Assembly: GCA_020425605.1 (NCBI GenBank)
Contig: JAGQRH010000021.1
Location: 1,791 to 65,790, forward strand
Direction: 5' to 3'
Length of the DNA: 64,000 nucleotides
From: Planctomycetota bacterium
Lineage (GTDB): Bacteria > Planctomycetota > UBA8742 > UBA2392
Positions 1 to 64,000 of this stretch are shown here, in pieces. Below the pieces are notes generated by a model. That model was not told the DNA's origin. It searched no databases and worked only from the letters and a program-made list of their open reading frames with translations. Position 1 is the stretch's first letter. Every line of letters starts with the position of its first letter. A program made the translations under genes and the position numbers.

Positions 1-1296
1 CTCGTGCTTCTCCAGGATGTCGGCGAGCGTGCGATCCATTGCCCGTTCGCGATTGAGCATCAGCCATACGCCCTGGCTCGCCATGATCAGCACAACGCCG
101 AACAGCAGCGAGATCCAGACAATGTAGGCCGTCGGCCCATTCGTCTGGTCGAGAGGCAGGATCTTCGGTTCAGACCATTCCAGCCCACCATCTACGCCGA
201 GCGCAGACTCGGCTTCGCGCACCTTGCCGGCTTCGCTGTAGACGGCGACCAGCTTGTCGTCCCGCGATGCCAACGTGACGAAGTTTGTCAACTCAAGTCC
301 GGCTGCTGGTTTTTCGCGGGCAGGGGGCTCGGCGTCGACCCAGCTGCCATTGCTTGACTTGCTGTCGCGCGTCCAGACCATCAGGTGCCACGCGCGGCTG
401 GTGTCTTCGTTGCGCAGGAATGCCACAACGGGCCGCGGCCCGGTACCGGTTTCAATGACGGCGAACGATGCGCGCTTCACGTTCCCGGTGACGTCCTGGT
501 GGAAGTGCTTCTGCGCGGTGACCTGTTGTGCTGCCGGCGTCGCGCTGTCCGGGGCGTCGGGCGTGGCGTCGGCATCGCGGTCGGGGCTCGTGCCGGAATC
601 GCTGACGGCCGCCTCAATCTGTGGGGTAAACGAGAGTAGCGAGAGATCACCACTTCGTCGGTCAATGATCGAAATCCAGACTGCGTCGCTGGTGACCCTG
701 GCCTGCAGATCAAGCTCAGGCGACTTCCCCTCGGCCACGGCCTGGGCGGCAACTTCCTGGCGGCCAAACGGCTGCACCATGATTTCGCTGCCCCGGGCCC
801 AGACTTGCCAGAGAGTCTCGCGGAAGTTGACGACCAGGGGCGAAGCCGTGGGGTCATTGACGCCCAGGCTTTGCAGCGGCTTTAGTTCCCAGTTTTCACC
901 GGAGGTGTCGAAGCGCATGAATCGAGTGGGCGTGGTGATGCCGACTTCGTTTGGGCCGATGATGGTGACCGTGCGGATCAGCCCGTCATAGCGAGTGCCC
1001 TGCTTTAGATTGTCGCCCTCAAGGCGGAGCAGCGCGAACGAGCCGCCGGTGCCTTCCGGCTTGTTGGTAAGGTCGAGGTGCTGGTCCACCAGCCAGAGCG
1101 TGTCCGCCTGCGGTAGCACGAAGAGCACCCGGGCGTTAGGTGCCAGCGTTTGCGACTGGTTCGCGGCGAACAGAAGGATCACCGAGATCACGGCCGTGAT
1201 CGCGAATGACACGCGAACAAACTTCAATCGTGAACGCTGGCGCTTTACGCGCTTGCGCAGCATCTCTGGCAGGTCTTCATCCGGCTCTGGCTTCAT
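1..1296 (-). CDS. Membrane-anchored hypothetical protein (3' end beyond the left edge)
   Basis: An open frame of 432 codons runs on the minus strand from an ATG at 1294-1296 to the left edge without a stop, so the C-terminus is missing. The N-terminus is basic (RKRVKRQRSRLK), followed by one hydrophobic helix at about residues 26-46. A long polar region follows, with a Pro/Ala/Asp-rich insert around residues 230-250, and a second membrane helix at about residues 391-414 precedes a charged segment that leaves the window. I do not recognise the family. The plus-strand ORFs over this stretch are Ser/Arg-rich and look like its shadow. No clear Shine-Dalgarno sequence is visible. An enzyme or secretion component cannot be excluded. 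Confidence 0.72.
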   Translation of the reverse strand, partial: MKPEPDEDLPEMLRKRVKRQRSRLKFVRVSFAITAVISVILLFAANQSQTLAPNARVLFVLPQADTLWLVDQHLDLTNKPEGTGGSFALLRLEGDNLKQGTRYDGLIRTVTIIGPNEVGITTPTRFMRFDTSGENWELKPLQSLGVNDPTASPLVVNFRETLWQVWARGSEIMVQPFGRQEVAAQAVAEGKSPELDLQARVTSDAVWISIIDRRSGDLSLLSFTPQIEAAVSDSGTSPDRDADATPDAPDSATPAAQQVTAQKHFHQDVTGNVKRASFAVIETGTGPRPVVAFLRNEDTSRAWHLMVWTRDSKSSNGSWVDAEPPAREKPAAGLELTNFVTLASRDDKLVAVYSEAGKVREAESALGVDGGLEWSEPKILPLDQTNGPTAYIVWISLLFGVVLIMASQGVWLMLNRERAMDRTLADILEKHE

Positions 1297-1383
1297 GGTG
1301 AGATAATGCGCGATTGGGGTGGCAGAATTCCAGTGCTATTGAAGATCGTCGGGTCGACCTTTGACTCGCCAGGTGTTCCATTG

Positions 1384-1409
1384 AAAACCCCGCCTGGAGG
1401 CGGGGTTTT
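1384..1409 (-). terminator. Rho-independent terminator after tRNA-Ser(GCU)
   Basis: A perfect 11-bp stem (AAAACCCCGCC/GGCGGGGTTTT) with a TGGA loop ends in a T-run on either strand. It lies directly downstream of the minus-strand tRNA and so probably ends the CPBP-protease/tRNA transcript. Confidence 0.85.
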
Positions 1410-1410
1410 C

Positions 1411-1502
<92 letters not shown>

Positions 1503-1562
1503 GCAGTGTGATCGCGGCAGCAAGGTATCTGAGGTCCTCAAAGTGTCAACGGGCGGGAGCTT

Positions 1563-2333
1563 CTATAGAAGCTGCCACTTCACGATCGCCCAACCGATCA
1601 CCGCCAGCGACCCGTTGCCGGCGATGTGCAGCAGGATCGGTGCAACCAGTGACTGCCGCTTCTCATAGGCCCACACGAAGATCAGCCCGCCTAGAAACTG
1701 ATTGATCGGAAACGTCACGTTGTGCGCGGCCGCAAACAGCACTGACAAAATCAGGATCGCGGGCCAACGTCCCCACTCGCGTCGCATGGGTGTGTACATG
1801 AGTCCGCGGAACCAGATTTCTTCCAAAATGGGGAAGAAGATCACCACGCCGACGAAGTAAAGCGCGCTGGAGTCTTTGAAAATCGCACCGCGGAGGTGGC
1901 TGCGGAACATCTCCTGGCCATCATCAAAGAAGACCTGCAGCACAGTCCAGTAGACCCCGGCGAGTGCCAAATAAAGCAATCCCATGGCGATGGCCGCGAC
2001 GAGCGCGAACTTCAAGTCGCCGGCGAGCCGGTCGATGCGCAATCCAAGTGTACGTAACTGCGCCTTGCGAACGAACTTCCAGTAAGCAAGCAGAACGAAC
2101 GTAAAGCCCAGCATCACCAGAATCTGGAAGCTGAACTCTGGCAGGCCATCATGAATCGTGACGTAACCCTGTTTGATCAGCTTCGCCATGCCGAGCTGTG
2201 CGCCGGTAGAGGCGGCCAGCCACACGATGGCCTGTACGAAACCGATGGGATACTCGGCATAGAACTTGGCCCACGGTCCGGCTGAGATCGAAATCTCAGC
2301 CGAGTCCGGTTGTTGTAAGTCTTTATTTGCCAA
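1563..2333 (-). CDS. CPBP family intramembrane metalloprotease (CAAX protease-like)
   Basis: This 256-residue multi-pass membrane protein carries the three CPBP (Rce1/CAAX) motifs: EEIWFR with Glu171-Glu172 and Arg176, the second-motif His204 (AAAHN), and His236/Asn240 in HIAGN. These residues form the metal-dependent active site in the family. Hydrophobic segments lie near 30-50, 68-85, 108-135, 158-172, 190-203 and 228-250. Bacterial members process or modify membrane and peptide substrates, and some act in bacteriocin immunity; the substrate here is unknown. The gene is divergent from the HU gene and may be cotranscribed with the downstream tRNA-Ser. Confidence 0.9.
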   Translation of the reverse strand: MANKDLQQPDSAEISISAGPWAKFYAEYPIGFVQAIVWLAASTGAQLGMAKLIKQGYVTIHDGLPEFSFQILVMLGFTFVLLAYWKFVRKAQLRTLGLRIDRLAGDLKFALVAAIAMGLLYLALAGVYWTVLQVFFDDGQEMFRSHLRGAIFKDSSALYFVGVVIFFPILEEIWFRGLMYTPMRREWGRWPAILILSVLFAAAHNVTFPINQFLGGLIFVWAYEKRQSLVAPILLHIAGNGSLAVIGWAIVKWQLL

Positions 2334-2376
2334 TGCTTTGCCGTGTGGAAAAAGCGTGGACGGAAAAATTAGCGGC

Positions 2377-2404
2377 TTGCAATATTACGTTGATCGGATA
2401 CACT
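2377..2404 (+). promoter_or_regulatory. Possible sigma70-type promoter of the HU-tadA operon
   Basis: TTGCAA (2377-2382) and TACACT (2399-2404) are separated by 16 bp, about 80 bp upstream of the HU start in the 150-bp divergent gap. The match to the -35/-10 consensus is reasonable, but this is a prediction only. Confidence 0.35.
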
Positions 2405-2483
2405 AAGTCTTGTTCAGCCTATGCTTTAGGATAAGTTCGCTCTCATTGTACTGCTGTCGCTTCGTCATTTTGGTGAGTCCCAT

Positions 2484-2921
2484 ATGACAGCCCGTCGTAC
2501 CATTACGAAGAAAGAGCTCGTGCTCCGGATCGCGGAGAACACGCAGCAGAAGCAGACGGTTACCCGCGACATCATCCAACTCTTCATTGATGAAGTCATC
2601 AACGAACTTGCCCGTGGTAACCGGCTTGAGCTACGGGACTTCGGCGTATTTGAGGTCAAGATCCGCAAGTCGCGCAAAGCGCGCAACCCCAAAACCGGCG
2701 CTGAAGTGCGCGTACCTGAAAAACGCGTAGTCACCATCAAGCCCGGCAAGAAAATGAAAGAAGAGATCAACCGCCACGCCGAGGCGGAACTCGCCGCCGA
2801 GTTGGCGGCCAGTGCTGCCCACGCACAGGGTGCCGTCGCGCCGGCGCCCGTGCCGGTCGATTCGTCCGAAGAAGGCTCAACCGCACCGACGCACGAGTCC
2901 GAGCCCGAGATCAACCGCTAG
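2484..2921 (+). CDS. HU/IHF family nucleoid DNA-binding protein with C-terminal tail
   Basis: Residues 1-95 match the HU/IHF fold: an N-terminal helical dimerisation part (TKKELVLRIAENT) and the DNA-binding beta-arm with the signature GVFEVKIRKSRKARNPKTG, ending in KPGKKMKEEIN. These proteins bend DNA and shape the nucleoid. At 145 residues it is about 50 longer than typical HU. The extra tail is Ala-rich, then Pro/Val/Glu-rich and acidic, unlike the Lys-rich tails of some actinobacterial HU proteins. The ATG at 2484 follows only a weak ribosome site (GGTGAG). The tadA start lies 6 bp after the stop, suggesting an operon. Confidence 0.93.
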   Translation: MTARRTITKKELVLRIAENTQQKQTVTRDIIQLFIDEVINELARGNRLELRDFGVFEVKIRKSRKARNPKTGAEVRVPEKRVVTIKPGKKMKEEINRHAEAELAAELAASAAHAQGAVAPAPVPVDSSEEGSTAPTHESEPEINR

Positions 2922-2927
2922 GTTACC

Positions 2928-3491
2928 GTGAGCAAACCCTCATCACAGTCGCCCACACCGGGTGAACCACCGTCGCTGCTTGGATCGCTCAATGAGTCAG
3001 GCCCGGCCGCGGACCAGGCGTTCATGCGGGTTGCCCTGCAGGAAGCGTTGGCGGCCTATGAAAAGGGTGAAGTGCCGGTCGGTGCGGTGGTTGTGCACGA
3101 GTCGCGTATCGTGGGTCGCGGGCACAACCTGCGCGAGACCCTGAACGACCCGACCGCACACGCCGAAATGATCGCGCTGACCGCCGCCGCGGAGCAACGC
3201 GACGCCTGGCGGCTGGAGGATTGCACGCTGTATGTCACGCTTGAGCCGTGCCCGATGTGCGCCGGCGCGATTGTGAATGCACGGGTGAAGCGGGTTGTCT
3301 TTGGCGCAAGTGACCCGAAGGCCGGGGCTTGTGGGACACTATTTAATCTGGTACAGGATGCCCGCCTGAATCACCGCGCAGACCTTGAATCAGGGGTTCT
3401 GGGCGAGGAAGCGGGTGATATACTGAGGAGCTTCTTCCGCGAATGCCGGGAAGGCACGATCAAGCGAAGAGGCAGAAAGGGTACAGAATGA
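2928..3491 (+). CDS. tadA: tRNA-specific adenosine deaminase TadA
   Basis: This 187-residue zinc-dependent deaminase of the CDA superfamily would convert A34 of tRNA-Arg(ACG) to inosine. The catalytic motif HAE lies at residues 78-80 and the zinc-binding PCPMC at 107-111 (Cys108, Cys111). The region around FGASDPKAGACGT and FFRECR is typical of TadA rather than of cytidine deaminases. A 25-residue N-terminal extension precedes the core. The start is GTG, 6 bp after the HU stop. The stop overlaps the next small ORF by ATGA, which suggests translational coupling. Guanine deaminase is a less likely alternative. Confidence 0.93.
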   Translation: MSKPSSQSPTPGEPPSLLGSLNESGPAADQAFMRVALQEALAAYEKGEVPVGAVVVHESRIVGRGHNLRETLNDPTAHAEMIALTAAAEQRDAWRLEDCTLYVTLEPCPMCAGAIVNARVKRVVFGASDPKAGACGTLFNLVQDARLNHRADLESGVLGEEAGDILRSFFRECREGTIKRRGRKGTE

Positions 3492-3592
3492 AACCTGCGA
3501 AGATGAAGAGCCGCCACCGCTGCAAGGGGCGCAAGACAACCAACCGCTGGCCAAAGAAGGGCAAGCCGAGCCAGGCTGCCAACCCGCGGTAG
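3488..3592 (+). CDS. 34-residue basic small protein, overlapping tadA
   Basis: An ATG at 3488 overlaps the tadA stop (ATGA) and opens 34 codons ending at TAG 3590-3592. The product is strongly basic (about 11 Lys/Arg), with KMKSRHRCKGRKTTNRW near its start and a single Cys. Its charge and size resemble small ribosomal or RNA-binding proteins, but I recognise no family. The overlap suggests translation coupled to tadA. It could also be a chance ORF. Confidence 0.5.
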   Translation: MKPAKMKSRHRCKGRKTTNRWPKKGKPSQAANPR

Positions 3593-3604
3593 ACAATACT
3601 TGTC

Positions 3605-3672
3605 AGTCCGGAGTCTGGTGTCCGGAGTCTTTTGTCGAAAGACACCGGACTCCATGCACCAGACTCCGGACT
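3605..3672. repeat. Nested inverted repeat before tRNA-Ser(CGA)
   Basis: Perfect 16-bp arms AGTCCGGAGTCTGGTG (3605-3620) and CACCAGACTCCGGACT (3657-3672) enclose a second, imperfect inverted pair (TCCGGAGTCTTTTGTC against GACACCGGACTCC). The unit GGAGTC(T/C)GGTGTC occurs in several orientations. It may be a dispersed palindromic element or may act as a terminator for the HU-tadA transcript. Confidence 0.7.
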
Positions 3673-3678
3673 CAATTT

Positions 3679-3768
3679 GGAGGGGTGGCAGAGTGGTTGA
3701 TCGCGTCGGTTTCGAAAACCGATTTGCCTGAAAGGGTAACGGGGGTTCGAATCCCCCCCCCTCCGCCA
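3679..3768 (+). tRNA. tRNA-Ser (anticodon CGA)
   Basis: A 90-nt class II tRNA with acceptor GGAGGGG/CCCCTCC, anticodon arm TCGGT-TTCGAAA-ACCGA (anticodon CGA), a long variable arm, T-loop GGTTCGAATCC and an encoded 3' CCA. It is the second serine tRNA in the window and reads UCG codons. Confidence 0.96.
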
Positions 3769-3773
3769 GATAG

Positions 3774-3798
3774 ACGCCCCGCACATGCGGGGCGTTTT
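3774..3798 (+). terminator. Terminator after tRNA-Ser(CGA)
   Basis: A 9-bp stem ACGCCCCGC/GCGGGGCGT with an ACAT loop is followed by TTTT, 5 bp after the tRNA CCA. The ABC permease gene converges from the other side, so the hairpin may serve both strands. Confidence 0.85.
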
Positions 3799-3841
3799 CG
3801 TTGATCAGGCATGCGTAGCAAAGCAAGTTGCGCGCAGCCCA

Positions 3842-5545
3842 TTATTCCGGCGTTGCGTCGATTTCGTCGAAGCGCTTGCCGACCAGCCAGATCACGAATT
3901 CCATTTCGCCGACCAGTGCAATCGCGGCCACCAGCCCGGCCGTCCCGAGCGCGGGCGCAATCTGCCCCGACATTGCGCCGACCACGGCAATCGCCGCGAA
4001 CAACCCACCTGGGATGATCGACAGCAGTGAGCCACCCAGCATTCGCACCACCAGCGACAGCAGGTTGCGGCCGATGGTCTCAAACCCCGGCTCGCTGTTC
4101 ATGCTGCTGAGCCACGCCGGGAACATCAGCACTGCGGCGCTTTCCAGACCGATCATCATCATCGCAAGCGCCGGCACCAGTGGCACGGCGGCGAGGAAGA
4201 TACCAAGCACAATCACCATCTCGTCGTACTTGGCCACGCCAAGCGCCGCGGTGATCGCGGCTGATAGCACAACTACCCCGGGCACAAGCACCAGGATCGC
4301 GCCGGCCCACACCTTGCCTCGCAGCATCGCGTAGCCGCTGATGGGCAGCGCTTTCCACACGGCCAGTCGCCGCATCTCTGTGTGCAGTCCGGTGGCCATC
4401 ATGCGCGGGCACATCATGATCAGCATCATGCCCATCGCGGCCGAAAGCCCGATCGCGAATACACCAGTCGCCCTCGAATGGCTCAGGCGCTCGCCGAATG
4501 CTGCCAGCAGCACGAGAATACCCGACAGCCCGACAGCCAGCTTCCAGGGGCCGACGCGCCATTCGGCGACCAGCGTCTGCCACAGCACGGCACGCCAGCT
4601 CGGGCCGGTGGGGGCGAGCTTGAGCTTCGTGGTGCGCGCCTTTTTCATGCGCGATGCGGCCAGAGCGGCGAATCCACCGCCGCTGCGCATGGCGTCGACC
4701 TTTCGGCCGGTCGTTTCCGCAAGCTCAAGCGCGCTCTCTTCGAACGGCGCCACAAGCAGCATGCATGCCACGTAGTACGCAACGACCAATACACCGACAG
4801 CACTCAGGCCTTCGCCGAACTCGGACAGGGATGTCGCCATGGGCACGAGCCCGATCTCTCGTATGGGCCACAGCGTGTAGCGCGCCAGCCCGTCCGTAAG
4901 CAGGGGCGCGAGCCACTTGTCGGCGCCGCCCTCAATCGGTCCCATTGCCTGGAAATTCATTGCAACCGGCACCGCGATCACGGCCAGCAACAAGGCACTG
5001 GGTATGTGCAGCCAGAACCCGCGAAGGCCGGCATGCTTCATGCGGTTGGCAAGCAGCGCGGCGGTCATGGCATTCAGTGACGCCAGATTGAGCAACAGAA
5101 ATCCGCCGATGCCGGCATAGAGCGAAGACATCTCCGGCGCACGCAATGCGCCCAGTGCGAAGAAGCAGCCGAGGAGCACAAACACCATCTGCGGGCGCAG
5201 CAGGCGGTAGCGCACGAGGTCGCGGCGGGTCAGAGGCAAAACGAACAGCTGCGCAGCCTCGGGGCGCGTGAATGCCGGCGCCGGACGTGACGGCGCGGTG
5301 GCCCAGCCCAGCAGCATCATCATGGCCAGGCCCGGCACTACAAACAGCCGGTACAGCTCAAAGCGGCTGCTGGTTGCCTCACCGGTGTTGCGGGAGAGCA
5401 GCCCGGGCATGCCGAAACTGAGCCAGAAGTATGCAATCGCCAGCAAGGCGGGAACGAAGTAGCGCGGCTGCTTGAGGCGCACCAGTCGGTGCTTCAATCC
5501 GCCTGCAGACTGCCGGAACGCGAGATAGAGCAGCGCTGGGTGCAT
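3842..5545 (-). CDS. ABC exporter permease subunit
   Basis: This 567-residue protein is strongly hydrophobic, with about 12 predicted membrane helices in two halves (roughly residues 30-250 and 335-560) separated by a basic, Ser-rich cytoplasmic stretch near 290-330 (RMKKARTTKLK). It resembles large putative ABC exporter permeases. Its ATG overlaps the stop of the ATP-binding subunit gene (ATGA at 5544-5547), so the two are translationally coupled and should form one transporter. The substrate is unknown. Confidence 0.82.
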   Translation of the reverse strand: MHPALLYLAFRQSAGGLKHRLVRLKQPRYFVPALLAIAYFWLSFGMPGLLSRNTGEATSSRFELYRLFVVPGLAMMMLLGWATAPSRPAPAFTRPEAAQLFVLPLTRRDLVRYRLLRPQMVFVLLGCFFALGALRAPEMSSLYAGIGGFLLLNLASLNAMTAALLANRMKHAGLRGFWLHIPSALLLAVIAVPVAMNFQAMGPIEGGADKWLAPLLTDGLARYTLWPIREIGLVPMATSLSEFGEGLSAVGVLVVAYYVACMLLVAPFEESALELAETTGRKVDAMRSGGGFAALAASRMKKARTTKLKLAPTGPSWRAVLWQTLVAEWRVGPWKLAVGLSGILVLLAAFGERLSHSRATGVFAIGLSAAMGMMLIMMCPRMMATGLHTEMRRLAVWKALPISGYAMLRGKVWAGAILVLVPGVVVLSAAITAALGVAKYDEMVIVLGIFLAAVPLVPALAMMMIGLESAAVLMFPAWLSSMNSEPGFETIGRNLLSLVVRMLGGSLLSIIPGGLFAAIAVVGAMSGQIAPALGTAGLVAAIALVGEMEFVIWLVGKRFDEIDATPE

Positions 5546-6279
5546 CAGGCCGGCTCCTCCTCGTAGCCTGTCGCGCGCAGGAAGATCGCCTCCAGCCCGC
5601 CGTCCTTGAGGTCGGGAATGCTTTCTTTGACCTCGGCCAGGCTGCCGTGAAGCACTTTCTTGCCGTTCTGCATCAGCATCAGGTGCGTGGCGATCTCCTC
5701 CACTAGCCCGAGCAGGTGGCTGGAGATGATCACGGCTGAGCCGGCCGCCGCGAGCCGTTTGATGGTCTGTTTGATGCGACGGATCGCGACCGGGTCGAGG
5801 CCCGTCAGCGGCTCATCGAACAGTACGGCCTTGGGGCGGTGCAGCAGGCCGCAGGCAATCGCAACTTTCTGTTTCATGCCGCGGCTGAGTGTTCCGGGCA
5901 GCTGGTCTTCTTTGCCGGTCAGCTCAAGCTCGCGGAGCAACTCGGCGGCGTGGGTTTCTGCATCAGCCACGCCGTAAACCCGGCCGTAAAACTTGAGGTG
6001 CTCGGCGATGGTCAGGTAGTCGAACAGCTGAGGGTCGTCCGGGATGAACGACATGTTGCGTTTTGCGCTTACGGCGTCGACTGACAGGTCGACGCCGGCG
6101 ACGCGGATGGTGCCTTCGCTTGGTTGAAGAACGCCGCATATGCAGCGCATCGTGGTGGTCTTGCCGGCGCCGTTCGGACCGACCAGGCCCAGTACCTGCC
6201 CCGGCTCTACGGAGAAGCTCAGCCCATCCACGGCCCGTGCGCTCTCGTACTCCTTGACCAGATCCGTCACTTCAATCAT
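5545..6279 (-). CDS. ABC transporter ATP-binding protein
   Basis: This is a 244-residue nucleotide-binding subunit. The Walker A motif GPNGAGKT lies at residues 34-41, a degenerate signature LSRGMKQ near 131, Walker B AVLFDEP at 151-157, followed by the D-loop and an H-loop His in SSHLL. It resembles CcmA/NatA-type exporters. The frame opens further upstream, but the ATG at 6277-6279 (MIEVTDLVKEYE) is where family homology normally begins, so the upstream 31 codons are left out. It is coupled by a 4-bp overlap to the permease gene. Confidence 0.94.
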   Translation of the reverse strand: MIEVTDLVKEYESARAVDGLSFSVEPGQVLGLVGPNGAGKTTTMRCICGVLQPSEGTIRVAGVDLSVDAVSAKRNMSFIPDDPQLFDYLTIAEHLKFYGRVYGVADAETHAAELLRELELTGKEDQLPGTLSRGMKQKVAIACGLLHRPKAVLFDEPLTGLDPVAIRRIKQTIKRLAAAGSAVIISSHLLGLVEEIATHLMLMQNGKKVLHGSLAEVKESIPDLKDGGLEAIFLRATGYEEEPA

Positions 6280-6344
6280 GGCGCGAAGCATAACAGCAGG
6301 CGCAACGTGCGCCTGCTGCAAACATCGGGACCGATTGGACGCAA

Positions 6345-6719
6345 CTACTTGTCGGAATAGAACGTCAGGCAAACGCCTGTTGGGTCGAGTACGCCGAACT
6401 CACGCGTGCCCCATGGCTTGTCGGCCAACTTGCCGTTCGGATGGATGACGTTTTCGTGCTTGCTGTATTCGCCGAACAAGTGGTCGACGTCCTGCACGAT
6501 GAATCGAACCATCGTCTGCTCGCCGACTGTGCGGGCGAACTTGCCGTCAACTTTCGCGAGGTGTACTTCAACGTCGTCGCGCTTGAGACCCACATATCCA
6601 GGGGCCTCGTCGTTGTCGCGGAAGGCTTCGTTGAAGCCGAGCTTTTCCTTATAGAAGGAAAGTGTTGCGCCGAAGTCTTCGACCGGCAGGACCGGGATAC
6701 CCTTGAGCAATGCCGCCAT
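6345..6719 (-). CDS. VOC/glyoxalase-family protein, bleomycin-resistance-like
   Basis: A 124-residue single vicinal-oxygen-chelate protein. It starts IPVLPVEDFGATLSFYKEKL and ends FGVLDPTGVCLTFY, the pattern of BLMA/Ble drug-binding proteins; related enzymes are glyoxalases and dioxygenases. Such small proteins dimerise to form the binding site. The ATG at 6717-6719 is preceded by a good GGAGATAATC ribosome site. A much longer frame upstream is open, but it lies over the MFS gene in another frame and is rejected. The true ligand is unknown. Confidence 0.88.
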   Translation of the reverse strand: MAALLKGIPVLPVEDFGATLSFYKEKLGFNEAFRDNDEAPGYVGLKRDDVEVHLAKVDGKFARTVGEQTMVRFIVQDVDHLFGEYSKHENVIHPNGKLADKPWGTREFGVLDPTGVCLTFYSDK

Positions 6720-6778
6720 GATTATCTCCAAGCGGCAGACTCTGCCTTCTGTCACTTCCAGTGCAAGGATTCCGTGAA

Positions 6779-8137
6779 TTAATCGGGGCTGGCCGGCGCG
6801 GTTGCGCCGCTGGGCATGGGTGCCGTGACTGGCGCGCCCGCTGGTTTTGGAATCTCGCGAGTGTCGGGCAACTTGCGGTCGCGCGCCCGCACCCCTCTCT
6901 CGGCGAGCGTGACAAAGACTGGAAGCAGCACGGCGAAAACCACCGCGATCCAGGCCATGGTCGTTACGCCGGACAGGCTCTTGTCTGCGTTTTCCGTCAA
7001 CACGAACGAGGACAGGCCGGCAGCCAGCGCCAGCGAAGTGTGCTGCACCGCGCTTTGCATGGACATGAACGCTGCGCGCTCGTGCGGCAGCGGAATCTTG
7101 GTGTCCAGCGCCCGGGCCGGCACGCCCCGCACCGACATCGCGCCCATGAAGCAGACGAAGCAGGCCAGCGCCGGGATGGCCGGCTGGAAGTCGATGAACC
7201 AGAGGTAGATCACCGTGATGGTCAACGCGCCCCCGACCCAGCTGACGGTACCGCTGCCGAGGCGGTCCGTGAGTCGGCCGACGAACTGCAGCACGATCAG
7301 GCTCAGCGTACCGCCGATCAGGTACAGCGGGCCCAGTACACTCGGCGTGTAGTCGATCCCGACGCCGGCCAGCGCGCGGGGTATCCACGGCTCGCCGCTG
7401 TAGTTGAGATTGAACACAAGGTAGGTCGGTATGTTCGGGATCACCGTAAAGGCGCTGAACATCATCGAAACCATCGCGGCATAGGCCAGCAGCGGCAGCG
7501 GCTTTGTGACCATGCGGAACATGGCCGCACCCGGCGGCTTTACGCCACTGGCGAGGTGCAGCTTGAGCGGCGGCAGCAGGAAAATGACGGCCGAGGCAAT
7601 CACGACCCCCAGCGCCGCAACGGAATAGAATGGCGCGCGCCAGCCGCCCGCATGCGCGATCTCAAGGGCAATCGGGACGCCGAAAATGCTGGCAACGCTG
7701 AATGAGGTCATCACGGCGCTCATGGCCCGGCCTCGGCGTTCTTTCGGCACCACGTCTGCCACGATGGCGAGGCTCAACGCGGTTGCCGGCCCGCCAAAGA
7801 TCCCGGCAATGACGCGTGCGCCGATCAGTGTCGGCAGATTCCATGAAAGCCCGCACAGCGCCGTGCCGCAGATCAGGCCGAACATCGCCACGGCCAGCGC
7901 CTTGCGCCGGTCAAAGCGGTCCAGGAAGAAACTGCATGCCACGCCGGTCACCGCCGCTGCGGCCGTGTAGCTGCCTGCGATCAGCCCGATGTAGTTTGAG
8001 GATATGCCGAGCTCGCGCGAGAAATCCGGACCCAGCGGCATCACGATCATGAAGTCGAGGATGTTGATGAACTGCACGGCGGCGATGAGCAGCACCACCA
8101 GGCGCTCGGATACAGGTAGTTCGGGGTGCTTTGCCAT
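6779..8137 (-). CDS. MFS transporter (drug/sugar efflux type)
   Basis: This 452-residue protein has the twelve-helix profile of the major facilitator superfamily. The N-terminal FINILDFMIVMPLGPDF is characteristic of the AraJ/DHA-type families, and the loop-2/3 motif appears as DRFDRRKALAVAMFG. A Pro/Ala-rich tail follows the last helix. The ATG at 8135-8137 (MAKHPELPVSER) is preferred over an open extension of 58 codons because homology begins there. It lies 59 bp upstream of the VOC gene on the same strand; both may serve resistance, but the substrate cannot be read from sequence. Confidence 0.9.
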   Translation of the reverse strand: MAKHPELPVSERLVVLLIAAVQFINILDFMIVMPLGPDFSRELGISSNYIGLIAGSYTAAAAVTGVACSFFLDRFDRRKALAVAMFGLICGTALCGLSWNLPTLIGARVIAGIFGGPATALSLAIVADVVPKERRGRAMSAVMTSFSVASIFGVPIALEIAHAGGWRAPFYSVAALGVVIASAVIFLLPPLKLHLASGVKPPGAAMFRMVTKPLPLLAYAAMVSMMFSAFTVIPNIPTYLVFNLNYSGEPWIPRALAGVGIDYTPSVLGPLYLIGGTLSLIVLQFVGRLTDRLGSGTVSWVGGALTITVIYLWFIDFQPAIPALACFVCFMGAMSVRGVPARALDTKIPLPHERAAFMSMQSAVQHTSLALAAGLSSFVLTENADKSLSGVTTMAWIAVVFAVLLPVFVTLAERGVRARDRKLPDTREIPKPAGAPVTAPMPSGATAPASPD

Positions 8138-8309
8138 TGGGTGATTGCCTGCTCGATGCGTGCGATTGTCTGCGCTGAAGAACAAAGAACAACCATGCGG
8201 GCGTGAGTATTTCGCTGGCGCATAGGTCACAGTCGCCGGATTGACTGGGCAGTTGCGTGCGGGGGTGCTGGGTATTAAACCGCATCGCGTCAGGGCCGGA
8301 GTTTCCTTC

Positions 8310-9137
8310 ATGAATTCAAGCGCAGCGACTTCCAGCGTAGGCGGCCACGTGAGCGGTTTTGCCGCAACGCGTCGCAGTGACGGCTGGTGGCACGGCTGGG
8401 CGCTTACAGCCGGCGGCTTGATCCTGTTTTTCGGCTACCTCACCGTGCGCGCAATGACTGGCCAGTACTACTGGGCCGATCCGTACATCAGCCCCGTCGC
8501 TTCGCCGCCACTGTTTACACCCGTGAGTGGGCCCGGTGTCGTGCCGCTGCATCATGCGTGGTTCGGCGCTTTCCCGAAGTTCTGGCCGAGGTTTCTGCCG
8601 CAGTCGCCCGCGTTTTTCATCCCGGGACTGGCGATCGCCTTCCGCGCGACCTGCTACTACTACCGCAAGGCCTACTATCGTGCGTTTGCCGCTTCACCGC
8701 CCGCATGCGCGGTCGGCGGCGCCCCATTGAAGTATCGCGGCGAAACGGCGCTGCTGTTGTTCCAGAACCTTCACCGCTACGTGCTGTACGGCGCGTTGTT
8801 CCTGCTGGTTTTCCTGTGGTACGACGCGTTCGCCGCGTTCTTCCGGCACGGCAAGTTCGGTATCGGAGTCGGAACGCTGGTGCTGATCATCAACGCGACG
8901 CTGTTGAGCGGCTACACGTTCGGCTGCCACTCATGGCGCCACCTGATCGGCGGCAAGCTGAACTGCTTCAGCTGCGACGGCGCAAGCAAGACCCGCTACA
9001 AGATCTGGAAGAAATCGACCTGGCTCAATGAGCGCCACATGCTGTTCGCGTGGCTGAGCCTGTTCTGGGTCGCGTTCACTGACTTCTACGTAATGATGGT
9101 TTCCCGTGGCGCGATCACGGACCTACACACCTGGTAA
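8310..9137 (+). CDS. sdhC: Succinate dehydrogenase/fumarate reductase membrane anchor
   Basis: A 275-residue protein with about five membrane helices encoded directly before sdhA. Histidines within or next to helices (HHAWFG, QNLHRYVLYG, GCHSWRHLIGG) could ligate heme b. Its length and single-gene form resemble the fused anchor seen in Actinobacteria and some other phyla rather than the short SdhC+SdhD pair. A cytoplasmic loop contains CFSCDGASKTRYK. The start at 8310 (MNSSAATSS) follows a GGAG ribosome site at 8 nt spacing. The sdhA start is 3 bp downstream. Confidence 0.88.
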   Translation: MNSSAATSSVGGHVSGFAATRRSDGWWHGWALTAGGLILFFGYLTVRAMTGQYYWADPYISPVASPPLFTPVSGPGVVPLHHAWFGAFPKFWPRFLPQSPAFFIPGLAIAFRATCYYYRKAYYRAFAASPPACAVGGAPLKYRGETALLLFQNLHRYVLYGALFLLVFLWYDAFAAFFRHGKFGIGVGTLVLIINATLLSGYTFGCHSWRHLIGGKLNCFSCDGASKTRYKIWKKSTWLNERHMLFAWLSLFWVAFTDFYVMMVSRGAITDLHTW

Positions 9138-9140
9138 CCT

Positions 9141-10991
9141 ATGGCCGGCCCTGAAGTTTCCGAGTTGCAGACATTCGAGCACGACGTGCTGGTCATCGGC
9201 GCGGGCGGCGCAGGTCTGCGCGCGGCTATCGAGTCTTCCGGCCGTGGCATGAACACCGGGCTGGTATGCAAGAGCCTGCTGGGCAAGGCGCACACGGTGA
9301 TGGCCGAAGGCGGCATGGCGGCGGCGCTCGGCTTCACAGATGCGCGCGACAACTGGAAGGTCCACTTCCGCGACACCATGCGCGGCGGCAAGTTCCTGAA
9401 CCAGTGGCGCATGGCGGAACTACACGCCAAGGAAGCTCCGCAACGCGTTCGCGAGCTCGAGGAGTGGGGGGCGGTGTTCGACCGCACGGACAAGGGTCTG
9501 ATCCACCAGCGCAACTTCGGCGGTCATCGCTATCCGCGGCTTGCGCACGTCGGCGACCGCACCGGGCTTGAACTCATCCGCACGCTGCAGGACCACGGAG
9601 TGCACCAGGGCATTAGCGTGCATATGGAATGCACGGTGCTCGACTTGCTGAAAGACGGCGACCGAGTGATCGGTGCGCTCGGCTATTGGCGCGAAACGGG
9701 CCGCTTTGTTCTGTTCAAGGCAAAGGCCGTAGTGCTGTGCAGCGGCGGCGTCGGCAAGGCCTGGCGCGTAACCAGCAACAGCTGGGAGTACACGGGCGAC
9801 GGCCTCGCGATGGCATACCTGGCGGGCGCCGAGCTGATGGACCTTGAGTTCACACAGTTCCACCCGACCGGCATGGTCTGGCCGCCCAGCGTGCGCGGCA
9901 CACTCGTGACCGAGGGCGTGCGCGGCGACGGCGGTATTCTCAAGAATTCCGAAGGCAAGCGTTTCATGTTCGGCTACATCCCCGAGCGCTTTGCGCCGGA
10001 AACCGCCGACACCGAAGACGAGGCCAATCGCTGGCTCAAGGGTGACAAGGAAGCACGCCGTCCGCCTGAGCTGCTGACACGCGACGTGGTTGCACGCGCC
10101 ATCACCCGCGAAGTCAAGGAAGGCCGCGGATCCGAACACGGCGGCGTATACCTCGACATCGCGTCGCGCCTTCCCGCGGAGCAGATCAAGAAGAAGCTGC
10201 CGTCCATGTACCACCAGTTCAAAGAGCTGGCGGAAGTGGACATCACTGCCCAGCCGATGGAAGTCGGCCCGACGCTGCACTACCACATGGGCGGCATCAA
10301 GGTGGACCACGACACGCAGATGACCACCGTGCCCGGCCTGTTCGCGGCGGGCGAGTGCGCGGCCGGCCTGCACGGTGCGAACCGCCTGGGCGGGAACTCG
10401 CTGAGCGACCTGATCGTGTTCGGCAAACGCGCCGGTGAATTCGCATCGGAGTACGCGAACAGCAATGACGCCGGAAAGGTCAACGACGAACAGGTGAAGG
10501 CGGCGCTGCGTCGCGCGACCGATTTCCTGAACCGTGAGGAAGGCCCCAACCCATTCGTCGTGCAGGAAAACCTGCAGGCCATCATGAACGATCATGTCGG
10601 CATCGTACGCGAGGGCGCCGAGCTGTCGGCGGGGCTTGAGAAGCTTGCCGAGTGGAAACAGGAAGCAGAGAAAGCAAAGGCGCACTCGGCCAGCCAGTAC
10701 AACGCCGGTTGGCACACGGCGCTCGACCTGCGCAACCTGGCCATCGCCTCGGAGGGCATCACGCGTGCCGCATTGATGCGCGAGGAAAGCCGCGGCGCCC
10801 ACACGCGCGTTGATTTTGAAGGCGAGCGCGAGGAGTGGGGCAAGTACAACGTATTCGTCTGGCGCGGCGAAGACGGCGAAATGAAAATCGAAAAGCGCGA
10901 ACGTCCGGAGCCCCCGAAGGGGCTGAAGGAAATCGGCTACGCGAAGATCGAAGACCTCGAATCCGGCAAGGTCGGGGCGGACGTAGAATAG
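9141..10991 (+). CDS. sdhA: Succinate dehydrogenase/fumarate reductase flavoprotein subunit
   Basis: A 616-residue flavoprotein that oxidises succinate to fumarate and passes electrons to SdhB. The Rossmann motif GAGGAG lies at residues 20-25, and the FAD-linking histidine is in KAHTVMAEGG (His51). The active-site region FTQFHPTG and the C-terminal FAD motif HGANRLGGNSLSDL are intact. The C-terminal part ends in a charged tail (EKRERPEPPKG). It sits 3 bp after sdhC and abuts sdhB with no gap, forming a compact operon ended by a hairpin at 11770. Fumarate reductase activity cannot be excluded. Confidence 0.97.
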   Translation: MAGPEVSELQTFEHDVLVIGAGGAGLRAAIESSGRGMNTGLVCKSLLGKAHTVMAEGGMAAALGFTDARDNWKVHFRDTMRGGKFLNQWRMAELHAKEAPQRVRELEEWGAVFDRTDKGLIHQRNFGGHRYPRLAHVGDRTGLELIRTLQDHGVHQGISVHMECTVLDLLKDGDRVIGALGYWRETGRFVLFKAKAVVLCSGGVGKAWRVTSNSWEYTGDGLAMAYLAGAELMDLEFTQFHPTGMVWPPSVRGTLVTEGVRGDGGILKNSEGKRFMFGYIPERFAPETADTEDEANRWLKGDKEARRPPELLTRDVVARAITREVKEGRGSEHGGVYLDIASRLPAEQIKKKLPSMYHQFKELAEVDITAQPMEVGPTLHYHMGGIKVDHDTQMTTVPGLFAAGECAAGLHGANRLGGNSLSDLIVFGKRAGEFASEYANSNDAGKVNDEQVKAALRRATDFLNREEGPNPFVVQENLQAIMNDHVGIVREGAELSAGLEKLAEWKQEAEKAKAHSASQYNAGWHTALDLRNLAIASEGITRAALMREESRGAHTRVDFEGEREEWGKYNVFVWRGEDGEMKIEKRERPEPPKGLKEIGYAKIEDLESGKVGADVE

Positions 10992-11741
10992 ATGGCGACA
11001 CGCACATTCAAAGTCTGGCGCGGCGACAAGGACTCCGGTGAGTTCAAGGAATACACCGTGGAGGTCCAGCCGGGCATGGTGGTGCTCGATGGCATCCACC
11101 GCATCCAGGCCGAGCATTCATCGGATCTGGCCGTGCGCTGGAACTGCAAGGCGGGCAAGTGCGGCTCGTGCTCGATGGAAATCAACGGCAAGCCGCGCCT
11201 CGGCTGCATGACGCGCCTGAATACATTCGCGCCGGGCGAGACGATCACTGTCCAGCCGCTGAAGACCTTCCCGCTGATCAAGGACCTGGTCACCGACGTC
11301 AGCTGGAACTTTGAGCAGAACAAGCGCATTCCGCCGCTGAAGCCCCGCGCGCGCGACGCCGACGGCAACTATCGCATGATGCAGGAAGACGTTGATCGCG
11401 TGCAGGAGTTCCGCAAGTGCATCGAGTGCTTCCTGTGCCAGGACGTGTGCCACGTGCTGCGCGACCACAAGAAGCATGACCACTTCGTCGGTCCGCGTTT
11501 CATGATTCGGCTGGCCCAGCTCGAGATGCATCCGCTCGATACGGCCGACCGCGTGCCGCAGATGCGCAAGGAATTCGGCAGCGGCTGGTGCAACATCACA
11601 CGCTGCTGCACCGAAGTCTGCCCCGAGCACATCCAGATCACCGACAACGGCATCATCCCGATGAAGGAGCGCGTGGTCGATCGCTACTATGACCCGATCG
11701 CATGGTTCATGAAGAAGGTCTTCGGCGGCAGCAAAGCCTAG
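10992..11741 (+). CDS. sdhB: Succinate dehydrogenase/fumarate reductase iron-sulfur subunit
   Basis: A 249-residue electron-transfer subunit. The [2Fe-2S] cysteines are Cys52, Cys57, Cys60 and Cys72 (NCKAGKCGSC and GCMTR). The [4Fe-4S]/[3Fe-4S] ligands are Cys143, 146, 149 and Cys153, with Cys200, Cys206 and Cys210 in the second group (GWCNITRCCTEVCPEH). Electrons would flow from the SdhA flavin through these clusters to quinone at the anchor. The ATG immediately follows the sdhA stop, and a strong terminator follows. Confidence 0.97.
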   Translation: MATRTFKVWRGDKDSGEFKEYTVEVQPGMVVLDGIHRIQAEHSSDLAVRWNCKAGKCGSCSMEINGKPRLGCMTRLNTFAPGETITVQPLKTFPLIKDLVTDVSWNFEQNKRIPPLKPRARDADGNYRMMQEDVDRVQEFRKCIECFLCQDVCHVLRDHKKHDHFVGPRFMIRLAQLEMHPLDTADRVPQMRKEFGSGWCNITRCCTEVCPEHIQITDNGIIPMKERVVDRYYDPIAWFMKKVFGGSKA

Positions 11742-11769
11742 TCACTAAACCCAGACTACCAAACAACTT

Positions 11770-11800
11770 GCGCCGGCCCCTTGCGGGCCGGCGCTTGTTA
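11770..11800 (+). terminator. Terminator of the sdhCAB operon
   Basis: A 10-bp perfect stem GCGCCGGCCC/GGGCCGGCGC with loop CTTGC is followed by TTGTTA, 28 bp after the sdhB stop. Confidence 0.82.
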
Positions 11801-11908
11801 CACGGCGTTTACCCCGAAACGCGGGAACTCCTTCATACTTATAGCGTCCTAGCTGTGCGTAACGATTGGGATGCAGGCAAGTAGTGGAAGTGACCCGTGG
11901 GGGAAGCA

Positions 11909-14215
11909 ATGCGCAAGCCGAAGCTGTCCGTTTTCAGTCTCGCTCAGCTAATCATCACAGTGGCCGCTGTCATGTTCGGCGTCTATGGCGTGATCCACTC
12001 CGGCGAAGCGCCGGCCAACGCCCCCGTGGTCGCCAACGCGACCGGCGACGTCGGCCCGCTTGACGGTGGCTCCGCGTGCTCGCCGCTTGAAATGCCGATT
12101 GCGAAGCCGCAGCCGGTGGTCGGCCCGGTCGTGAAGGTTGACGTGCCCCGAGAGCCGGCCGTCTTCAACCCGGACGACCGCGGCAGCGGCAGCATGAAGG
12201 GCACCATCAGGTTCACCGACGGCCGCGCCGTTGAGGGCATGAAGGTGATGGCCATCAGCACGCAGGCCGACGTTGGCACACCGACCTGGGACCTGGACAA
12301 CATCGCCAAGACCCACAAGGAGTACGACGACTACTTCCGCGCCCTCGAGCGCAACACGCGCATCACCTACTCGGACGCAACGGGCAATTTCGCAATCGAA
12401 GGGCTCGACCCGAGCCACAGCTACCGCGTCAGCGTCAACGACCCCGAGATCGGCGAGAGTCAGCAGGTCGCCCGCTCCGGCAGCAACCTGACGTTCCAGT
12501 TTGAAGTGCCGGTTGTGCTGGAAGGCGTTGTCAGCTGCGAGGGCGGCAAGCTGCCGCGCGACTGGTGGGTGACCGTCAACGCTGACAGCGGCCAGGGCTG
12601 GTTTGAGTACGTGCAGTCCGCTTCTTTCCATGATGCCGACGGCAAGTTCCGTATCCGTGCAAAGGCCGGCAAGGTGCAGGTCGTGGTTACAGCCGCGGGT
12701 TGGGTGCAGGACAAGGTCCCCGTTGTGGAAATCGGCGCCGAAGGCGGCAGCTGCGACGTGAGGCTCCTCAAGGCAGCGAGCCTGAGCGGCACTGTCACAT
12801 CGACCGATGGCAACCCGATGCCCAGCGTTGCCGTGACCGTCGCCGGCCAGGGAGGGGACACCTACGGTACATGGCGCGGCGACTATGACGGCTGGGAAGA
12901 GTCTTCACGCTCGTCTGACTTGAGAGAAGCCCTTTCGGCGGAAGTGAAGTCACTTCGCAGACTCGCAGAGGACAAGAACTCGCTGGAAGACCTGGACTAC
13001 TTCGTCGGCGGCATGTCGGGCTACACTGACCAGGACGGCAAGTATCGCATTGAGGGGCTGCGGCCGGGCACGTTTACAGTGACCGCAACGATGGGCAGCT
13101 TTGAAGCCTCGCGCGAGATCACTTTGGGCGGCGGTGAGAACTACGCTGACTTCAGCATCGACTCCGGCTGCCGCGTCAAGATTGTCGCGACAAACACGAG
13201 CGGCAAGAAAGTAACGCCCAGCTACGCCTGGTTCATAGACAGCAGCAGTCAATACGCCCAGTGCGTGCAGCTGGCGTCAACCGATGGATCAATCGAGTAC
13301 ATCGGCATCAAGGAAGGCACATGGACCATGACCGTTCAGGCGCCGGGCTACCCGCAGCTTGAGCAGGAAGTGCGGATCGGCCGCGGCTCAAACACCGTGG
13401 ACGTCGTGTTTGAGGAGCCCGCTACGCTGACTGGCAAGATCAGTTCCCCGAGCGGCAAAGTGCCTGCAAACCTTTACGTCTGCCTGACGTCAGCCGACGG
13501 TGGTGATGACCGCGGCGGTCGTAAATCGAAGAAGATGGCCAACGCGCAGTGGTTTACCGTGGACGCCAAGGGCAACTACAAGGCCGAAAACCTGAAGCCC
13601 GGCGATTACAACTTCAGCGTTCAGTTCAATCAGAACGACCAGCTCTACAATCAGGCCCTGACGCTGAGTGCCGGCGAGCAGACCCAGGATGCCCAGATTG
13701 ACGAAGGCTGCAGCCTCACCGTCACGGTGGATATCGCGTCGGAGTTGAAGTCCAAGGACGGCATCTCCATCTCAGTATCCAAGACAGGCAAGGACGGCGG
13801 CTACGTCAGCCGCTACGCGCCGCTCGACAGCAGCAACCGGGCAGAATTCAGCTTCCTGCCTGAAGGTGACTACTACGTGATGGCCTACTGCCAGGACGGC
13901 ACACAGAGCTACGTGACGGCAACCGTGAACCGAGGCAGCAATGCGGTCACGCTATCGCTCGGCCCGCCGAATTGCGTCAAAATCACCCAGGTGGCGGACG
14001 GCTATCAGGCCGCAGACGCTGGCGTGCTCGTTGGCGACCTGATCATTGAGTACAACGGCATCATCGTCCACAACATGGAAGAGCTGGTCGCCGAAGTGCA
14101 GTCCACCAAGGAAGAAGACAACCTGACCATGGTCGTCGTCCGCGACGGCAGCACGCTGACGTTCCGCCTGAAGGGCGGGCGAATCGGTATCAACGGCGAC
14201 AACTTCCGCCGCTAG
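11909..14215 (+). CDS. Carboxypeptidase-regulatory-like repeat protein with C-terminal PDZ domain
   Basis: A 768-residue protein with one N-terminal anchor helix (about residues 10-32, LAQLIITVAAVMFGVYGVI). Several Ig-like carboxypeptidase-regulatory-type domains follow, with the recurring pattern G-x-V/I ... D-x-D/Q-G-K/N-F/Y-R/A-I-E/R-G-L-x-P-G (for example DGKYRIEGLRPG and TGNFAIEGLDPS). The last 85 residues form a PDZ domain (GVLVGDLIIEYNGIIV). The protein should be exported and membrane-tethered, probably binding other envelope proteins or peptides. The ATG at 11909 has GGGGGAAG directly upstream and is preferred to a GTG four codons earlier. No enzymatic motif is visible. Confidence 0.85.
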   Translation: MRKPKLSVFSLAQLIITVAAVMFGVYGVIHSGEAPANAPVVANATGDVGPLDGGSACSPLEMPIAKPQPVVGPVVKVDVPREPAVFNPDDRGSGSMKGTIRFTDGRAVEGMKVMAISTQADVGTPTWDLDNIAKTHKEYDDYFRALERNTRITYSDATGNFAIEGLDPSHSYRVSVNDPEIGESQQVARSGSNLTFQFEVPVVLEGVVSCEGGKLPRDWWVTVNADSGQGWFEYVQSASFHDADGKFRIRAKAGKVQVVVTAAGWVQDKVPVVEIGAEGGSCDVRLLKAASLSGTVTSTDGNPMPSVAVTVAGQGGDTYGTWRGDYDGWEESSRSSDLREALSAEVKSLRRLAEDKNSLEDLDYFVGGMSGYTDQDGKYRIEGLRPGTFTVTATMGSFEASREITLGGGENYADFSIDSGCRVKIVATNTSGKKVTPSYAWFIDSSSQYAQCVQLASTDGSIEYIGIKEGTWTMTVQAPGYPQLEQEVRIGRGSNTVDVVFEEPATLTGKISSPSGKVPANLYVCLTSADGGDDRGGRKSKKMANAQWFTVDAKGNYKAENLKPGDYNFSVQFNQNDQLYNQALTLSAGEQTQDAQIDEGCSLTVTVDIASELKSKDGISISVSKTGKDGGYVSRYAPLDSSNRAEFSFLPEGDYYVMAYCQDGTQSYVTATVNRGSNAVTLSLGPPNCVKITQVADGYQAADAGVLVGDLIIEYNGIIVHNMEELVAEVQSTKEEDNLTMVVVRDGSTLTFRLKGGRIGINGDNFRR

Positions 14216-14231
14216 CTACGCGACAGCAAGC

Positions 14232-14260
14232 AAGGGGGGCGGCCAAACTGCCGCCCCCTT
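14232..14260 (+). terminator. Terminator of the PDZ-protein gene
   Basis: A GGGGGCGGC/GCCGCCCCC stem with a CAAACT loop lies 16 bp after the stop codon. The 3' T-tract is short, and the hairpin ends only about 15 bp before the start of the TPR gene. Confidence 0.65.
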
Positions 14261-14275
14261 GGCTATGATGTGTCG

Positions 14276-15568
14276 ATGCAGGCTGAAACCGCCTATTTCT
14301 TCCGGCACGCGCTGCTTCGCGACGCTGCCTATGCCCTGCAACTTCCCAGTGAGCGGGCGATGCTGCATTGCCTCGTGCTCGATGTGATCGACAAGATCTT
14401 TGACGTGCCCCGGTTTCAGGCAGACTGGTTCGTGCCCACGCACCTCGACCGTGGTACAGCAATCGATGGCATGGCCGCTGAGCTGGTGAACCATGCCGTG
14501 GCAGCGGCCGAGGCCCACCCGGATGCCGAGATCCTGCGACAGCTTGAAATCAGTTTTCGCTGGCGCGCGGCCGTCCATGCGGACAGGCAGTTTGACTTGC
14601 GCACGGCGGCTGAGATGTTCGGTGCGCTGGCCGGCATTGCGGACTGCCCGGGGGAAGTGCGGTTCGCCGCTCTTCGCTACGCCGGCGACACGGCATCCCG
14701 CCGCGGCATTCCCATCGAAGCCGAAGCCCACTACCGTGCCGCGCTGGAACACGCGCAAAAGAACGGTATGCCGGTCGGCGTGGGTCGCGCGCTAGGGTCT
14801 TTGGGCAGTCTGTACAGCATCCTGGGACGTGCCGACGAGGCTCGTGACTACCTAGAGAAGGCATTGGAAGCGCATCGCGATGCCCGGGACGCGGACAGTG
14901 TGCCGGTCACACTGGGCAGCCTTGGAGTCCTGTGTCATCAGCTTGGCCTGATGGAAGAAGCCGAGACCCACTATCGGCGGACGCTGGAATTGGCAGTCGA
15001 GACCAAAGACGAGGTGCTGGAGGCGAGTACCCTGGCCAATTTCGGCGCCCTCCTGCGGCGTACCGGCCGAGAGACTGAGGCACTGGCCGCATTCGAGCGA
15101 GCCTTGCGTGTCTATCGACACTCTGGAATCCGGAGAGGCGAGGGGGTCGTACTGGGCAACCTGGCAAACCTGTATCGCGACTCGGGCCGGCTGGATGAGG
15201 CGGCGGACCTGTATGCCCGGTCACTCGCCATACACCGCGAGGTCGGGAATCGGCGCAGCATTGGAATCACAACCGGGAATCTGGCTCAGCTTCTTGAGAT
15301 GCAAGGTCAGCGACGCGAGGCCATTTCACGCTATGCCGAAGCGCTTTTTGTAAACCTGGAAGTCGGCAATCTGCCCTTTGTGGCGCTGGCGCACGGCAGG
15401 CTTGGCGTGCTGAAGCTGCTGGACGGCGCAGAAGGCGAGGCTAAAGACCACTTGCGCAAGGCCCTGCAGGACTTTGCAGCGGCCGGAATGTCGAATGAAG
15501 CGAATGAATTGAGACAAAAGTGGGGTCAGGCGTGCCGCGAGCGGGGCATTGAACCTGGGATCGATTGA
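14276..15568 (+). CDS. TPR-repeat protein resembling the C-terminal part of a STAND regulator
   Basis: This 430-residue protein opens with FFRHALLRDAAYALQLPSER, the segment found at the end of the winged-helix region of STAND/AAA regulators and TPR-kinases. About seven TPR units follow (for example GRALGSLGSLYSILGRADEARDYLEKAL and GVVLGNLANLYRDSGR). No nucleotide-binding or catalytic domain is present. Start choice is uncertain: ATG 14276 or GTG 14270. Neither has a ribosome site, and a terminator hairpin lies just upstream, so the gene may be a 5'-truncated relic or a free adaptor. TPRs mediate protein contacts; the partners are unknown. Confidence 0.75.
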   Translation: MQAETAYFFRHALLRDAAYALQLPSERAMLHCLVLDVIDKIFDVPRFQADWFVPTHLDRGTAIDGMAAELVNHAVAAAEAHPDAEILRQLEISFRWRAAVHADRQFDLRTAAEMFGALAGIADCPGEVRFAALRYAGDTASRRGIPIEAEAHYRAALEHAQKNGMPVGVGRALGSLGSLYSILGRADEARDYLEKALEAHRDARDADSVPVTLGSLGVLCHQLGLMEEAETHYRRTLELAVETKDEVLEASTLANFGALLRRTGRETEALAAFERALRVYRHSGIRRGEGVVLGNLANLYRDSGRLDEAADLYARSLAIHREVGNRRSIGITTGNLAQLLEMQGQRREAISRYAEALFVNLEVGNLPFVALAHGRLGVLKLLDGAEGEAKDHLRKALQDFAAAGMSNEANELRQKWGQACRERGIEPGID

Positions 15569-15820
15569 CCGGGTCGTGGCTTGCAGCAAAGTGCCTGTTG
15601 TCACGCATCGTGAGTAGCCTGTGGGTGGTAATCCAGTGACCAAGTCGTGGCCTTGACCCCCTGCTTTTCGTGCTTGACGGGCGGGTGTGCGTGGCTAACC
15701 TTCTTTTTACCCCCCGAATTTTTGCGAACCCCTGGTTCCCCTGGTGTATTGCGACAATGGCCCCCCGGCTAATTGCCGGCTTAGCATTTGTCGCGGACCC
15801 CAAGGCGAGGACTACGCTCA

Positions 15821-18583
15821 ATGAGAGTCACATTGCGGAACTTGCGTGCTGTACTTGCGCTGACCTTCACGTGCGCTGTGGCAACGGCCTGCTCAGTTAT
15901 GCCGTTCCAGGGCAACTCTGATCGCAGCAGCAACTGGGCCTCGGATTCCTATGTAGCTTCAGACACCGCGGACGACACGCCGCCTGAAGACCAGGATCCA
16001 CCCGAGGGCTATGAGCGCGAAGGCAAAGGCGCTCCCGGCAACCTGCACGACAACCCGGGCGGTGAACGCTCCGGTACGGCAGGCATGACGGACAAGGGCA
16101 AGACGATTGACGAAACCACGCGCGGCGCCGACGTCGGGAAAGACGACAAGGAAGCACGCGAGGTGTTCGACAACGACCGCCGTCGCGACGTCGAGTACAA
16201 GTGGTTGAAAGACCGCGGCGTACTCGCCAAGCAGGCCAACGATCTTGAGGAAGCCGAGAAGTACTTTGAGCGTGCACTCGCGCTCAAGCCCGGCGCCGAC
16301 ACCAAGGACGTCGAGAAGCTGCTCGACGAAACCCGCGACATGCTGAGCAAGGGCACCACCCTTGCCCCACGCTGGGCCGACATGCCGGCCGCCGCGCAGG
16401 AAGAGTACGAGATCGAAGCTGCCCGCACCTACGACAAGGCCAAGGACTTTGAGAACAACGGCCAGTGGTCGGAAGCCATCGACGAGTGGGAAAAGCTGCG
16501 TCGCCTGGTGAAGTTCGCGCCCTACGGCGCCGAGCTCAGCAAGGACTACGACAGCGTCGCCCGCGCCGGGCTTGACCGAGCCCGCATTGAGCTTCAGCGC
16601 TCACGCAAGGCCCTCGAAGAAGAGGCGCTGAAGCGCGAACGCCGCATGCGCGACCTGGAAAGCCAGGCAGAAGAAGACCGCCGCAAGGAAGAAATCGTCG
16701 AGCTGTGGCGCCAGGCCGTCTACAACCTCGAGCTGCGTCGCTTCCGCACGGCCAGTGAGATTGTGGACCGCATCCTTTACCTCGACCCGCAGTTCCGCAA
16801 GGCTGACGAGCTCAAGCGCGAAATCGCTGACCGCCGCCTGATCCAGCTGAACCGCGACACCTTTGAGCGTCGCATGGCCGGCTACCAGGAAACCCTGCGC
16901 CAGCTGCGCGAGGCAATGGTGCCGCAGACCAGCACCCTGCGTTACCCGACCGGCCTGCTGGCGGAGCGCATTCGTGCGCGCCGCGCAATCGCGCAGGACT
17001 CAGTCGAGATCGATCCGGACGTCCAGCGCATCCAGAACGCGCTCGATTCCAAGATCGTGCCGCTTAACTATGAAGAAGAGCCGCTCGCCAACGTGGTAGC
17101 GGATATCCAGCGCAAGGCCGGTGTTGCCATTCGTCTGCACCCGGACGTGGCCGACGCCAGCGGCGAAGAGCCGGTGACGATCAGCCTCGAAGGCATTCCG
17201 CTCGGCAGCGCGCTGAACATCATCCTGACCGACCTCGACCTCAAGACCCAGTTCCGCTACGGCGTGCTGTTCGTCGTGGGCGAAGACGCCGAGCAGGACG
17301 CCAACTCGGTGGTCACCCGCGTGCATGACGTGCGCGACCTGACCTTCAACATCACCGAGTTCGTCGGCCCGCGCATTCGCCTTACGCCGGCCGAAGACAG
17401 CGGCAGCGGCCCAAGCATCGTGTACCCGGACGAATCCGAGCGCACGCTGGACATCGACCGTATTGAAGAACTGGTCACTGAGTCGGTCGCCCCGGACACC
17501 TGGGACGAGCCGAACGCCCTGAAGTTCTTCGGCGGTCAGCTGGTCGCGACGCACACGCCGCAGGTGCAGGCCGAGCTTCGCGATTTCCTAGACGAGCTGC
17601 GCAAGATCGCTGGCCTGATGGTGAACATCGAAGTTCGCTTCATCAGCGTCGAAGACGATTACCTGCAGGACTTCGGCATCGACTTCCGCGGCAACGGTGG
17701 TCCCAGCCAGGTTCCGAACCAGGCAAACACCACGCTCGAAGACGTCACCACCGGTCCGGAAGACAACGCCGGCGGCCAGTTCGACAACGGCTCGGGCGGC
17801 ATTGCGCCGGCCAACCCGACGTCGGGTATCTTCTTCAACAACCAGGACCCGAATAACCCGCCGGTGAACTTCAACCAGGACATCCGCGGCCGTTTCGAGC
17901 ACATCTACGACAACTCGCTCGGCAACATGCTGACGAACACGGGCGGCTTCGCCATGCAGTTCGCCTACTTCATTGACCTGACGCAGATCAACGCGGTGAT
18001 CATCGCGGTGCAGAAGCGCAAGAAGGCCCGCGTGCTGACGGCACCGCGCCTCAGCGCGTTCAACACGCAGCGCGCGAACATCACGATCGTCAACCAGATC
18101 CCGTACGTGCAGGACTTCGAGCTGAACAGCGCAACCAGCGCCGCTATCGCCAACCCGGTGATCGACACGATTCTGGACGGCATGGTGCTGGACGTGAAGC
18201 CGACGGTCAGCAACGACCGCCGCTTCATCACCATCGAAGTGCAGCCCACGGTCGCGGAGCTGACCCTGCCGATCCCGACGTTCACCACGACGCTCGGCCC
18301 GACCAGCTCGGTCACCATCCAGATCCCGGAGATCAAGCTGCAGACAGTGCAGACCACCGTGCGCGTGCCTGACGGCGGTGCGGTTGTGATCGCCGGCTTG
18401 AAGACCGTGCGCGACAAGTGGATTGAAAGCAGCGTGCCGATCCTCGGCGACATTCCGCTGCTCGGCATCCTGTTCAAGCGCCAGGGCCGCGACAAGGAAC
18501 AGTTCAACCTTGTCATCGTGGTCCACGCCAAGGTCATCGACCTGAACGACGAAGAGATGCGCCGTCCGGGTTGGGACAGCTAA
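15821..18583 (+). CDS. Lipoprotein secretin (GspD/PilQ family) with N-terminal TPR-like region
   Basis: A 920-residue protein starting with a lipoprotein signal: basic MRVTLRNLR, a hydrophobic core, and lipobox VATAC. The acidic residues 25-120 look unstructured. Residues about 130-340 contain TPR-like helices and a charged coiled coil. Secretin N-domains follow (VPLNYEEEPLANVVADIQ), then the C-terminal secretin domain with PRLSAFNTQRANI, VPDGGAVVIAGL and SVPILGDIPLLGILF. Secretins form outer-membrane gates for type II secretion or type IV pili. The PilB/GspE ATPase gene lies 24 kb away. ATG 15821 is chosen because the lipobox begins from it. Confidence 0.92.
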   Translation: MRVTLRNLRAVLALTFTCAVATACSVMPFQGNSDRSSNWASDSYVASDTADDTPPEDQDPPEGYEREGKGAPGNLHDNPGGERSGTAGMTDKGKTIDETTRGADVGKDDKEAREVFDNDRRRDVEYKWLKDRGVLAKQANDLEEAEKYFERALALKPGADTKDVEKLLDETRDMLSKGTTLAPRWADMPAAAQEEYEIEAARTYDKAKDFENNGQWSEAIDEWEKLRRLVKFAPYGAELSKDYDSVARAGLDRARIELQRSRKALEEEALKRERRMRDLESQAEEDRRKEEIVELWRQAVYNLELRRFRTASEIVDRILYLDPQFRKADELKREIADRRLIQLNRDTFERRMAGYQETLRQLREAMVPQTSTLRYPTGLLAERIRARRAIAQDSVEIDPDVQRIQNALDSKIVPLNYEEEPLANVVADIQRKAGVAIRLHPDVADASGEEPVTISLEGIPLGSALNIILTDLDLKTQFRYGVLFVVGEDAEQDANSVVTRVHDVRDLTFNITEFVGPRIRLTPAEDSGSGPSIVYPDESERTLDIDRIEELVTESVAPDTWDEPNALKFFGGQLVATHTPQVQAELRDFLDELRKIAGLMVNIEVRFISVEDDYLQDFGIDFRGNGGPSQVPNQANTTLEDVTTGPEDNAGGQFDNGSGGIAPANPTSGIFFNNQDPNNPPVNFNQDIRGRFEHIYDNSLGNMLTNTGGFAMQFAYFIDLTQINAVIIAVQKRKKARVLTAPRLSAFNTQRANITIVNQIPYVQDFELNSATSAAIANPVIDTILDGMVLDVKPTVSNDRRFITIEVQPTVAELTLPIPTFTTTLGPTSSVTIQIPEIKLQTVQTTVRVPDGGAVVIAGLKTVRDKWIESSVPILGDIPLLGILFKRQGRDKEQFNLVIVVHAKVIDLNDEEMRRPGWDS

Positions 18584-18599
18584 GTAACTAGAAAGCTGA

Positions 18600-18627
18600 A
18601 ACGGCGGCCCTCGGGCCGCCGTTTTTG
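18600..18627 (+). terminator. Terminator of the secretin gene
   Basis: A long GC stem ACGGCGGCC/GGCCGCCGT is followed by TTTTTGTTT, starting 17 bp after the stop. Confidence 0.88.
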
Positions 18628-18654
18628 TTTAGCCACGGAGCATACGGAGGACCC

Positions 18655-18912
18655 ATGATAACGGCATATCTGCTACACGGCGAAGCTGACAAGAAAGAGG
18701 GCACAGAAGTTCAAGTCCAGGACCTGATGTTGAAATGGAATCCGAAGCAGCTTCGTATGGTTGCCGAGTTTTTGATGGTGGCTGCCCGGTGGCTTGAAGC
18801 TCCAGAACCGCGACAGGAAGGCTGGCATCAGCACATGCGACACTACTTCATGCAGCAGTTCGACGATCACTTTTCAGACGTAGACATCATCGTTTGTGAT
18901 CCGGATCAGTAG
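18655..18912 (+). CDS. Small hypothetical protein, 85 residues
   Basis: ATG 18655 is preceded by an excellent GGAGG ribosome site at 18646-18650. The product begins MITAYLLHGEADKKEG and contains a hydrophobic-aromatic helix (RMVAEFLMVAARWLE), a His-rich stretch (WHQHMRHYF) and an acidic C-terminus (DVDIIVCDPDQ). It lacks a signal peptide and is probably cytoplasmic. I do not recognise the family. It follows the secretin terminator and so has its own transcript or shares one with the next gene 45 bp downstream. Confidence 0.68.
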   Translation: MITAYLLHGEADKKEGTEVQVQDLMLKWNPKQLRMVAEFLMVAARWLEAPEPRQEGWHQHMRHYFMQQFDDHFSDVDIIVCDPDQ

Positions 18913-18957
18913 TTCCGGTGTTCAACTGCTTTGCGCCTTGGCGGCTAGAAACCGTAT

Positions 18958-20487
18958 ATGCACTTCAGCGGACTTCCATTTGCTCTTGGCCCGGAGCGCG
19001 AGATCCAGACGCACGCCAACCTGGTGCTGCTGAAGGGTGACCGCGCGTACAAGCTGAAGAAGCCGGTAAAGTTTCCCTTCCTTGACTACTCCACTCTGCC
19101 GCTGCGGCGGCGGATGATCCTGAACGAGCTGCACTTCAACCGCTTGTTCTCGCCCGAGATCTACCTTGGCGTCGCCGAGATCACGGAGCGTGACGGCGCC
19201 CTCGAAATCGGTCCCCTGCTCAATGACCTGCCCGAGCCTGCCCTAGCCGGAGTTGTGGACTACTGCGTCATCATGAAACGCATCCCGGACGACGCCTGGC
19301 TTCCGGTAAAGCTCAAGGACGGCAAGGTCAGCGAGGCGCAGATCATCGCCTTGATGGAGCGTCTGGTACGCGCCCTGCAGGCCGCGCCTGCGACCGACGA
19401 GATCCGCGCCAACGGCCTGCCTGAGAATCTGCGCCACAATTGCGTCGCCAACATTGCCGAGTGCGAACAGTTCGTACCCGAATGCCTGCTGCGCAGCATG
19501 TGGGAGCGGCTCGACGCGCTGCTGCGCGGCTGGTTCGAGGCCAATCATGCCGTGTTCGAGTCTCGCGTGGCGCAAGACCGCATCCGCGAGGGCCACGGCG
19601 ACCTGAAGCCGGGCAACATCGCGTTCGTGGACAATCAGCCGGTCATCACCGACTGCATCGAGTTCAACCCGCTATTCCGGCGGCTGGACACGCTCGCCGA
19701 GGCTGCGTTCCTCGCTACCGGCCTCGAGTCGCTCGGCGCGTTCGAGATGGCGGCGCACGTCTTCAGCGCGTATCGCGAGATCGCGCGCGATGAGTACCCG
19801 GAGGCCCTGCGTCGCTACTACCAGGCGCATCTAGCCTGCGTGATGGCCAAGGTGACGGCGCTGCAACTGCTTGAGCCCGAGGTGCCCGACGAGCAGAAGA
19901 AGCAGGCGCGCTCCGCGGCTGCGAGCTACTTCCGCCTCGCCGACTTCCACGCGCGCGAGCCGCACGTGATCGTGGTGATGGGCATCATGGGCTGCGGCAA
20001 GAGCACCGTCGCGAACGCCATCGGCCGAAACTTCGGCTGGCCCGTCGTGAACAGCGACATCGAGCGCAAATGCCTCGCCGGCGTGGCGCCGAGCGATCGC
20101 CTGCCGGATTCGGCGTACAGCCACGAGATGTCAGTGCGGGTGTACAACGCGCTGTACGCGGCGGTGGGGGCGGCCGGTGGCGGCATCGTGCTTGACGCCC
20201 AGTTCGGAACGCGGGACGGGCGCGGGCAGGCCATAGAAGCAGCCACCCGGGCGGGTGGGCGTGCGGTGTTCATCCACTGCGACGCACCTGACGAAGTCGT
20301 GCGCGAACGCCTGAAAAAACGGGTGCTTGACCCGTCAAGGGTCAGCGACGCGACGGTCGATCTGCTGGACGAAGCCCGTGCGAAGTTCGAGGTGCCGGTC
20401 AACGACGAGAAGCTGAACCTGATTCCCTTCGACACACGCGTGGATGCCGCGGAGCTTGTGAAAGCGGTGCAGGCGGCGCTGACGTAG
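18958..20487 (+). CDS. Bifunctional aminoglycoside-phosphotransferase-like/P-loop kinase protein
   Basis: This 509-residue fusion has an N-terminal APH/choline-kinase-like fold (residues about 1-320) with the catalytic-loop motif HGDLKPGNIAF and a metal-binding equivalent ITDCIEFN. The C-terminal AAA_33-type kinase has Walker A GIMGCGKST (about residue 341) and a DAQFGTRDGR segment. Proteins with this pairing (COG2187 plus COG0645) are common, but their substrate is not established. Despite the name, antibiotic resistance should not be assumed. The gene is single and convergent with the Minf_1886-type gene. Confidence 0.9.
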   Translation: MHFSGLPFALGPEREIQTHANLVLLKGDRAYKLKKPVKFPFLDYSTLPLRRRMILNELHFNRLFSPEIYLGVAEITERDGALEIGPLLNDLPEPALAGVVDYCVIMKRIPDDAWLPVKLKDGKVSEAQIIALMERLVRALQAAPATDEIRANGLPENLRHNCVANIAECEQFVPECLLRSMWERLDALLRGWFEANHAVFESRVAQDRIREGHGDLKPGNIAFVDNQPVITDCIEFNPLFRRLDTLAEAAFLATGLESLGAFEMAAHVFSAYREIARDEYPEALRRYYQAHLACVMAKVTALQLLEPEVPDEQKKQARSAAASYFRLADFHAREPHVIVVMGIMGCGKSTVANAIGRNFGWPVVNSDIERKCLAGVAPSDRLPDSAYSHEMSVRVYNALYAAVGAAGGGIVLDAQFGTRDGRGQAIEAATRAGGRAVFIHCDAPDEVVRERLKKRVLDPSRVSDATVDLLDEARAKFEVPVNDEKLNLIPFDTRVDAAELVKAVQAALT

Positions 20488-20506
20488 CATCGGCTGGAAG
20501 CCGGTA

Positions 20507-20920
20507 CTACCTGGTCCGGGCCTGGCTCAGTGCTTCGCGCACGTCGTAGATGTCGTCGAAGTCTTCGATCTGGTCCTGCTCATTCGCGTTCAGCAGCCCG
20601 GCGTTGATCAGGTTGAAGACAACCTCGCCCCAGTCACGGGTCGTGCGCACGCCCCACCACTCCCAGACGTCGAACGCCAGCGGCCCGAATTCGCTCAATG
20701 CCAGCATTCGCAGGCCCTCACAGATCTCACGGCCGCTCATGTGGCGGTATTCGCCCTGTGGCACGCCGGCGTATTCGCGCAGCGTGTACTCGATGCCCTG
20801 GAACAGCACGAATCGGTATGCCGCGCTGCGATAGCGAGGGTCCTTGCGGCGCACTCCCAGCAGCGTCCCTTCGACGTCGATCGGCGTGTCGTCGGCTTCA
20901 CTTGTGGGCTCGTCAGGCAT
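20507..20920 (-). CDS. Minf_1886 family protein
   Basis: A 137-residue protein from ATG 20918-20920 (MPDEPTSEADD). The core DPRYRSAAYRFVLFQGIEYT, the central SGREICEGLRMLALSEFGP and the C-terminal WGVRTTRDWGEVVFNLINAG match, from memory, the Minf_1886 family of Verrucomicrobia and Planctomycetes. No function is known. It overlaps the end of metG by 8 bp and is therefore likely cotranscribed with ricT and metG. Longer starts run inside metG and are not supported. Confidence 0.85.
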   Translation of the reverse strand: MPDEPTSEADDTPIDVEGTLLGVRRKDPRYRSAAYRFVLFQGIEYTLREYAGVPQGEYRHMSGREICEGLRMLALSEFGPLAFDVWEWWGVRTTRDWGEVVFNLINAGLLNANEQDQIEDFDDIYDVREALSQARTR

Positions 20921-22535
20921 CCACTTTCTCATCCAGACGCTGGAACAACGGTGCAGGCGTGCCGATCTTGTGGCCGGCAAGCAGCCGCCCCCAGCTCAAT
21001 GCGACCGGGAGTTCTTCGGCAAACTCGACGTTCAGCTGACGTGAGATCTCCGCGGCCGCATCCGGCAGAAACGGCTTGAGTGCGTAAGCCAGTGCGTGGA
21101 CGACCTCGCACAGTGCGTGCATGGATGCCTGCAGGTCCTGATTGCGCTCCGGGTCCTTTGCAAGCTTGAACGGTGCGGACTCGTTTACGAACGCATTCGT
21201 ATCGCGCACCAGTGTCCAGACCAGTTCCAGCGCCGCATCAAGGTCGAACTGGCGAACCTCTGCCAGCAGTCGGTCGGACAGGTTGTTGACGTGCGCGATC
21301 AGGTCCTGCCGGGCACTTTCCAGCTTCTCATGCTCGAATTTGCACTCGGCCGGCACCTGCCCGTCAAAGTACTTGTTCAGCATGTTGAGCGAGCGGTTCA
21401 CGAGGTTTCCGAGACCATTCGCCAGGTCTGAGTTGTAGCGCGTCACGAAGCTTGCATGGCGCCAGTCCGCGTCGCCACGGGCCGGGCCCTCGCGCAGGAT
21501 GTGATAGCGCAGGGCATCTCGACCGTATTTCTCGGCAATGTCACCCGGCTTGATCACGTTGCCGAGCGTCTTGGACATCTTGTCGCCCTCGACCTGCCAC
21601 CAGCCGTGCGCAAACACCTGTTTGGGGGGCGAGACTCCTGCGCCCAGCAACTCACTCCACCACACCACGCTGTGGTGCCACAGGATGTCCTTGCCGACGA
21701 TGTGCACTGCTTCCGGCCACCAGTACTCGAAGGGCTTCTTGCCTTCGGGCGTGCTGTGTTTGTGACGGCCTCGGCCTTCGAACTGGTCTGTGGGAATGTG
21801 CGCGGCATCGGGCCAGCCAAGCGCGCTGATGTAGTTCACCAGGGCGTCGGTCCAGACCCAGATCACATGCTTGCTTTCCCATGGCAACTGCACGCCCCAG
21901 TCGAACTGCACGCGCGTGACGCTGATGTCGTTCAGGCCTTCGCGCAGCTTGCCGAGGATTTCGTTTTTGCGGGGTTCGGGGACGATGCAGTCCGGGTTTG
22001 CTTCGATGTGCTTTTGCAGTTTCTCGGTGAAGCTCGAGAGCTTGAAGAAGTAGTTTTCCTCTTCAACGTTCTGCGGGACTGTCTTGTGCACCGGGCACTT
22101 GCCGTCGACCAGGTCCTTCTCGGTATAGTTCGTTTCGCAGTCGACGCAGTACAGCGCCTTGTAGCCCGACTTGTAGAGCAGGTCGGCGGCCTTCAGGCGC
22201 TCGAACACTTTCTGCACGGCATCTTCGTGGAATGGGTCGGTGGTGCGAATAAAGACATCGTGGGTGATGTCGAGTTGTTCCCACAGGGCGGCGAACTTGC
22301 CGACGATGGTATCCGCAAATCCGCGCGGCGTGGTGCCGGCGGCCGTTGCGGCTTTGTGAATCTTCTGGCCGTGCTCGTCACTTCCCGTAAGGAACAGCGT
22401 TGGCCGTCCACAGGCACGCCAGAAACGTGCGAGCGTGTCGGCGTAGACCGTCGTGGTTGCGTGGCCGATGTGCAGCTCATCGTTGACGTAGTACAGCGGC
22501 GTCGTGATGTAGATGGGTCGTTGAAGCTCAGTCAT
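20913..22535 (-). CDS. metG: Methionyl-tRNA synthetase
   Basis: This 540-residue class I synthetase charges tRNA-Met. The HIGH motif is at residues 22-25 (NDELHIGHATTT) and the KMSKS loop appears as KMSKTLGN. The connecting-peptide zinc knuckle has CVDCETNY...GKCPVHK, with one conventional cysteine replaced by His. The C-terminal anticodon-binding helical domain is complete, but there is no EMAP-II tRNA-binding extension, consistent with the shorter monomer class. It lies between ricT and the Minf_1886 gene, an arrangement close to the ricT/metG neighbourhood of other bacteria. Confidence 0.96.
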   Translation of the reverse strand: MTELQRPIYITTPLYYVNDELHIGHATTTVYADTLARFWRACGRPTLFLTGSDEHGQKIHKAATAAGTTPRGFADTIVGKFAALWEQLDITHDVFIRTTDPFHEDAVQKVFERLKAADLLYKSGYKALYCVDCETNYTEKDLVDGKCPVHKTVPQNVEEENYFFKLSSFTEKLQKHIEANPDCIVPEPRKNEILGKLREGLNDISVTRVQFDWGVQLPWESKHVIWVWTDALVNYISALGWPDAAHIPTDQFEGRGRHKHSTPEGKKPFEYWWPEAVHIVGKDILWHHSVVWWSELLGAGVSPPKQVFAHGWWQVEGDKMSKTLGNVIKPGDIAEKYGRDALRYHILREGPARGDADWRHASFVTRYNSDLANGLGNLVNRSLNMLNKYFDGQVPAECKFEHEKLESARQDLIAHVNNLSDRLLAEVRQFDLDAALELVWTLVRDTNAFVNESAPFKLAKDPERNQDLQASMHALCEVVHALAYALKPFLPDAAAEISRQLNVEFAEELPVALSWGRLLAGHKIGTPAPLFQRLDEKVDA

Positions 22536-22619
22536 GGCGGTGTTTTGGCCTCCGCAGCCGGATAGTGCAACCCGTGTCAGTGGATTTAACGGCGGGAAGG
22601 TGCCGGAGGTTGCAGCGGC

Positions 22620-23912
22620 CTAATCGGTCGGGCTTGGTGGGCCGCCGTGGCTTGCTTCGCTGCCGCCTTCGCGACGTCCTCGACGTCCACGCCGACGCCC
22701 GCGGCGTCTGCGCTTGGGGCGCTGATCATTTCCGGCCTGCTCACCTTCAGTTCGGGGGCTGCCCTCTTCGTCAGACTCACCCTCGTCGCTCGATTCCGGC
22801 TCATCCGGCTGGGTTTCGGCAGCCGGTCCATCCGGAGATGGGACTACCTCTGGCTCGGCAGCGGTCGGGGTTTCCGTCTGTTCATCTGCCTGGGCTGCGG
22901 CTTCTGGCTTTGAATCTGCGGGTGCTTCGTCCTCTGCGCGCCTTGCCGGGTGTACCGCATCCTGGCCCTGCCGCCGATCTGTGGCTTCCGGGCGCGGTTG
23001 GTTGCGGCGGTCGGCGCGCGCCTGTTTTTCGGCGATGCGGGCTTCTTTCTCGGCGCGGATCTTTGCCTTGCGCTCCTTGCGGTAGCGTCGGATATCCTTT
23101 TCAGACCAGCCTGACTCGAATTGGATTTCGGTGATGTCGCGCTCTTCGCGGTTGCCGTCGCCGAAGTCCACGGTCACCTTCTGGCCCAGGATGTCCACGT
23201 TGCAGGCGTGGCAGTCCTTGCCGTCGCACACGACGGGCTGGCCTTCCTGCGGGACGTTCTTCTTGAGTTCGTTGTAGAGGTCGTCCTCATACTTGAGGCA
23301 GCACTTCAGGCGGCCGCACTGGCCACTGATCTTGTTCGGGTCGAGGCTGATGCGCTGCGACTTGGCCATCTTCATGCTGACGGGCACAAAGTCGATGATG
23401 TAGCTGATGCAGCACAGTTCCTGCCCGCAGACGCCGACGTCGCCGGTAAGACGGGCGGCGTCGCGCGCGCCTACCTGGCGAAGCTCAATTCGGTGGGGGA
23501 CTTGCTCGGACAAATCCTTGACCAGGTCGCGGAAGTCTACGCGGTCTTCGCTGCTGAAGTAGATGACCAGCTTGTCGCCATCAAGCAGTGTCTCGGCGTT
23601 CTCGAACCGGATTGGCAGCCTGTGCTTGCTGGCCAGCTCACGGAACTGGCGACGCAGCGGCTTGATGTCGAACTCTCGGTTTTCGCGGAAGCGTTGAGAG
23701 TCTTCCATCGTCGTGCGGCGCAGGACTTCTCCGCCCACGGAGTCCTTGGGGCCGAGGTTGGGGTCGCCGACTTCACCCTTAACCTGGCCCATCTCCGTGC
23801 CGCGCTTGGTGCGCAGCACGACAAGGTCATTGAGCTTCAAAGACAGGTCGCGCGGAACGCGGAAATACTCCAGCGTCCGTAAAGTCGAATACCTTGCGAG
23901 GACTAATGCCAT
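22620..23912 (-). CDS. ricT: PSP1/RicT-like protein with Arg/Gly-rich RNA-binding-like tail
   Basis: Residues 1-270 match the PSP1 domain of RicT/YaaT: LKLNDLVVLRTKRGTEMG, IELRQVGARDAARLTGDVG, and clustered cysteines in CGQELCCISYI and CGRLKCCLKYEDD. RicT belongs to the Y-complex that influences RNase Y processing, and the cysteines bind Fe-S clusters in Bacillus. The extra 160 residues are first charged helical (KERKAKIRAEKEARIAEKQA), then acidic Pro/Glu-rich, and end in RRRRGRRRGRRGRR. That tail suggests RNA contact and is unusual for RicT. It is followed 84 bp later by metG. Confidence 0.88.
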   Translation of the reverse strand: MALVLARYSTLRTLEYFRVPRDLSLKLNDLVVLRTKRGTEMGQVKGEVGDPNLGPKDSVGGEVLRRTTMEDSQRFRENREFDIKPLRRQFRELASKHRLPIRFENAETLLDGDKLVIYFSSEDRVDFRDLVKDLSEQVPHRIELRQVGARDAARLTGDVGVCGQELCCISYIIDFVPVSMKMAKSQRISLDPNKISGQCGRLKCCLKYEDDLYNELKKNVPQEGQPVVCDGKDCHACNVDILGQKVTVDFGDGNREERDITEIQFESGWSEKDIRRYRKERKAKIRAEKEARIAEKQARADRRNQPRPEATDRRQGQDAVHPARRAEDEAPADSKPEAAAQADEQTETPTAAEPEVVPSPDGPAAETQPDEPESSDEGESDEEGSPRTEGEQAGNDQRPKRRRRGRRRGRRGRREGGSEASHGGPPSPTD

Positions 23913-24059
23913 GAGCCTTCGATCTGACTGCCCCAGCCCGGGACAACCCTCGAAAACTACGCTACTTGCACCATTTCGGCAAGGAGGGGCGGGGGTGACG
24001 TAGCAACTTCCCGTGGCTATACTTTTTGCCGCTCAGAACCCCTTGTATACGAAACAACC

Positions 24060-26006
24060 ATGCAAAGCTGCACCGCTTGCGGCACAGAGAACCCCAAGGA
24101 AGCCAAGTTCTGCATCAATTGCGGAAATGGCATGGGGGAGCATTCCTCTGACCGCTCATCTCAACCGGATGAAATCGGCCGCGTCCACGACGGCGACGAT
24201 CTTGTATTTGAGGTCGAGGGCGTCAGCTACGACCCGGGGACGGTGGTGCTTGACCGCTACAAGGTTGAGCGCGAACTCGGCCGAGGCGGCATGGGCACAG
24301 TGCTGCTGTGTCGCGACAAGTTCCAGGATGAAGAATTCTGCTGCCTGAAAGTCATCAACCCGCAGCTGATCGACAACGAAGAACTGGTTGAGCGCTTCAA
24401 GTCTGAAGGCCGTATTGCCCGCAAAATTCGCCACCCGGCCATCATTGCCACTCACGACATTTTTGAGTGGAAGGGCCGCTGGCACATCAGCATGGAGTTC
24501 TTCCCAGGCATTGTGCTGCGCAAGGTCATCAATGAGGCGGACAGCTCCGGCGTGTCCGTTCCCATGAACGACGCGGTTGCCGTGGTTGAGGCACTGCTTG
24601 AGGGCCTGAATGCCGCGCATGAAGTCACTGTGCACCGCGACCTCAAGCCGGAAAACGTGATGCTGAAGGGCAAGCCCGGCACCCCGGACTTCCAGCTCAA
24701 GATCCTCGATTTCGGAATCGCCAAGAACTTCGAAGTCAGCAATGCCACCATGGCTGAAGTCGCCATGGGTACCACCGGCTACATGGCACCGGAGCAGGCC
24801 CGCGACGCGGCAAACGTCGACCAGCGCGCGGACCTGTATGCGGTAACGGTGATGTTCTATGAGCTGCTGACCGGGCTGCTTCCGGTAGGCAACTACGAGC
24901 CGCCTACCGCGTTGCGCCCGGACCTGCCCGCATGGGTGGATGCATTCGTCGACAAGGGCCTCAAGTCACGCCCGGACGGGCGCTATCCAACAGCCGTCGA
25001 GATGCGCAAGGTGCTTCTCAGCGGCGGCGGGACGACAGACAACCAGGGTCTGTCGCGAACCACGCAGATTCACACCAGCCCACTGGCAGAGAACAAGAAA
25101 GAAAAGGACCCGGTCAAGGACGGCCGCTGGCTTCGAATCAAGCTGATGGATTCGCGCCAGGGACTGGTCCATGCCGTCGCCTACGCGCCGGATGGAAGCT
25201 GCTTCGCCACGGGCGGCGAAGACAACACGGTCAAGGTGTGGGACAGCAAGCGACTCAAGATGCTCGCCGAGCTGAAAGGCCACAGCGCCTGGGTAAAGAC
25301 GCTTCATTTCAGCCCCAACAGCAAGGTGCTGGCGACGGGCAGCGGCGACAAGTCGGTGCGTATCTGGGACACGCGAACCTGGCGCGAGGCTGCCGTGATC
25401 AGCGGCCACGAGACGCCGGTGATCGCAGTGCGCTTCTCGCCCGATGGCAATTTCCTGGCAAGCTCCGGCGCGGACCAGACGGCCGTGCTCTGGGACACCA
25501 GCGACTTTGAGCCCGTCAGCGAAGTGCACGGCGGCGGCATCGCTGCATTGAGCTTCAGCCCCGACGGACTGCTGATGGCCAGCGGAACCCTGAACCAGAG
25601 CGTGGTGGTCTGGGACATGATGACCGGTGAAACGCTGGTTGAGCTCAAAGGCCATCGCGGGACGATCACGAGTCTGAGCTTCAGCCCCGACGGCCGCTAC
25701 CTGCTGACCGGCAGCGACGACAGCACGATCCGCGTCTACGAGATCCCGGGCTTTGAGCGCACGTTGAAGATCCGCGACCATAGCAGCCTGGTGTGGTCCA
25801 TCGCGTTCACCAACGACGCGCGTGTGATGGCCAGCGCCGGCGAAGACCGCATGCTGGTGCTGCGAAGCATCCCCGATTGGGGCGAAGTCGCGACGTTTGC
25901 CGACCACCCCAAGGGTGTCAGCGGCGTGGCGTTCTCACCGGACGGCAAGAACATGGTCACCACCGGGCGCGAAGGCGGCATCGCCGTCTATTCATTGCAG
26001 GTCTAG
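24060..26006 (+). CDS. Serine/threonine protein kinase with zinc ribbon and WD40 propeller
   Basis: A 648-residue soluble protein. An N-terminal zinc ribbon has Cys4, Cys7, Cys18 and Cys21. The kinase domain (about 67-330) has the glycine loop GRGGMG, Lys97 in the VAIK position, HRDLKPEN with Asp194, and DFG at 217-219. Seven WD40 repeats fill residues about 365-648, each with an FSPDG...WD-like blade, enough for one complete propeller. No membrane helix is present, so it should act in the cytoplasm, with the propeller as substrate or partner platform. A TATACT box lies about 40 bp upstream of the start. Confidence 0.95.
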   Translation: MQSCTACGTENPKEAKFCINCGNGMGEHSSDRSSQPDEIGRVHDGDDLVFEVEGVSYDPGTVVLDRYKVERELGRGGMGTVLLCRDKFQDEEFCCLKVINPQLIDNEELVERFKSEGRIARKIRHPAIIATHDIFEWKGRWHISMEFFPGIVLRKVINEADSSGVSVPMNDAVAVVEALLEGLNAAHEVTVHRDLKPENVMLKGKPGTPDFQLKILDFGIAKNFEVSNATMAEVAMGTTGYMAPEQARDAANVDQRADLYAVTVMFYELLTGLLPVGNYEPPTALRPDLPAWVDAFVDKGLKSRPDGRYPTAVEMRKVLLSGGGTTDNQGLSRTTQIHTSPLAENKKEKDPVKDGRWLRIKLMDSRQGLVHAVAYAPDGSCFATGGEDNTVKVWDSKRLKMLAELKGHSAWVKTLHFSPNSKVLATGSGDKSVRIWDTRTWREAAVISGHETPVIAVRFSPDGNFLASSGADQTAVLWDTSDFEPVSEVHGGGIAALSFSPDGLLMASGTLNQSVVVWDMMTGETLVELKGHRGTITSLSFSPDGRYLLTGSDDSTIRVYEIPGFERTLKIRDHSSLVWSIAFTNDARVMASAGEDRMLVLRSIPDWGEVATFADHPKGVSGVAFSPDGKNMVTTGREGGIAVYSLQV

Positions 26007-26046
26007 ACGCCTGGTGTCAGGCACCGGATCCAAAGCTGGAGACTAC

Positions 26047-27294
26047 ATGCCCGACAAACCCAACACGTGGGACATTGCCCTTCGCCAGTTTCACGAGGTG
26101 GCCGAGACACTTGGGCTTTCGCCGGGCTTGCGCGACTACCTCAGCGTGCCGGAAGCGCTGCACGTTTTCTCTGTACCTGTCTTGCGCGATGCGGGCCAAA
26201 CGGAAGTGTTCACCGGCATTCGCAGCCAGCACAGCTTTGCCCGTGGACCCGCCAAGGGTGGGTTGCGATTTCACCCTGGTGTCAGCATCGACGAGGTGAA
26301 GGCGCTCTCCATGTGGATGACGTGGAAGTGCGCAGTCGTAAACGTGCCATTCGGCGGTGGCAAGGGCGGGCTGATCTGCGACTACAAGACATTCAGCATT
26401 CGCGAAAAGGAGCGCGCCGCCCGCAGTTTTGCACGGCGACTGGCCCCGGTCATCGGGCCCGAAATCGACATCCCGGCGCCTGACGTAAACACAGGCCCGG
26501 AAACAATGGCCTGGATTGCCGATGAGTACGCCCACTTCGTAGGGCACCCTGAGCCCGGAGTCATCACCGGCAAACCAGTCGAGTTCGGTGGAAGCAGGGG
26601 CCGGGATTCCGCCACCGGCCGCGGTCTCGCCTACTGTGTCGAGCGTTTCTACGAGAATGAAGACAAGGCACTTGAGGGCCAGCACGTCGTCATCCAGGGC
26701 TTCGGAAACGCGGGGCAATGGGCAGCCCGCGTGCTGTCCTCGATGGGCGCCACGATCATTTCGATCTCCGACTCGCGCGGCGCAGTCCACAGCACCGACG
26801 GCATCAGCGTGACGGGAGCCATCAAGCATAAGGTCGAAAGCGGCGAAGTTGCCGGCATGCCGGGCGATGCCATCAAGCACTCCGAGCAACTTGAGCTCGA
26901 GTGCGACATCCTGATTCCGGCCGCGCTCGAAAGCGTAATCACCAAGGCAAACGCGCCGCGGATCAAGGCCAGGCTCATTGCCGAGGCCGCCAATGGCCCA
27001 ACCACGCCGGACGCCGATCAGATTCTGCACGACCGCGGCATCCCGGTCATTCCGGACGTGCTCGCGAACGCAGGTGGCGTAACCGTCAGCTACTTCGAAT
27101 GGGTGCAGAATCGCCAGCGCTACTACTGGGAAGAGGAAAAAGTGCATGAGCGCCTGCGCACAATCATGCGGAACTCGACTGATGAAGTGCAGAAGCTGGC
27201 CGAGGAAAAGAACGTCCCGTGGCGCACGGCCGCGTACATGCTTGCCATTAAGCGCGTGGCACATGCCGTTGAAGTGAATCATCCGGACTTCTAG
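26047..27294 (+). CDS. gdhA: Glutamate dehydrogenase (Glu/Leu/Phe/Val dehydrogenase family)
   Basis: This 415-residue enzyme interconverts glutamate and 2-oxoglutarate plus ammonia. The substrate-binding GPAKGGLRFHPGV and the catalytic-lysine region NVPFGGGKGG are intact, followed by the Rossmann motif QGFGNAG. Length fits the hexameric small GDH class. ATG 26047 (MPDKPNTWDIA) lies 40 bp after the kinase stop; an open frame runs further upstream inside the kinase gene and is not used. Leucine or valine dehydrogenase is less likely given the length and KGGLR motif, but cofactor preference is not readable. Confidence 0.94.
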   Translation: MPDKPNTWDIALRQFHEVAETLGLSPGLRDYLSVPEALHVFSVPVLRDAGQTEVFTGIRSQHSFARGPAKGGLRFHPGVSIDEVKALSMWMTWKCAVVNVPFGGGKGGLICDYKTFSIREKERAARSFARRLAPVIGPEIDIPAPDVNTGPETMAWIADEYAHFVGHPEPGVITGKPVEFGGSRGRDSATGRGLAYCVERFYENEDKALEGQHVVIQGFGNAGQWAARVLSSMGATIISISDSRGAVHSTDGISVTGAIKHKVESGEVAGMPGDAIKHSEQLELECDILIPAALESVITKANAPRIKARLIAEAANGPTTPDADQILHDRGIPVIPDVLANAGGVTVSYFEWVQNRQRYYWEEEKVHERLRTIMRNSTDEVQKLAEEKNVPWRTAAYMLAIKRVAHAVEVNHPDF

Positions 27295-27480
27295 TGCTGC
27301 TACAAAATGCATATAGGGCAGCGGGCGAAAATGCGTAACTGGCCGTACAAAAGGCACTTGCGGCGCTACAAAAGATCGACTGGATTGGAGTCGGCAGCTA
27401 TTGGTAGCTGTGGTACGTTCTTCGCAAGCCCACAGGAGTAAGCTGTGGGACGCCCCGCAGGGGGCAAAAGGACAGAAGCC

Positions 27481-28056
27481 ATGGAAACCGTACTCTACTG
27501 GATTGCAGGCATCTCGACCGGCCTGTTTGCCATACGCCTGGTCCTGCTCTTTATCGGGCTGGACGGCGCCGGCGATGCGGCCGACGCAATGCACGGCCTG
27601 GATGGCGATGCGGGCGACGCGCTGACACTGCACGACGCCAGTGATATCGCCGACTTCAAGGTGTTCACCTTGATGACGGCCATTGTGACGCTGATGGTCG
27701 GCGGCTGGACGGCGCTGCTGATGCGTTCGCTTCAGGTCTCGGACTGGGTATCGCTGGTTGGTGGCTTCGCCATCGGCTTCGTGGTAAGCCTTGGCGTCGG
27801 CTACGCGATCTACAGCATGCGCAAGCTTGAGCACGACGGCACAATCCGCAACTTTGAGGCGGAAGGCTTGAAGGGCACCTGCTACGTCAAGGTCCCGGAG
27901 GCCGGAAGCGGCAAGGGCCAGGTACAGGTGACAGTCAGCGGGCGACTGCTAACTTTTGACGCGGTAAGCGATGGGCCGGAGATTCCCAGCTTCAAGCCGG
28001 TCATCGTAATGGCGCGTGTTGATGAGAAGACTCTGCGGGTTTGCCCAACCGAATAG
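27481..28056 (+). CDS. NfeD-like/OB-fold membrane protein preceding flotillin
   Basis: This 191-residue protein has a first helix at about 4-24, an acidic loop, and two further helices (about residues 60-82 and 85-108), then a C-terminal OB-fold-like region (GLKGTCYVKVPEAGSGKG, RVDEKTLRVCPTE). This is the layout of NfeD/YuaF/YqiJ partners of flotillins, and it lies 33 bp upstream of the flotillin gene. Such proteins cooperate with flotillin in membrane microdomains. ATG 27481 follows AAAGGA at suitable spacing. Confidence 0.85.
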   Translation: METVLYWIAGISTGLFAIRLVLLFIGLDGAGDAADAMHGLDGDAGDALTLHDASDIADFKVFTLMTAIVTLMVGGWTALLMRSLQVSDWVSLVGGFAIGFVVSLGVGYAIYSMRKLEHDGTIRNFEAEGLKGTCYVKVPEAGSGKGQVQVTVSGRLLTFDAVSDGPEIPSFKPVIVMARVDEKTLRVCPTE

Positions 28057-28089
28057 CGGCGGAAACCCAAACGGAAAAGGAGCGGGCTA

Positions 28090-29664
28090 ATGTTTCTTGG
28101 ACTCGATACAGGCACGTTGGTCGGAATCATCGTCGTCGTGTTCCTGGCGCTGGGCATCTTCCTGGTCGCCTTCCTGGCGCAACGCTACAAACGCTGCCCT
28201 TCTAATAAGGTGTTGGTTGTCTTCGGTAAGGGTGTCGGAACCGGCACTGCCAAGACAATCCACGGTGGCGCGGCGCTGGTTTGGCCTCTGTTTCAGGACT
28301 ACGCGTACCTGAACCTTGAGCCGATTACGGTCGAGATCGACCTGCGCGGTGCACTCTCCAAGAAGAACATTCGTGTGGCCGTGCCGAGCAGCTTCACTAT
28401 CGGTATCGGCACCACGCCGGCGATCATGACCAACGCCGCCGAGCGTCTGCTGGGCCTCGATGAACGCGCCGTGCACAACCAGGCCGCGGACATCATCATC
28501 GGTCAGCTGCGTCTGGTCATCGCCACACTGGCGATCGAGGAAATCAACCAGGACCGTGAAAAGTTCCTGAACCTCGTCAACGAAAACGTGGCGATCGAGC
28601 TCAACAAGATCGGCCTTGAGGTGATCAACGTGAACATCCGGGACATCACCGATGAATCAGGCTACATCGAGGCTATCGGTAAGCGCGCCGCGGCCGAGGC
28701 CATCAACGCCGCCCGCGTTGAAGTGGCTGAGCAGGAAAAGATGGGTGCGTCGGGTGAAGCGCGCGAGAACCGCGAACGCGTAATCGCCGTTGCCGACGAA
28801 CAGGCCAAGGCTACCGAGGGTAAGAAGAAGGCCGAGCGCGACCAGCGTATCGCAGTTGCCCGCCTTGAGGCTGAAGGTCGCGCAGCGGAAGCTGCAGCCC
28901 AGCGTCAGCAGGAAGTTGCCGTCGCCCGCGAAATGGCGCAGAGCGACCAGGGCAAGAAGGAAGCGGACAGGACACGCCGTGTTGCAGTCGCAAGCTTCGA
29001 AGCCGAGGCCGTCGACGGCGAAAATACGTCCAAGGCAGCAATCGCCGAGCGCAACGCCACGCTCGCCGAGGCCCAGGCCGAAGCTACGCGCCGCGGTGAA
29101 GTCGCCCGCGTCGAGGCCCAGCGCGCCGTCTTCGAGAAAGAACGCGAGCTGGAACGCACCCGACTGGAGAAGGAAGTCATCGTCCAGGAAGAGATCGACA
29201 AGAAGCGCGTCGAGATCGAAGCCGAGGCAGTGGCCGAGCGCCGTCGCCGCGAAGCCAAGGGTGAAGCGGACGCCATCCTGCTCAAGTACGAAGCCGAAGC
29301 CGAGGGTCTGCGCAAGGTGCTCGAGGCCAAGGCCGACGGCTACAACAAGCTGGTTGCGGCCTGCGCCGAACGCCCGGACATCGCCCCGACCCTGCTGCTG
29401 ATCGAAAAGATGCCGGAGCTGGTGGCAGAGCAGGTCAAGGCTGTTCAGAACCTGAAGATCGACAAGGTCACGGTGTGGGACGGTGGCAACGGTGGAAACG
29501 GTACAGGCAAGGGCGCCACGGCCGGCTTCCTCAGCAGCCTGATCGGCGCATTGCCGCCGATGCACGAGCTGGCGGAACAGGCGGGCGTCGAGCTGCCGGG
29601 CTTCCTCGGCAAGCTGCGCAAGTCCGAGCAGGAAGGCCTCGACCCGAAGGTTCCCAGGGCGTAG
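28090..29664 (+). CDS. Flotillin family protein (FloT/YqiK-like)
   Basis: A 524-residue SPFH-domain protein with one N-terminal membrane helix (about residues 8-30). The SPFH domain (about 35-205) contains RCPS-like KRCPSNKVLVVFG and the typical ERLLGLD and INVNIRDITD segments. A long Ala/Glu/Arg coiled coil follows (about 205-430, the flotillin heptads), then a Gly-rich stretch and a short helical end. Flotillins scaffold detergent-resistant membrane domains. The operon with the NfeD-like gene and the following terminator define a two-gene unit. Confidence 0.95.
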   Translation: MFLGLDTGTLVGIIVVVFLALGIFLVAFLAQRYKRCPSNKVLVVFGKGVGTGTAKTIHGGAALVWPLFQDYAYLNLEPITVEIDLRGALSKKNIRVAVPSSFTIGIGTTPAIMTNAAERLLGLDERAVHNQAADIIIGQLRLVIATLAIEEINQDREKFLNLVNENVAIELNKIGLEVINVNIRDITDESGYIEAIGKRAAAEAINAARVEVAEQEKMGASGEARENRERVIAVADEQAKATEGKKKAERDQRIAVARLEAEGRAAEAAAQRQQEVAVAREMAQSDQGKKEADRTRRVAVASFEAEAVDGENTSKAAIAERNATLAEAQAEATRRGEVARVEAQRAVFEKERELERTRLEKEVIVQEEIDKKRVEIEAEAVAERRRREAKGEADAILLKYEAEAEGLRKVLEAKADGYNKLVAACAERPDIAPTLLLIEKMPELVAEQVKAVQNLKIDKVTVWDGGNGGNGTGKGATAGFLSSLIGALPPMHELAEQAGVELPGFLGKLRKSEQEGLDPKVPRA

Positions 29665-29680
29665 TCAACTGCGACTCACA

Positions 29681-29715
29681 AGGGCCCCCGCAGCGTGCGG
29701 GGGCCCTTTCTTTTC
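29681..29715 (+). terminator. Terminator of the flotillin operon
   Basis: A perfect 12-bp stem AGGGCCCCCGCA/TGCGGGGGCCCT with loop GCG precedes TTCTTTTC, 16 bp after the flotillin stop. Confidence 0.9.
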
Positions 29716-29769
29716 ACGTGCCGGGCTGATGCGCGTGCGTACGATGGCGCGGGGCCTTCGAGGGATTTC

Positions 29770-30987
29770 ATGTTCCACAGACTGACGATTGCGTGCGCAT
29801 GCGCCGCTGTGATTTGTTTGGCGCTTGCAGTGGTTGTGCGTGCGCAGGCAGTCAAGTCAGACAAGAATCTGACTGACAAGGAAAAGGCGGCGATCGCCCA
29901 GCAGGTGCGCGTGTTGCTCAAGCAGAGCTGCTACCGCTGCCACGGCGACCCGAAATTCAAGGCATCCGGGAAGATCAACTACATCCTCGATCACAAACGG
30001 GTGGTGTCAAAGCTGGTCGACTTGAAGAAGCCCGAGGAATCGGACCTGTATACGATCATCGAAGACGGCGAAATGCCGCGAGTAAAAAGCGAGACTACCG
30101 GAAGATACGTCGGCACCAAACTCCCGCAGGCGGACATCGACCTCGTGCTCGACTGGATCAAGGCCGGCGCGCCCGCGTGGACCGAGCCGATGAAGTGGGA
30201 GAAGGTCGCCGACGTAGACGTGCCCTACACCAATCTGTGCGAGGGGCCGAACGGCACGATCATCTGCGTCGCCTTGCGTGCTGACGGCGACAAGACTTCG
30301 GTCTACGACTTCAAACAATGGAAACTGCTGGATACGCAAGGGCCCAGCTCTCAGGCGCAGATGGCGTACGACAGCAAGCGCAGGGTCACTGTCGCCTTCG
30401 ACCTCGAAACCCGGGAAACCTGGGAATTCAGCAGCAAATGGACCAAAGTGGCGACGAAGGACTCGCCCGAAAAGCGCGAGCACACACAGATCGCGTTCGA
30501 CAGCGGGCGTGGCGTCGTGGTGCTGTACGGCGGCATCGCCAAGGGCGGAGGCACGCTGGCCGATACCTGGGAGTTCAACGGCAAGGCATGGGCGAGTGTT
30601 CAGACTGTCGGCCGGCCCGCAGCGGGCGCCGGCTGTATGGCCTACGACGTGAAGAACAAGGTCTGCGTCCTGCACGGAGGCGCACTGAACGAGACCTGGC
30701 TGTATGAGGGCAAGGACTGGACGAAGAAGGCAACCGCGACCACGCCCGGGGCGCGCAACTATGCAGGTTCATGCTGGGATCCCGTCGGGCAGCGCGTACT
30801 GCTCTATGGCGGCAGTAAGGACAACGCCTTGAGCCACGAACTCTGGGCCTTCGACGGCGACGACTGGACGTTGTTGGATGCCGAAGGGGAACTGCCGAAA
30901 ATGAACGGCGCGTTCATTTACTACAACTCCGCCCGCAAGAAGCTGTATCACCTGGCCGGTACCATGCACACTCTCGACCTGAAGTAG
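29770..30987 (+). CDS. Secreted cytochrome-c-domain/Kelch-repeat protein
   Basis: A 405-residue protein with a cleavable signal (MFHRLTIACACAAVICLALA...VRAQA). The next 110 residues resemble the planctomycete cytochrome-c-like domain: heme-binding Cys-x2-Cys-His as SCYRCHGDPKF, and later LPQADIDLVLDWIKAGAP. From about residue 180, four or five Kelch-like blades follow (DTWEFNGKAWASV, ETWLYEGKDWTKK, ELWAFDGDDWTLL). Redox or sensing outside the cytoplasm is likely. ATG 29770 has AGGG upstream; the longer frame overlaps the flotillin terminator. Confidence 0.85.
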   Translation: MFHRLTIACACAAVICLALAVVVRAQAVKSDKNLTDKEKAAIAQQVRVLLKQSCYRCHGDPKFKASGKINYILDHKRVVSKLVDLKKPEESDLYTIIEDGEMPRVKSETTGRYVGTKLPQADIDLVLDWIKAGAPAWTEPMKWEKVADVDVPYTNLCEGPNGTIICVALRADGDKTSVYDFKQWKLLDTQGPSSQAQMAYDSKRRVTVAFDLETRETWEFSSKWTKVATKDSPEKREHTQIAFDSGRGVVVLYGGIAKGGGTLADTWEFNGKAWASVQTVGRPAAGAGCMAYDVKNKVCVLHGGALNETWLYEGKDWTKKATATTPGARNYAGSCWDPVGQRVLLYGGSKDNALSHELWAFDGDDWTLLDAEGELPKMNGAFIYYNSARKKLYHLAGTMHTLDLK

Positions 30988-30990
30988 CCC

Positions 30991-31947
30991 ATGCGCGTTC
31001 ACATCCAGCGTAAGCCCGAAACCGTTGCCCTCGAAGCCTTGCGCGCGGCGCTCGCCGACGACATCGAGGTGACGTTCGGCGACGAGCCCCTGCCTTGCAC
31101 AGTGCTGGTTTGCGGGCGCCCGGAGCGGGAGTGGATTGAGGCATTGCCCGGCCTGCAGAAGCTGGTGATTCCATTCGCCGGGCTACCTGCCGCGACGGTC
31201 GATGTGATGCGCGAGTTCCCGCATGTGGCAGTCCACAATCTGCACCACAATGCCGCAGCTACGGCCGAATTGGCGATTACGCTGCTGTTGGCAGCCGCCA
31301 AGAGTGTCGTGCCGATCAATGCGCAATTGCGATCCGGCGACTGGTCAGCCCGGGGCAACATGGGTCGTGCCCTGCAGTTGGATGGACGCTCGGCACTTGT
31401 GCTTGGGTACGGTGCGATCGGACGGCGCGTTGCACGCACATGCACGGTGCTCGGAATGAAAGTCCGCGCCGTTACCCGCCGCGAACACGCGGATAGCGAG
31501 CACGAGCTGCACCGGCCGGAGGCACTGGCGAGGCTGCTGCCGCAAGCAGACGCGTTAGTGGTTTGCCTGCCTGCCACGACGGAAACGGAAGGGTTGCTAG
31601 GCCGTGAACAACTTGAGCTGCTGCCGCCTTCAGCCATCGTTGTGAACGTTGCCCGCGGCCCGATCATTGACGAAGCGGCTCTGTTCGATGTGTTGAAACG
31701 CCGTAGCATCTTTGCGGCCGGTCTCGACGTGTGGTGGAACTACCCGCAGTCGGAGCAGGACTGGGGCTCGACGCTGCCGTCCAGCCAGCCTTTTCACGAG
31801 CTGGAGAACGTGGTCATGAGCCCGCACCGCGGTGGCCACGTCAGCGACACAGAGACGCAACGCATGCTTGCGCTGGCTGAGCTGCTGAACGCGGTTGCGC
31901 GCGGGGAACAGGTTCCGAACCAGGTCGACCTGGCGGCTGGTTACTGA
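30991..31947 (+). CDS. D-isomer-specific 2-hydroxyacid dehydrogenase
   Basis: This 318-residue protein has the NAD-binding motif GYGAIGRRVA and the family signature around LPPSAIVVNVARGPIIDE. The catalytic-His region is MSPHRGGHVSD. The family reduces 2-keto acids or oxidises 2-hydroxyacids; glycerate, lactate or phosphoglycerate dehydrogenase activity cannot be told apart here. It starts 3 bp after the Kelch gene, and its last 7 bp overlap the convergent PP2C-STAND gene. Confidence 0.9.
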   Translation: MRVHIQRKPETVALEALRAALADDIEVTFGDEPLPCTVLVCGRPEREWIEALPGLQKLVIPFAGLPAATVDVMREFPHVAVHNLHHNAAATAELAITLLLAAAKSVVPINAQLRSGDWSARGNMGRALQLDGRSALVLGYGAIGRRVARTCTVLGMKVRAVTRREHADSEHELHRPEALARLLPQADALVVCLPATTETEGLLGREQLELLPPSAIVVNVARGPIIDEAALFDVLKRRSIFAAGLDVWWNYPQSEQDWGSTLPSSQPFHELENVVMSPHRGGHVSDTETQRMLALAELLNAVARGEQVPNQVDLAAGY

Positions 31948-34900
31948 TCGTAGCCGCGAGGTCGTCGCCGGGGCGCCGCGCCCGGTGGCCCTTTCGGTCG
32001 TCGGCCCTTTACCGCAGGCATGTTCGAGCTGATGGTCTTCTTCTGAGCTGGCTTGGCCGGAGTCGGTTTGCCGAGCCGACCACTCGTTGCCTGTTTTTGT
32101 CGGGGGCGAGGCACCGTTGGCAGGCTGCTGTTCGAGTCCGCCTTGGGCGGCGGCGGAACAACCGGCAAAGCGCTGCTGGAGCCGGCTTTCGGGGGTGCCT
32201 TGACGGTCGGCAGGCGCCCGCTTGAGCCGGCTGCGGGTGGCGCTTTGACTCTGGGTGGGGCGCTGCCGGGGTTGCTCCTGCGCTGGCCGATGGTGCCCCT
32301 GGGACCTCTGGCGGTCGGCATCTTGCCCGCAACGGGGCCGGCCGGGAGGGCAGAGTGAGCGCGTGTACGTGTGCCCGGCAGGCTGCTGCGTTTGGTGGCC
32401 TGGTTTCGCGCACTGACAAAACTCTGGGTCTCCAGCTCTGCCAGCAGTTTTTCGCCATCCACAACGGTCTTGCGCGCAATGTCGTCGCCTCTGGCCTTGG
32501 CTGACTCCAGCGTCTTGGCAAGCAGCTCTTTCGCCTCCGACCGGCGACCGGTTTCGACCAGCAGTTCGGCCAGCAGCAGCTCCGCGTCCACCAGCGCGTC
32601 GTAGCCATGCTCGCGCCGCTTCTGCGTTGCCTCCGTGAGTGTGTCGATTGAGCTCTGCAGGTCGCGATTGTTGCGCTTGGCCTTCCAGCGCTCGCCAAGC
32701 ATGACACCCAGGTTGCTCAGGCTGCCCAGCGCGGAGCGGACTTCCCCGATCTCCACCAGAATCTGGTAGGAGTGCCGCCAGGTGTCTTCCGCGCCGCTGA
32801 TGTCACGGCCAAGTACGATGCTGAGTGCAGCGATGTTTGCCTCGGCAAGGGCTTCGCTCTTGCGTGCGCCGATCTCTCGCGCCAGCTCGCAGGCCTTGGT
32901 CGCGACCCGTAGTGCGTCTTCGTCACGCATCTGCTCGTGATAAATGCGCGTCAGCGTGTTGAGCTGGGTGACTTCCGTGAACGTTCTACCGAGTTCGCGA
33001 GACAGGCGCAGGCCCCGCAACATGCAGGCTTCTGAGCCCTGTCGTTCACCGGCCAGGTGCAGGGCGAGTGCCATGCCACCCAGCGCATTGGCCTCAAAAG
33101 CACGGTCGCCTTGCTGCTGCGCCAGATCAAGGGCTGACTGCAACTGCTCAACGGCTTCCGCGGCTCGGTCGCCGCGCATGTTCACCCATCCAAGGTTGAA
33201 CGTGACACGCGCTAGCAGCATCTGGTCGTCACTGTCCTGCAGCAACCGCAACGCGTTCTCGAACAACTTGCGCGCGTCCTTGGGTCTTCCGGTTGCACTG
33301 TAAATCTGGCCCAGGCGGTCTATCAGGCGCGCGCGGCGCAGCGATGACAGGTCGCGCAGCTGTCCTGCCTCCTGCAGGACCGCGATCGCCTCATCGACGC
33401 GCCCCAGAGACTGAAGCGCCGTGGCGCGTGCGAGCATGGCCGTGAACGTGACGTCGCTGTCGCCGTGGACATTCTTCAACATCTCTACGGCGTGCTCTGG
33501 GGCTTCGTTCAAGCGCAGCATGGCGTCGGTAACATTGATCCAGACCCATTCCTCCGAGCCCGGCATGAGGTCTGCCAGCCCGCCCCTGAGGACTTCCATG
33601 GCGCGGTCCTGGTCGCCGTTCGCATGCAGAATCGGTGCCGCCATGACGGCGCACCATGCACGGCGATCTGGCTTTTCTGTCTGCTGGTGAACTTCAAGAA
33701 GCGCCTGAAGCTCCAGCTGGACCCTCTGGTGTGCTTCAGCTGAGCCTTTTTCGCGATCGATCTTCCACCAGTGCCGGGCATAGTCGACGATGACGCGCTC
33801 ATGCGTTTCCTTCGACTCTGCCGCCAGCTTGTTGTCCTTCAGTCGCTCCAGCCCGAAGGCGCGCACGGATTCGTACATCCGGAAGCGCCGCTCATTGCCC
33901 AGGTCTTCCAGCACATCGGAGTGCAGCAGGCTCTGGCGCGCGAGCGAGTCAACCAGGTCTTCGGGTGCGTAGTCCTTGATCAGGCCCAGCACCGGCCCGG
34001 CTGTTTCGAGCTGAAAGCCGTCGGGGAAGCGGGAAAGCAGCATGAGCGCCTGGCGTTCGTGCTCGGGCAGCAGGTCCCAGCTCATTGCCAGCGTGCCTTG
34101 CAGGGTGCTGCCATCATCCTTCTGGCCGCTGCGCAGGAGCTCAAAGCGCTTGTCGAGGCGCTCCAGAATCTGGCGCGGAGAAAGCACGCCGGCGCGGGCA
34201 GCGGCGAACTGGATTGCCTGCGGCAACCCATCCAGCCGCGCGCAGATGTGGGCGACGTCCTGGTAGTTCTGGTCGGTCAGCGAAAACTTGCGATCGGCTT
34301 CCCGTGCGCGCTCGACGAACAATTGCACCGCGTGATAGCGCTCGGCATCGATGGCGGACTTCAGGACGTCCTTTCCGGGGCGCGGAGTCGCAAGCGGCTT
34401 CACGTGCAGGCAGGTCTCGGTCTTGGCATCCAGCGGAACCCGGCTCGTTACGACCAGCTGCAGTTGCTCGGCCCGTTCGCACCATTCCTCTACGCAGAGC
34501 CGGACACCGTCGCGTGCGCGCTCGCAATTGTCCATCAGCAGAGCTGATCTTCCGGCCGGGCTCTGGAGCGCCATGGCGATGCGCAGCCCGAGGCGGGTTT
34601 CGTCGTCACCCAGGCGCAGCGCGGTGGCGACTTCGCGGCAGACATCGCCCACGCTTTCGGCGCGCTGCAGGTCCACGTAGTGGATGCCGCCGGGGAACGT
34701 ACTTTGAGCTGCATCCAGCGCCGCCGCCCCGACGCGAGACTTGCCTGCGCCTGCCGGGCCAATCAGGCTCAAGACGGGGGCACTCTTGTCCCGCAACACG
34801 CTGACCGCCTCTTCCACGAGCGTTTCACGGCCGATCAACGGCGTGTCGAACTGCGGTAGCGCAGACTCGAGAGGAGCTCCGCCTGCGACCAGCGGCTTGG

Positions 34901-35681
34901 GTCGTCCGGTCTGCCGTGCGACGCGAATGGCCAGCAGCGTCTCGTCATCGGAAAGTTTCGCGCCGCCACGGAATGCGTCCACATCGGCGCGTATGGCCGC
35001 GACTGCAGTGCTCGAGCTCCCGGCGGCGGCACCCTGGATGTGGGACATGAGCCGCTTCTCGCCGTACATGACGTCCTGCGCGTTGAAAGCTTCGGTCAAC
35101 CCGTCCGTGTAATAGAAGAGCAGGTCGCCCGACTGCAGCTGGACAAACTCCTCGCGCAGCAAGGTCCCGAGCCGGGCGGACGGCATGATGCCGAGCACCG
35201 GCGCGTTGCCACGGATGCGGCCTTCATGCACTTCCGTGCCGCGTCGCAGGATCGGCGGGTTGTGGCCGCAACTGGCGTAGCAGAAGCTGTGATCGCGTAC
35301 GTCGATCACGCCATAGAGCATCGACAGGAACATCCCCTGTGGAATGTCGGCACGGATACTGTCGTTCACGTCCAGCAATACCTGCCGCGGCGAGACGTTG
35401 CCCCGCCCGCACAGCTGCAACACTTTCTTGGCGGCGGCCATCAGCAGGGCAGCGGCTGTGCCGTGGCCGGACACATCGGCGATTACGATGCCCAGGTGCC
35501 AGGCATCAACGATGATGAAGTCATAGAAGTCGCCGCCAAGCATGTCGCATGCGCGGTAGCTGGCAGCGATTTCAAGCGTGTCGATGACAGGGACCTGCGG
35601 CAGCATGGTCAGCTGCACGCTGCGCGCGCGATGTAGTTCCGATCGCGGGCCAGACTGGTCTTCGGCCGAGAAGTCCCCCAT
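31941..35681 (-). CDS. SpoIIE/PP2C phosphatase-STAND ATPase-TPR protein (paralogue 1)
   Basis: A 1246-residue soluble protein. The SpoIIE/PP2C domain (about 15-255) has metal residues in GGDFYDF (Asp51), ADVSGHG (Asp69), YTDGLTEA and SDDET. A STAND ATPase follows, with prefix PLIGRETLVEEAV, Walker A GPAGAGKS at 308-315, LLMDN as Walker B, VVTSR, and GLPQAI. A winged-helix region and roughly ten TPRs come next. The final 160 residues are basic and Pro-rich, with SSGRLPTVKAPP-type repeats. It should dephosphorylate a Ser/Thr-phosphorylated partner under control of nucleotide state and TPR-bound ligand. It follows an ion-channel gene by 63 bp. Confidence 0.93.
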   Translation of the reverse strand: MGDFSAEDQSGPRSELHRARSVQLTMLPQVPVIDTLEIAASYRACDMLGGDFYDFIIVDAWHLGIVIADVSGHGTAAALLMAAAKKVLQLCGRGNVSPRQVLLDVNDSIRADIPQGMFLSMLYGVIDVRDHSFCYASCGHNPPILRRGTEVHEGRIRGNAPVLGIMPSARLGTLLREEFVQLQSGDLLFYYTDGLTEAFNAQDVMYGEKRLMSHIQGAAAGSSSTAVAAIRADVDAFRGGAKLSDDETLLAIRVARQTGRPKPLVAGGAPLESALPQFDTPLIGRETLVEEAVSVLRDKSAPVLSLIGPAGAGKSRVGAAALDAAQSTFPGGIHYVDLQRAESVGDVCREVATALRLGDDETRLGLRIAMALQSPAGRSALLMDNCERARDGVRLCVEEWCERAEQLQLVVTSRVPLDAKTETCLHVKPLATPRPGKDVLKSAIDAERYHAVQLFVERAREADRKFSLTDQNYQDVAHICARLDGLPQAIQFAAARAGVLSPRQILERLDKRFELLRSGQKDDGSTLQGTLAMSWDLLPEHERQALMLLSRFPDGFQLETAGPVLGLIKDYAPEDLVDSLARQSLLHSDVLEDLGNERRFRMYESVRAFGLERLKDNKLAAESKETHERVIVDYARHWWKIDREKGSAEAHQRVQLELQALLEVHQQTEKPDRRAWCAVMAAPILHANGDQDRAMEVLRGGLADLMPGSEEWVWINVTDAMLRLNEAPEHAVEMLKNVHGDSDVTFTAMLARATALQSLGRVDEAIAVLQEAGQLRDLSSLRRARLIDRLGQIYSATGRPKDARKLFENALRLLQDSDDQMLLARVTFNLGWVNMRGDRAAEAVEQLQSALDLAQQQGDRAFEANALGGMALALHLAGERQGSEACMLRGLRLSRELGRTFTEVTQLNTLTRIYHEQMRDEDALRVATKACELAREIGARKSEALAEANIAALSIVLGRDISGAEDTWRHSYQILVEIGEVRSALGSLSNLGVMLGERWKAKRNNRDLQSSIDTLTEATQKRREHGYDALVDAELLLAELLVETGRRSEAKELLAKTLESAKARGDDIARKTVVDGEKLLAELETQSFVSARNQATKRSSLPGTRTRAHSALPAGPVAGKMPTARGPRGTIGQRRSNPGSAPPRVKAPPAAGSSGRLPTVKAPPKAGSSSALPVVPPPPKADSNSSLPTVPRPRQKQATSGRLGKPTPAKPAQKKTISSNMPAVKGRRPKGPPGAAPRRRPRGYDQ

Positions 35682-35744
35682 ATTCGGGGATTCAAGCCTA
35701 TTTGGGCAGCTTTGTCACCCGTGCTCTGGGCGATTTGGGCGGAG

Positions 35745-36785
35745 TCATGCCGCAACGGTCTCGCCATTCAGGCGATGCAGGGTCTTGAGGGTCTGCGGCT
35801 CGCACTCGAGCGTCAGAATGTCGCCCTGCTCAACGACGACATCGGACGGCGGGTGGAAGATTGTACCGCCGCCGCGCTTGTAGCTGACAATGACCATCTG
35901 GTGAGTGCGGGCCAGATCCATCACCGTCGAGCCAATGAGTTTCGAGTTCTCGTTCACGGGGATCCGCGCGATCACCAGCAGGCGCTCATCGACGTAGAAG
36001 CTGTTCAGGATTGCCTTGTCGGCGCTGGCCGTTGCGAATGTCGGTGCGGCGAGCATCGCCGTGCTGAATGCCAGTTCGATGTCCATGGTGTCGCGGATTT
36101 TCTCGGCAAGTTCCTGGTCGTACATACGCAGCACAACGCGCAGGTCCTTCTTCACCTTGCGTGCGTCCATGGCGAGTTCAAGATTCGCCAGGTCGTCATC
36201 GGTGGCGCAGATCAATGACTTCGCGCCCTTGATGTTCACATCATCCAGAATGCCTTCTTCGCGGCCGTGCCCGACACGAACGGCAACGCCGTGCTTGGCG
36301 GCGTATGAGAAATTGGGGCACTGCGGGTCTTTCTCGATCACGACCACCAGCTCGTGAAGCGCAATCAGCTGCTGCAGGATTCGGAAGCCGACCTTGCCCA
36401 GCCCGAACAGCACGACATGGTTCTTCATCGTTTCGCTCATGGATTTCACCCAATCGGGACTGTGTTCGTCGCGGCGTACCACCGCGTAAGTGAAGCGCAC
36501 AAAGCCGTCGAGCACCAGAATCAGCCCCAATGGCGGCAGGATGAAGTAGAACAATTCCAGCAGCGGATGGTGGGGGTATGGGTACAGGTGCTCCATGAAG
36601 ATCAGGCAGAACGTGACGTAGATTGCCTCGGTGAACCCGAGCCGCTGCTGCTGGTAGAGGAAGTAGAAGGCAATCCCGCCCAGCAGCACCAGTCCCATCA
36701 CGAACAGGAACAGCGGCATGAAGCGCCGGATCGGCTTCTGCAGGTAGATCAACCAGGCCCGTGCCCGACGTTGCTTGCTTTGCAT
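35745..36785 (-). CDS. Ion channel with TrkA-N/TrkA-C regulatory domains (potassium channel-like)
   Basis: A 346-residue protein. Two membrane helices (about 22-40 and 60-86) flank a pore-like segment EAIYVTFCLIFMEHLYPYP, in which the canonical TVGYG filter is not evident. The RCK/TrkA-N domain (about 110-240) has GLGKVGFR and acidic Glu/Asp at beta-strand ends (VVIEKDP), fitting NAD binding; TrkA-C follows. It should be a two-helix gated cation channel. It starts 9 bp after the upstream membrane-protein gene and lies 63 bp before PP2C-STAND 1, so the three probably form one operon. Confidence 0.85.
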   Translation of the reverse strand: MQSKQRRARAWLIYLQKPIRRFMPLFLFVMGLVLLGGIAFYFLYQQQRLGFTEAIYVTFCLIFMEHLYPYPHHPLLELFYFILPPLGLILVLDGFVRFTYAVVRRDEHSPDWVKSMSETMKNHVVLFGLGKVGFRILQQLIALHELVVVIEKDPQCPNFSYAAKHGVAVRVGHGREEGILDDVNIKGAKSLICATDDDLANLELAMDARKVKKDLRVVLRMYDQELAEKIRDTMDIELAFSTAMLAAPTFATASADKAILNSFYVDERLLVIARIPVNENSKLIGSTVMDLARTHQMVIVSYKRGGGTIFHPPSDVVVEQGDILTLECEPQTLKTLHRLNGETVAA

Positions 36786-36794
36786 ACAGGGAAT

Positions 36795-37514
36795 CTAGCC
36801 TTCCGCTCCGGTTTCGGCAGCCTGCAATATTCGCTGCGTGAATTCGTCGTTCAACACCAGTGACAAGTCATTCTCGGTATAGAACAGCACTCCCGGCTCC
36901 AGCTCGAGGGCGCGCAATGCGGCAGGCAGCCCGGGCTCGTGCAACGACATATCCAGGTCCAGCACCGAGATGCGGCGGTTGTGCTGATACAGGAAGCCGA
37001 GAATCCGGGCCATGACCCAGCTGTCTGCCTTCAGCGCGTGCAGTACCCCGGCGAGGTGGGAGATGCAGCTGGCGGTCGCCCAGACGGGGAACAGCAGCAT
37101 CTGCATCCCGAAACCCGATTCGGCATCCGGCTCCGATGGCTCGAACAACGGCGGCGGCGTCAGTCGTTTGCTGCGGATGCGCAGGTTGCCGCTTGGCAAT
37201 CCGACATCCACCACCGGTGTCCGGTAGAGCCACCAGTAGACCGGGTACATGGCCAGCAGCACCAGCGCAGGCAACACGAGCACGGCCAGCGAATCCGTTC
37301 CAAGCACGGCGCCACTCGACATGTATGCAACCACGTATGTGGTGAGGGCGAACGCCACTCCGTTGGCGATCAAAGCCACGAACGCGAAAACGACGGCCGC
37401 CATCAGCTCGTGGACCGCATGGCCCTTGAACTCAACGTGCAACCAGGCGTGCAGGTTCTCAAGCTGGCGATGCAAAAGGGGGTCACGCGAGCCTGTGTTC
37501 GCCATACCGTACAT
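36795..37514 (-). CDS. Hypothetical membrane protein, first gene of the channel/PP2C-STAND operon
   Basis: A 239-residue protein with helices at about 36-60 and 74-96, plus a weaker one near 133-152. Its C-terminal cytoplasmic domain ends NDLSLVLNDEFTQRILQAAE. It contains a charged HEPGLPAALRALELEP segment. I do not recognise the family. ATG 37514 or 37505 are both plausible; an open frame continues into the sirtuin promoter region and is not used. The 9-bp gap to the channel gene points to shared function, perhaps a channel accessory subunit; this is inference. Confidence 0.72.
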   Translation of the reverse strand: MYGMANTGSRDPLLHRQLENLHAWLHVEFKGHAVHELMAAVVFAFVALIANGVAFALTTYVVAYMSSGAVLGTDSLAVLVLPALVLLAMYPVYWWLYRTPVVDVGLPSGNLRIRSKRLTPPPLFEPSEPDAESGFGMQMLLFPVWATASCISHLAGVLHALKADSWVMARILGFLYQHNRRISVLDLDMSLHEPGLPAALRALELEPGVLFYTENDLSLVLNDEFTQRILQAAETGAEG

Positions 37515-37572
37515 GGCTGTATGATTGCTCGTGGCAGCCAGATAGGCACTTACAATTCGGCCGGTGATTTGC

Positions 37573-38343
37573 ATGGACAGTGGAGTCGTTCTGCCGCCAG
37601 GACTGGTCGAGCAGCTGGCGCGCGTGCGTTCAGTGGGGGTGATTACGGGCGCGGGCATCTCGGCCGAATCGGGAATTCCCACCTATCGCGGCAAGGGCGG
37701 CATCTACGACGACCCGGAAGAGGGCGACCGCACCATCGAGGCGCTGAGCGCGCCGATGATCCATGAAGACCCGGACCGCTGCTGGCGCGCCATCGCCCAG
37801 ATCGCCAAAGCCGCCGGCGGAGCCACGCCCAACGCGTCGCACCGCGCGCTGGTGGACATCGAGACCTCGGTGGAGCGCTTCGTGCTGTTGACCCAGAACG
37901 TGGATGGGCTGCACCGCATTGCGGGCACGCGCAATATCATCGACATCCACGGCGACACCAGCCACATCTACTGCATGAAGTGCGGCGCACGCGACCGCCT
38001 GATGGACCGCAGCAATATCGACAGGGCTCCGCGTTGCATGTGCGGCGGCGTGATGCGCCCTGACGTCGTGCTATTCGGCGAAATGCTGCCGCCCGAGAAA
38101 GTACAACGTCTCTATTCGGAGTTCTTCGACAACCCGCCGGATACGGTCATCAGCATCGGCACCAGCAGCATGTTCCCGTACATCATTGAGCCCGTAGTGG
38201 CAGCAGTGCGCGCCGGGCGCCTCACCATCGAAGTAAACCCCGAGCCAACCAGCATCACCGACATCGTCGACTACCACCTACAAGCCCCGGCCGGCCAGGT
38301 GTTGCCCCTCCTGGCTGGTGGCTTGACGGCGCGCAGGCACTAG
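37573..38343 (+). CDS. Sir2-family NAD-dependent protein deacylase (sirtuin)
   Basis: A 256-residue core sirtuin. NAD-binding GAGISAESGIPTYRG, NVDGLHRIAG and the catalytic His in IIDIHGD are intact. Zinc ligands are CMKCGA and CMCGG, followed by RPDVVLFGE. It should remove acetyl or other acyl groups from lysines using NAD. The second cysteine pair is compressed (Cys-x-Cys), as in some bacterial homologues. It lacks extra domains that would suggest a SIR2 antiphage NADase. ATG 37573 is used; GTG 37564 is an alternative. It diverges from the membrane-protein/channel operon by about 58 bp. Confidence 0.92.
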   Translation: MDSGVVLPPGLVEQLARVRSVGVITGAGISAESGIPTYRGKGGIYDDPEEGDRTIEALSAPMIHEDPDRCWRAIAQIAKAAGGATPNASHRALVDIETSVERFVLLTQNVDGLHRIAGTRNIIDIHGDTSHIYCMKCGARDRLMDRSNIDRAPRCMCGGVMRPDVVLFGEMLPPEKVQRLYSEFFDNPPDTVISIGTSSMFPYIIEPVVAAVRAGRLTIEVNPEPTSITDIVDYHLQAPAGQVLPLLAGGLTARRH

Positions 38344-38590
38344 AAAGGCAGGCGGGCGCTTGGCTTTTGGCCTTGCGCCCGTGTTTGAGTTGACCGCTCC
38401 GGCGGGGCGGCTTTAGCCCGGTTATGCGGCGGGGGGGATGCCGCAAACTTCGACCGGGGAAAGCACAGGCCCCGCGGCGGGTGGGTGAGCCGGCTCGGCC
38501 GAGCTCGTTTCCCACACCCTTAAGATAGTCCACGGGCGCGCAGTGCGCGATTACAAGCGGTTGGGCGGTTTGTAGGGCTCGGCCTGCAAT
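38344..38590. other. GC-rich intergenic stretch with inverted repeats
   Basis: This 247-bp gap between convergent genes has no credible ORF; a minus-strand Pro/Arg-rich frame over it looks like chance. Short self-complementary segments occur (CCGCTCCGGCGGGGCGG, TGCGGC...GCCGCA near 38420-38445, and GAGCCGGCTCGGCCGAGCTC). It could hold a structured RNA or only intergenic palindromes. No rRNA, RNase P, SRP or tmRNA signature was recognised. Confidence 0.4.
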
Positions 38591-38962
38591 CTAGCGGGAC
38601 AGGGCCAGGCCGTGACGGTGCAGTGCGCCCTTGATTTCAGCGACGCTCTCATCGCCGAGGCCGGTGTTGCGGACCTGGTTCTCGGTGGTCAACGTCAGGT
38701 CCCGGACGCGCTCGATGCCCAGCGCTCGCAGTTTCTTGTTGATGCGCAGCGCGAGATCGAGCACCTCGAGCGGCTCGGCCAGAATGTCGGTCTCCAGCAG
38801 CCCGCTGTCAGGCAGCTCGCTCTGCTGCAGCCTCTCGGCCATCATGGCGCGGGCGATCCGGAACGACTCGCGGGCAAGCTCCTCGACGTCGTCCCACTCA
38901 CGGCCGATCAACAGGCCCTGAAGTGCCGCCGCTGCGTACAGATCAAGCTGGGTCGATGACAT
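38591..38962 (-). CDS. Free-standing RNA polymerase alpha-CTD-like protein
   Basis: A 123-residue protein. Residues about 65-120 match the RNA polymerase alpha C-terminal domain: LDLALRINKKLRALGIERV, then DLTLTTENQVRNTGLGDES and IKGALHRHGLAL, the two-helix hairpin fold that binds UP elements and activators. The N-terminal half is helical (LDLYAAAALQGLL...WDDVEELARESFRIARAMM) and probably mediates association. No N-terminal assembly domain is present. It starts 2 bp after PP2C-STAND 2, so the two should be coexpressed and may share a signalling path to transcription. Confidence 0.85.
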   Translation of the reverse strand: MSSTQLDLYAAAALQGLLIGREWDDVEELARESFRIARAMMAERLQQSELPDSGLLETDILAEPLEVLDLALRINKKLRALGIERVRDLTLTTENQVRNTGLGDESVAEIKGALHRHGLALSR

Positions 38963-38964
38963 GA

Positions 38965-41900
38965 CTATTCTCCGTCCTGCACCTTCAGTGGCTTGAATGG
39001 TTTCATCCCGCACTTCATGCACTTCTGTAGTGATCGTATCCGAACTTCCGAGCCCTGGTAGCGCTGGCCACAAAGCGGGCACCGTACGCGCACGCGAATC
39101 GCTTCTTCCGGGTTAGCCGGCACGTCGAGCAAATCGACGCCCATGCGCTCAAACCAGCTGGTGCTGTAGCGGTCGTAGCCGTCTGCCTCCGCCATCTCAC
39201 GGGCCTTGGCGGCGAACCTCTGCGCGTTGGCGTTCTTGCCTTGCGATTGCAGAATCCGCGCGCGCAGCGCAGTCAGCAGGAATAACAGCCCGGCCGGCGG
39301 ATCCAGTGAGGCTTCGACGCGTGGAATCGCGTCCAGAACGCCCGCGCTTGCGCCTTCCAGATTCCCTCTGCGGTACTCGGCTAACGCGAGAATGGTCTTG
39401 GCCTGCAACGACGGGGTAATATCCGCGCGCCCGGTATTGGCCTCGAGGATCTCTGTGGCAAGCGCGTGTGCCTCGTCCGGCCGGCTGCATTCAAGCTCTA
39501 CGATCGCGGCCATGTTGCAAGCCCGCAGTCGCAACAGCAACGAGGCCGAAGACCTGGCGTAGGTCAGCGCGTACGTGACCGCTTCCCGCGCGGCGTCCAG
39601 GTCTCCGACATTCAGCGACAACGAAGCCATATCAAGATGCGTGATCGCCACGTTCAGGCTGTGGCCGGTTTCCTTGTAGAGCTCCTGCGCGACGAGGCAG
39701 TGCTCAAGGGCGCCCTCCAGTTCTCCCCGACCTTCGAGCAGTCTGGACGTGGCGAGCTCGAGTGTCGCTATCGCATCCCGCCCGTCGAGGCGGTCCAGGA
39801 AGGGTCGCAGGTCATTGATCTCCAGCTCGGCCTCGTCGTAGCGCTTCTGACGCAGCAGCCCCATGATGAGGTTGATGCGGGCAACGGAAAGCTGGTTCAG
39901 GTCGCCCACGCTCTCCATGATCGCGGCTGCTTCCCGGTGCAGCTTCTCGGACTCAATGCCGCGCGACTGGCGCGACCGCAGGTTGCCGAGGGAAATCTTG
40001 GCCAGTCCGATGCTGCGTTCGTCGCCGACCCTCGTCGCTTCGTCAATCAGGCGCAGGAAGTCGGCGGCGGACAGATCGTCATTCGCCAGCGTTGAGTGCA
40101 TCCGCCCGCGAAGCAGCAGCGTGGAAGACAGTGCCGTGAACTTCCCTGACTCTTCGGCGATGCGGACCGCTTCGTCCATCATGGGGATCGCGTCTTTGTC
40201 GCCGCCGATCGAGAACAGCAACTGGGTTCGCATCTGCAACAACGTGACCCGCGCCATCGGGCCGGCGTTCTGGAACCTGTCCCAGACTTCGGCCATCAGC
40301 GGCCTGATATCGGCCGCGCTTCGCTTGTCGCGGCTGGTGAATAGTGCCTCGAAGAGCGGCATGCCGGTCTTCGCGTCATTGTCGTCCAGTGCCGTCCGCA
40401 GTGCCGCGCGCATGTTGTCGCGGTCAAGGCCAAGACGGTCCGTGGCCTCCAGCAGATCGGGCGTGCGGGCGGCCTCGGTCCAGTGGTTCGCGTAGTCGGC
40501 GAAGTATTCTTTGTGTCTCTGCATCAGTGCAGCGGACTCTTCGGGGGAAGTTAGGCGGCCGGCGAATTCGCGAAGGGCCGAGAATGTATTGAAGCGCGTG
40601 CCATACGGCGTGGAATCACGCCAGAGGAAGCTCTTGTCGAGCAGATTGTCGATGGCCTCAATCGCGCTACGGCGCTGGTCACCATCTTCCAACTTTACGA
40701 TTGCCTCGGCGGCGTCGATAAAGAAGCCACCGCGAAACGCGCACAGCTGGCGAAACGCATTCTGCTCCCAGTCGTCGAGGTGCGCATAGCTCCATTCGAG
40801 TGCTTCGCGCATGGACTGGTACGGCAGCCCAAGGTCGCCCGTACGCGCGCGCAGCACGGCGATCTTGCTTGTGGGTGTCTTGAGCTGGCGGAACACTTCG
40901 GCCGGCGCCAGTTGGTTCATGCGCGAGGCAGCCAGCTCGATGGCAAGCGGCACACCCTCAAGCTCGGCGCAGATGCCCATGACGTCCGAGAGGTTGTCCT
41001 CCGTCAGCTGGAACTTGGCGTAGCTGCGCCGGGCGCGATCGACGAACAGCTTCACCGCCGGGAAGTTTGCGGCTTCTTCCAGCGTGGTGTCGCGCGACTT
41101 GGCACCTGGAGATTCGAGGGGCTTGAGTGCAATTTCCGTGTCGTCCGGGATATTGAGTCGGAGCTGGCTGGTCACGATGCAGTCCAGCTTGGGGGCGAGC
41201 GGCTGGAGGGCGCCGACGAACTCATTGACCGCCTCGATCGCTGACTCGGCATTGTCCAGGACCAGCAGCACGGAGCCGCGCAAGGCGAGCCCGTTGCCGA
41301 GGTCGGCTACCGGGTCATTGCCACGCAGAGGAATGCCGACCACCGATGCGACGGCGTTCAACACGTCCTCATCGCCGCGGCATTCCGTGATGGGAACGAA
41401 CCAGGCGCCGCCCGTGTATTTCCGGGCACGGGTTCGGGCGAGCTCAAGTGCAAGGCGGGTCTTGCCCATTCCGGCTACGCCGATGATCGACACGCTGTTC
41501 TTGCCGCCCTCAAGTGCTTCGCCAATCGTCTTGAGTTCCGCTTCACGCCCGACGAATGAGTCCGACCGCTGCGGCAGATTCGATTCGATGCGGGGTTGCC
41601 AGGTGGGTTGCAGCGCGGGCTCAGACCCGCCGCGGAATCGGAATGCCACAAGCGTGACGTCGTCATCGGCTTCGCGCCCGTCGCGGAATGTCTCCACATC
41701 TTCCTGCAGGTGCTGCAGCAGGTCGATCGCGTCTGTGTCCGGCCCGATTGCAAGGCTCTCGCTCAGGCGCTTCTCACCGAACATCTCATCTTTGTTGTCG
41801 GCGGCCTCGCTGACACCGTCCGTGTAGAGCAGCACCCAGTCCCCGGCCGACAGCTGGAGCGTTTCTTCTTCAAGTACGGTCTGCATCGCCTGCACAAATG

Positions 41901-42396
41901 CGGAGCCAAGCACGACACCTTTCGCATGGTGGGATGTAACCGTGCCTTTTGCAGAGCGACGCAGCAGCGGGTTGTGGCCGGCCGAGGCGTAGCGCAGCAT
42001 TCCCGTTTGCAGGTTGATCACTCCATACCAGACCGTGACGAAGCTGCCGGATGGCAGGTCACCGGCAAGGTCCTCGCAGGCGATCTTCAGGACTTCGGCC
42101 GGCGACGGATTGCGTCGGCCATGGATCTGCAGCGTCTTCTTGGCGGCGGCCATCATCAGGGCCGCGTCCAGCCCGTGGCCGGAAACGTCTGCCAGCACGA
42201 TACCCAGCTCGGTGGGGGAGACCTGGATGAAGTCGTAGAAGTCGCCGCCGAGCTCTTCGCAGGCCTCGTAGTGGACGCCGATGTCGAGCTCCGGTACCTG
42301 GGGTGCGTCGGGCAGCATGCCCAATTGCACGGCGCGCGCCCGAACCAATGAGCGTGCGACGCGCGTGCGCTTTTCCGTGTCTCTCGGCGTTGCCAT
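38965..42396 (-). CDS. SpoIIE/PP2C phosphatase-STAND ATPase-TPR protein with zinc ribbon (paralogue 2)
   Basis: A 1143-residue protein parallel in layout to the 31.9-kb gene. The SpoIIE/PP2C domain has GGDFYDF (Asp52) and ADVSGHG (Asp70), with later YTDGVSEA and DDDVTL. The STAND prefix is SFVGREAELKTIGEAL, Walker A GVAGMGKT, Walker B LLVLDN, then VTSQLRL and GVPLAIELAA. Winged-helix and TPR-like repeats follow. It ends in a Cys4 zinc ribbon (CPLCGQRY...CMKCGMKP) instead of the basic Pro-rich tail of paralogue 1. ATG 42396 is preferred to an upstream TTG near the PilB terminator. Confidence 0.92.
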   Translation of the reverse strand: MATPRDTEKRTRVARSLVRARAVQLGMLPDAPQVPELDIGVHYEACEELGGDFYDFIQVSPTELGIVLADVSGHGLDAALMMAAAKKTLQIHGRRNPSPAEVLKIACEDLAGDLPSGSFVTVWYGVINLQTGMLRYASAGHNPLLRRSAKGTVTSHHAKGVVLGSAFVQAMQTVLEEETLQLSAGDWVLLYTDGVSEAADNKDEMFGEKRLSESLAIGPDTDAIDLLQHLQEDVETFRDGREADDDVTLVAFRFRGGSEPALQPTWQPRIESNLPQRSDSFVGREAELKTIGEALEGGKNSVSIIGVAGMGKTRLALELARTRARKYTGGAWFVPITECRGDEDVLNAVASVVGIPLRGNDPVADLGNGLALRGSVLLVLDNAESAIEAVNEFVGALQPLAPKLDCIVTSQLRLNIPDDTEIALKPLESPGAKSRDTTLEEAANFPAVKLFVDRARRSYAKFQLTEDNLSDVMGICAELEGVPLAIELAASRMNQLAPAEVFRQLKTPTSKIAVLRARTGDLGLPYQSMREALEWSYAHLDDWEQNAFRQLCAFRGGFFIDAAEAIVKLEDGDQRRSAIEAIDNLLDKSFLWRDSTPYGTRFNTFSALREFAGRLTSPEESAALMQRHKEYFADYANHWTEAARTPDLLEATDRLGLDRDNMRAALRTALDDNDAKTGMPLFEALFTSRDKRSAADIRPLMAEVWDRFQNAGPMARVTLLQMRTQLLFSIGGDKDAIPMMDEAVRIAEESGKFTALSSTLLLRGRMHSTLANDDLSAADFLRLIDEATRVGDERSIGLAKISLGNLRSRQSRGIESEKLHREAAAIMESVGDLNQLSVARINLIMGLLRQKRYDEAELEINDLRPFLDRLDGRDAIATLELATSRLLEGRGELEGALEHCLVAQELYKETGHSLNVAITHLDMASLSLNVGDLDAAREAVTYALTYARSSASLLLRLRACNMAAIVELECSRPDEAHALATEILEANTGRADITPSLQAKTILALAEYRRGNLEGASAGVLDAIPRVEASLDPPAGLLFLLTALRARILQSQGKNANAQRFAAKAREMAEADGYDRYSTSWFERMGVDLLDVPANPEEAIRVRVRCPLCGQRYQGSEVRIRSLQKCMKCGMKPFKPLKVQDGE

Positions 42397-42463
42397 AGAA
42401 TCAGCCAGTGGTGAGCCGTTCGATTGTCCTGAATCCTGCGGTGCGTTCAAGGTTCCCAGCAAA

Positions 42464-42490
42464 CAAACAGGCCCGGTTTCCCGGGCCTGT
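42464..42490 (-). terminator. Terminator of the PilB/GspE gene
   Basis: A 10-bp stem ACAGGCCCGG/CCGGGCCTGT with a TTTC loop is followed, on the minus strand, by TTGTTTG, 20 bp after the PilB stop. Confidence 0.8.
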
Positions 42491-42510
42491 GGGCGAGCCT
42501 GTCGAACAGT

Positions 42511-44214
42511 CTAGAAAGTATCCCTCTGCGTGATGGTCGCAATTTCCTCGAGCGTCGTCTGTCCGAGAATGGCCTTGCGCATGCCGTCCATGCGCAGGGT
42601 GCGCAGGCCACCCTGGCGCACTGCATCGCGCTTGATCTCGCCGGCGGCTACCTTCTCGACGATCTGTTGCTTGATGTGCTCACTGATTGGCAGAACTTCG
42701 TGAATCGCAGTTCGGCCGGTGAAGCCGGTCTTGAAGCATGCGTCGCAGCCACGGCCGTGCCAGAGATGGCCATCGGGCAAGTCTGCCATTGAGAGGTCAA
42801 AGCCCTTCAGCTCGCGTTCGTCGGGCACGTACTCGGCTTTGCACTCCTTGCAGATGCGGCGCACAAGCCGCTGGGCGACCACGCAGATAACAGACGAAGA
42901 CACCAGGAACGGCTCAACACCAAGGTCCACCAGTCGAGTCACGCTGGATGGCGCGTCGTTGGTGTGCAGCGTGCTGAACACCAAGTGGCCCGTCAGGGCC
43001 GACTGGATGGCAATGTGGCCCGTTTCAAGGTCTCGAATTTCGCCGACCAGGATGACGTCCGGGTCCTGACGCACGAAGCTTCGCAGCGCCTTGGCGAACG
43101 TCAGGCCCTTCTTCTCGTTCACCTCCACCTGTGATGCACCGGGCATCTGGTATTCGATCGGGTCTTCGATCGTGAGGATGTTGATGTCCGGCCGGTTGAT
43201 GTTGCCGATGGCCGCGTACAGCGTGGTGGTCTTGCCTGAGCCGGTAGGGCCGGTCAGCAGGATGATGCCGTTGGAGTACTCGAGGTAGGTGTTGAACATC
43301 TCCTCGTTGTCCGGCATGAACCCGATGTCTGCCAGGTGGAACTGCTTGTTGTTCTTTTCAAGCAAGCGGATGACTACCCGCTCGCCATACGAAGTCGGGA
43401 CCGTTGAGATACGCAAGTCGATGTCTGCATCGCCCATCTTTACGCTGGCACGACCGTCCTGCGGCAGTCGGCGCTCGGCTATGTCCATGCGCCCCATGAC
43501 CTTGATACGGGCGACGATGGCGTCTTGCAGTTTCTTGCTGGGTGTCATCACGTCGTAAAGCACACCGTCCACGCGGTAGCGCACCTGCAGCTTGTGCTCG
43601 GTCGGCTGGATGTGGATGTCCGACGCGCGCATGCGCAGCGACTGGCTGAAGATGGTGTTCACCAGCTTGATGATCGGCGCCGCGGTGGCGACGTTCAGAA
43701 TGTCGGTCTTCTCGTCGAACTCGAGGTCCGTGTCGAGCATGCCGTCGGCCTCGAGGTCGCGCTCGACTTCGTCGCTGACTTCGGAATTGCCGGCGTAGGA
43801 CTTGTTGATCAGCTCGCTGATTTCGACGCGCGGGGCAAGCACTGGCTCGATCGGCTTGCGCAGCAGGCCTGCCAGCTCATCCATCGGGTACAGGTCTAGC
43901 GGACGGCAGGTTGCGACCCGGACGCTGCCGCCGATTTCATCCAGCGCGACCAGGTTGTAGTTCCGCGCGAAGCCGACCGGCACTTTCTCGGAGAACTTGG
44001 GGTAGGGCTTGTATTTGCCGAGCTCTGCTTCGTAGGGGAGACCCAGTTGCTGGCTGAAGAACTCAAGCATCTCGGTCTCGGCCAGCATGCCGGACTCGAC
44101 GAGCGCTGAATCCAGTTGATCACCGGACTCCTTGGCCTTGGCCAGCAGGTGCTCGACCTTGTCCTCGCGGACGCCGCGCTCTTCGATGAGATACTTTGCA
44201 AGCAGTTGCGACAT
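42511..44214 (-). CDS. Type IV pilus/type II secretion assembly ATPase (PilB/GspE)
   Basis: This 567-residue protein has the N-terminal MshEN-like domain (MSQLLAKYLIEERGV), a long GspE/PilB ATPase core with Walker A GPTGSGKTTT, the Asp box (ILTIEDPIEYQ), Walker B VGEIRD, the His box (STLHTNDA), and a Cys4 zinc site (CKECKAEY, CDACFKTG). It powers pilus extension or pseudopilus assembly. ATG 44214 follows GGGGAAG. No inner-membrane platform protein or pilin gene lies beside it, and the secretin is 24 kb away, so the system is split in this genome. Confidence 0.95.
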   Translation of the reverse strand: MSQLLAKYLIEERGVREDKVEHLLAKAKESGDQLDSALVESGMLAETEMLEFFSQQLGLPYEAELGKYKPYPKFSEKVPVGFARNYNLVALDEIGGSVRVATCRPLDLYPMDELAGLLRKPIEPVLAPRVEISELINKSYAGNSEVSDEVERDLEADGMLDTDLEFDEKTDILNVATAAPIIKLVNTIFSQSLRMRASDIHIQPTEHKLQVRYRVDGVLYDVMTPSKKLQDAIVARIKVMGRMDIAERRLPQDGRASVKMGDADIDLRISTVPTSYGERVVIRLLEKNNKQFHLADIGFMPDNEEMFNTYLEYSNGIILLTGPTGSGKTTTLYAAIGNINRPDINILTIEDPIEYQMPGASQVEVNEKKGLTFAKALRSFVRQDPDVILVGEIRDLETGHIAIQSALTGHLVFSTLHTNDAPSSVTRLVDLGVEPFLVSSSVICVVAQRLVRRICKECKAEYVPDERELKGFDLSMADLPDGHLWHGRGCDACFKTGFTGRTAIHEVLPISEHIKQQIVEKVAAGEIKRDAVRQGGLRTLRMDGMRKAILGQTTLEEIATITQRDTF

Positions 44215-44287
44215 GGCTTCCCCAATCAGCACTTCGCGGCACAGGCCGCCGAGAGTTTAACGCCCGACAGGGCAAAGGGTTGGGAAA

Positions 44288-45385
44288 TCAGGCCGTCTGG
44301 GGTGCGTCTTCAACTTCGGGCTTCTTGGCTTCGTCAAAGCGTTTTCGGGCCTCTTCTGCCTCTTCGGCCGTCTCGACGGCTGTTTTGAGGGGGTCGGTGT
44401 GTTCCTCGGCCACCATGATCTTGTCGAAGGTCACGCCGTCGATCTGGTAGCGCATAAGCATGTAGATGATCAGGTCCGTACTTAGACTGACTGCCATAAG
44501 CCAGGCAATAAGCAGGAAACCACTGCCCCAGGCCACGACGGCGATACCGAACGCCGCGAGGTTCGTTTCCAGGCCGCCCGTTCCGACCGCAAACCGGTAG
44601 GCGGCCTCGGCGGTCTCGGACTGGCCGATCAGCCATAGTGCAAGCCATACGAAACCCCACGCGACAGCCAGCACGGCCCCGCCCGCAAGCATGCAGGCGG
44701 CCAGTACGCCCAACTTCGCCGCCCAATAGCTGAAGTAGCGGCCGGGGCGTTGCATTACATAGCTCATGGGGCGGCTGACTACCTCAAGGTAGTCACGACC
44801 TTCCACTACCGCCGTCGGGCCCATCATCGGGGCGGCGAGTGTGCCTACCACAAAGAACGCGGCCCCGGCCACTGCGGCAATCATTGCGAAGGGCAGGCTG
44901 ACGGCTGCGATGACTGCGCCGGTCGTACCCGGGATCAGCGTCAGCAAAGACCACACCAGCACGACCACAAACATCAGGCCCGGAAAAATCAGCATCATCA
45001 GGGGCCCAAAGGCGGACTGGCGGTTGAGGATGGGGATGTTGGCAACACGGTCCCGCTCATCACGAGCAATATCCATGGCCGCGCTGCGTTGGACCGGTGC
45101 GCACAGGTAGGCGAATCCCGCCCACCAGGCGCTGAAAATCAGGGTCCAGGAGATGGCCTTGAGCGGGGTCCAGGGTGTTTCGGTCAATGACTGCCAGGCG
45201 CCCGTGATGCCCTCAGGTGCCATGGGGTCGCCGCCCGTGATGCGCCAGGACAGGACGCCAACCACGCCCATGGCGACAACCATAGTCCAGCACAGGGCCG
45301 AGCCTGCTTGCGTGATGCGCCGCAGGTCGAAAGCAAGCCCGAACGCGAGGCTGAGGTCGCGAACATCATGGCGCAGAATCCGCAT
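44288..45385 (-). CDS. Hypothetical multi-pass membrane protein
   Basis: A 365-residue protein with about six hydrophobic helices (near 28-50, 85-105, 140-160, 165-200, 230-260 and 285-310). It ends in a cytoplasmic Glu/Lys-rich tail (ETAEEAEEARKRFDEAKKP). I do not recognise the family. It lies 73 bp upstream of the PilB gene on the same strand and diverges from the DUF502 gene. A role with the secretion ATPase is possible but unsupported. Confidence 0.8.
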   Translation of the reverse strand: MRILRHDVRDLSLAFGLAFDLRRITQAGSALCWTMVVAMGVVGVLSWRITGGDPMAPEGITGAWQSLTETPWTPLKAISWTLIFSAWWAGFAYLCAPVQRSAAMDIARDERDRVANIPILNRQSAFGPLMMLIFPGLMFVVVLVWSLLTLIPGTTGAVIAAVSLPFAMIAAVAGAAFFVVGTLAAPMMGPTAVVEGRDYLEVVSRPMSYVMQRPGRYFSYWAAKLGVLAACMLAGGAVLAVAWGFVWLALWLIGQSETAEAAYRFAVGTGGLETNLAAFGIAVVAWGSGFLLIAWLMAVSLSTDLIIYMLMRYQIDGVTFDKIMVAEEHTDPLKTAVETAEEAEEARKRFDEAKKPEVEDAPQTA

Positions 45386-45477
45386 TGAGGAAGTCTATTG
45401 GGCCGCTACCGACGGTCAAGCGCTGTTGACCGGCGTGGTCGGGGCCCTAAACTTCGCGCCGGAGCATCCACACACCT

Positions 45478-46611
45478 ATGGCGCAAAACGGCAAGCGCAA
45501 GAAATCAGGGCCGATCCAACGGGCCTTTGTTAAAGGCCTTTCGATCATCCTTCCCGCGGTCATCACGATCGCGATATTCGCTTGGGTGTGGGATATCCTG
45601 CGCGTTTACGTTGTCGAGTTAACCATCAAGGCCATCGACCAGGTCGAGTTGTTTGAGCCGCGGGTCATATCTCCGGAAGAGCTGCGCTATGTAGATGCGC
45701 GCTACTTTGACAACCCGGCCGAGGCGCTGGTCAGTCCTGAGTACCGCACGACCGAACACCTGCACCGGCTGCCCCGCGTGGGCGATCTTCCCACCGAGTA
45801 CCGTGGCATGACGCCGCCCGGCCAGCGCCGCAGCGTGCTGCAGTTCATCCTGGACACCAACGCGCTCGAGAACGTCCAGAGCCACATGTGGAAGCGCGAC
45901 TACGACGATTCCGGGCGCGTGATCAGCTACAACTGGTTTGACTACCTGCTGGCGGCCGTGCTCGGTTTGTCTCTTGTGGTGCTGCTCGGATTCCTTGCCC
46001 GCAATTTTCTCGGGCGCCGGATGGTGACGCTGCTGGAGTGGTTCGTTACGCGCGTTCCGGTCGTCAAGTCGATTTACCCGCACGCGAAGCAGTTGGTTGA
46101 GTTCTTCTTCACGGATAACAAGCCGATCGAATTCGACACAGTCGGCGTCATCGAGTACCCCCGCCGAGGGCTTTGGTCTATCGCGTTCGTGACCGGCGCG
46201 GGGTTGAAGTCCGTGCAGGAAGCAACCGGCAAGCGGATGGTGACCGTGTACGTGCCGAGCTCGCCCGCGCCGATGACCGGCTACTGCATGATCATGCCGG
46301 CGGAAGAAGTAATCCAGGTCGATGTGACCGTGGAAGAGGCGATGAAATTCGTTATCTCCGGCGGGGTGCTCGCCCCGCGCGAAGAGATGGTCAAACCGGC
46401 GTCCGGCGCGCAGTATGCGCTGAGCCACACCATCAATGAGCAGATCCGCAAACGACAGACCACCATGCTGCGCAAGGCAGATGCGTTGAAAGCGATCGAG
46501 AAGGATGTAACGGGAGCCGAAGAAAGTGTGCCCAACCCGGACGAAGCGGCGGCACCGGAGGTCGAGACCCGAGAAGTGAAAGCGCCGGATGCGGACAAGC
46601 CGGAAAGCTAG
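45478..46611 (+). CDS. DUF502 family membrane protein
   Basis: A 377-residue protein. The N-terminal KKSGPIQRAFVKGLSIILPA plus helix, a second helix near 160-182, and the RVPVVKSIYPHAKQ region are characteristic of DUF502 (COG2928). An insertion of about 90 residues separates the two helices and is longer than usual. Family members are inner-membrane proteins of unknown function. The C-terminal 60 residues are charged. Its stop overlaps the convergent cold-shock gene by 4 bp. Confidence 0.88.
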   Translation: MAQNGKRKKSGPIQRAFVKGLSIILPAVITIAIFAWVWDILRVYVVELTIKAIDQVELFEPRVISPEELRYVDARYFDNPAEALVSPEYRTTEHLHRLPRVGDLPTEYRGMTPPGQRRSVLQFILDTNALENVQSHMWKRDYDDSGRVISYNWFDYLLAAVLGLSLVVLLGFLARNFLGRRMVTLLEWFVTRVPVVKSIYPHAKQLVEFFFTDNKPIEFDTVGVIEYPRRGLWSIAFVTGAGLKSVQEATGKRMVTVYVPSSPAPMTGYCMIMPAEEVIQVDVTVEEAMKFVISGGVLAPREEMVKPASGAQYALSHTINEQIRKRQTTMLRKADALKAIEKDVTGAEESVPNPDEAAAPEVETREVKAPDADKPES

Positions 46612-46832
46612 CTGCCCGTCACCCTGATTTCGTGCGCGAGTGCGCCGCGATCTGTCTGTTCCAGGATGAATTCGATTTCCTGCCCCGCCTTCAGCTCAAT
46701 AACGCCGTCCGTGCGGATTGCCCCGTAGTGCAGGAAGACTTCAGGCGCGCCTTTGCGCGTGGCGTAGCCGTATCCCTTGCGGGCGTCATACCACTTAACC
46801 GTACCACGCGCCTTTACTTTCGTGATATGCAT
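46608..46832 (-). CDS. Cold-shock domain protein (CspA-like)
   Basis: A 74-residue single cold-shock domain. The RNP1-like KGYGYAT and RNP2-like VFLHYGAI motifs form the nucleic-acid-binding face. RNP1 departs from the usual KGFGFI, with aromatic Tyr in place of both Phe. It probably binds single-stranded RNA or DNA. The ATG follows a GGAGAT ribosome site. It overlaps the 3' end of the DUF502 gene by 4 bp. Confidence 0.9.
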   Translation of the reverse strand: MHITKVKARGTVKWYDARKGYGYATRKGAPEVFLHYGAIRTDGVIELKAGQEIEFILEQTDRGALAHEIRVTGS

Positions 46833-46909
46833 GGTATCTCCGGGTTTCAGGCAGCTTACGGATCAGCGACCATTGCGATCAACCACCAACTGCAAACTAT
46901 CGACCTAGC

Positions 46910-48721
46910 CTAGGCCAGCTCGGCGGCGAGTTCCTGCCTGCGGGCGAGGTCGGAGTACAGCCCACCGCCGGCGCGCAGCTGTGCGTCTGTGCCGCGTTCC
47001 GTGATTCGCCCGTGGTCCAGCACGATGATTTCGTCGGCGTGCACGACCGTGCTGATGCGCTGCGCGATGATGACCGTCGTGATCTCGCGGGTTTCGGCTT
47101 TCAGGTTGCGAAGGATGCGCTCTTCGGTGTCTGTGTCTACTGCACTCAGGCAGTCATCGAACACCAGGATGCGCGGCCGGGCGGCCAGTGCCCGGGCGAT
47201 GCTCGCGCGCTGTTTCTGGCCGCCTGAAAGATTGACGCCCCGTTCGCCGAGCATCGTGTCAAAGCCGCGGGGTAGCCCGGCCACTTCTTCCTCGAACTCG
47301 GCAGCGCGGGTGTACTTGCGGATGATCTCGTCGCGGGCGGGATCGTCGGGCGGGAGCGCCAACCCGATGTTGTTTGCGATTGTGTCGCTGAACAGGAAGC
47401 TGTCCTGCGGCACGTAGCCGATGAAACTGCGCAGAACGTGCGCGTCGTAGCTCTCGATCGGCTTTCCGTCGATCAGAATGCGCCCGCTTGTGGGCGTGAT
47501 TAGTCGAAGCAGCAGCGATGCGATAGTCGACTTGCCGCTGCCAACCTGGCCGACGATGCCGATTGTCTTTCCCGGCTGTACGGTGAAGTTCACCTGCTCA
47601 AGCGCGAGTGGCAGGTCATCAGCGTAGCGCAAGCTGACGCCCTCGAAGACGATCTCGCCACGGATCTCGGCTGGCGCGTCTCCGCCGGGCAACTGGCCGG
47701 CATCCGGCTGGTTTTCCACCAACGCGTCGATTCGCTTGAGGCTCGCACTGGCGCGAACGAACAGCATCGTGACCCAGCCGAGCGCAATCATAGGCCAGTA
47801 CAGGCCCAGGTTGTAAAGAATGAAAGCGGCAAGGTCGCCCGTGGAGAAACGACCGCCGGCTACTTCACGAGCGCCGAAGTACAGGATGATCAGCACACCT
47901 ACGCCGGAAAAGCCCCAGATGCAGGCCTGGAACAGCGCCTGGTTGCGTGCCTGGCCGAGCTTGTTTTCCAGGTAGGTCTGGCCGTGATTGCGCAGCTCGT
48001 CGATCTCGTACTCTTCGCGGCTGAAGGCCTTCACCACACGTGCCCCGGCGAAGTTTTCCTGGGCGCGTGCGGAGAGCTGCTCGAGATCCTCCTGGCTGCG
48101 CAGGCTGTACTTGCGGACGCGGGGATTGAACCACAGGGTCGCACCGGTCAGTCCAACCAGCGGGATCAGTGCCAGCCATGTCAGCAACTGGTTCAGTGAG
48201 AACATGATCAGCAGGCTGGCCGGGAACAGAAAGATCGTGCCGCCGATGTACATCACGGCCGGGCCGATCATCATTCGTACGGCTTCAACGTCGCTGGTCA
48301 TCAGCGACATGATTCCACCGCTGCGTTTGTTGTCGAACCAGGTGGCGGGCTGGTCCTGCAGGTGGGCGTACATCTTCTTCTTGAGATTGTACTCGGTACG
48401 GCGGCTGATGCGGATCAGGTAATAGCGTTTCATGAAAGTGAAGACACCGAGCGCCACGGACAGCGCCAGCACCATCCCGAGGCACAGCAGCACAAAGTCC
48501 ATGTTCTGTTGCATCTCAGTGGGCAACAACTTCAGAGCGAGTTGCCCGACCAGGCCTTCATCAACTTTGAAGCCGTCCGGCGAGGCAGCATCGATACTCA
48601 GCTTGATGTAGATCGGAACCACGGTCTGACAGACGGAGCCCGCAATCAGCGCGCTCATGCCGATCACGAACCAGCCAAGGTTCGCACGGTACTGGGAAAT
48701 GATGAACTTCAGCGTTCGCAC
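46910..48721 (-). CDS. ABC exporter half-transporter (fused permease and ATPase)
   Basis: A 603-residue type IV ABC exporter. Six membrane helices occupy about 1-320. The nucleotide-binding domain has Walker A GQVGSGKST, the signature LSGGQKQRA, Walker B ILVFDDCLSAVD and a Q-loop VPQDSFLF. The H-loop His of the switch region is not in the canonical place; the matching stretch reads IIAQRIST, with Gln in place of His. Homologues export lipids or drugs. The Asp-Cys after Walker B (FDDC rather than FDEA) places Asp at the catalytic Glu position, so this may be the degenerate half of a heterodimer. Confidence 0.93.
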   Translation of the reverse strand: MRTLKFIISQYRANLGWFVIGMSALIAGSVCQTVVPIYIKLSIDAASPDGFKVDEGLVGQLALKLLPTEMQQNMDFVLLCLGMVLALSVALGVFTFMKRYYLIRISRRTEYNLKKKMYAHLQDQPATWFDNKRSGGIMSLMTSDVEAVRMMIGPAVMYIGGTIFLFPASLLIMFSLNQLLTWLALIPLVGLTGATLWFNPRVRKYSLRSQEDLEQLSARAQENFAGARVVKAFSREEYEIDELRNHGQTYLENKLGQARNQALFQACIWGFSGVGVLIILYFGAREVAGGRFSTGDLAAFILYNLGLYWPMIALGWVTMLFVRASASLKRIDALVENQPDAGQLPGGDAPAEIRGEIVFEGVSLRYADDLPLALEQVNFTVQPGKTIGIVGQVGSGKSTIASLLLRLITPTSGRILIDGKPIESYDAHVLRSFIGYVPQDSFLFSDTIANNIGLALPPDDPARDEIIRKYTRAAEFEEEVAGLPRGFDTMLGERGVNLSGGQKQRASIARALAARPRILVFDDCLSAVDTDTEERILRNLKAETREITTVIIAQRISTVVHADEIIVLDHGRITERGTDAQLRAGGGLYSDLARRQELAAELA

Positions 48722-48877
48722 GTGCCGCCCCGGGACCAGGCTCGAAGGTTACATGCAAACACGATGACCGGAACCGAGTATTCCCGACGAGCATGTTTCC
48801 ATGCTGTCAGTTTCCGCTCAGGCAGACGCATTCCTTTGGAACGTCTGAAGCGCAACTCATTGCATTGGCCGTGCGCC

Positions 48878-49711
48878 TCAAATCCACTGCGTATTGTTTT
48901 CCTCGTAGGCCTGCCATTCGCTGCTCAGCAGGTGCCATTCATTGCCGACGCGCACCAGAACTTTGCGCATATGCACATTGACGGTCTTGCGCGTGGCAAG
49001 GTCCACCACCACGGCCAAAAGGAGCGCGATGAAAATGAGCAGGAACCAAAGGCCGGTGTTCATGACCAGCTTCAGCTCGAAGTCGACGATCACGACGTCG
49101 GGCGCGACTTGCGTCTCGCGCACGTGTTTGACGTTTGCAATGCAGTAGGGCATCGCGTGTGAGTGTGTCAGCTCACGCCAATATTCCCGGAAGGCCCCTT
49201 CGTCGGAGAAGTTTCGCGGATATCCGGATGGCGCGCCCAGATTTTCCATGCGAGGCTGGTACCGCGGAAAATCATCCAGGTCCGCACGCACCGTCAGTGC
49301 ACGGGCGCGCTTGTAGCGCCCCCGGCCGATGGCTCGATAGAACGACTTCAGGGCGTACTTCGGCTTTGTGGGGCTGGACTGAACCCAACTCAAGACGGGG
49401 ATGCAGAGACAAAGCAGTCCCAGCACCCCGAATATCACGACACCCACCGCGGCACCCTTTTCATGCGCGAGCGCAAACGCGAGCAGGAACATCGGTGCGC
49501 CGAGCAGCAACCCGACGAGCACTGCGGGAATCACCTGGTACAAGTCGGAGCCGGCCGGACGGTCCCCCTGCGACCCGGCACGAGTGGCGGCCAATTTGTA
49601 ACGGGCACGATCAAGCATCTGTTGCTCAAAGCTGCCTGCCGGCGCGCCTGGTGCCGAAGGATTCGACCACCCGCCGCCGTATGGGCGCAGGTTCGGTGCT
49701 TGTCCGCTCAT
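48878..49711 (-). CDS. Hypothetical membrane protein
   Basis: A 277-residue protein. The Pro/Gly-rich start (MSGQAPNLRPYGGG) precedes two close helices at about 60-83 and 85-105 and a third at about 223-243. A central soluble region has YALKSFYRAIGRGRYKRAR, similar in kind to NTF2-like or lipoprotein-like folds. I do not recognise it. ATG 49711 is preferred because a GGAG site precedes it by 6 nt; two codons upstream another ATG exists. It lies between the AI-2E transporter and the ABC exporter genes on the same strand. Confidence 0.75.
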   Translation of the reverse strand: MSGQAPNLRPYGGGWSNPSAPGAPAGSFEQQMLDRARYKLAATRAGSQGDRPAGSDLYQVIPAVLVGLLLGAPMFLLAFALAHEKGAAVGVVIFGVLGLLCLCIPVLSWVQSSPTKPKYALKSFYRAIGRGRYKRARALTVRADLDDFPRYQPRMENLGAPSGYPRNFSDEGAFREYWRELTHSHAMPYCIANVKHVRETQVAPDVVIVDFELKLVMNTGLWFLLIFIALLLAVVVDLATRKTVNVHMRKVLVRVGNEWHLLSSEWQAYEENNTQWI

Positions 49712-49804
49712 TCGCATCTCCGAAACGGTCGTCGGAGTTTAGCCAGCCTGAGTTTCGCCGGAAAGCGCAATTGGGCGTCTTGATCGGCGACCGATCATGC
49801 GGGC

Positions 49805-50869
49805 TCAAGCGGTCGCGGCTTCCTGTTCCTTGCGGTTGCCGAGGACTCGCAGGTCCCCTTCGATCAGCAGGGCGATCGGCTTGGTGAAGTCGCGCTGCTG
49901 CAGCACGATCTTGATTACAGCCGTCAGCGGAGTGGCCAGGAACATTCCGGGGATGCCCCAAAGCAGGCCGAAGAGCACCAGGGTCAGAATCACCACGACA
50001 GGATGAATCCCCAGTGACTTGCCCATCACCTTGGGCTCAACCACGTTTCCAACCGTGAACTGCACCGCGGCGGGCAGCGCAATAGCGAGCACGATCGTCA
50101 CGGTTGAGTAGTCGCCCAGCAGCACGACCGGAATTGGCAGAACGTTCGCGACTACCGAGCCGATGTTCGGAATGAAATTCAGCAGGAATGCCATCACTCC
50201 GAACACCAGCGCGAATTCGACACCAAGGACGGCAAGTATCAGCCAGGTCAGAACGCCCGTAAGGGCGGAGAGGGCGAACTTTGCAAGCACGTAGCGCTGG
50301 ATACTCAACTCGACTTTCTCAAGAAACTCCGGCCCCTTGGCATGGCCAACGGCCTTGCCTGCCAGCATGAACATCAGGAACAGGAACACAAGCGCACCCT
50401 GGCTGAAGACCTCCATCAGTGTGCTGACCGTGCCCGGCAGGTACTTTGCGGCGGTATCGCGAGGCAGCTTGTCGACGGCCGCGCGCACCTCTTTCTCTGT
50501 CAATCCGAGTGAGTTCAGCGGCGCCCATTCGAGCCCGCGCTCTGCCAGTGTCTTGATGCGGTCGGCATAGTCCGCAGCATTGGCCGCCACCTGCGCAACG
50601 GAAGCCCCCACAACGAGCCACATGGCAGCGAATACCACGAGGCCGACGAATGCCGTTGTTGAAACCGCGAGCCAGCCGGGCAGTTTCCAGCGCTTGCGTT
50701 GCCAGTTGACCAGCGGTGCGAGGCTGAAGTGAAAGAATGCCGCGATCACAAACGGCACCAGCGCGGAGCGAAGGTAGTAGAGCGCCAGCACCACCACGCC
50801 CGCCGCTAGGATGAACAGGCTGATTGTGCGGATGCGTTCGAGGGATGAACTCTCGGCGGGCTCAGTCAT
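49805..50869 (-). CDS. AI-2E family transporter
   Basis: A 354-residue protein of about eight membrane helices. The ALVPFVIAAFFHFSLAPLV beginning and the C-terminal LLWGIPGMFLATPLTAVIK are typical of the AI-2E/TqsA/PerM superfamily. Members move small solutes or sodium; substrate assignment by name alone is unsafe. ATG 50869 lies 8 bp after the cardiolipin synthase stop, so they are cotranscribed. The longer frame enters that gene. Confidence 0.9.
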   Translation of the reverse strand: MTEPAESSSLERIRTISLFILAAGVVVLALYYLRSALVPFVIAAFFHFSLAPLVNWQRKRWKLPGWLAVSTTAFVGLVVFAAMWLVVGASVAQVAANAADYADRIKTLAERGLEWAPLNSLGLTEKEVRAAVDKLPRDTAAKYLPGTVSTLMEVFSQGALVFLFLMFMLAGKAVGHAKGPEFLEKVELSIQRYVLAKFALSALTGVLTWLILAVLGVEFALVFGVMAFLLNFIPNIGSVVANVLPIPVVLLGDYSTVTIVLAIALPAAVQFTVGNVVEPKVMGKSLGIHPVVVILTLVLFGLLWGIPGMFLATPLTAVIKIVLQQRDFTKPIALLIEGDLRVLGNRKEQEAATA

Positions 50870-50877
50870 TGCATTCC

Positions 50878-52353
50878 TTAGAGCACAGGGCTCATTAATT
50901 GCGCTGCCTGCTGCGCGAATCGCACCAATGCCGGGCGCGATCGCCACGCTTCCAAGTCCAGCAGCGGGGCGTCTTTCAGGTAGCGTTCCTGAAGTGCCCG
51001 CACTCGGCCGGCGAAGGCCTGACTGTACACCAGAAGCGAGATTTCGAAGTTCAGGTAAAAGCTCCGCATATCGAGATTGACCGAGCCGAACATCGCGACC
51101 TCGCCGTCAACCGTAATGGCCTTGGTGTGCAACAGCCCGCCCTCAAAGCGGGCGATCTTGACGCCGGCCTCCAGCAGCTCTTCGAAGTATGCCTCTCCGG
51201 CCAGCTTCACAATTCGCCCGTCGGACTTTCTCGGTACCACCAGCGTGACTTCGACGCCGCGCCCGGCGGCGGACAGCAGCCCCTTGATCATGGCGTCGTC
51301 CGGAATGAAGTACGGCGTGGTAAGCACAAGTTCGCGCTCGGCGCTGTAGATGGCGGTCAGGATCAACTCCTGGATGGTCGCCTGAAGCAGACCCGGCCCG
51401 GATGGCACGACCTGCACGATTGCATCGCCCGTCGGCTGGTTGCGCTTGAGGTCGAATCTCTCGGTCGCGTTCTCGAGTCCTTCGAAAGTTTCAAATTCCC
51501 AGTCCGCGAGCATGGTGACCTGCAGGGCCTCGACCGCCGGGCCGGTGACACGCACCATTGCGTCGATCCACTCGCCGAGGTCTGCATCTTTCATGAACAG
51601 CTTCGGGTCAGCCATGTTCTGGCTTCCGGTATAGCCGATCTTGCCGTCGATCACTGCAATCTTGCGGTGGTTGCGCAGGTCCACCCGGGCGAACAGTGTG
51701 CGGACGACTCCCACCTCGAGCATCGGCACTACCCGAACGCCGCCGGCCTTCAGTTGCTCGAAACTGGCGTGGTCGGCGAAGGCACTACTGCCCACGTCAT
51801 CGACGAGTACTCGGCAGCTGACACCGCGGGCGGCGGCACGCAGCAGCGCCGCCACGACGTCATCCGTGCGGCCGCCGGGCTCCCAGATGTAGAACTCGAG
51901 GTGGACGCTGGACTGCGCGGCGTCGATGTCGGTGACGAGCATGTCGAAGAAAACGTTCGGGTCATCGATCAGCTCAAGTGAATTGCCCGGCAACGCCGGG
52001 ATGCCGGACGTTCCACGTGCGAGTTTCCGAAGCATGATCGCGCCGCGGCTGAGGCCGCTGTCATCGCACGGGAAGTCCGCACTCAGCCCCCCCAGCCACT
52101 GCAGGTATGGCTTCCGAAGCTCGGCGATGCGGCGGGCTCGTTTCGTACCGAGCCGTCTCTCACCGAGCAGCAGGTAGATGAACGCGCCGAGCAGCGGCAG
52201 GAACAGGATCACGCCGAGCCAGGCCAGCGTGAACCCAACCGTGCCGCGGCGCATGATGACCCGCACGCCAAGCACAATGCGGATCAGCCAGTCGAGCGCC
52301 AGGAACGCCAAAGCGATTTTGTAGCTGCCCTGGCTGACGAAGTAGCGGTACAT
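50878..52353 (-). CDS. cls: Cardiolipin synthase (phospholipase D superfamily)
   Basis: A 491-residue membrane-anchored enzyme that joins two phosphatidylglycerols, making cardiolipin. Two N-terminal helices (about 5-24 and 36-60) precede two HKD motifs: NHRKIAVIDGKIGYTG and HTKAITVDGEVAMFGS. ATG 52353 follows GGAGAAG. It heads an operon with the AI-2E transporter. Confidence 0.95.
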   Translation of the reverse strand: MYRYFVSQGSYKIALAFLALDWLIRIVLGVRVIMRRGTVGFTLAWLGVILFLPLLGAFIYLLLGERRLGTKRARRIAELRKPYLQWLGGLSADFPCDDSGLSRGAIMLRKLARGTSGIPALPGNSLELIDDPNVFFDMLVTDIDAAQSSVHLEFYIWEPGGRTDDVVAALLRAAARGVSCRVLVDDVGSSAFADHASFEQLKAGGVRVVPMLEVGVVRTLFARVDLRNHRKIAVIDGKIGYTGSQNMADPKLFMKDADLGEWIDAMVRVTGPAVEALQVTMLADWEFETFEGLENATERFDLKRNQPTGDAIVQVVPSGPGLLQATIQELILTAIYSAERELVLTTPYFIPDDAMIKGLLSAAGRGVEVTLVVPRKSDGRIVKLAGEAYFEELLEAGVKIARFEGGLLHTKAITVDGEVAMFGSVNLDMRSFYLNFEISLLVYSQAFAGRVRALQERYLKDAPLLDLEAWRSRPALVRFAQQAAQLMSPVL

Positions 52354-52425
52354 GCTTCTCCGGTATCGACCCCGGATCAGTATAGGCCCGGGCGTAGCAA
52401 TGCAACTCGCGACGGAAAAAGCAGA

Positions 52426-52450
52426 AGGGGCCGGGAAGATCCCGGCCCCT
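52426..52450 (-). terminator. Terminator of the aspartyl-protease/PDZ gene
   Basis: A perfect 11-bp stem AGGGGCCGGGA/TCCCGGCCCCT with loop AGA; on the minus strand it is followed by TTTTT. It lies 20 bp after the stop. Confidence 0.88.
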
Positions 52451-52470
52451 CAGTTTGATCTTGCCTCAAG

Positions 52471-54219
52471 CTACTTCTGCTTCCAGCGCTCGGGGATGGT
52501 GCCTTCCCAGCCGTACTTGTCGAGCGTGACCTTCAGGTCGAGCGTCTTGTCGCCGCGCTTGACGCGCACGGTCAACTCGCTGCCCGGGTCCTTGCTTGCC
52601 GCGAACATGATCAGCGCAGGCATGTCGCGCACTACCACGTCGCCGTCTACCGTGTCGGCGTCTTCCATGCCTTCTTCAGGCATTTCGTCCGCCAGCCCGA
52701 CGAGGTGGGTGATGATGTCGCCCTTCTTGATGCCGGCCTTGGCCGCCGCGCCGCCTTCTTCGACTTCTTCGACGATCATGCCGCCCTTTTCGAGACCGTA
52801 TTTCTTCCAGTCATCGAGGGTGACCGCGTCGCCGGTCAGTCCGAACTTGCCGGCCTTGCCGTGCCAGGTGCGGATGACCGCATCCTTGACGAACTCTTCG
52901 CTCTCGTACGGCGAGGCCATGTTCTCGGCGCCCTTCTCGTACGGCACGAACTCGATTTCCTTCGTCTGCGTGTTGACGATCATCTTCTGGTAGCGGGCCG
53001 CCAGCGAGATGCCGACGATGCCGTCAAAGTCCAGCGCAATACCGCGCTGCTTCAGGAACGGCAGGAACATCTTGATCATGTCCGGAAGCTGATCGCTCAT
53101 CTTCGGCAGGGCCATGATCGTGCAGGCCAGGTCCTCTTCCTGCAGGTTGCCGATGGCAAAGCTCTCGACCATGCTTGACTTGGCCTGGCCCTTGCCGACG
53201 CCCTTGACCGGGTAGCCGAAGCTTTCGGTCAGCTTGAGGTCAGCGGCCGTCTCTTCGCCGATCGCCAGCAGCATCGAGGCGCCGGTGTCGAACATGAAGG
53301 TCTTCTCTTCGCCGTTGATCTCGCACTTCACATACCAGTAGGGAACCAGCTCGCCCATCATCGGGAGGCTGACCGTCGTGTAGCTGATGGTCTGGCCCTC
53401 GGTGGGGGACTTGCCTTCGCCCGTCGTGGTGGCGTCGCCGTCGTCTTCGCCCATGCCGTCGTCACTGCCCATGTCCTGCAGCAGGAAGGCGCTCATCGGC
53501 TGCATCGGGCCGACGGAGAATTCGTCGTCCTTGCCGCCTTCGTCCTTCTTGGGCTTGTCGTCGCCGGGCTTCGGAAGCCCGGGGATACCGCCGGGCAGGC
53601 CCGGGATACCGCCGCCTTCAAGCATGCTGATGATGGTGGCGTCGCTGTCAGTCGGCATCTCGTCAGCGCCGTACTTGGTGATGCTGAGCTTGCTGGCCCC
53701 GAAGTCGATCTCGACCTGCTTCATCATCTTGATGACGTTCTGGCCGACGATGCCCATCATGTGCCAGCCAAGCGTGCCGGACATGTGGTCAAGGTTCATG
53801 CTGGCTGCGACGCACTTGCCGCGCTCGTAGCCGCCGATCTGCAGGTTGTCGAGAACTACGAGCTTGGCTTCGGCTTCACCGACGCCCTGGACGCCGCCGC
53901 CGCCCGGCATGTCGTGCTCTTCAAGCCCGAACTCCTTGCTGAGGCGCTGGTTGATGACCGACTGCGTCGCGCCGCTGTCGAACAGGAACTTGTAGGGGCC
54001 TTTGCCGTTCACCTTGACCTGGATGAAGATCAGGCCTTCGAACTCAAACGGCACGGTCAATCCGTCGCCTTCAACTTCTTCGGGTGCTGCCTCGGTCTTC
54101 TTTTCGGCCTTCTTCTCGTCCTTGGCCTTCGGGGCATCCTGCGCACTTGTGATCACACAAGGCACAACCAGCCCGGCCAGCAAAACCACGGCCGCCAATG
54201 TCTGTATCCATCGCTTCAT
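52471..54219 (-). CDS. Secreted protein with two retropepsin-like aspartyl motifs and a PDZ domain
   Basis: A 582-residue exported protein. The signal is MKRWIQTLAAVVLLAGLVVP...TSAQDA, followed by a Lys/Glu stretch. Two retropepsin-like halves each carry an active-site triad: LFDSGATQSVI (Asp81) and MFDTGASMLLAI (near residue 313). Between them lies a Gly-Ile-Pro-Gly-Leu-Pro repeat and an acidic linker. The C-terminal third contains a PDZ domain (GLEKGGMIVEEVEEGG, GIKKGDIITHL). Having both aspartates in one chain suggests an intramolecular pepsin-like pair. ATG 54219 follows GGAGG. The substrate is unknown. Confidence 0.9.
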   Translation of the reverse strand: MKRWIQTLAAVVLLAGLVVPCVITSAQDAPKAKDEKKAEKKTEAAPEEVEGDGLTVPFEFEGLIFIQVKVNGKGPYKFLFDSGATQSVINQRLSKEFGLEEHDMPGGGGVQGVGEAEAKLVVLDNLQIGGYERGKCVAASMNLDHMSGTLGWHMMGIVGQNVIKMMKQVEIDFGASKLSITKYGADEMPTDSDATIISMLEGGGIPGLPGGIPGLPKPGDDKPKKDEGGKDDEFSVGPMQPMSAFLLQDMGSDDGMGEDDGDATTTGEGKSPTEGQTISYTTVSLPMMGELVPYWYVKCEINGEEKTFMFDTGASMLLAIGEETAADLKLTESFGYPVKGVGKGQAKSSMVESFAIGNLQEEDLACTIMALPKMSDQLPDMIKMFLPFLKQRGIALDFDGIVGISLAARYQKMIVNTQTKEIEFVPYEKGAENMASPYESEEFVKDAVIRTWHGKAGKFGLTGDAVTLDDWKKYGLEKGGMIVEEVEEGGAAAKAGIKKGDIITHLVGLADEMPEEGMEDADTVDGDVVVRDMPALIMFAASKDPGSELTVRVKRGDKTLDLKVTLDKYGWEGTIPERWKQK

Positions 54220-54609
54220 AAGGTGTTTCCTCCGAACAGTTTGCATGCCCGTCTGCAAGTAGTACGGCCCGTCGGGGCCAGTCCACCCAGCAAAGGGGCG
54301 TTGTACGTAGTTGTGGCTCTAGTCAGACAGCCGGCGCCAGCCTCACGCGAAATCTCACGGCAATCGGTGGCAGCGCGAAACGGGGTCTGGCTCCCGTAGG
54401 GTGCCTGATCCCGTTTCGCGCACAAGAGTCGCTAGGTGACCGCCATCACCACAACCCGGCCGGCCATGGCCGGGGATAACGACCGAGCCGCGCCAGAATC
54501 TCCCGGCCCGACGCCCGAAAACACCCGAATTTGAGGCTCCTGCAGGCAGAGGACAAATCGCCCACGGACCGGTCTTGACCGGTCAATGGTGCCGCGGGAA
54601 TGTCAATCG
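54220..54609. other. Intergenic stretch with a REP-like palindrome
   Basis: No gene is supported in this 390-bp gap upstream of the aspartyl-protease gene and downstream of the 281-residue hypothetical gene. It contains the palindrome at 54373-54421 and a second self-complementary run GGCCGGCCATGGCC near 54461. Confidence 0.6.
54373..54421. repeat. REP-like palindrome with GTCTGGCTC/GGTGCCTGA motifs
   Basis: Perfect 12-bp arms GCGCGAAACGGG (54373-54384) and CCCGTTTCGCGC (54410-54421) enclose GTCTGGCTCC...GGGTGCCTGAT. The same GTCTGGCTC and GGTGCCTGA words recur at 56083-56123, which argues for a dispersed element. Confidence 0.75.
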
Positions 54610-55455
54610 CTAGGTACCGTTGAGCATCGAGCGCAACGCCTTCTCTCCATCGAGTACGTACTCGTAGGGGCCCTTCGGCTCTCGCTTCAGCCTGTTGAAG
54701 ACGCCCGGGTGCGTGCCGCTCGTGATCTGCTTGATCAGCCGTGCCGCCTGCACCGCGAGCCGCAACAACGCCACCAGCGGATGGGTCGCGCCGCGAGGCC
54801 CGTGTGCATTCTTCACGTTGGCGGGAGCCGGCCCGGCCGGTTGCTCGCCGGGGCCCCCGGGCGACGTCGCCTCGGCGCAGTCGGCCGACCCATTTTCCAC
54901 GCGGGCGTCGTCGTTCACGCGGTAGGCGTCGCGGCAGTGTGAGACGCTGCCGTCCTCAAGCACCACGTCGCCGGGCATTGCGCTCTCGGCCGCCACCGCG
55001 CGCCGCAAGGCGCCGGCTTCCACGGTCTCCAGTACGCCGGAGGTCAGCAGCACGACCTGACGCAGGAAGCGCACCGTATCGCGGGCGATGGCCTCGACCT
55101 CGGCGTCGTTCAGCGGTCCGGTCCTGCTGACACCGCGGACAGTCATGCGCAGGTCGGGCATACCCGCGCCGCCGCGGAAGGCTGTGCGGTAGCAGCCGGG
55201 CGGAATCTCGGGTGGCGCGCCGCCGTAGCCGTTTTCCAGGTAGTCATCCGGCAGCGCCGCCAGCTCGGGCCCCGGCCCGGGAAGCCGCCTGCGCGCGATA
55301 TGCTCCGGCTCCTCGGCGCGCAATTCGGCGCCAGAGGTGGCTGTAGGCGCTGGCTCGGCCGCATCTGCCTGTGCCGGCGTCGCGCCCGCATCCACGTGGT
55401 GCGCCGGCTTGTTCGAGTCGCCGGCCGGGGGCGTTCGCCACTTTCGATTGCTCAT
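54610..55455 (-). CDS. Hypothetical protein in the accessory region
   Basis: A 281-residue protein from ATG 55455 (MSNRKWRTPPAGD), preceded by AAAGGATCC. The first 70 residues are Ala/Pro/Glu-rich and probably disordered. The middle has GGAGMPDLRMTVRGVSRTGP and AIARDTVRFLRQVVLL, and the end is basic (FNRLKREPKGPYEYVLDG). No signal peptide, membrane helix or known catalytic motif is visible. I do not recognise the family. The frame is open for 60 more codons upstream, but that part is Arg/Cys/Pro-rich intergenic-like sequence. Confidence 0.65.
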   Translation of the reverse strand: MSNRKWRTPPAGDSNKPAHHVDAGATPAQADAAEPAPTATSGAELRAEEPEHIARRRLPGPGPELAALPDDYLENGYGGAPPEIPPGCYRTAFRGGAGMPDLRMTVRGVSRTGPLNDAEVEAIARDTVRFLRQVVLLTSGVLETVEAGALRRAVAAESAMPGDVVLEDGSVSHCRDAYRVNDDARVENGSADCAEATSPGGPGEQPAGPAPANVKNAHGPRGATHPLVALLRLAVQAARLIKQITSGTHPGVFNRLKREPKGPYEYVLDGEKALRSMLNGT

Positions 55456-55813
55456 GATGGATCCTTTCGTTTGTTCTCCCACGAAAAGGATACAAGCCGG
55501 TGCGACATCCGATCGGCGACACGGGCAAGAGGCGCCCGGGGTCCCGCCCCGCTCGAAAGGGCGGGGATGGATACCCAAGTGCGCAGGGAGTGAACGACAA
55601 ACCAAAGCCCAGCCCGCCAGGGCTGGGGTGTGCACGGGCAGGCACCCAGGACAATCCCCGCCCTTTCACACCTGCGCCAAGGCCACGGTGTGCCGGGCGG
55701 ATCGAGCGTTTCGGGTCGAGCCACATCGTCAGCCCGGCCAGCAATGGCCGGGCCTTCGTATTGCAGGCGCCCGCCCCGACGTAAGCCCAGCCGCCAGCAG
55801 CGGCGGAATCAAA

Positions 55814-55979
55814 TAGCCCGGGGCGTAAGCCCCGGGAGATGGGAAGAGCAAACAACAGAGCCGCCAAAGTCGGCGGCATAGGCAGTACCAAAGATAGCCG
55901 GCATTCGCCTATGCCGCCCGCTGACGCGGGCTCACGTTGGCCGTTCCCGCACCCAACCCGGGGCTGAAGCCCCGGGCTA
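55814..55979. repeat. Composite palindromic element (nested inverted repeats)
   Basis: Two hairpins, CCCGGGGC-GTAA-GCCCCGGG (55817-55836) and CCCGGGGC-TGAA-GCCCCGGG (55957-55976), lie at the ends in inverted orientation, with outer TAGCCCGGGGC/GCCCCGGGCTA arms. Between them are perfect 12-bp arms GGCGGCATAGGC (55873-55884) and GCCTATGCCGCC (55908-55919). The layout resembles paired REP/BIME elements. Confidence 0.75.
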
Positions 55980-56029
55980 TTGGATGACGCGTCCTCCGGA
56001 CGCTGAATTGCCGAAAACCGTGCCGAAAT

Positions 56030-56123
56030 TGAGCCAGACCCCTGCGCCTCGCTACAATGGCTCCCGTGAGCAGGCATCGGTAGGGTCTGGCTCATTCTCG
56101 CGCAGCGAAAAGGTGCCTGACCC
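56030..56123. repeat. Inverted TGAGCCAGACCC / GGTGCCTGACCC repeat
   Basis: TGAGCCAGACCC (56030-56041) is the exact reverse complement of GGGTCTGGCTCA (56083-56094). GGTGCCTGACCC follows at 56112-56123. The same words occur in the palindrome at 54373, and GGGGTCAGGC recurs at the end of the TIG gene (about 57510). Confidence 0.75.
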
Positions 56124-56125
56124 TC

Positions 56126-56500
56126 TTGGTGGACCGCGCCGCCCGCAACGACAGACCCGGCGAATGGACCTGTGATGACATCGAGGCCGCCCGCTGCCAA
56201 GCCAACGACACGGCCAGGCCGGGTGGCTGGAAGCAGCCGACGCCTGCCGAGTTGTGGCGACGGCGCTGGAGAGTTGCCGAGCAGGACCGCTCAAAGTTTG
56301 AAGAACTGTACCGCCGATACGAGGCGGACGTGCGTAAAGAGAAAGGCTGGATGCCGATGCTGGAGTTGGGACACGAGGACCAGTCCGCAATCGACCGCGT
56401 CGCAATCAGCCGCGCCTTAATAGACTGTGGTTATCTTGTTGTCCGGAGGAGGCGATTTACTCCACCCATTAAGGGCTCAAAAGCGACGTTAATTTCGTAG
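56126..56500 (+). pseudogene. 5'-truncated accessory ORF, possibly mobile-element-linked
   Basis: This frame of 124 codons reads like a real protein: PTPAELWRRRWRVAEQDRSKFEELYRRYEADVRKEKGW in its middle (residues about 38-75) and an Arg-rich end RRRRFTPPIKGSKATLIS. It has no ATG near its beginning; only TTG 56126 or GTG 56129 could start it, and its frame continues back into the repeat GGTGCCTGACCC. The natural 5' end seems lost at the repeat. From memory the ending resembles small proteins near planctomycete transposases or integrases, but this is weak. Confidence 0.45.
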
Positions 56501-56517
56501 GGAGCACAGATATACAC

Positions 56518-57543
56518 ATGGGAAGCATGCCCTTAGGATGTTCAGGATTCCACGTCGGTCGCAAGTGGCATGCTCATTATTGGTCATGCCTGCTGGCCGC
56601 TGTAACGATCCTAGTGTTTCCGGCCTGCCTTTGGGCCCAACAGTTGACGGTTGCTCTTTCGACAAACTCACCCGCGGCGACGGGAGTACAGGGTGGAGCA
56701 GCGTTTTCAAAGGAAATGGCGGCCCTTACGTTATCCGCTTCAAGTGGAACGATCTTGCTTGATGGAGTAACGCTCACCGTCGGCGGGACCGGAGACTTCG
56801 TAAATGATTTAGATCCAACCACTGGCATTAGTGTCTGGGTTGACGACGGCGATGGTCAATTCAACTCGTCACTTGATACGATGGTCGGATCGTCAGGAGG
56901 GGCGTCGCCTACAATCACTGTCAACTTTGGCAGCTCCTTGTCTGTTAGTAGCGCAGCCACTATGGACATATGGGTTGTTGGCTCGTTTCTGGCGGCAGCC
57001 GGCGCTAGCATTCCGGACACATATCAAGTTTCAATCGCCGCGCCAGGTGACGTAAATGTGCAGTCCCCGGCAACCGTGAGTCTTGGGACTCCGAGCCCGG
57101 ACTCCGACGTTCTTTCTGTTGTAGTGTTCTTTGTTACGAGCATCACCCCCACAGGCGGATCGGGCGGCGAGGCATTTCAAATCGATGGTTCGGGGTTCAC
57201 TCCGCCCGTGTCGGTAACGATTGGTGGCGTTGACTTGGGAGTTGGAACCGCAAATGGCTCATATACATCGGCTTTTGGATGGGTCACCCCCGACTTGGGT
57301 TCCACCGGGGACTACAACATTGTTGTGACAACATCGGAGCTCGGTCCTGTCACAATCGCCCAGACCTATCACCACGCCAAGAAGGAAAGGCACGCGGGTG
57401 TGGGCGCTACGTGCACGACCAGCGACCACACAAGGATGTACGGGATGATGAGCGTCGCTGCTCTTGCGATACTCATGGTGCTGGTGCGAGCAGTCGGCGG
57501 AACTAAAAAGGGGTCAGGCTACTTTATTGGACCGTATTTCTAG
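56518..57543 (+). CDS. Secreted TIG/IPT-domain protein with C-terminal membrane helix
   Basis: A 341-residue protein with signal peptide (SCLLAAVTILVFPACLWAQ). Residues about 45-200 form an extracellular beta-rich region with Ser/Thr/Gly/Asp repeats (GISVWVDDGDGQFNSSLDT). Residues about 215-290 form a TIG/IPT domain (ITPTGGSGGEAFQIDGSGF). A final helix (MMSVAALAILMVLVRAVGG) anchors it. It is more AT-rich than its neighbours, suggesting recent acquisition. The last ten residues are encoded by repeat sequence AAAAAGGGGTCAGGC, so the native end may be lost. Confidence 0.72.
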   Translation: MGSMPLGCSGFHVGRKWHAHYWSCLLAAVTILVFPACLWAQQLTVALSTNSPAATGVQGGAAFSKEMAALTLSASSGTILLDGVTLTVGGTGDFVNDLDPTTGISVWVDDGDGQFNSSLDTMVGSSGGASPTITVNFGSSLSVSSAATMDIWVVGSFLAAAGASIPDTYQVSIAAPGDVNVQSPATVSLGTPSPDSDVLSVVVFFVTSITPTGGSGGEAFQIDGSGFTPPVSVTIGGVDLGVGTANGSYTSAFGWVTPDLGSTGDYNIVVTTSELGPVTIAQTYHHAKKERHAGVGATCTTSDHTRMYGMMSVAALAILMVLVRAVGGTKKGSGYFIGPYF

Positions 57544-57586
57544 CCGAGTGGGGCGCCTCCCCGTTGTCCTCGATTGTCGGCACGGC

Positions 57587-57720
57587 TCTACCCAACCTTG
57601 ATGACCGCCGCCATGGCTGTGTCGCCGGCGGCGCAGCCGGTAAAGAGGCCGTGGCCTCCGCCGTTTGCTGCCAGCTCTTCGATCATTTCGATGATCACTC
57701 GCATGCCGGTTGGCCCTTGC
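57587..57720 (-). pseudogene. Decayed duplicate of the thiolase 3' end
   Basis: The 134 bp match the end of the neighbouring thiolase (57831-57964) without gaps, with 19 differences (about 86% identity). The minus-strand frame is still intact: QGPTGMRVIIEMIEELAANG, then GGHGLFTGCAAGDTAMAAVI, then KVG and stop. Most changes are synonymous apart from the Ala-Asn for Gln-Ser pair. No upstream part of the gene remains; a hairpin at 57730-57749 marks the break. It is a relic of a paralogue or of a tandem duplication. Confidence 0.85.
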
Positions 57721-57729
57721 GCCGTAGAG

Positions 57730-57829
57730 CCCCGGCCGAGAGGCCGGGGACACGGGGCGATTTTGCCGCGTGTGCGGGCTTGAGGTGACTCGCCAACTTC
57801 GGCGAGTGTCCCCGCCTTTTCAGGCGGGG
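57730..57829. repeat. Three successive hairpins between thiolase relic and thiolase
   Basis: CCCCGGCC-GAGA-GGCCGGGG (57730-57749), ACTCGCC-AACTTC-GGCGAGT (57788-57807) and CCCCGCC-TTTTCA-GGCGGGG (57810-57829). The first and third have related G/C-rich arms. The last sits 2 bp past the thiolase stop and may aid termination, though no T-run follows on the minus strand. Confidence 0.65.
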
Positions 57830-57831
57830 CT

Positions 57832-59010
57832 CTAGCCTACCTTGATGACTGCGGCCATGGCGGTGTCGCCGGCGGCGCAGCCGGTGAACAGGCCGTGGCC
57901 TCCGCCTGACTGGGCGAGCTCCTCGATCATTTCGATGATGACTCGCATGCCGGTGGGGCCTTGCGGGTGGCCGTAGATCAGCGGGCTGCCGAAGTTGTTG
58001 AACTCTTCAAGCTTCTTGCCGGTCTGCTTGGCGAAGTAGACGTCGTTCACCGCGAACGGGTTGTGGGTTTTAAGAGCCTTGATGTCCTTCAGCTCGACGC
58101 CGGCAGACTTCATCGCCTGCTGTGCGGCCGGCAGCGGTGCGGTCGGCATCATGCCCTTGCCGACGCGGCACTGGCCGAACGCGAGCACCTGCACCGGGAT
58201 GTTCTTGTCCTTGCTGAGCTGCTCGGCGCGTTCTTTCGTGGTCAGGATCATGCCGGCGTTGCCGTCGGCGGGGTGGGTCTGTGCGCCGAAGGTGACGCTG
58301 CCGTCCGGCAGCACGGGCTTGAGCTTGGCGAGCCCGTCCTTGGTGGTGGGGAACACGCCGTCGTCGGCCTCGATCAGCTGGGCGCGCTTGCCGCTGCCGA
58401 CCTCGATCGCGAACGTCGTGCGCTTGCGCAGCTCGGCGCCGCGCTCATATTGCTCGTGGCGGATCAGCGTGCACTCGTCCTGCTCTTCGCGCGAGATGCC
58501 GTGTTCTTTGGCCACATTCTCGGCGGTCTGGATCATCGCGTTCTTCGCGTACGGGTCCTTATTAAAATTATCCATGACCCAGTTTTCGCTGTCGGCCGTG
58601 CCGCCCGGTGCGTTCGGCGCGGGGTAGACGACGTGCGGGCCGTTGCTGCAGCGGTCGAAGGTGAGCCCCAGCACGGTCTCGGTGAGTCCGGCTTCGATCT
58701 CGTGGGCGCTGCCGGCGATCACGCGCGCTCCGGTGGCGCAGGCCTGTGCGTACATCGGGCCGGTGATGCCGGGCGCGCCGATCAGACCGGCGACCCAGGG
58801 GGCGCCGTAGAAGCTGTGCTTCTGCGGGACGGTGAAGCCGAGCGCGATGCTGGTGAAGATCTCCGGCGAGATTTCGCGCGCGGCAAGCCAGCGCGCGGCC
58901 GTGGATGCCGCCAGCGTGACCGAGTTTTCGCCCGCGAGCGAGCCCTGCCATTTGACGAACGGGCTGGCCCAGTAGCCACCGTAGGGGATGTAGACGTTCT
59001 TGAGTGCCAT
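57832..59010 (-). CDS. Thiolase (acetyl-CoA acetyltransferase/3-ketoacyl-CoA thiolase)
   Basis: A 392-residue thiolase that cleaves 3-ketoacyl-CoA or condenses acetyl-CoA. The nucleophile is Cys91 in MYAQACATGAR. The second motif is LIYGHPQGPTGMR with the catalytic His, and GLFTGCAAGDTAMA carries the third active-site Cys. ATG 59010 has GGAGATCTC upstream; a longer frame crosses into the promoter and is not used. It diverges from the multifunctional beta-oxidation gene by about 206 bp. Direction (degradation versus synthesis) cannot be read from sequence, but pairing favours beta-oxidation. Confidence 0.93.
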   Translation of the reverse strand: MALKNVYIPYGGYWASPFVKWQGSLAGENSVTLAASTAARWLAAREISPEIFTSIALGFTVPQKHSFYGAPWVAGLIGAPGITGPMYAQACATGARVIAGSAHEIEAGLTETVLGLTFDRCSNGPHVVYPAPNAPGGTADSENWVMDNFNKDPYAKNAMIQTAENVAKEHGISREEQDECTLIRHEQYERGAELRKRTTFAIEVGSGKRAQLIEADDGVFPTTKDGLAKLKPVLPDGSVTFGAQTHPADGNAGMILTTKERAEQLSKDKNIPVQVLAFGQCRVGKGMMPTAPLPAAQQAMKSAGVELKDIKALKTHNPFAVNDVYFAKQTGKKLEEFNNFGSPLIYGHPQGPTGMRVIIEMIEELAQSGGGHGLFTGCAAGDTAMAAVIKVG

Positions 59011-59081
59011 GTGAGATCTCCAGTCAGCTAACGCCGGGAGTATGGGCCGCGATTCCAGCGCGGTCAACGAGGGGAACTGCC

Positions 59082-59142
59082 ATTCACCACAGAGAGCACG
59101 GAGCACACAGAGTAGGCCTTCTCTGTGCTCTCTGTGGTGAAT
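59082..59142. repeat. 18-bp inverted repeat in the thiolase/beta-oxidation divergent promoter region
   Basis: ATTCACCACAGAGAGCAC (59082-59099) and GTGCTCTCTGTGGTGAAT (59125-59142) are perfectly complementary around a 25-bp centre. The CACCACAGAG...CACAGAG pattern resembles a dispersed repeat family found in many bacterial genomes. It could also be a regulator site, though the arms are long for an operator. Confidence 0.75.
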
Positions 59143-59216
59143 CCTTTAGTAGGCGGCTGTGCCTTGCACGGGCTGCTCCAGACGCTAAACCCGGGGCTCC
59201 AAAGCGAGGGGACGAC

Positions 59217-61241
59217 ATGGCTTACACGTTGAAGAACTGGTCGGTGGACAAGGTTGGCGTGATCGGCTCGGGCCAGATCGGGCCGGATATTGCGCTGTTT
59301 TTTGCCAAGACGCTCGCGCCGCACGGCGTGAAGATCGTGGTGATCGACGTCAGCGAAGACGCGCTGGCCAAGGGCAAGGCCAAGCTCGAAAAGAAGGTCG
59401 CCAAGGGCGTCGAGAGCAAGGCCTTTAAACCAGATCAGGCCGAGCGGATGACCGGCAGCATCAGCTGGACCAGCGACTACAACGAGCTCAAGGGCGCCAA
59501 GCTGGTGATCGAGGCCGCGACAGAAGATTTGAACATCAAGCAGAAGATCGTGGCGGCGCTGGAAAGCGTGGTGGCCGACGACTGCATCATCGCCAGCAAC
59601 TCCAGCCACATGGAGCCCGAGGTGATCTTCGAGAAGGCCAAAACGCCCGAGCACACGCTGGTGATCCATTACTTCTTCCCGGCCGAGCGCAACATCATCG
59701 TCGAAGTCGTGCCGAGCAAGCACACACACGACGTGGTCACCGACTGGCTGATGGAATTCTACGAGCAGATCGGCAAAGCGCCGATCAAGGTGGGCTCGCG
59801 CTACGGCTATGCCATCGACCCGGTGTTCGAGGGCCTGTTCCTCGCTGCGGCGCTGGAGGCCGAGAAGGGCTCCGGCAGCGTGAAGCAGGTTGACGCGATT
59901 TCGCAGAAGGCGCTGGGCCAGGGCATCGGCCCCTTCACCGCAATGAATCTGACGGGCGGCAATCCCCTCACGGCCGTCGGTCTCGATCACTACACAACCA
60001 AGATTCACAAATGGTTCCGCACGCCCGCCAGCCTGAAGGAAAAGGTTGAGAAAAAGGAGAACTGGGAGACGGCCGGGCGCGGCGAGAAGGTCGAGTACAC
60101 GGAAGACGAGTTCAAGAAGGTCGCCGACGCCATGACCGGCGCGTACTTCGGGCTGGTCGGCGAGATCGTCGATTCCGGCATCAGCAACATCGGCGACATG
60201 AACATGGCGGTCAACACGGCGCTGGTGATCCGTGAGCCGTTCGCCTGGATGAATGAAATGGGCGTGGCCAATGCGCTCAAGCTGGTTGAGAAGTACGCGG
60301 CTGACAACTCGGGCTTTCCGGTGCCGGAGTGCATCAAGAAGCAGGCCGCGAGCGGTCAGCCGTTCGAAATCCCGATGGTGTTCCGCGAAGACAAGGACGG
60401 CGTGGCGGTGATCAAGATCCGTCGCCCGGGCGTGCTGAACGCGCTGAACCTGGAAGTCTTCCGCCAGCTGCGCAATCACTGCGAAGCTGTGGAGGCTGAC
60501 GCCAACATCAAGGGCGCGGTGATCACCGGCTTCGGCACCAAGGCGTTCGTCAGCGGTGCCGACATCGACATGCTCGCGGCGCTGAAGACGGCGGCCGAGG
60601 GTGAAGACAACAGCCGCCAGTTCCATGCAACTTTGGACTACATCGAAGACATGAAGAAGCCGGTGGTGTGCGCCTACAACGGGCTGGCGTTCGGCGGCGG
60701 CAACGAGCTGGCGATGGCCTGCCACGCGCGCATTGCGCGCAAGGGTCTGAAGATTCTGGCCGGGCAGCCCGAAGTGAACCTGGGCATCATCCCGGGTGCA
60801 GGCGGCACGCAGCGTTTGCCTCGCTGGATCCCGTTCGACCGCGCACTGGAGATGATGCGCACGGCCAAGCCGATCGACGGCACGACCGGGCTTGAGCTGG
60901 GCCTGATCCGTGAAGAAGTGGACGGCGATTTGGTGGACCGCGCTGTCGCGCTCGTGAATGAATTCGCATCCGGCAAGACCGAGCTGAAGCGCATCAACCG
61001 CGAGCCGGTAGCGGGCGTGCCGGACAAGGCGCCGGAGATCGACCTCGGCCACCTCAGCAAGAAGATCGACGCGATCCTGTGCAACACAATCATTGAAGGC
61101 TGCAAGCAGCCGCTGCGCGAAGGGCTGAAGCTGGAAAGCAAGGCATTCGGCGAGTGCGTCGAGACCGAAGACATGCACATCGGCATGGAAACCTTCCTCA
61201 AGGAAGGCGCCCGCGCCAAGGCCGCGTTCGTGAACAAGTAA
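59217..61241 (+). CDS. 3-hydroxyacyl-CoA dehydrogenase/enoyl-CoA hydratase fusion
   Basis: A 674-residue enzyme for two successive beta-oxidation steps. The N-terminal dehydrogenase (about 10-380) has GSGQIG at 17-22 and VIHYFFPAERNIIVEVV in the substrate region, where His is expected. The C-terminal hydratase/isomerase (about 395-600) has FGGGNELAMACH and QPEVNLGIIPGAGGTQRL, both catalytic Glu present. The order, dehydrogenase then hydratase, is the reverse of FadB. ATG 59217 has GAGGGG upstream. Cotransport of products with the divergent thiolase gene is the likely context. Confidence 0.92.
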   Translation: MAYTLKNWSVDKVGVIGSGQIGPDIALFFAKTLAPHGVKIVVIDVSEDALAKGKAKLEKKVAKGVESKAFKPDQAERMTGSISWTSDYNELKGAKLVIEAATEDLNIKQKIVAALESVVADDCIIASNSSHMEPEVIFEKAKTPEHTLVIHYFFPAERNIIVEVVPSKHTHDVVTDWLMEFYEQIGKAPIKVGSRYGYAIDPVFEGLFLAAALEAEKGSGSVKQVDAISQKALGQGIGPFTAMNLTGGNPLTAVGLDHYTTKIHKWFRTPASLKEKVEKKENWETAGRGEKVEYTEDEFKKVADAMTGAYFGLVGEIVDSGISNIGDMNMAVNTALVIREPFAWMNEMGVANALKLVEKYAADNSGFPVPECIKKQAASGQPFEIPMVFREDKDGVAVIKIRRPGVLNALNLEVFRQLRNHCEAVEADANIKGAVITGFGTKAFVSGADIDMLAALKTAAEGEDNSRQFHATLDYIEDMKKPVVCAYNGLAFGGGNELAMACHARIARKGLKILAGQPEVNLGIIPGAGGTQRLPRWIPFDRALEMMRTAKPIDGTTGLELGLIREEVDGDLVDRAVALVNEFASGKTELKRINREPVAGVPDKAPEIDLGHLSKKIDAILCNTIIEGCKQPLREGLKLESKAFGECVETEDMHIGMETFLKEGARAKAAFVNK

Positions 61242-61259
61242 ACTGTCGCAGAGTCTCAC

Positions 61260-61296
61260 AGAACCCGCCGTGTAAACGGCGGGTTCTGCATTCTTC
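61260..61296 (+). terminator. Terminator of the beta-oxidation fusion gene
   Basis: An 11-bp stem AGAACCCGCCG/CGGCGGGTTCT around TGTAAA, 18 bp after the stop. It lies between convergent genes and may act for both. Confidence 0.75.
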
Positions 61297-61305
61297 TCGG
61301 CCGCG

Positions 61306-62007
61306 CTATTCGAAATCGACGGGCTGGCGCAACTCGCTGGCTACCGGCTTTCCGTTGCGGGTGGCGGGTTTGTACTCCGCCTCTCGGAATGACTTGCGCA
61401 GCTGCTTGTCGAGCCAGTCCTTGCCCGTGCCCCGCTCAAGACTGACGCTCAAGACATGCCCGTTCTCGTCAATCGAGATCACGGCAAGCACGTGCCCCTC
61501 GAAGTTGTTTCGAACCTCGGCCGGCGCACTCCACTTGGTCAGGCGCGGCGCGAGCCAGATATCCGGGCGCGACACCACTTCTTTGACTTTCACCGGGCTG
61601 CTGGCGATCGGCTCCGGCTGCTTGTTCTCAGGCTGAACGGGCTTGGCCACCGGGCGTTGCAGCAGCGGTTGGTGTTGCTGGCGTGGTGCAAACGGGGCAG
61701 CCTCGCGCGGCGGTTGCAACGGCGTCGGCACGACGGGCTCCGGCTCGGGCTCGAAGTGCGGCATCACGTCGTCCGTGTTGAACGCGGCTGGGTCGGCGTC
61801 GATCTGCGGCGTGTCGTCGGTCGGCGTGCGGATGAACTCCGTTGCCATCGGCTCTACTTCGCCGGGTGCTACTACGGGCTGGGTTACTTCGGCCTGGGTG
61901 GTCACGGCCGGTGCGACGCCGGCAGGCCCGGCCGATACAACGGCACACGCCAGCGCGATTGCGCCGGCATGACAGCTCGCTGCAAGGATGAGCCCTCGTA
62001 ACTTCAT
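61306..62007 (-). CDS. TonB-like energy transducer protein
   Basis: A 233-residue protein. The N-terminal hydrophobic anchor (LRGLILAASCHAGAIALACAV) is followed by a Pro/Glu/Val-rich periplasmic linker (about 40-145) and a C-terminal TonB-type domain ending NFEGHVLAVISIDENGHVLS and KSFREAEYKPATRNGKPV. Such proteins couple the proton motive force to outer-membrane transporters. ATG 62007 gives the anchor; the longer frame upstream is open but unlikely. No ExbB/ExbD gene is in the window. It could also be an AgmX/PglI- or GltG-like TonB-domain protein. Confidence 0.85.
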   Translation of the reverse strand: MKLRGLILAASCHAGAIALACAVVSAGPAGVAPAVTTQAEVTQPVVAPGEVEPMATEFIRTPTDDTPQIDADPAAFNTDDVMPHFEPEPEPVVPTPLQPPREAAPFAPRQQHQPLLQRPVAKPVQPENKQPEPIASSPVKVKEVVSRPDIWLAPRLTKWSAPAEVRNNFEGHVLAVISIDENGHVLSVSLERGTGKDWLDKQLRKSFREAEYKPATRNGKPVASELRQPVDFE

Positions 62008-62050
62008 GCCGAAAGAGGGTACCTTTGAAGGGGGCGGCCTGACAACAAAA

Positions 62051-62085
62051 GTGGCCGGCGGGGGCATGGGTCCCGCCGGCCACTT
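62051..62085 (-). terminator. Terminator of the barrel-like gene
   Basis: A perfect 13-bp stem AGTGGCCGGCGGG/CCCGCCGGCCACT with a 9-nt loop is followed on the minus strand by TTTGTTG, 16 bp after the stop. Confidence 0.86.
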
Positions 62086-62101
62086 CCTGTGCAGGGGAGT
62101 C

Positions 62102-63022
62102 CTAGAACTCCCAGCCGATGACAACCCAGGTGCGGAATGCCGGTGAATGCCCGCCGATGCCTGCGTACGCGACGATGTTTACGTGCATCTGCGGCAGCGG
62201 TTTTATCTGGATGCTTGGGCCCAGCAGGTGTTCGTTCACGAAGTCGCCGCGGTCTTCGGCCGTGTCGACGAATTCGTTCTCGGTCTCGAGCCCGATCGAG
62301 AAGAACGAGTCGATCACCGTGTAGCTGATGCCCGCGGTGATGGCGTAGATGTTGTCATGATCGCCGCCGAGGACGTGCTCGAAGACGAAGTTCACGCCCC
62401 AGTGCAGCCCGTCGATGATCTTGTCGCCGAGCAGGATCTTGCCCTCAAGCGCGTCCGGCTCGCCGTTTTCCATCGTGTATTCAAGGTACAGCGTCGGGTT
62501 GGTGTAGATGAAGCCCCACTTGAACGGCGCCCAGCGCACCTCGAACTTGCCGGCCGAGACGCCGAAGTTGCCCTCGGAGCCCTGCTTGGATAGCTGCAGG
62601 TAGATATCGAGCTGGAAACGCAGGGGCAGCCCGAACTCGACTTCCAGAAGAAAGCGGTTGTCCACTTCTTCCGAGTCATGGTTGCTGCGGCGCGGCACCG
62701 TGAGGCGGTGCCAGAACTCGAACTCGATTTCGCCCTCGGGAATCACGTAGGTGCGGGTTCGGTTCCAGCGGCGGGCGCTGGTCCAGCGCGGCTGCTCGTT
62801 GCTGCCGATCAGCTCTTCTTCCTTGAGTGCGGGCTGCTTGCCTTCGACCTTGATGGCCGGTGCGTCCCACGAGTGCGTACCAGTGGCTTCTTCCCCGCCC
62901 GTCTCATTACTGCCCTCATCCTGGTTGCCCGCCTCGGCGGCCGGGTCTACGGGCGCTGCATGCAGTGCGCCCGTGACGCCGATGCATGCCATGAACATAA
63001 GTGATGCGATCCAGACTTTCAT
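62102..63022 (-). CDS. Outer-membrane beta-barrel-like protein
   Basis: A 306-residue exported protein. The signal (MKVWIASLMFMACIGVTGALHAA) is followed by an acidic Gly/Glu linker (about 24-75). From about 80 on, alternating hydrophobic/polar strands with aromatic girdles appear (YVIPEGEIEFEFWHRLTV, FKWGFIYTNPTLYLEYTM, GISYTVIDSFFSIGLE), and the C-terminus is VVIGWEF, a terminal Phe as in outer-membrane barrels. I do not recognise a specific family. ATG 63022 has AAGGGTGAG upstream; a GTG two codons before is the alternative. Confidence 0.8.
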   Translation of the reverse strand: MKVWIASLMFMACIGVTGALHAAPVDPAAEAGNQDEGSNETGGEEATGTHSWDAPAIKVEGKQPALKEEELIGSNEQPRWTSARRWNRTRTYVIPEGEIEFEFWHRLTVPRRSNHDSEEVDNRFLLEVEFGLPLRFQLDIYLQLSKQGSEGNFGVSAGKFEVRWAPFKWGFIYTNPTLYLEYTMENGEPDALEGKILLGDKIIDGLHWGVNFVFEHVLGGDHDNIYAITAGISYTVIDSFFSIGLETENEFVDTAEDRGDFVNEHLLGPSIQIKPLPQMHVNIVAYAGIGGHSPAFRTWVVIGWEF

Positions 63023-63314
63023 ACTCACCCTTTCCGTTGGTCAATACGAAACCCATACGGCAGGCCGGACTTCGCCGGGAGTCGAAGGCCAGCCTGCGCA
63101 CAGGCAAAGCAGGAGTTGTTACTTATCCCCGGAGCGGCCGGGGCGGTGACGCAGACTGACAGCGATGGGGTCGCCGCGATTCAGTCAGCGTCAACTGTAG
63201 GTTCCGCAAGCGCTCTGGTTATGACAAGAAAACTGTGAAGGTCGGCAGGTCGTTGCTGAAGAAAGAGCGCTTCTCACCGATGGAGGAGATTTCGACTGCC
63301 TCGAACGCGGATCG

Positions 63315-64000
63315 CTACTCCGGCGTCGCCTGCCACTCGCTCCAGTCAAGCGCCGGGGACGCATCTGTTCCAAGCCCCGTGAGCTCCCACGAGTAGCCTT
63401 CGTCAGGTTCGGAGGCGCGATAACTGCTCAGACTCAGCGGCCGGCCGAATGGCGCATCCTCGCTGATGATCGTTTCGGTTATGTCTTTGTAGTCGCCTTC
63501 GATCTTTGGTCGCAGACTGCTTCGAGTTTCTGTAACCAGTCTGCCTCGCCAGGTCCGGCCGGCGAACACGTAATCCTGCTCCGGTCCCGTAGTGGTCTCA
63601 AGCGGACGTTGGTCTTGCCAGGTGCTGTACTTCGCAGACCGTGGTTGTTTGCCTCTGAGTCCTGCGAAACGGGCAATGGCTTTTACGGCAATGCCATCGG
63701 CGATCTTGAACTCCATCGCTTCGACCAATCCGAGTTCGTCGTCCGGGCGCGTGCACTCGAGTATCGCGCGCTCCTCAGTGAGCTTGGCCAGCGTCAGCCT
63801 GCACCTGCTGTATTGTGCCCAATCTCCGACCTTTGCATCGGGATGAATGCCCCAATTGTAGCCGAACGACAGATTCTGATTTACGAGGCGTTCAAGGTCT
63901 GCTGCTGCAACAGATTGAATCACGGGGCTGCGCAGAGTCCTTTCTTCCTCATCGGTAGGGGCAGGAATCTCTGTCCAGTCCAGAAGGGCCGGGAAGTCGC
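63315..64000 (-). CDS. Hypothetical protein, 5' end beyond the right edge
   Basis: The frame is open from the right edge to the stop at 63315-63317, so the N-terminus is missing. An apparent start at 63923 is a GTG inside a longer reading frame that continues upstream with DFPALLDWTEIPAPTDEEE. At the C-terminus a related sequence, ASPALDWSEWQATPE, recurs, suggesting a duplicated module. The part seen is soluble, acidic, with YDYVFAGRTW-like strands (EQDYVFAGRTWRGRLVTETR) and no membrane helix. I do not recognise it. Confidence 0.75.
   Translation of the reverse strand, partial: DFPALLDWTEIPAPTDEEERTLRSPVIQSVAAADLERLVNQNLSFGYNWGIHPDAKVGDWAQYSRCRLTLAKLTEERAILECTRPDDELGLVEAMEFKIADGIAVKAIARFAGLRGKQPRSAKYSTWQDQRPLETTTGPEQDYVFAGRTWRGRLVTETRSSLRPKIEGDYKDITETIISEDAPFGRPLSLSSYRASEPDEGYSWELTGLGTDASPALDWSEWQATPE

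What the first reader, a model, noticed from the sequence alone, without database searches (positions are those of the whole stretch)
38591..42396. Free-standing alpha-CTD-like protein 2 bp behind a PP2C-STAND gene
Seen: the 123-residue ORF has the RNA polymerase alpha-CTD helix-hairpin pattern with no alpha-NTD, starting 2 bp after the paralogue-2 stop. Known: alpha-CTD binds UP elements and activators. Inference: it may tie the phosphatase-STAND protein to transcription, for example as a decoy or docking partner of RNA polymerase.
Basis: partly seen in the sequence, partly recalled or inferred. Interest (0 to 1): 0.65.

Follow-up and report, generated by a model that had tools for sequence, protein, structure and literature searches.

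The report
Phage-like stand-alone RNA-polymerase-tail protein
A small bacterial protein combines a true copy of the flexible tail domain of RNA polymerase with a helical module otherwise seen in bacteriophages; its place behind a signalling gene is recent and local, and what it does is untested.

Summary
A 123-aa ORF (38591-38962, minus) starts 2 bp after the stop of a SpoIIE/PP2C-STAND-TPR gene. Its residues 57-121 are a genuine RNA polymerase alpha-CTD domain: PF03118 above cut-off, and 1.2 Å over 65 residues against the E. coli alpha-CTD. It is not a bare alpha-CTD. Residues 4-44 are a helical hairpin found as a small stand-alone protein in hundreds of viral sequences. One viral protein carries both modules in the reverse order, and viruses also carry other stand-alone alpha-CTD proteins.

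The gene arose once, in one clade of a Planctomycetota family. It is present in 12 of 12 genomes of that clade, and in none of the other 380 phylum genomes searched. The STAND pairing is not ancestral: only 4 of the 12 have it. In the sister genera the gene follows a PilB-type ATPase instead. The tie of STAND signalling to transcription is therefore at most a genus-level addition.

The alpha-CTD keeps R265, S299 and E302. It has lost N294, has an acidic residue at 298, and has a shortened hairpin. Neither UP-element binding nor an exact RNA-polymerase decoy is favoured. Most likely it is a domesticated phage-type adaptor acting by protein contacts around transcription; function is inferred only.

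The parts
38591..38962 (-). 123-aa hairpin + alpha-CTD protein
   Evidence: orthologues in 12 of 16 family genomes
38831..38953 (-). N-terminal helical hairpin, residues 4-44, phage-type 'DxFAAAALxGLL...A..AM.AER' module
   Evidence: model helices 3-20 and 26-49; viral matches 50-53%; viral scan of the module; phrog_2201 matched by 12 of 12 members, weak
38600..38794 (-). alpha-CTD domain, residues 57-121
   Evidence: PF03118 above cut-off, PDB sequence search, Foldseek
38970..38977 (-). Shine-Dalgarno-like GGACGGAG for the 123-aa gene, lying inside the last codons of the STAND gene
   Evidence: sequence; same motif upstream of the gene in G001, G002 and G003
38965..42396 (-). PP2C(SpoIIE)-STAND-TPR gene ('paralogue 2'), 1143 aa from ATG
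   Evidence: PF07228 1.1e-43, AAA_16/TPR matches
41635..42213 (-). SpoIIE PP2C phosphatase domain of the STAND gene
   Evidence: residues 84-276 of the 1165-aa reading
38968..39087 (-). C-terminal CxxC...CxxC zinc-ribbon-like tail of the STAND gene, conserved in G002-G004, absent from the end of paralogue 1
42511..44232 (-). PilB/GspE-type ATPase (MshEN + T2SSE), the more widespread neighbour of the 123-aa gene

Best explanation
The ORF encodes a small two-module protein: a phage-type helical hairpin joined by a flexible linker to a diverged, stand-alone alpha-CTD. Shown: the fold, the two modules, a single clade-restricted origin, purifying selection, and an association with a PilB-type ATPase locus that is wider than the one with STAND. 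Inferred: the gene was assembled from, or acquired with, phage-type modules at the base of the clade and domesticated. Inferred mechanism: it acts as an adaptor near the transcription machinery by protein contacts (RNA polymerase, sigma or an activator; the hairpin as the second interface), not by classical UP-element binding. In the window's genus a STAND-phosphatase gene later came to lie upstream, so the two are probably co-translated there.
For: Fold and family. Hairpin module in viruses. A viral protein with both modules (L229: PF03118 30.2 bits plus hairpin, reverse order). Other stand-alone viral alpha-CTD proteins. Restriction to one clade. Selection. Neighbourhoods. DNA-contact residues changed only in this group: read against PMC7822876.
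Against: R265, S299 and E302 are invariant, K291 is replaced by R, and two new lysines follow at 268 and 269, so some DNA binding is possible. No viral protein with the same module order was found. The domain tree does not resolve the source of the alpha-CTD: the group sits on a long branch, and the phylum's own TPR double alpha-CTD protein is an alternative source. No interaction or expression data exist.
Confidence: 0.42

Rival explanations
1. It is a DNA-binding protein that uses the alpha-CTD minor-groove mode, a small nucleoid or promoter protein with the hairpin as dimerisation module.
For: R265, S299 and E302 invariant; K291 replaced by R and K at 268 and 269 add positive charge; position 268 is also R or K in the second alpha-CTD of the TPR protein and in about half of the viral ones.
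Against: N294 is replaced by G and K298 by E in 12 of 12, G296 is variable and the loop is one residue shorter. N294 and G296 are kept in every other alpha-CTD examined. R265/N294 enter the minor groove and K291/K298 contact phosphates in E. coli (PMC7822876).
Confidence: 0.22
2. It is the dedicated output or partner of the PP2C-STAND protein, tying phosphatase-STAND signalling to transcription.
For: 2-bp gap in the window and ATGA overlaps in G002 and G003 imply co-translation; the pairing is kept although the STAND proteins are only 45% identical.
Against: The pairing is absent in 8 of 12 genomes with the gene, including two of the window's genus (G001, G005). Related PP2C-STAND proteins are abundant in genomes where the 123-aa protein is absent.
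Confidence: 0.12
3. It is a partner or regulator of the neighbouring PilB-type secretion/pilus ATPase locus, using the alpha-CTD only as a protein-binding HhH fold.
For: Directly downstream of this pilB in G009, G011 and G012 (45-91 bp), and further behind it on the same contig in G000, G002, G003, G004, G005 and G006.
Against: Translocated away from pilB in G001 and apparently G008 yet retained; the same pilB locus lacks the gene in G007, G010, G013 and G015.
Confidence: 0.14
4. It is a decoy of RNA polymerase alpha that titrates activators or sigma.
For: Genuine alpha-CTD fold without an alpha-NTD; an acidic residue at position 261 is kept in 11 of 12.
Against: The surface differs strongly from the genome's own RpoA CTD (profile score only 15 bits for own RpoA); D259 is lost and the DNA face changed.
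Confidence: 0.1

Closest known systems
RNA polymerase alpha subunit C-terminal domain (PF03118; E. coli RpoA 249-329)
   Same: Fold (1.2 Å over 65 residues), R265, S299 and E302, helix arrangement
   Different: No alpha-NTD; N294G, K298E, N268K, C269K, variable G296, loop one residue shorter; not part of RNA polymerase by sequence
Stand-alone viral alpha-CTD proteins (BFVD 'RNA polymerase, alpha subunit, C-terminal', 111-139 aa; Bacillus phage Goe8 gp005; Microbacterium phage Mazun gp26; IMG/VR L179, L182, L185, L229)
   Same: Small protein with one alpha-CTD; L229 also carries the same hairpin module
   Different: L229 has the reverse module order; the sequences read in full otherwise lack a recognisable hairpin; DNA-contact residues are mostly retained in the viral ones
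Viral hairpin module 'LRDYFAAxALxGLL...A..AYxLADAMLAER' (for example L195; weakly phrog_2201, phrog_20565, phrog_30599)
   Same: Residues 4-44, 43-53% identity to L115 and L116
   Different: Usually a 51-93 aa protein without an alpha-CTD
Planctomycetota TPR + two alpha-CTD protein (G000:C73, 428 aa)
   Same: Non-RpoA alpha-CTDs; the second one has R or K at position 268
   Different: TPR N-terminus and two domains, N294 and G296 intact, spread across the phylum

Membership tests
RNA_pol_A_CTD domain family (PF03118) | Profile score above the curated cut-off | tested here: met
   28.9 bits against 23.8; matched by 12 of 12 orthologues
RNA_pol_A_CTD domain family (PF03118) | alpha-CTD fold, better than generic HhH | tested here: met
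   Foldseek PDB hits shown are all RNA polymerase alpha, 1.2 Å over 65 residues; profile scores RpoA far above DMC1 and DNA polymerase IV HhH
RNA polymerase alpha subunit | alpha-NTD that assembles into RNA polymerase | tested here: not met
   123 aa, no NTD; a separate complete rpoA is on contig C74
UP-element-binding alpha-CTD | R265, N294, K291/K298 DNA contacts (PMC7822876) | tested here: not met
   R265 kept; K291 replaced by R; N294 replaced by G and K298 by E in 12 of 12; the genome's own RpoA also lacks K291 and K298 (E, T), so N294 and the loop are the telling changes
Viral hairpin module | Sequence match over the ~45-residue hairpin | tested here: met
   tblastn-confirmed viral matches; invariant T, D, A, L, AM, R positions
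Two-gene STAND/alpha-CTD system | Conserved adjacency across genomes | tested here: not met
   4 of 12 genomes, one genus only
Transcription adaptor / RNA polymerase partner | Physical interaction with RNA polymerase, sigma or an activator | not testable with these tools
   No interaction data and no complex prediction available

The most novel reading that the evidence does not exclude
A phage-derived alpha-CTD mimic was domesticated and, in one planctomycete genus, was placed under a PP2C-STAND switch, forming a signal-gated transcription adaptor.
Probability: 0.07. Interest if true: 0.7.

Novelty: new variant of a known kind. Interest (0 to 1): 0.36.

Why it matters
Stand-alone alpha-CTD proteins are scattered through viruses and Planctomycetota, and no paper on them turned up in the searched open-access library. 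This one has a testable anatomy: which alpha-CTD surfaces are kept and which are rewritten. It also shows a hairpin module of unknown function recurring with an alpha-CTD in two separate lineages, which is a lead to what the common viral hairpin does. For the original idea it removes a tempting but mostly local gene pairing.

Tried and rejected
STAND-alpha-CTD as a conserved pair: rejected beyond the genus. Plasmid relatives: none. Phage GenBank search with the full protein: no match; with the hairpin consensus: only one match at E = 8, whereas a viral relative as query found 43 records. Most 'phage' hits of E. coli alpha-CTD look like host RpoA in mislabelled or contaminated records. The domain tree could not place the alpha-CTD source. 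Literature searches for stand-alone alpha-CTD or planctomycete alpha-CTD proteins gave nothing relevant. The SAM_EPH and DUF6894 Pfam matches are below cut-off.

Full report
What is there. On the minus strand, 38591-38962 encodes 123 residues. Its ATG lies 2 bp after the TAG of the 38965-42396 gene. That gene is a SpoIIE-type PP2C phosphatase with a STAND-like NTPase and TPRs. It also has a zinc-ribbon-like tail that is conserved in its syntenic homologues and absent from the end of paralogue 1. The Shine-Dalgarno-like GGACGGAG of the small gene lies in the last codons of the STAND gene.

The alpha-CTD is real. Pfam gives PF03118 28.9 bits against a cut-off of 23.8 over residues 57-115. PDB sequence searches with the single protein and with a 12-member profile return RpoA chains first and generic HhH proteins far below. 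An AlphaFold2 model from the 12-row alignment (mean pLDDT 81; helices 3-20, 26-49, then the alpha-CTD helices) matches E. coli alpha-CTD at 1.2 Å over 65 residues, TM-score up to 0.90 by target length.

It is not a bare alpha-CTD. Residues 4-44 form a helical hairpin of the kind 'TxRDxFAAAALxGLL...EAYRLADAMLAER'. A viral contig scan with the full profile confirmed two matches, both to the hairpin only, at 50-53% identity. In the 79 kept loci most ORFs are 51-93 aa with little else in them. A viral relative of the hairpin finds 43 GenBank phage records, nearly all annotated as hypothetical proteins. PHROG matches are consistent but weak: phrog_2201 in 12 of 12 members, best 6e-5, most of those shown above 0.01.

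Both modules occur together in a virus. L229 (IMGVR_UViG_3300032218_002403, 1794-2138) has an alpha-CTD at its N-terminus (PF03118 30.2 bits) and the hairpin at its C-terminus (51 bits to the hairpin profile), the reverse order of the window protein. Other viral sequences carry stand-alone alpha-CTDs, most of about 70-180 aa, with varied N-termini. No virus with hairpin-then-alpha-CTD order was found. Phage origin is therefore suggested, not shown.

Distribution. In the window's GTDB family 12 of 16 genomes have a full-length orthologue; of 392 Planctomycetota genomes searched, only those 12 do. A PilB tree puts 11 genomes with the gene on one side of a fully supported branch and the 4 family genomes without it on the other (G012 was left out because its pilB is split). 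The simplest reading is one gain and no loss. Nearby orthologues named in the public collection are all 'Planctomycetota bacterium' MAGs. Selection is purifying, dN/dS 0.15-0.33 from the window gene to seven others.

Neighbourhood. G000, G002, G003 and G004 have STAND2 immediately upstream: 2-bp gap in G000, ATGA overlap in G002 and G003, about 70 bp in G004. G005 has a different 807-aa gene there. G009, G011 and G012 have the pilB gene immediately upstream with gaps of 45-91 bp. G006 has pilB with a 611-aa gene inserted on the other strand. G001 and G008 have the gene elsewhere, and G014 is cut by a contig end. All four STAND2 cases are in the window's genus. PP2C-STAND genes are multicopy in this family and occur in genomes lacking the small protein. 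The pairing is real and probably co-translated in this genus, but it cannot be the basis of the protein's conserved function.

Surface residues. In an alignment keyed to E. coli numbering, the small group keeps R265, S299 and E302 in 12 of 12 and has R at 291. It has G at 294, E at 298, D at 297, K at 268 and 269, and G, K or A at 296, with a one-residue deletion just before. RpoA, both alpha-CTDs of the TPR protein and the viral alpha-CTDs sampled keep N294 and G296 without exception. R265 and N294 enter the minor groove and K291 and K298 contact phosphates in the rrnBP1 complex (PMC7822876). K298 is already T in this phylum's own RpoA, so the loss of N294 and G296 and the shorter loop carry the argument. 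The exact column of 294 depends on where the deletion is placed.

Mechanism. Shown: fold, modules, distribution, selection, neighbourhood. Inferred: the protein works by protein contacts near the transcription machinery, with the hairpin as second interface. DNA binding by the classical mode is less likely but not excluded. An exact decoy of RpoA is disfavoured, because the surfaces a decoy would copy are changed and the profile scores the genome's own RpoA at only 15 bits, against 44 bits for the genome's TPR protein, a sum over two domains.

Relation to known things. It is a member of the PF03118 domain family by score and fold. It is not an RNA polymerase alpha subunit. It resembles the stand-alone viral alpha-CTD proteins in size and make-up. 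I rate it a new variant of a known kind.

Caveats. All relatives are MAGs of about 76-94% completeness, so single absences are weak, but the four absences coincide with one side of the tree and the pilB locus was read in each. The 'RpoA' label was assigned by the number of alpha-CTDs per ORF; one of the ten (G058, 432 aa) clusters with the first alpha-CTD of the TPR proteins and is probably one of those.

Noticed in passing
G000 contig C73 73235-73693 (loci L001, L002, L047); loci L017-L034: A TPR protein with two alpha-CTD domains (428 aa here) occurs widely in Planctomycetota: 86 of 99 genomes show three or more alpha-CTD matches, and 20 loci read had two in one ORF. The first alpha-CTD keeps N268, the second has R or K there. 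No paper on it turned up in the searches made.
   Followed up: partly
L229 1794-2138 (IMGVR_UViG_3300032218_002403): Viral 114-aa protein with alpha-CTD followed by the hairpin module; only this one contig was found.
   Followed up: partly
L222: Viral 134-aa ORF with a possible HhH-like stretch before the same hairpin module; no Pfam support.
   Followed up: no
window 38968-39087: CxxC...CxxC tail of the STAND gene, conserved in G002-G004, not at the end of paralogue 1.
   Followed up: partly
L041 6073-7905: 611-aa ORF on the opposite strand, which looks like a DUF262/HNH (GmrSD-type) restriction protein (judged by eye, no search), between pilB and the alpha-CTD gene in G006.
   Followed up: no
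L045 7517-9218: The pilB gene of G012 is split into two ORFs in that assembly; frameshift or assembly error.
   Followed up: no
window 24060-26003: Ser/Thr protein kinase fused to a WD40 beta-propeller.
   Followed up: no
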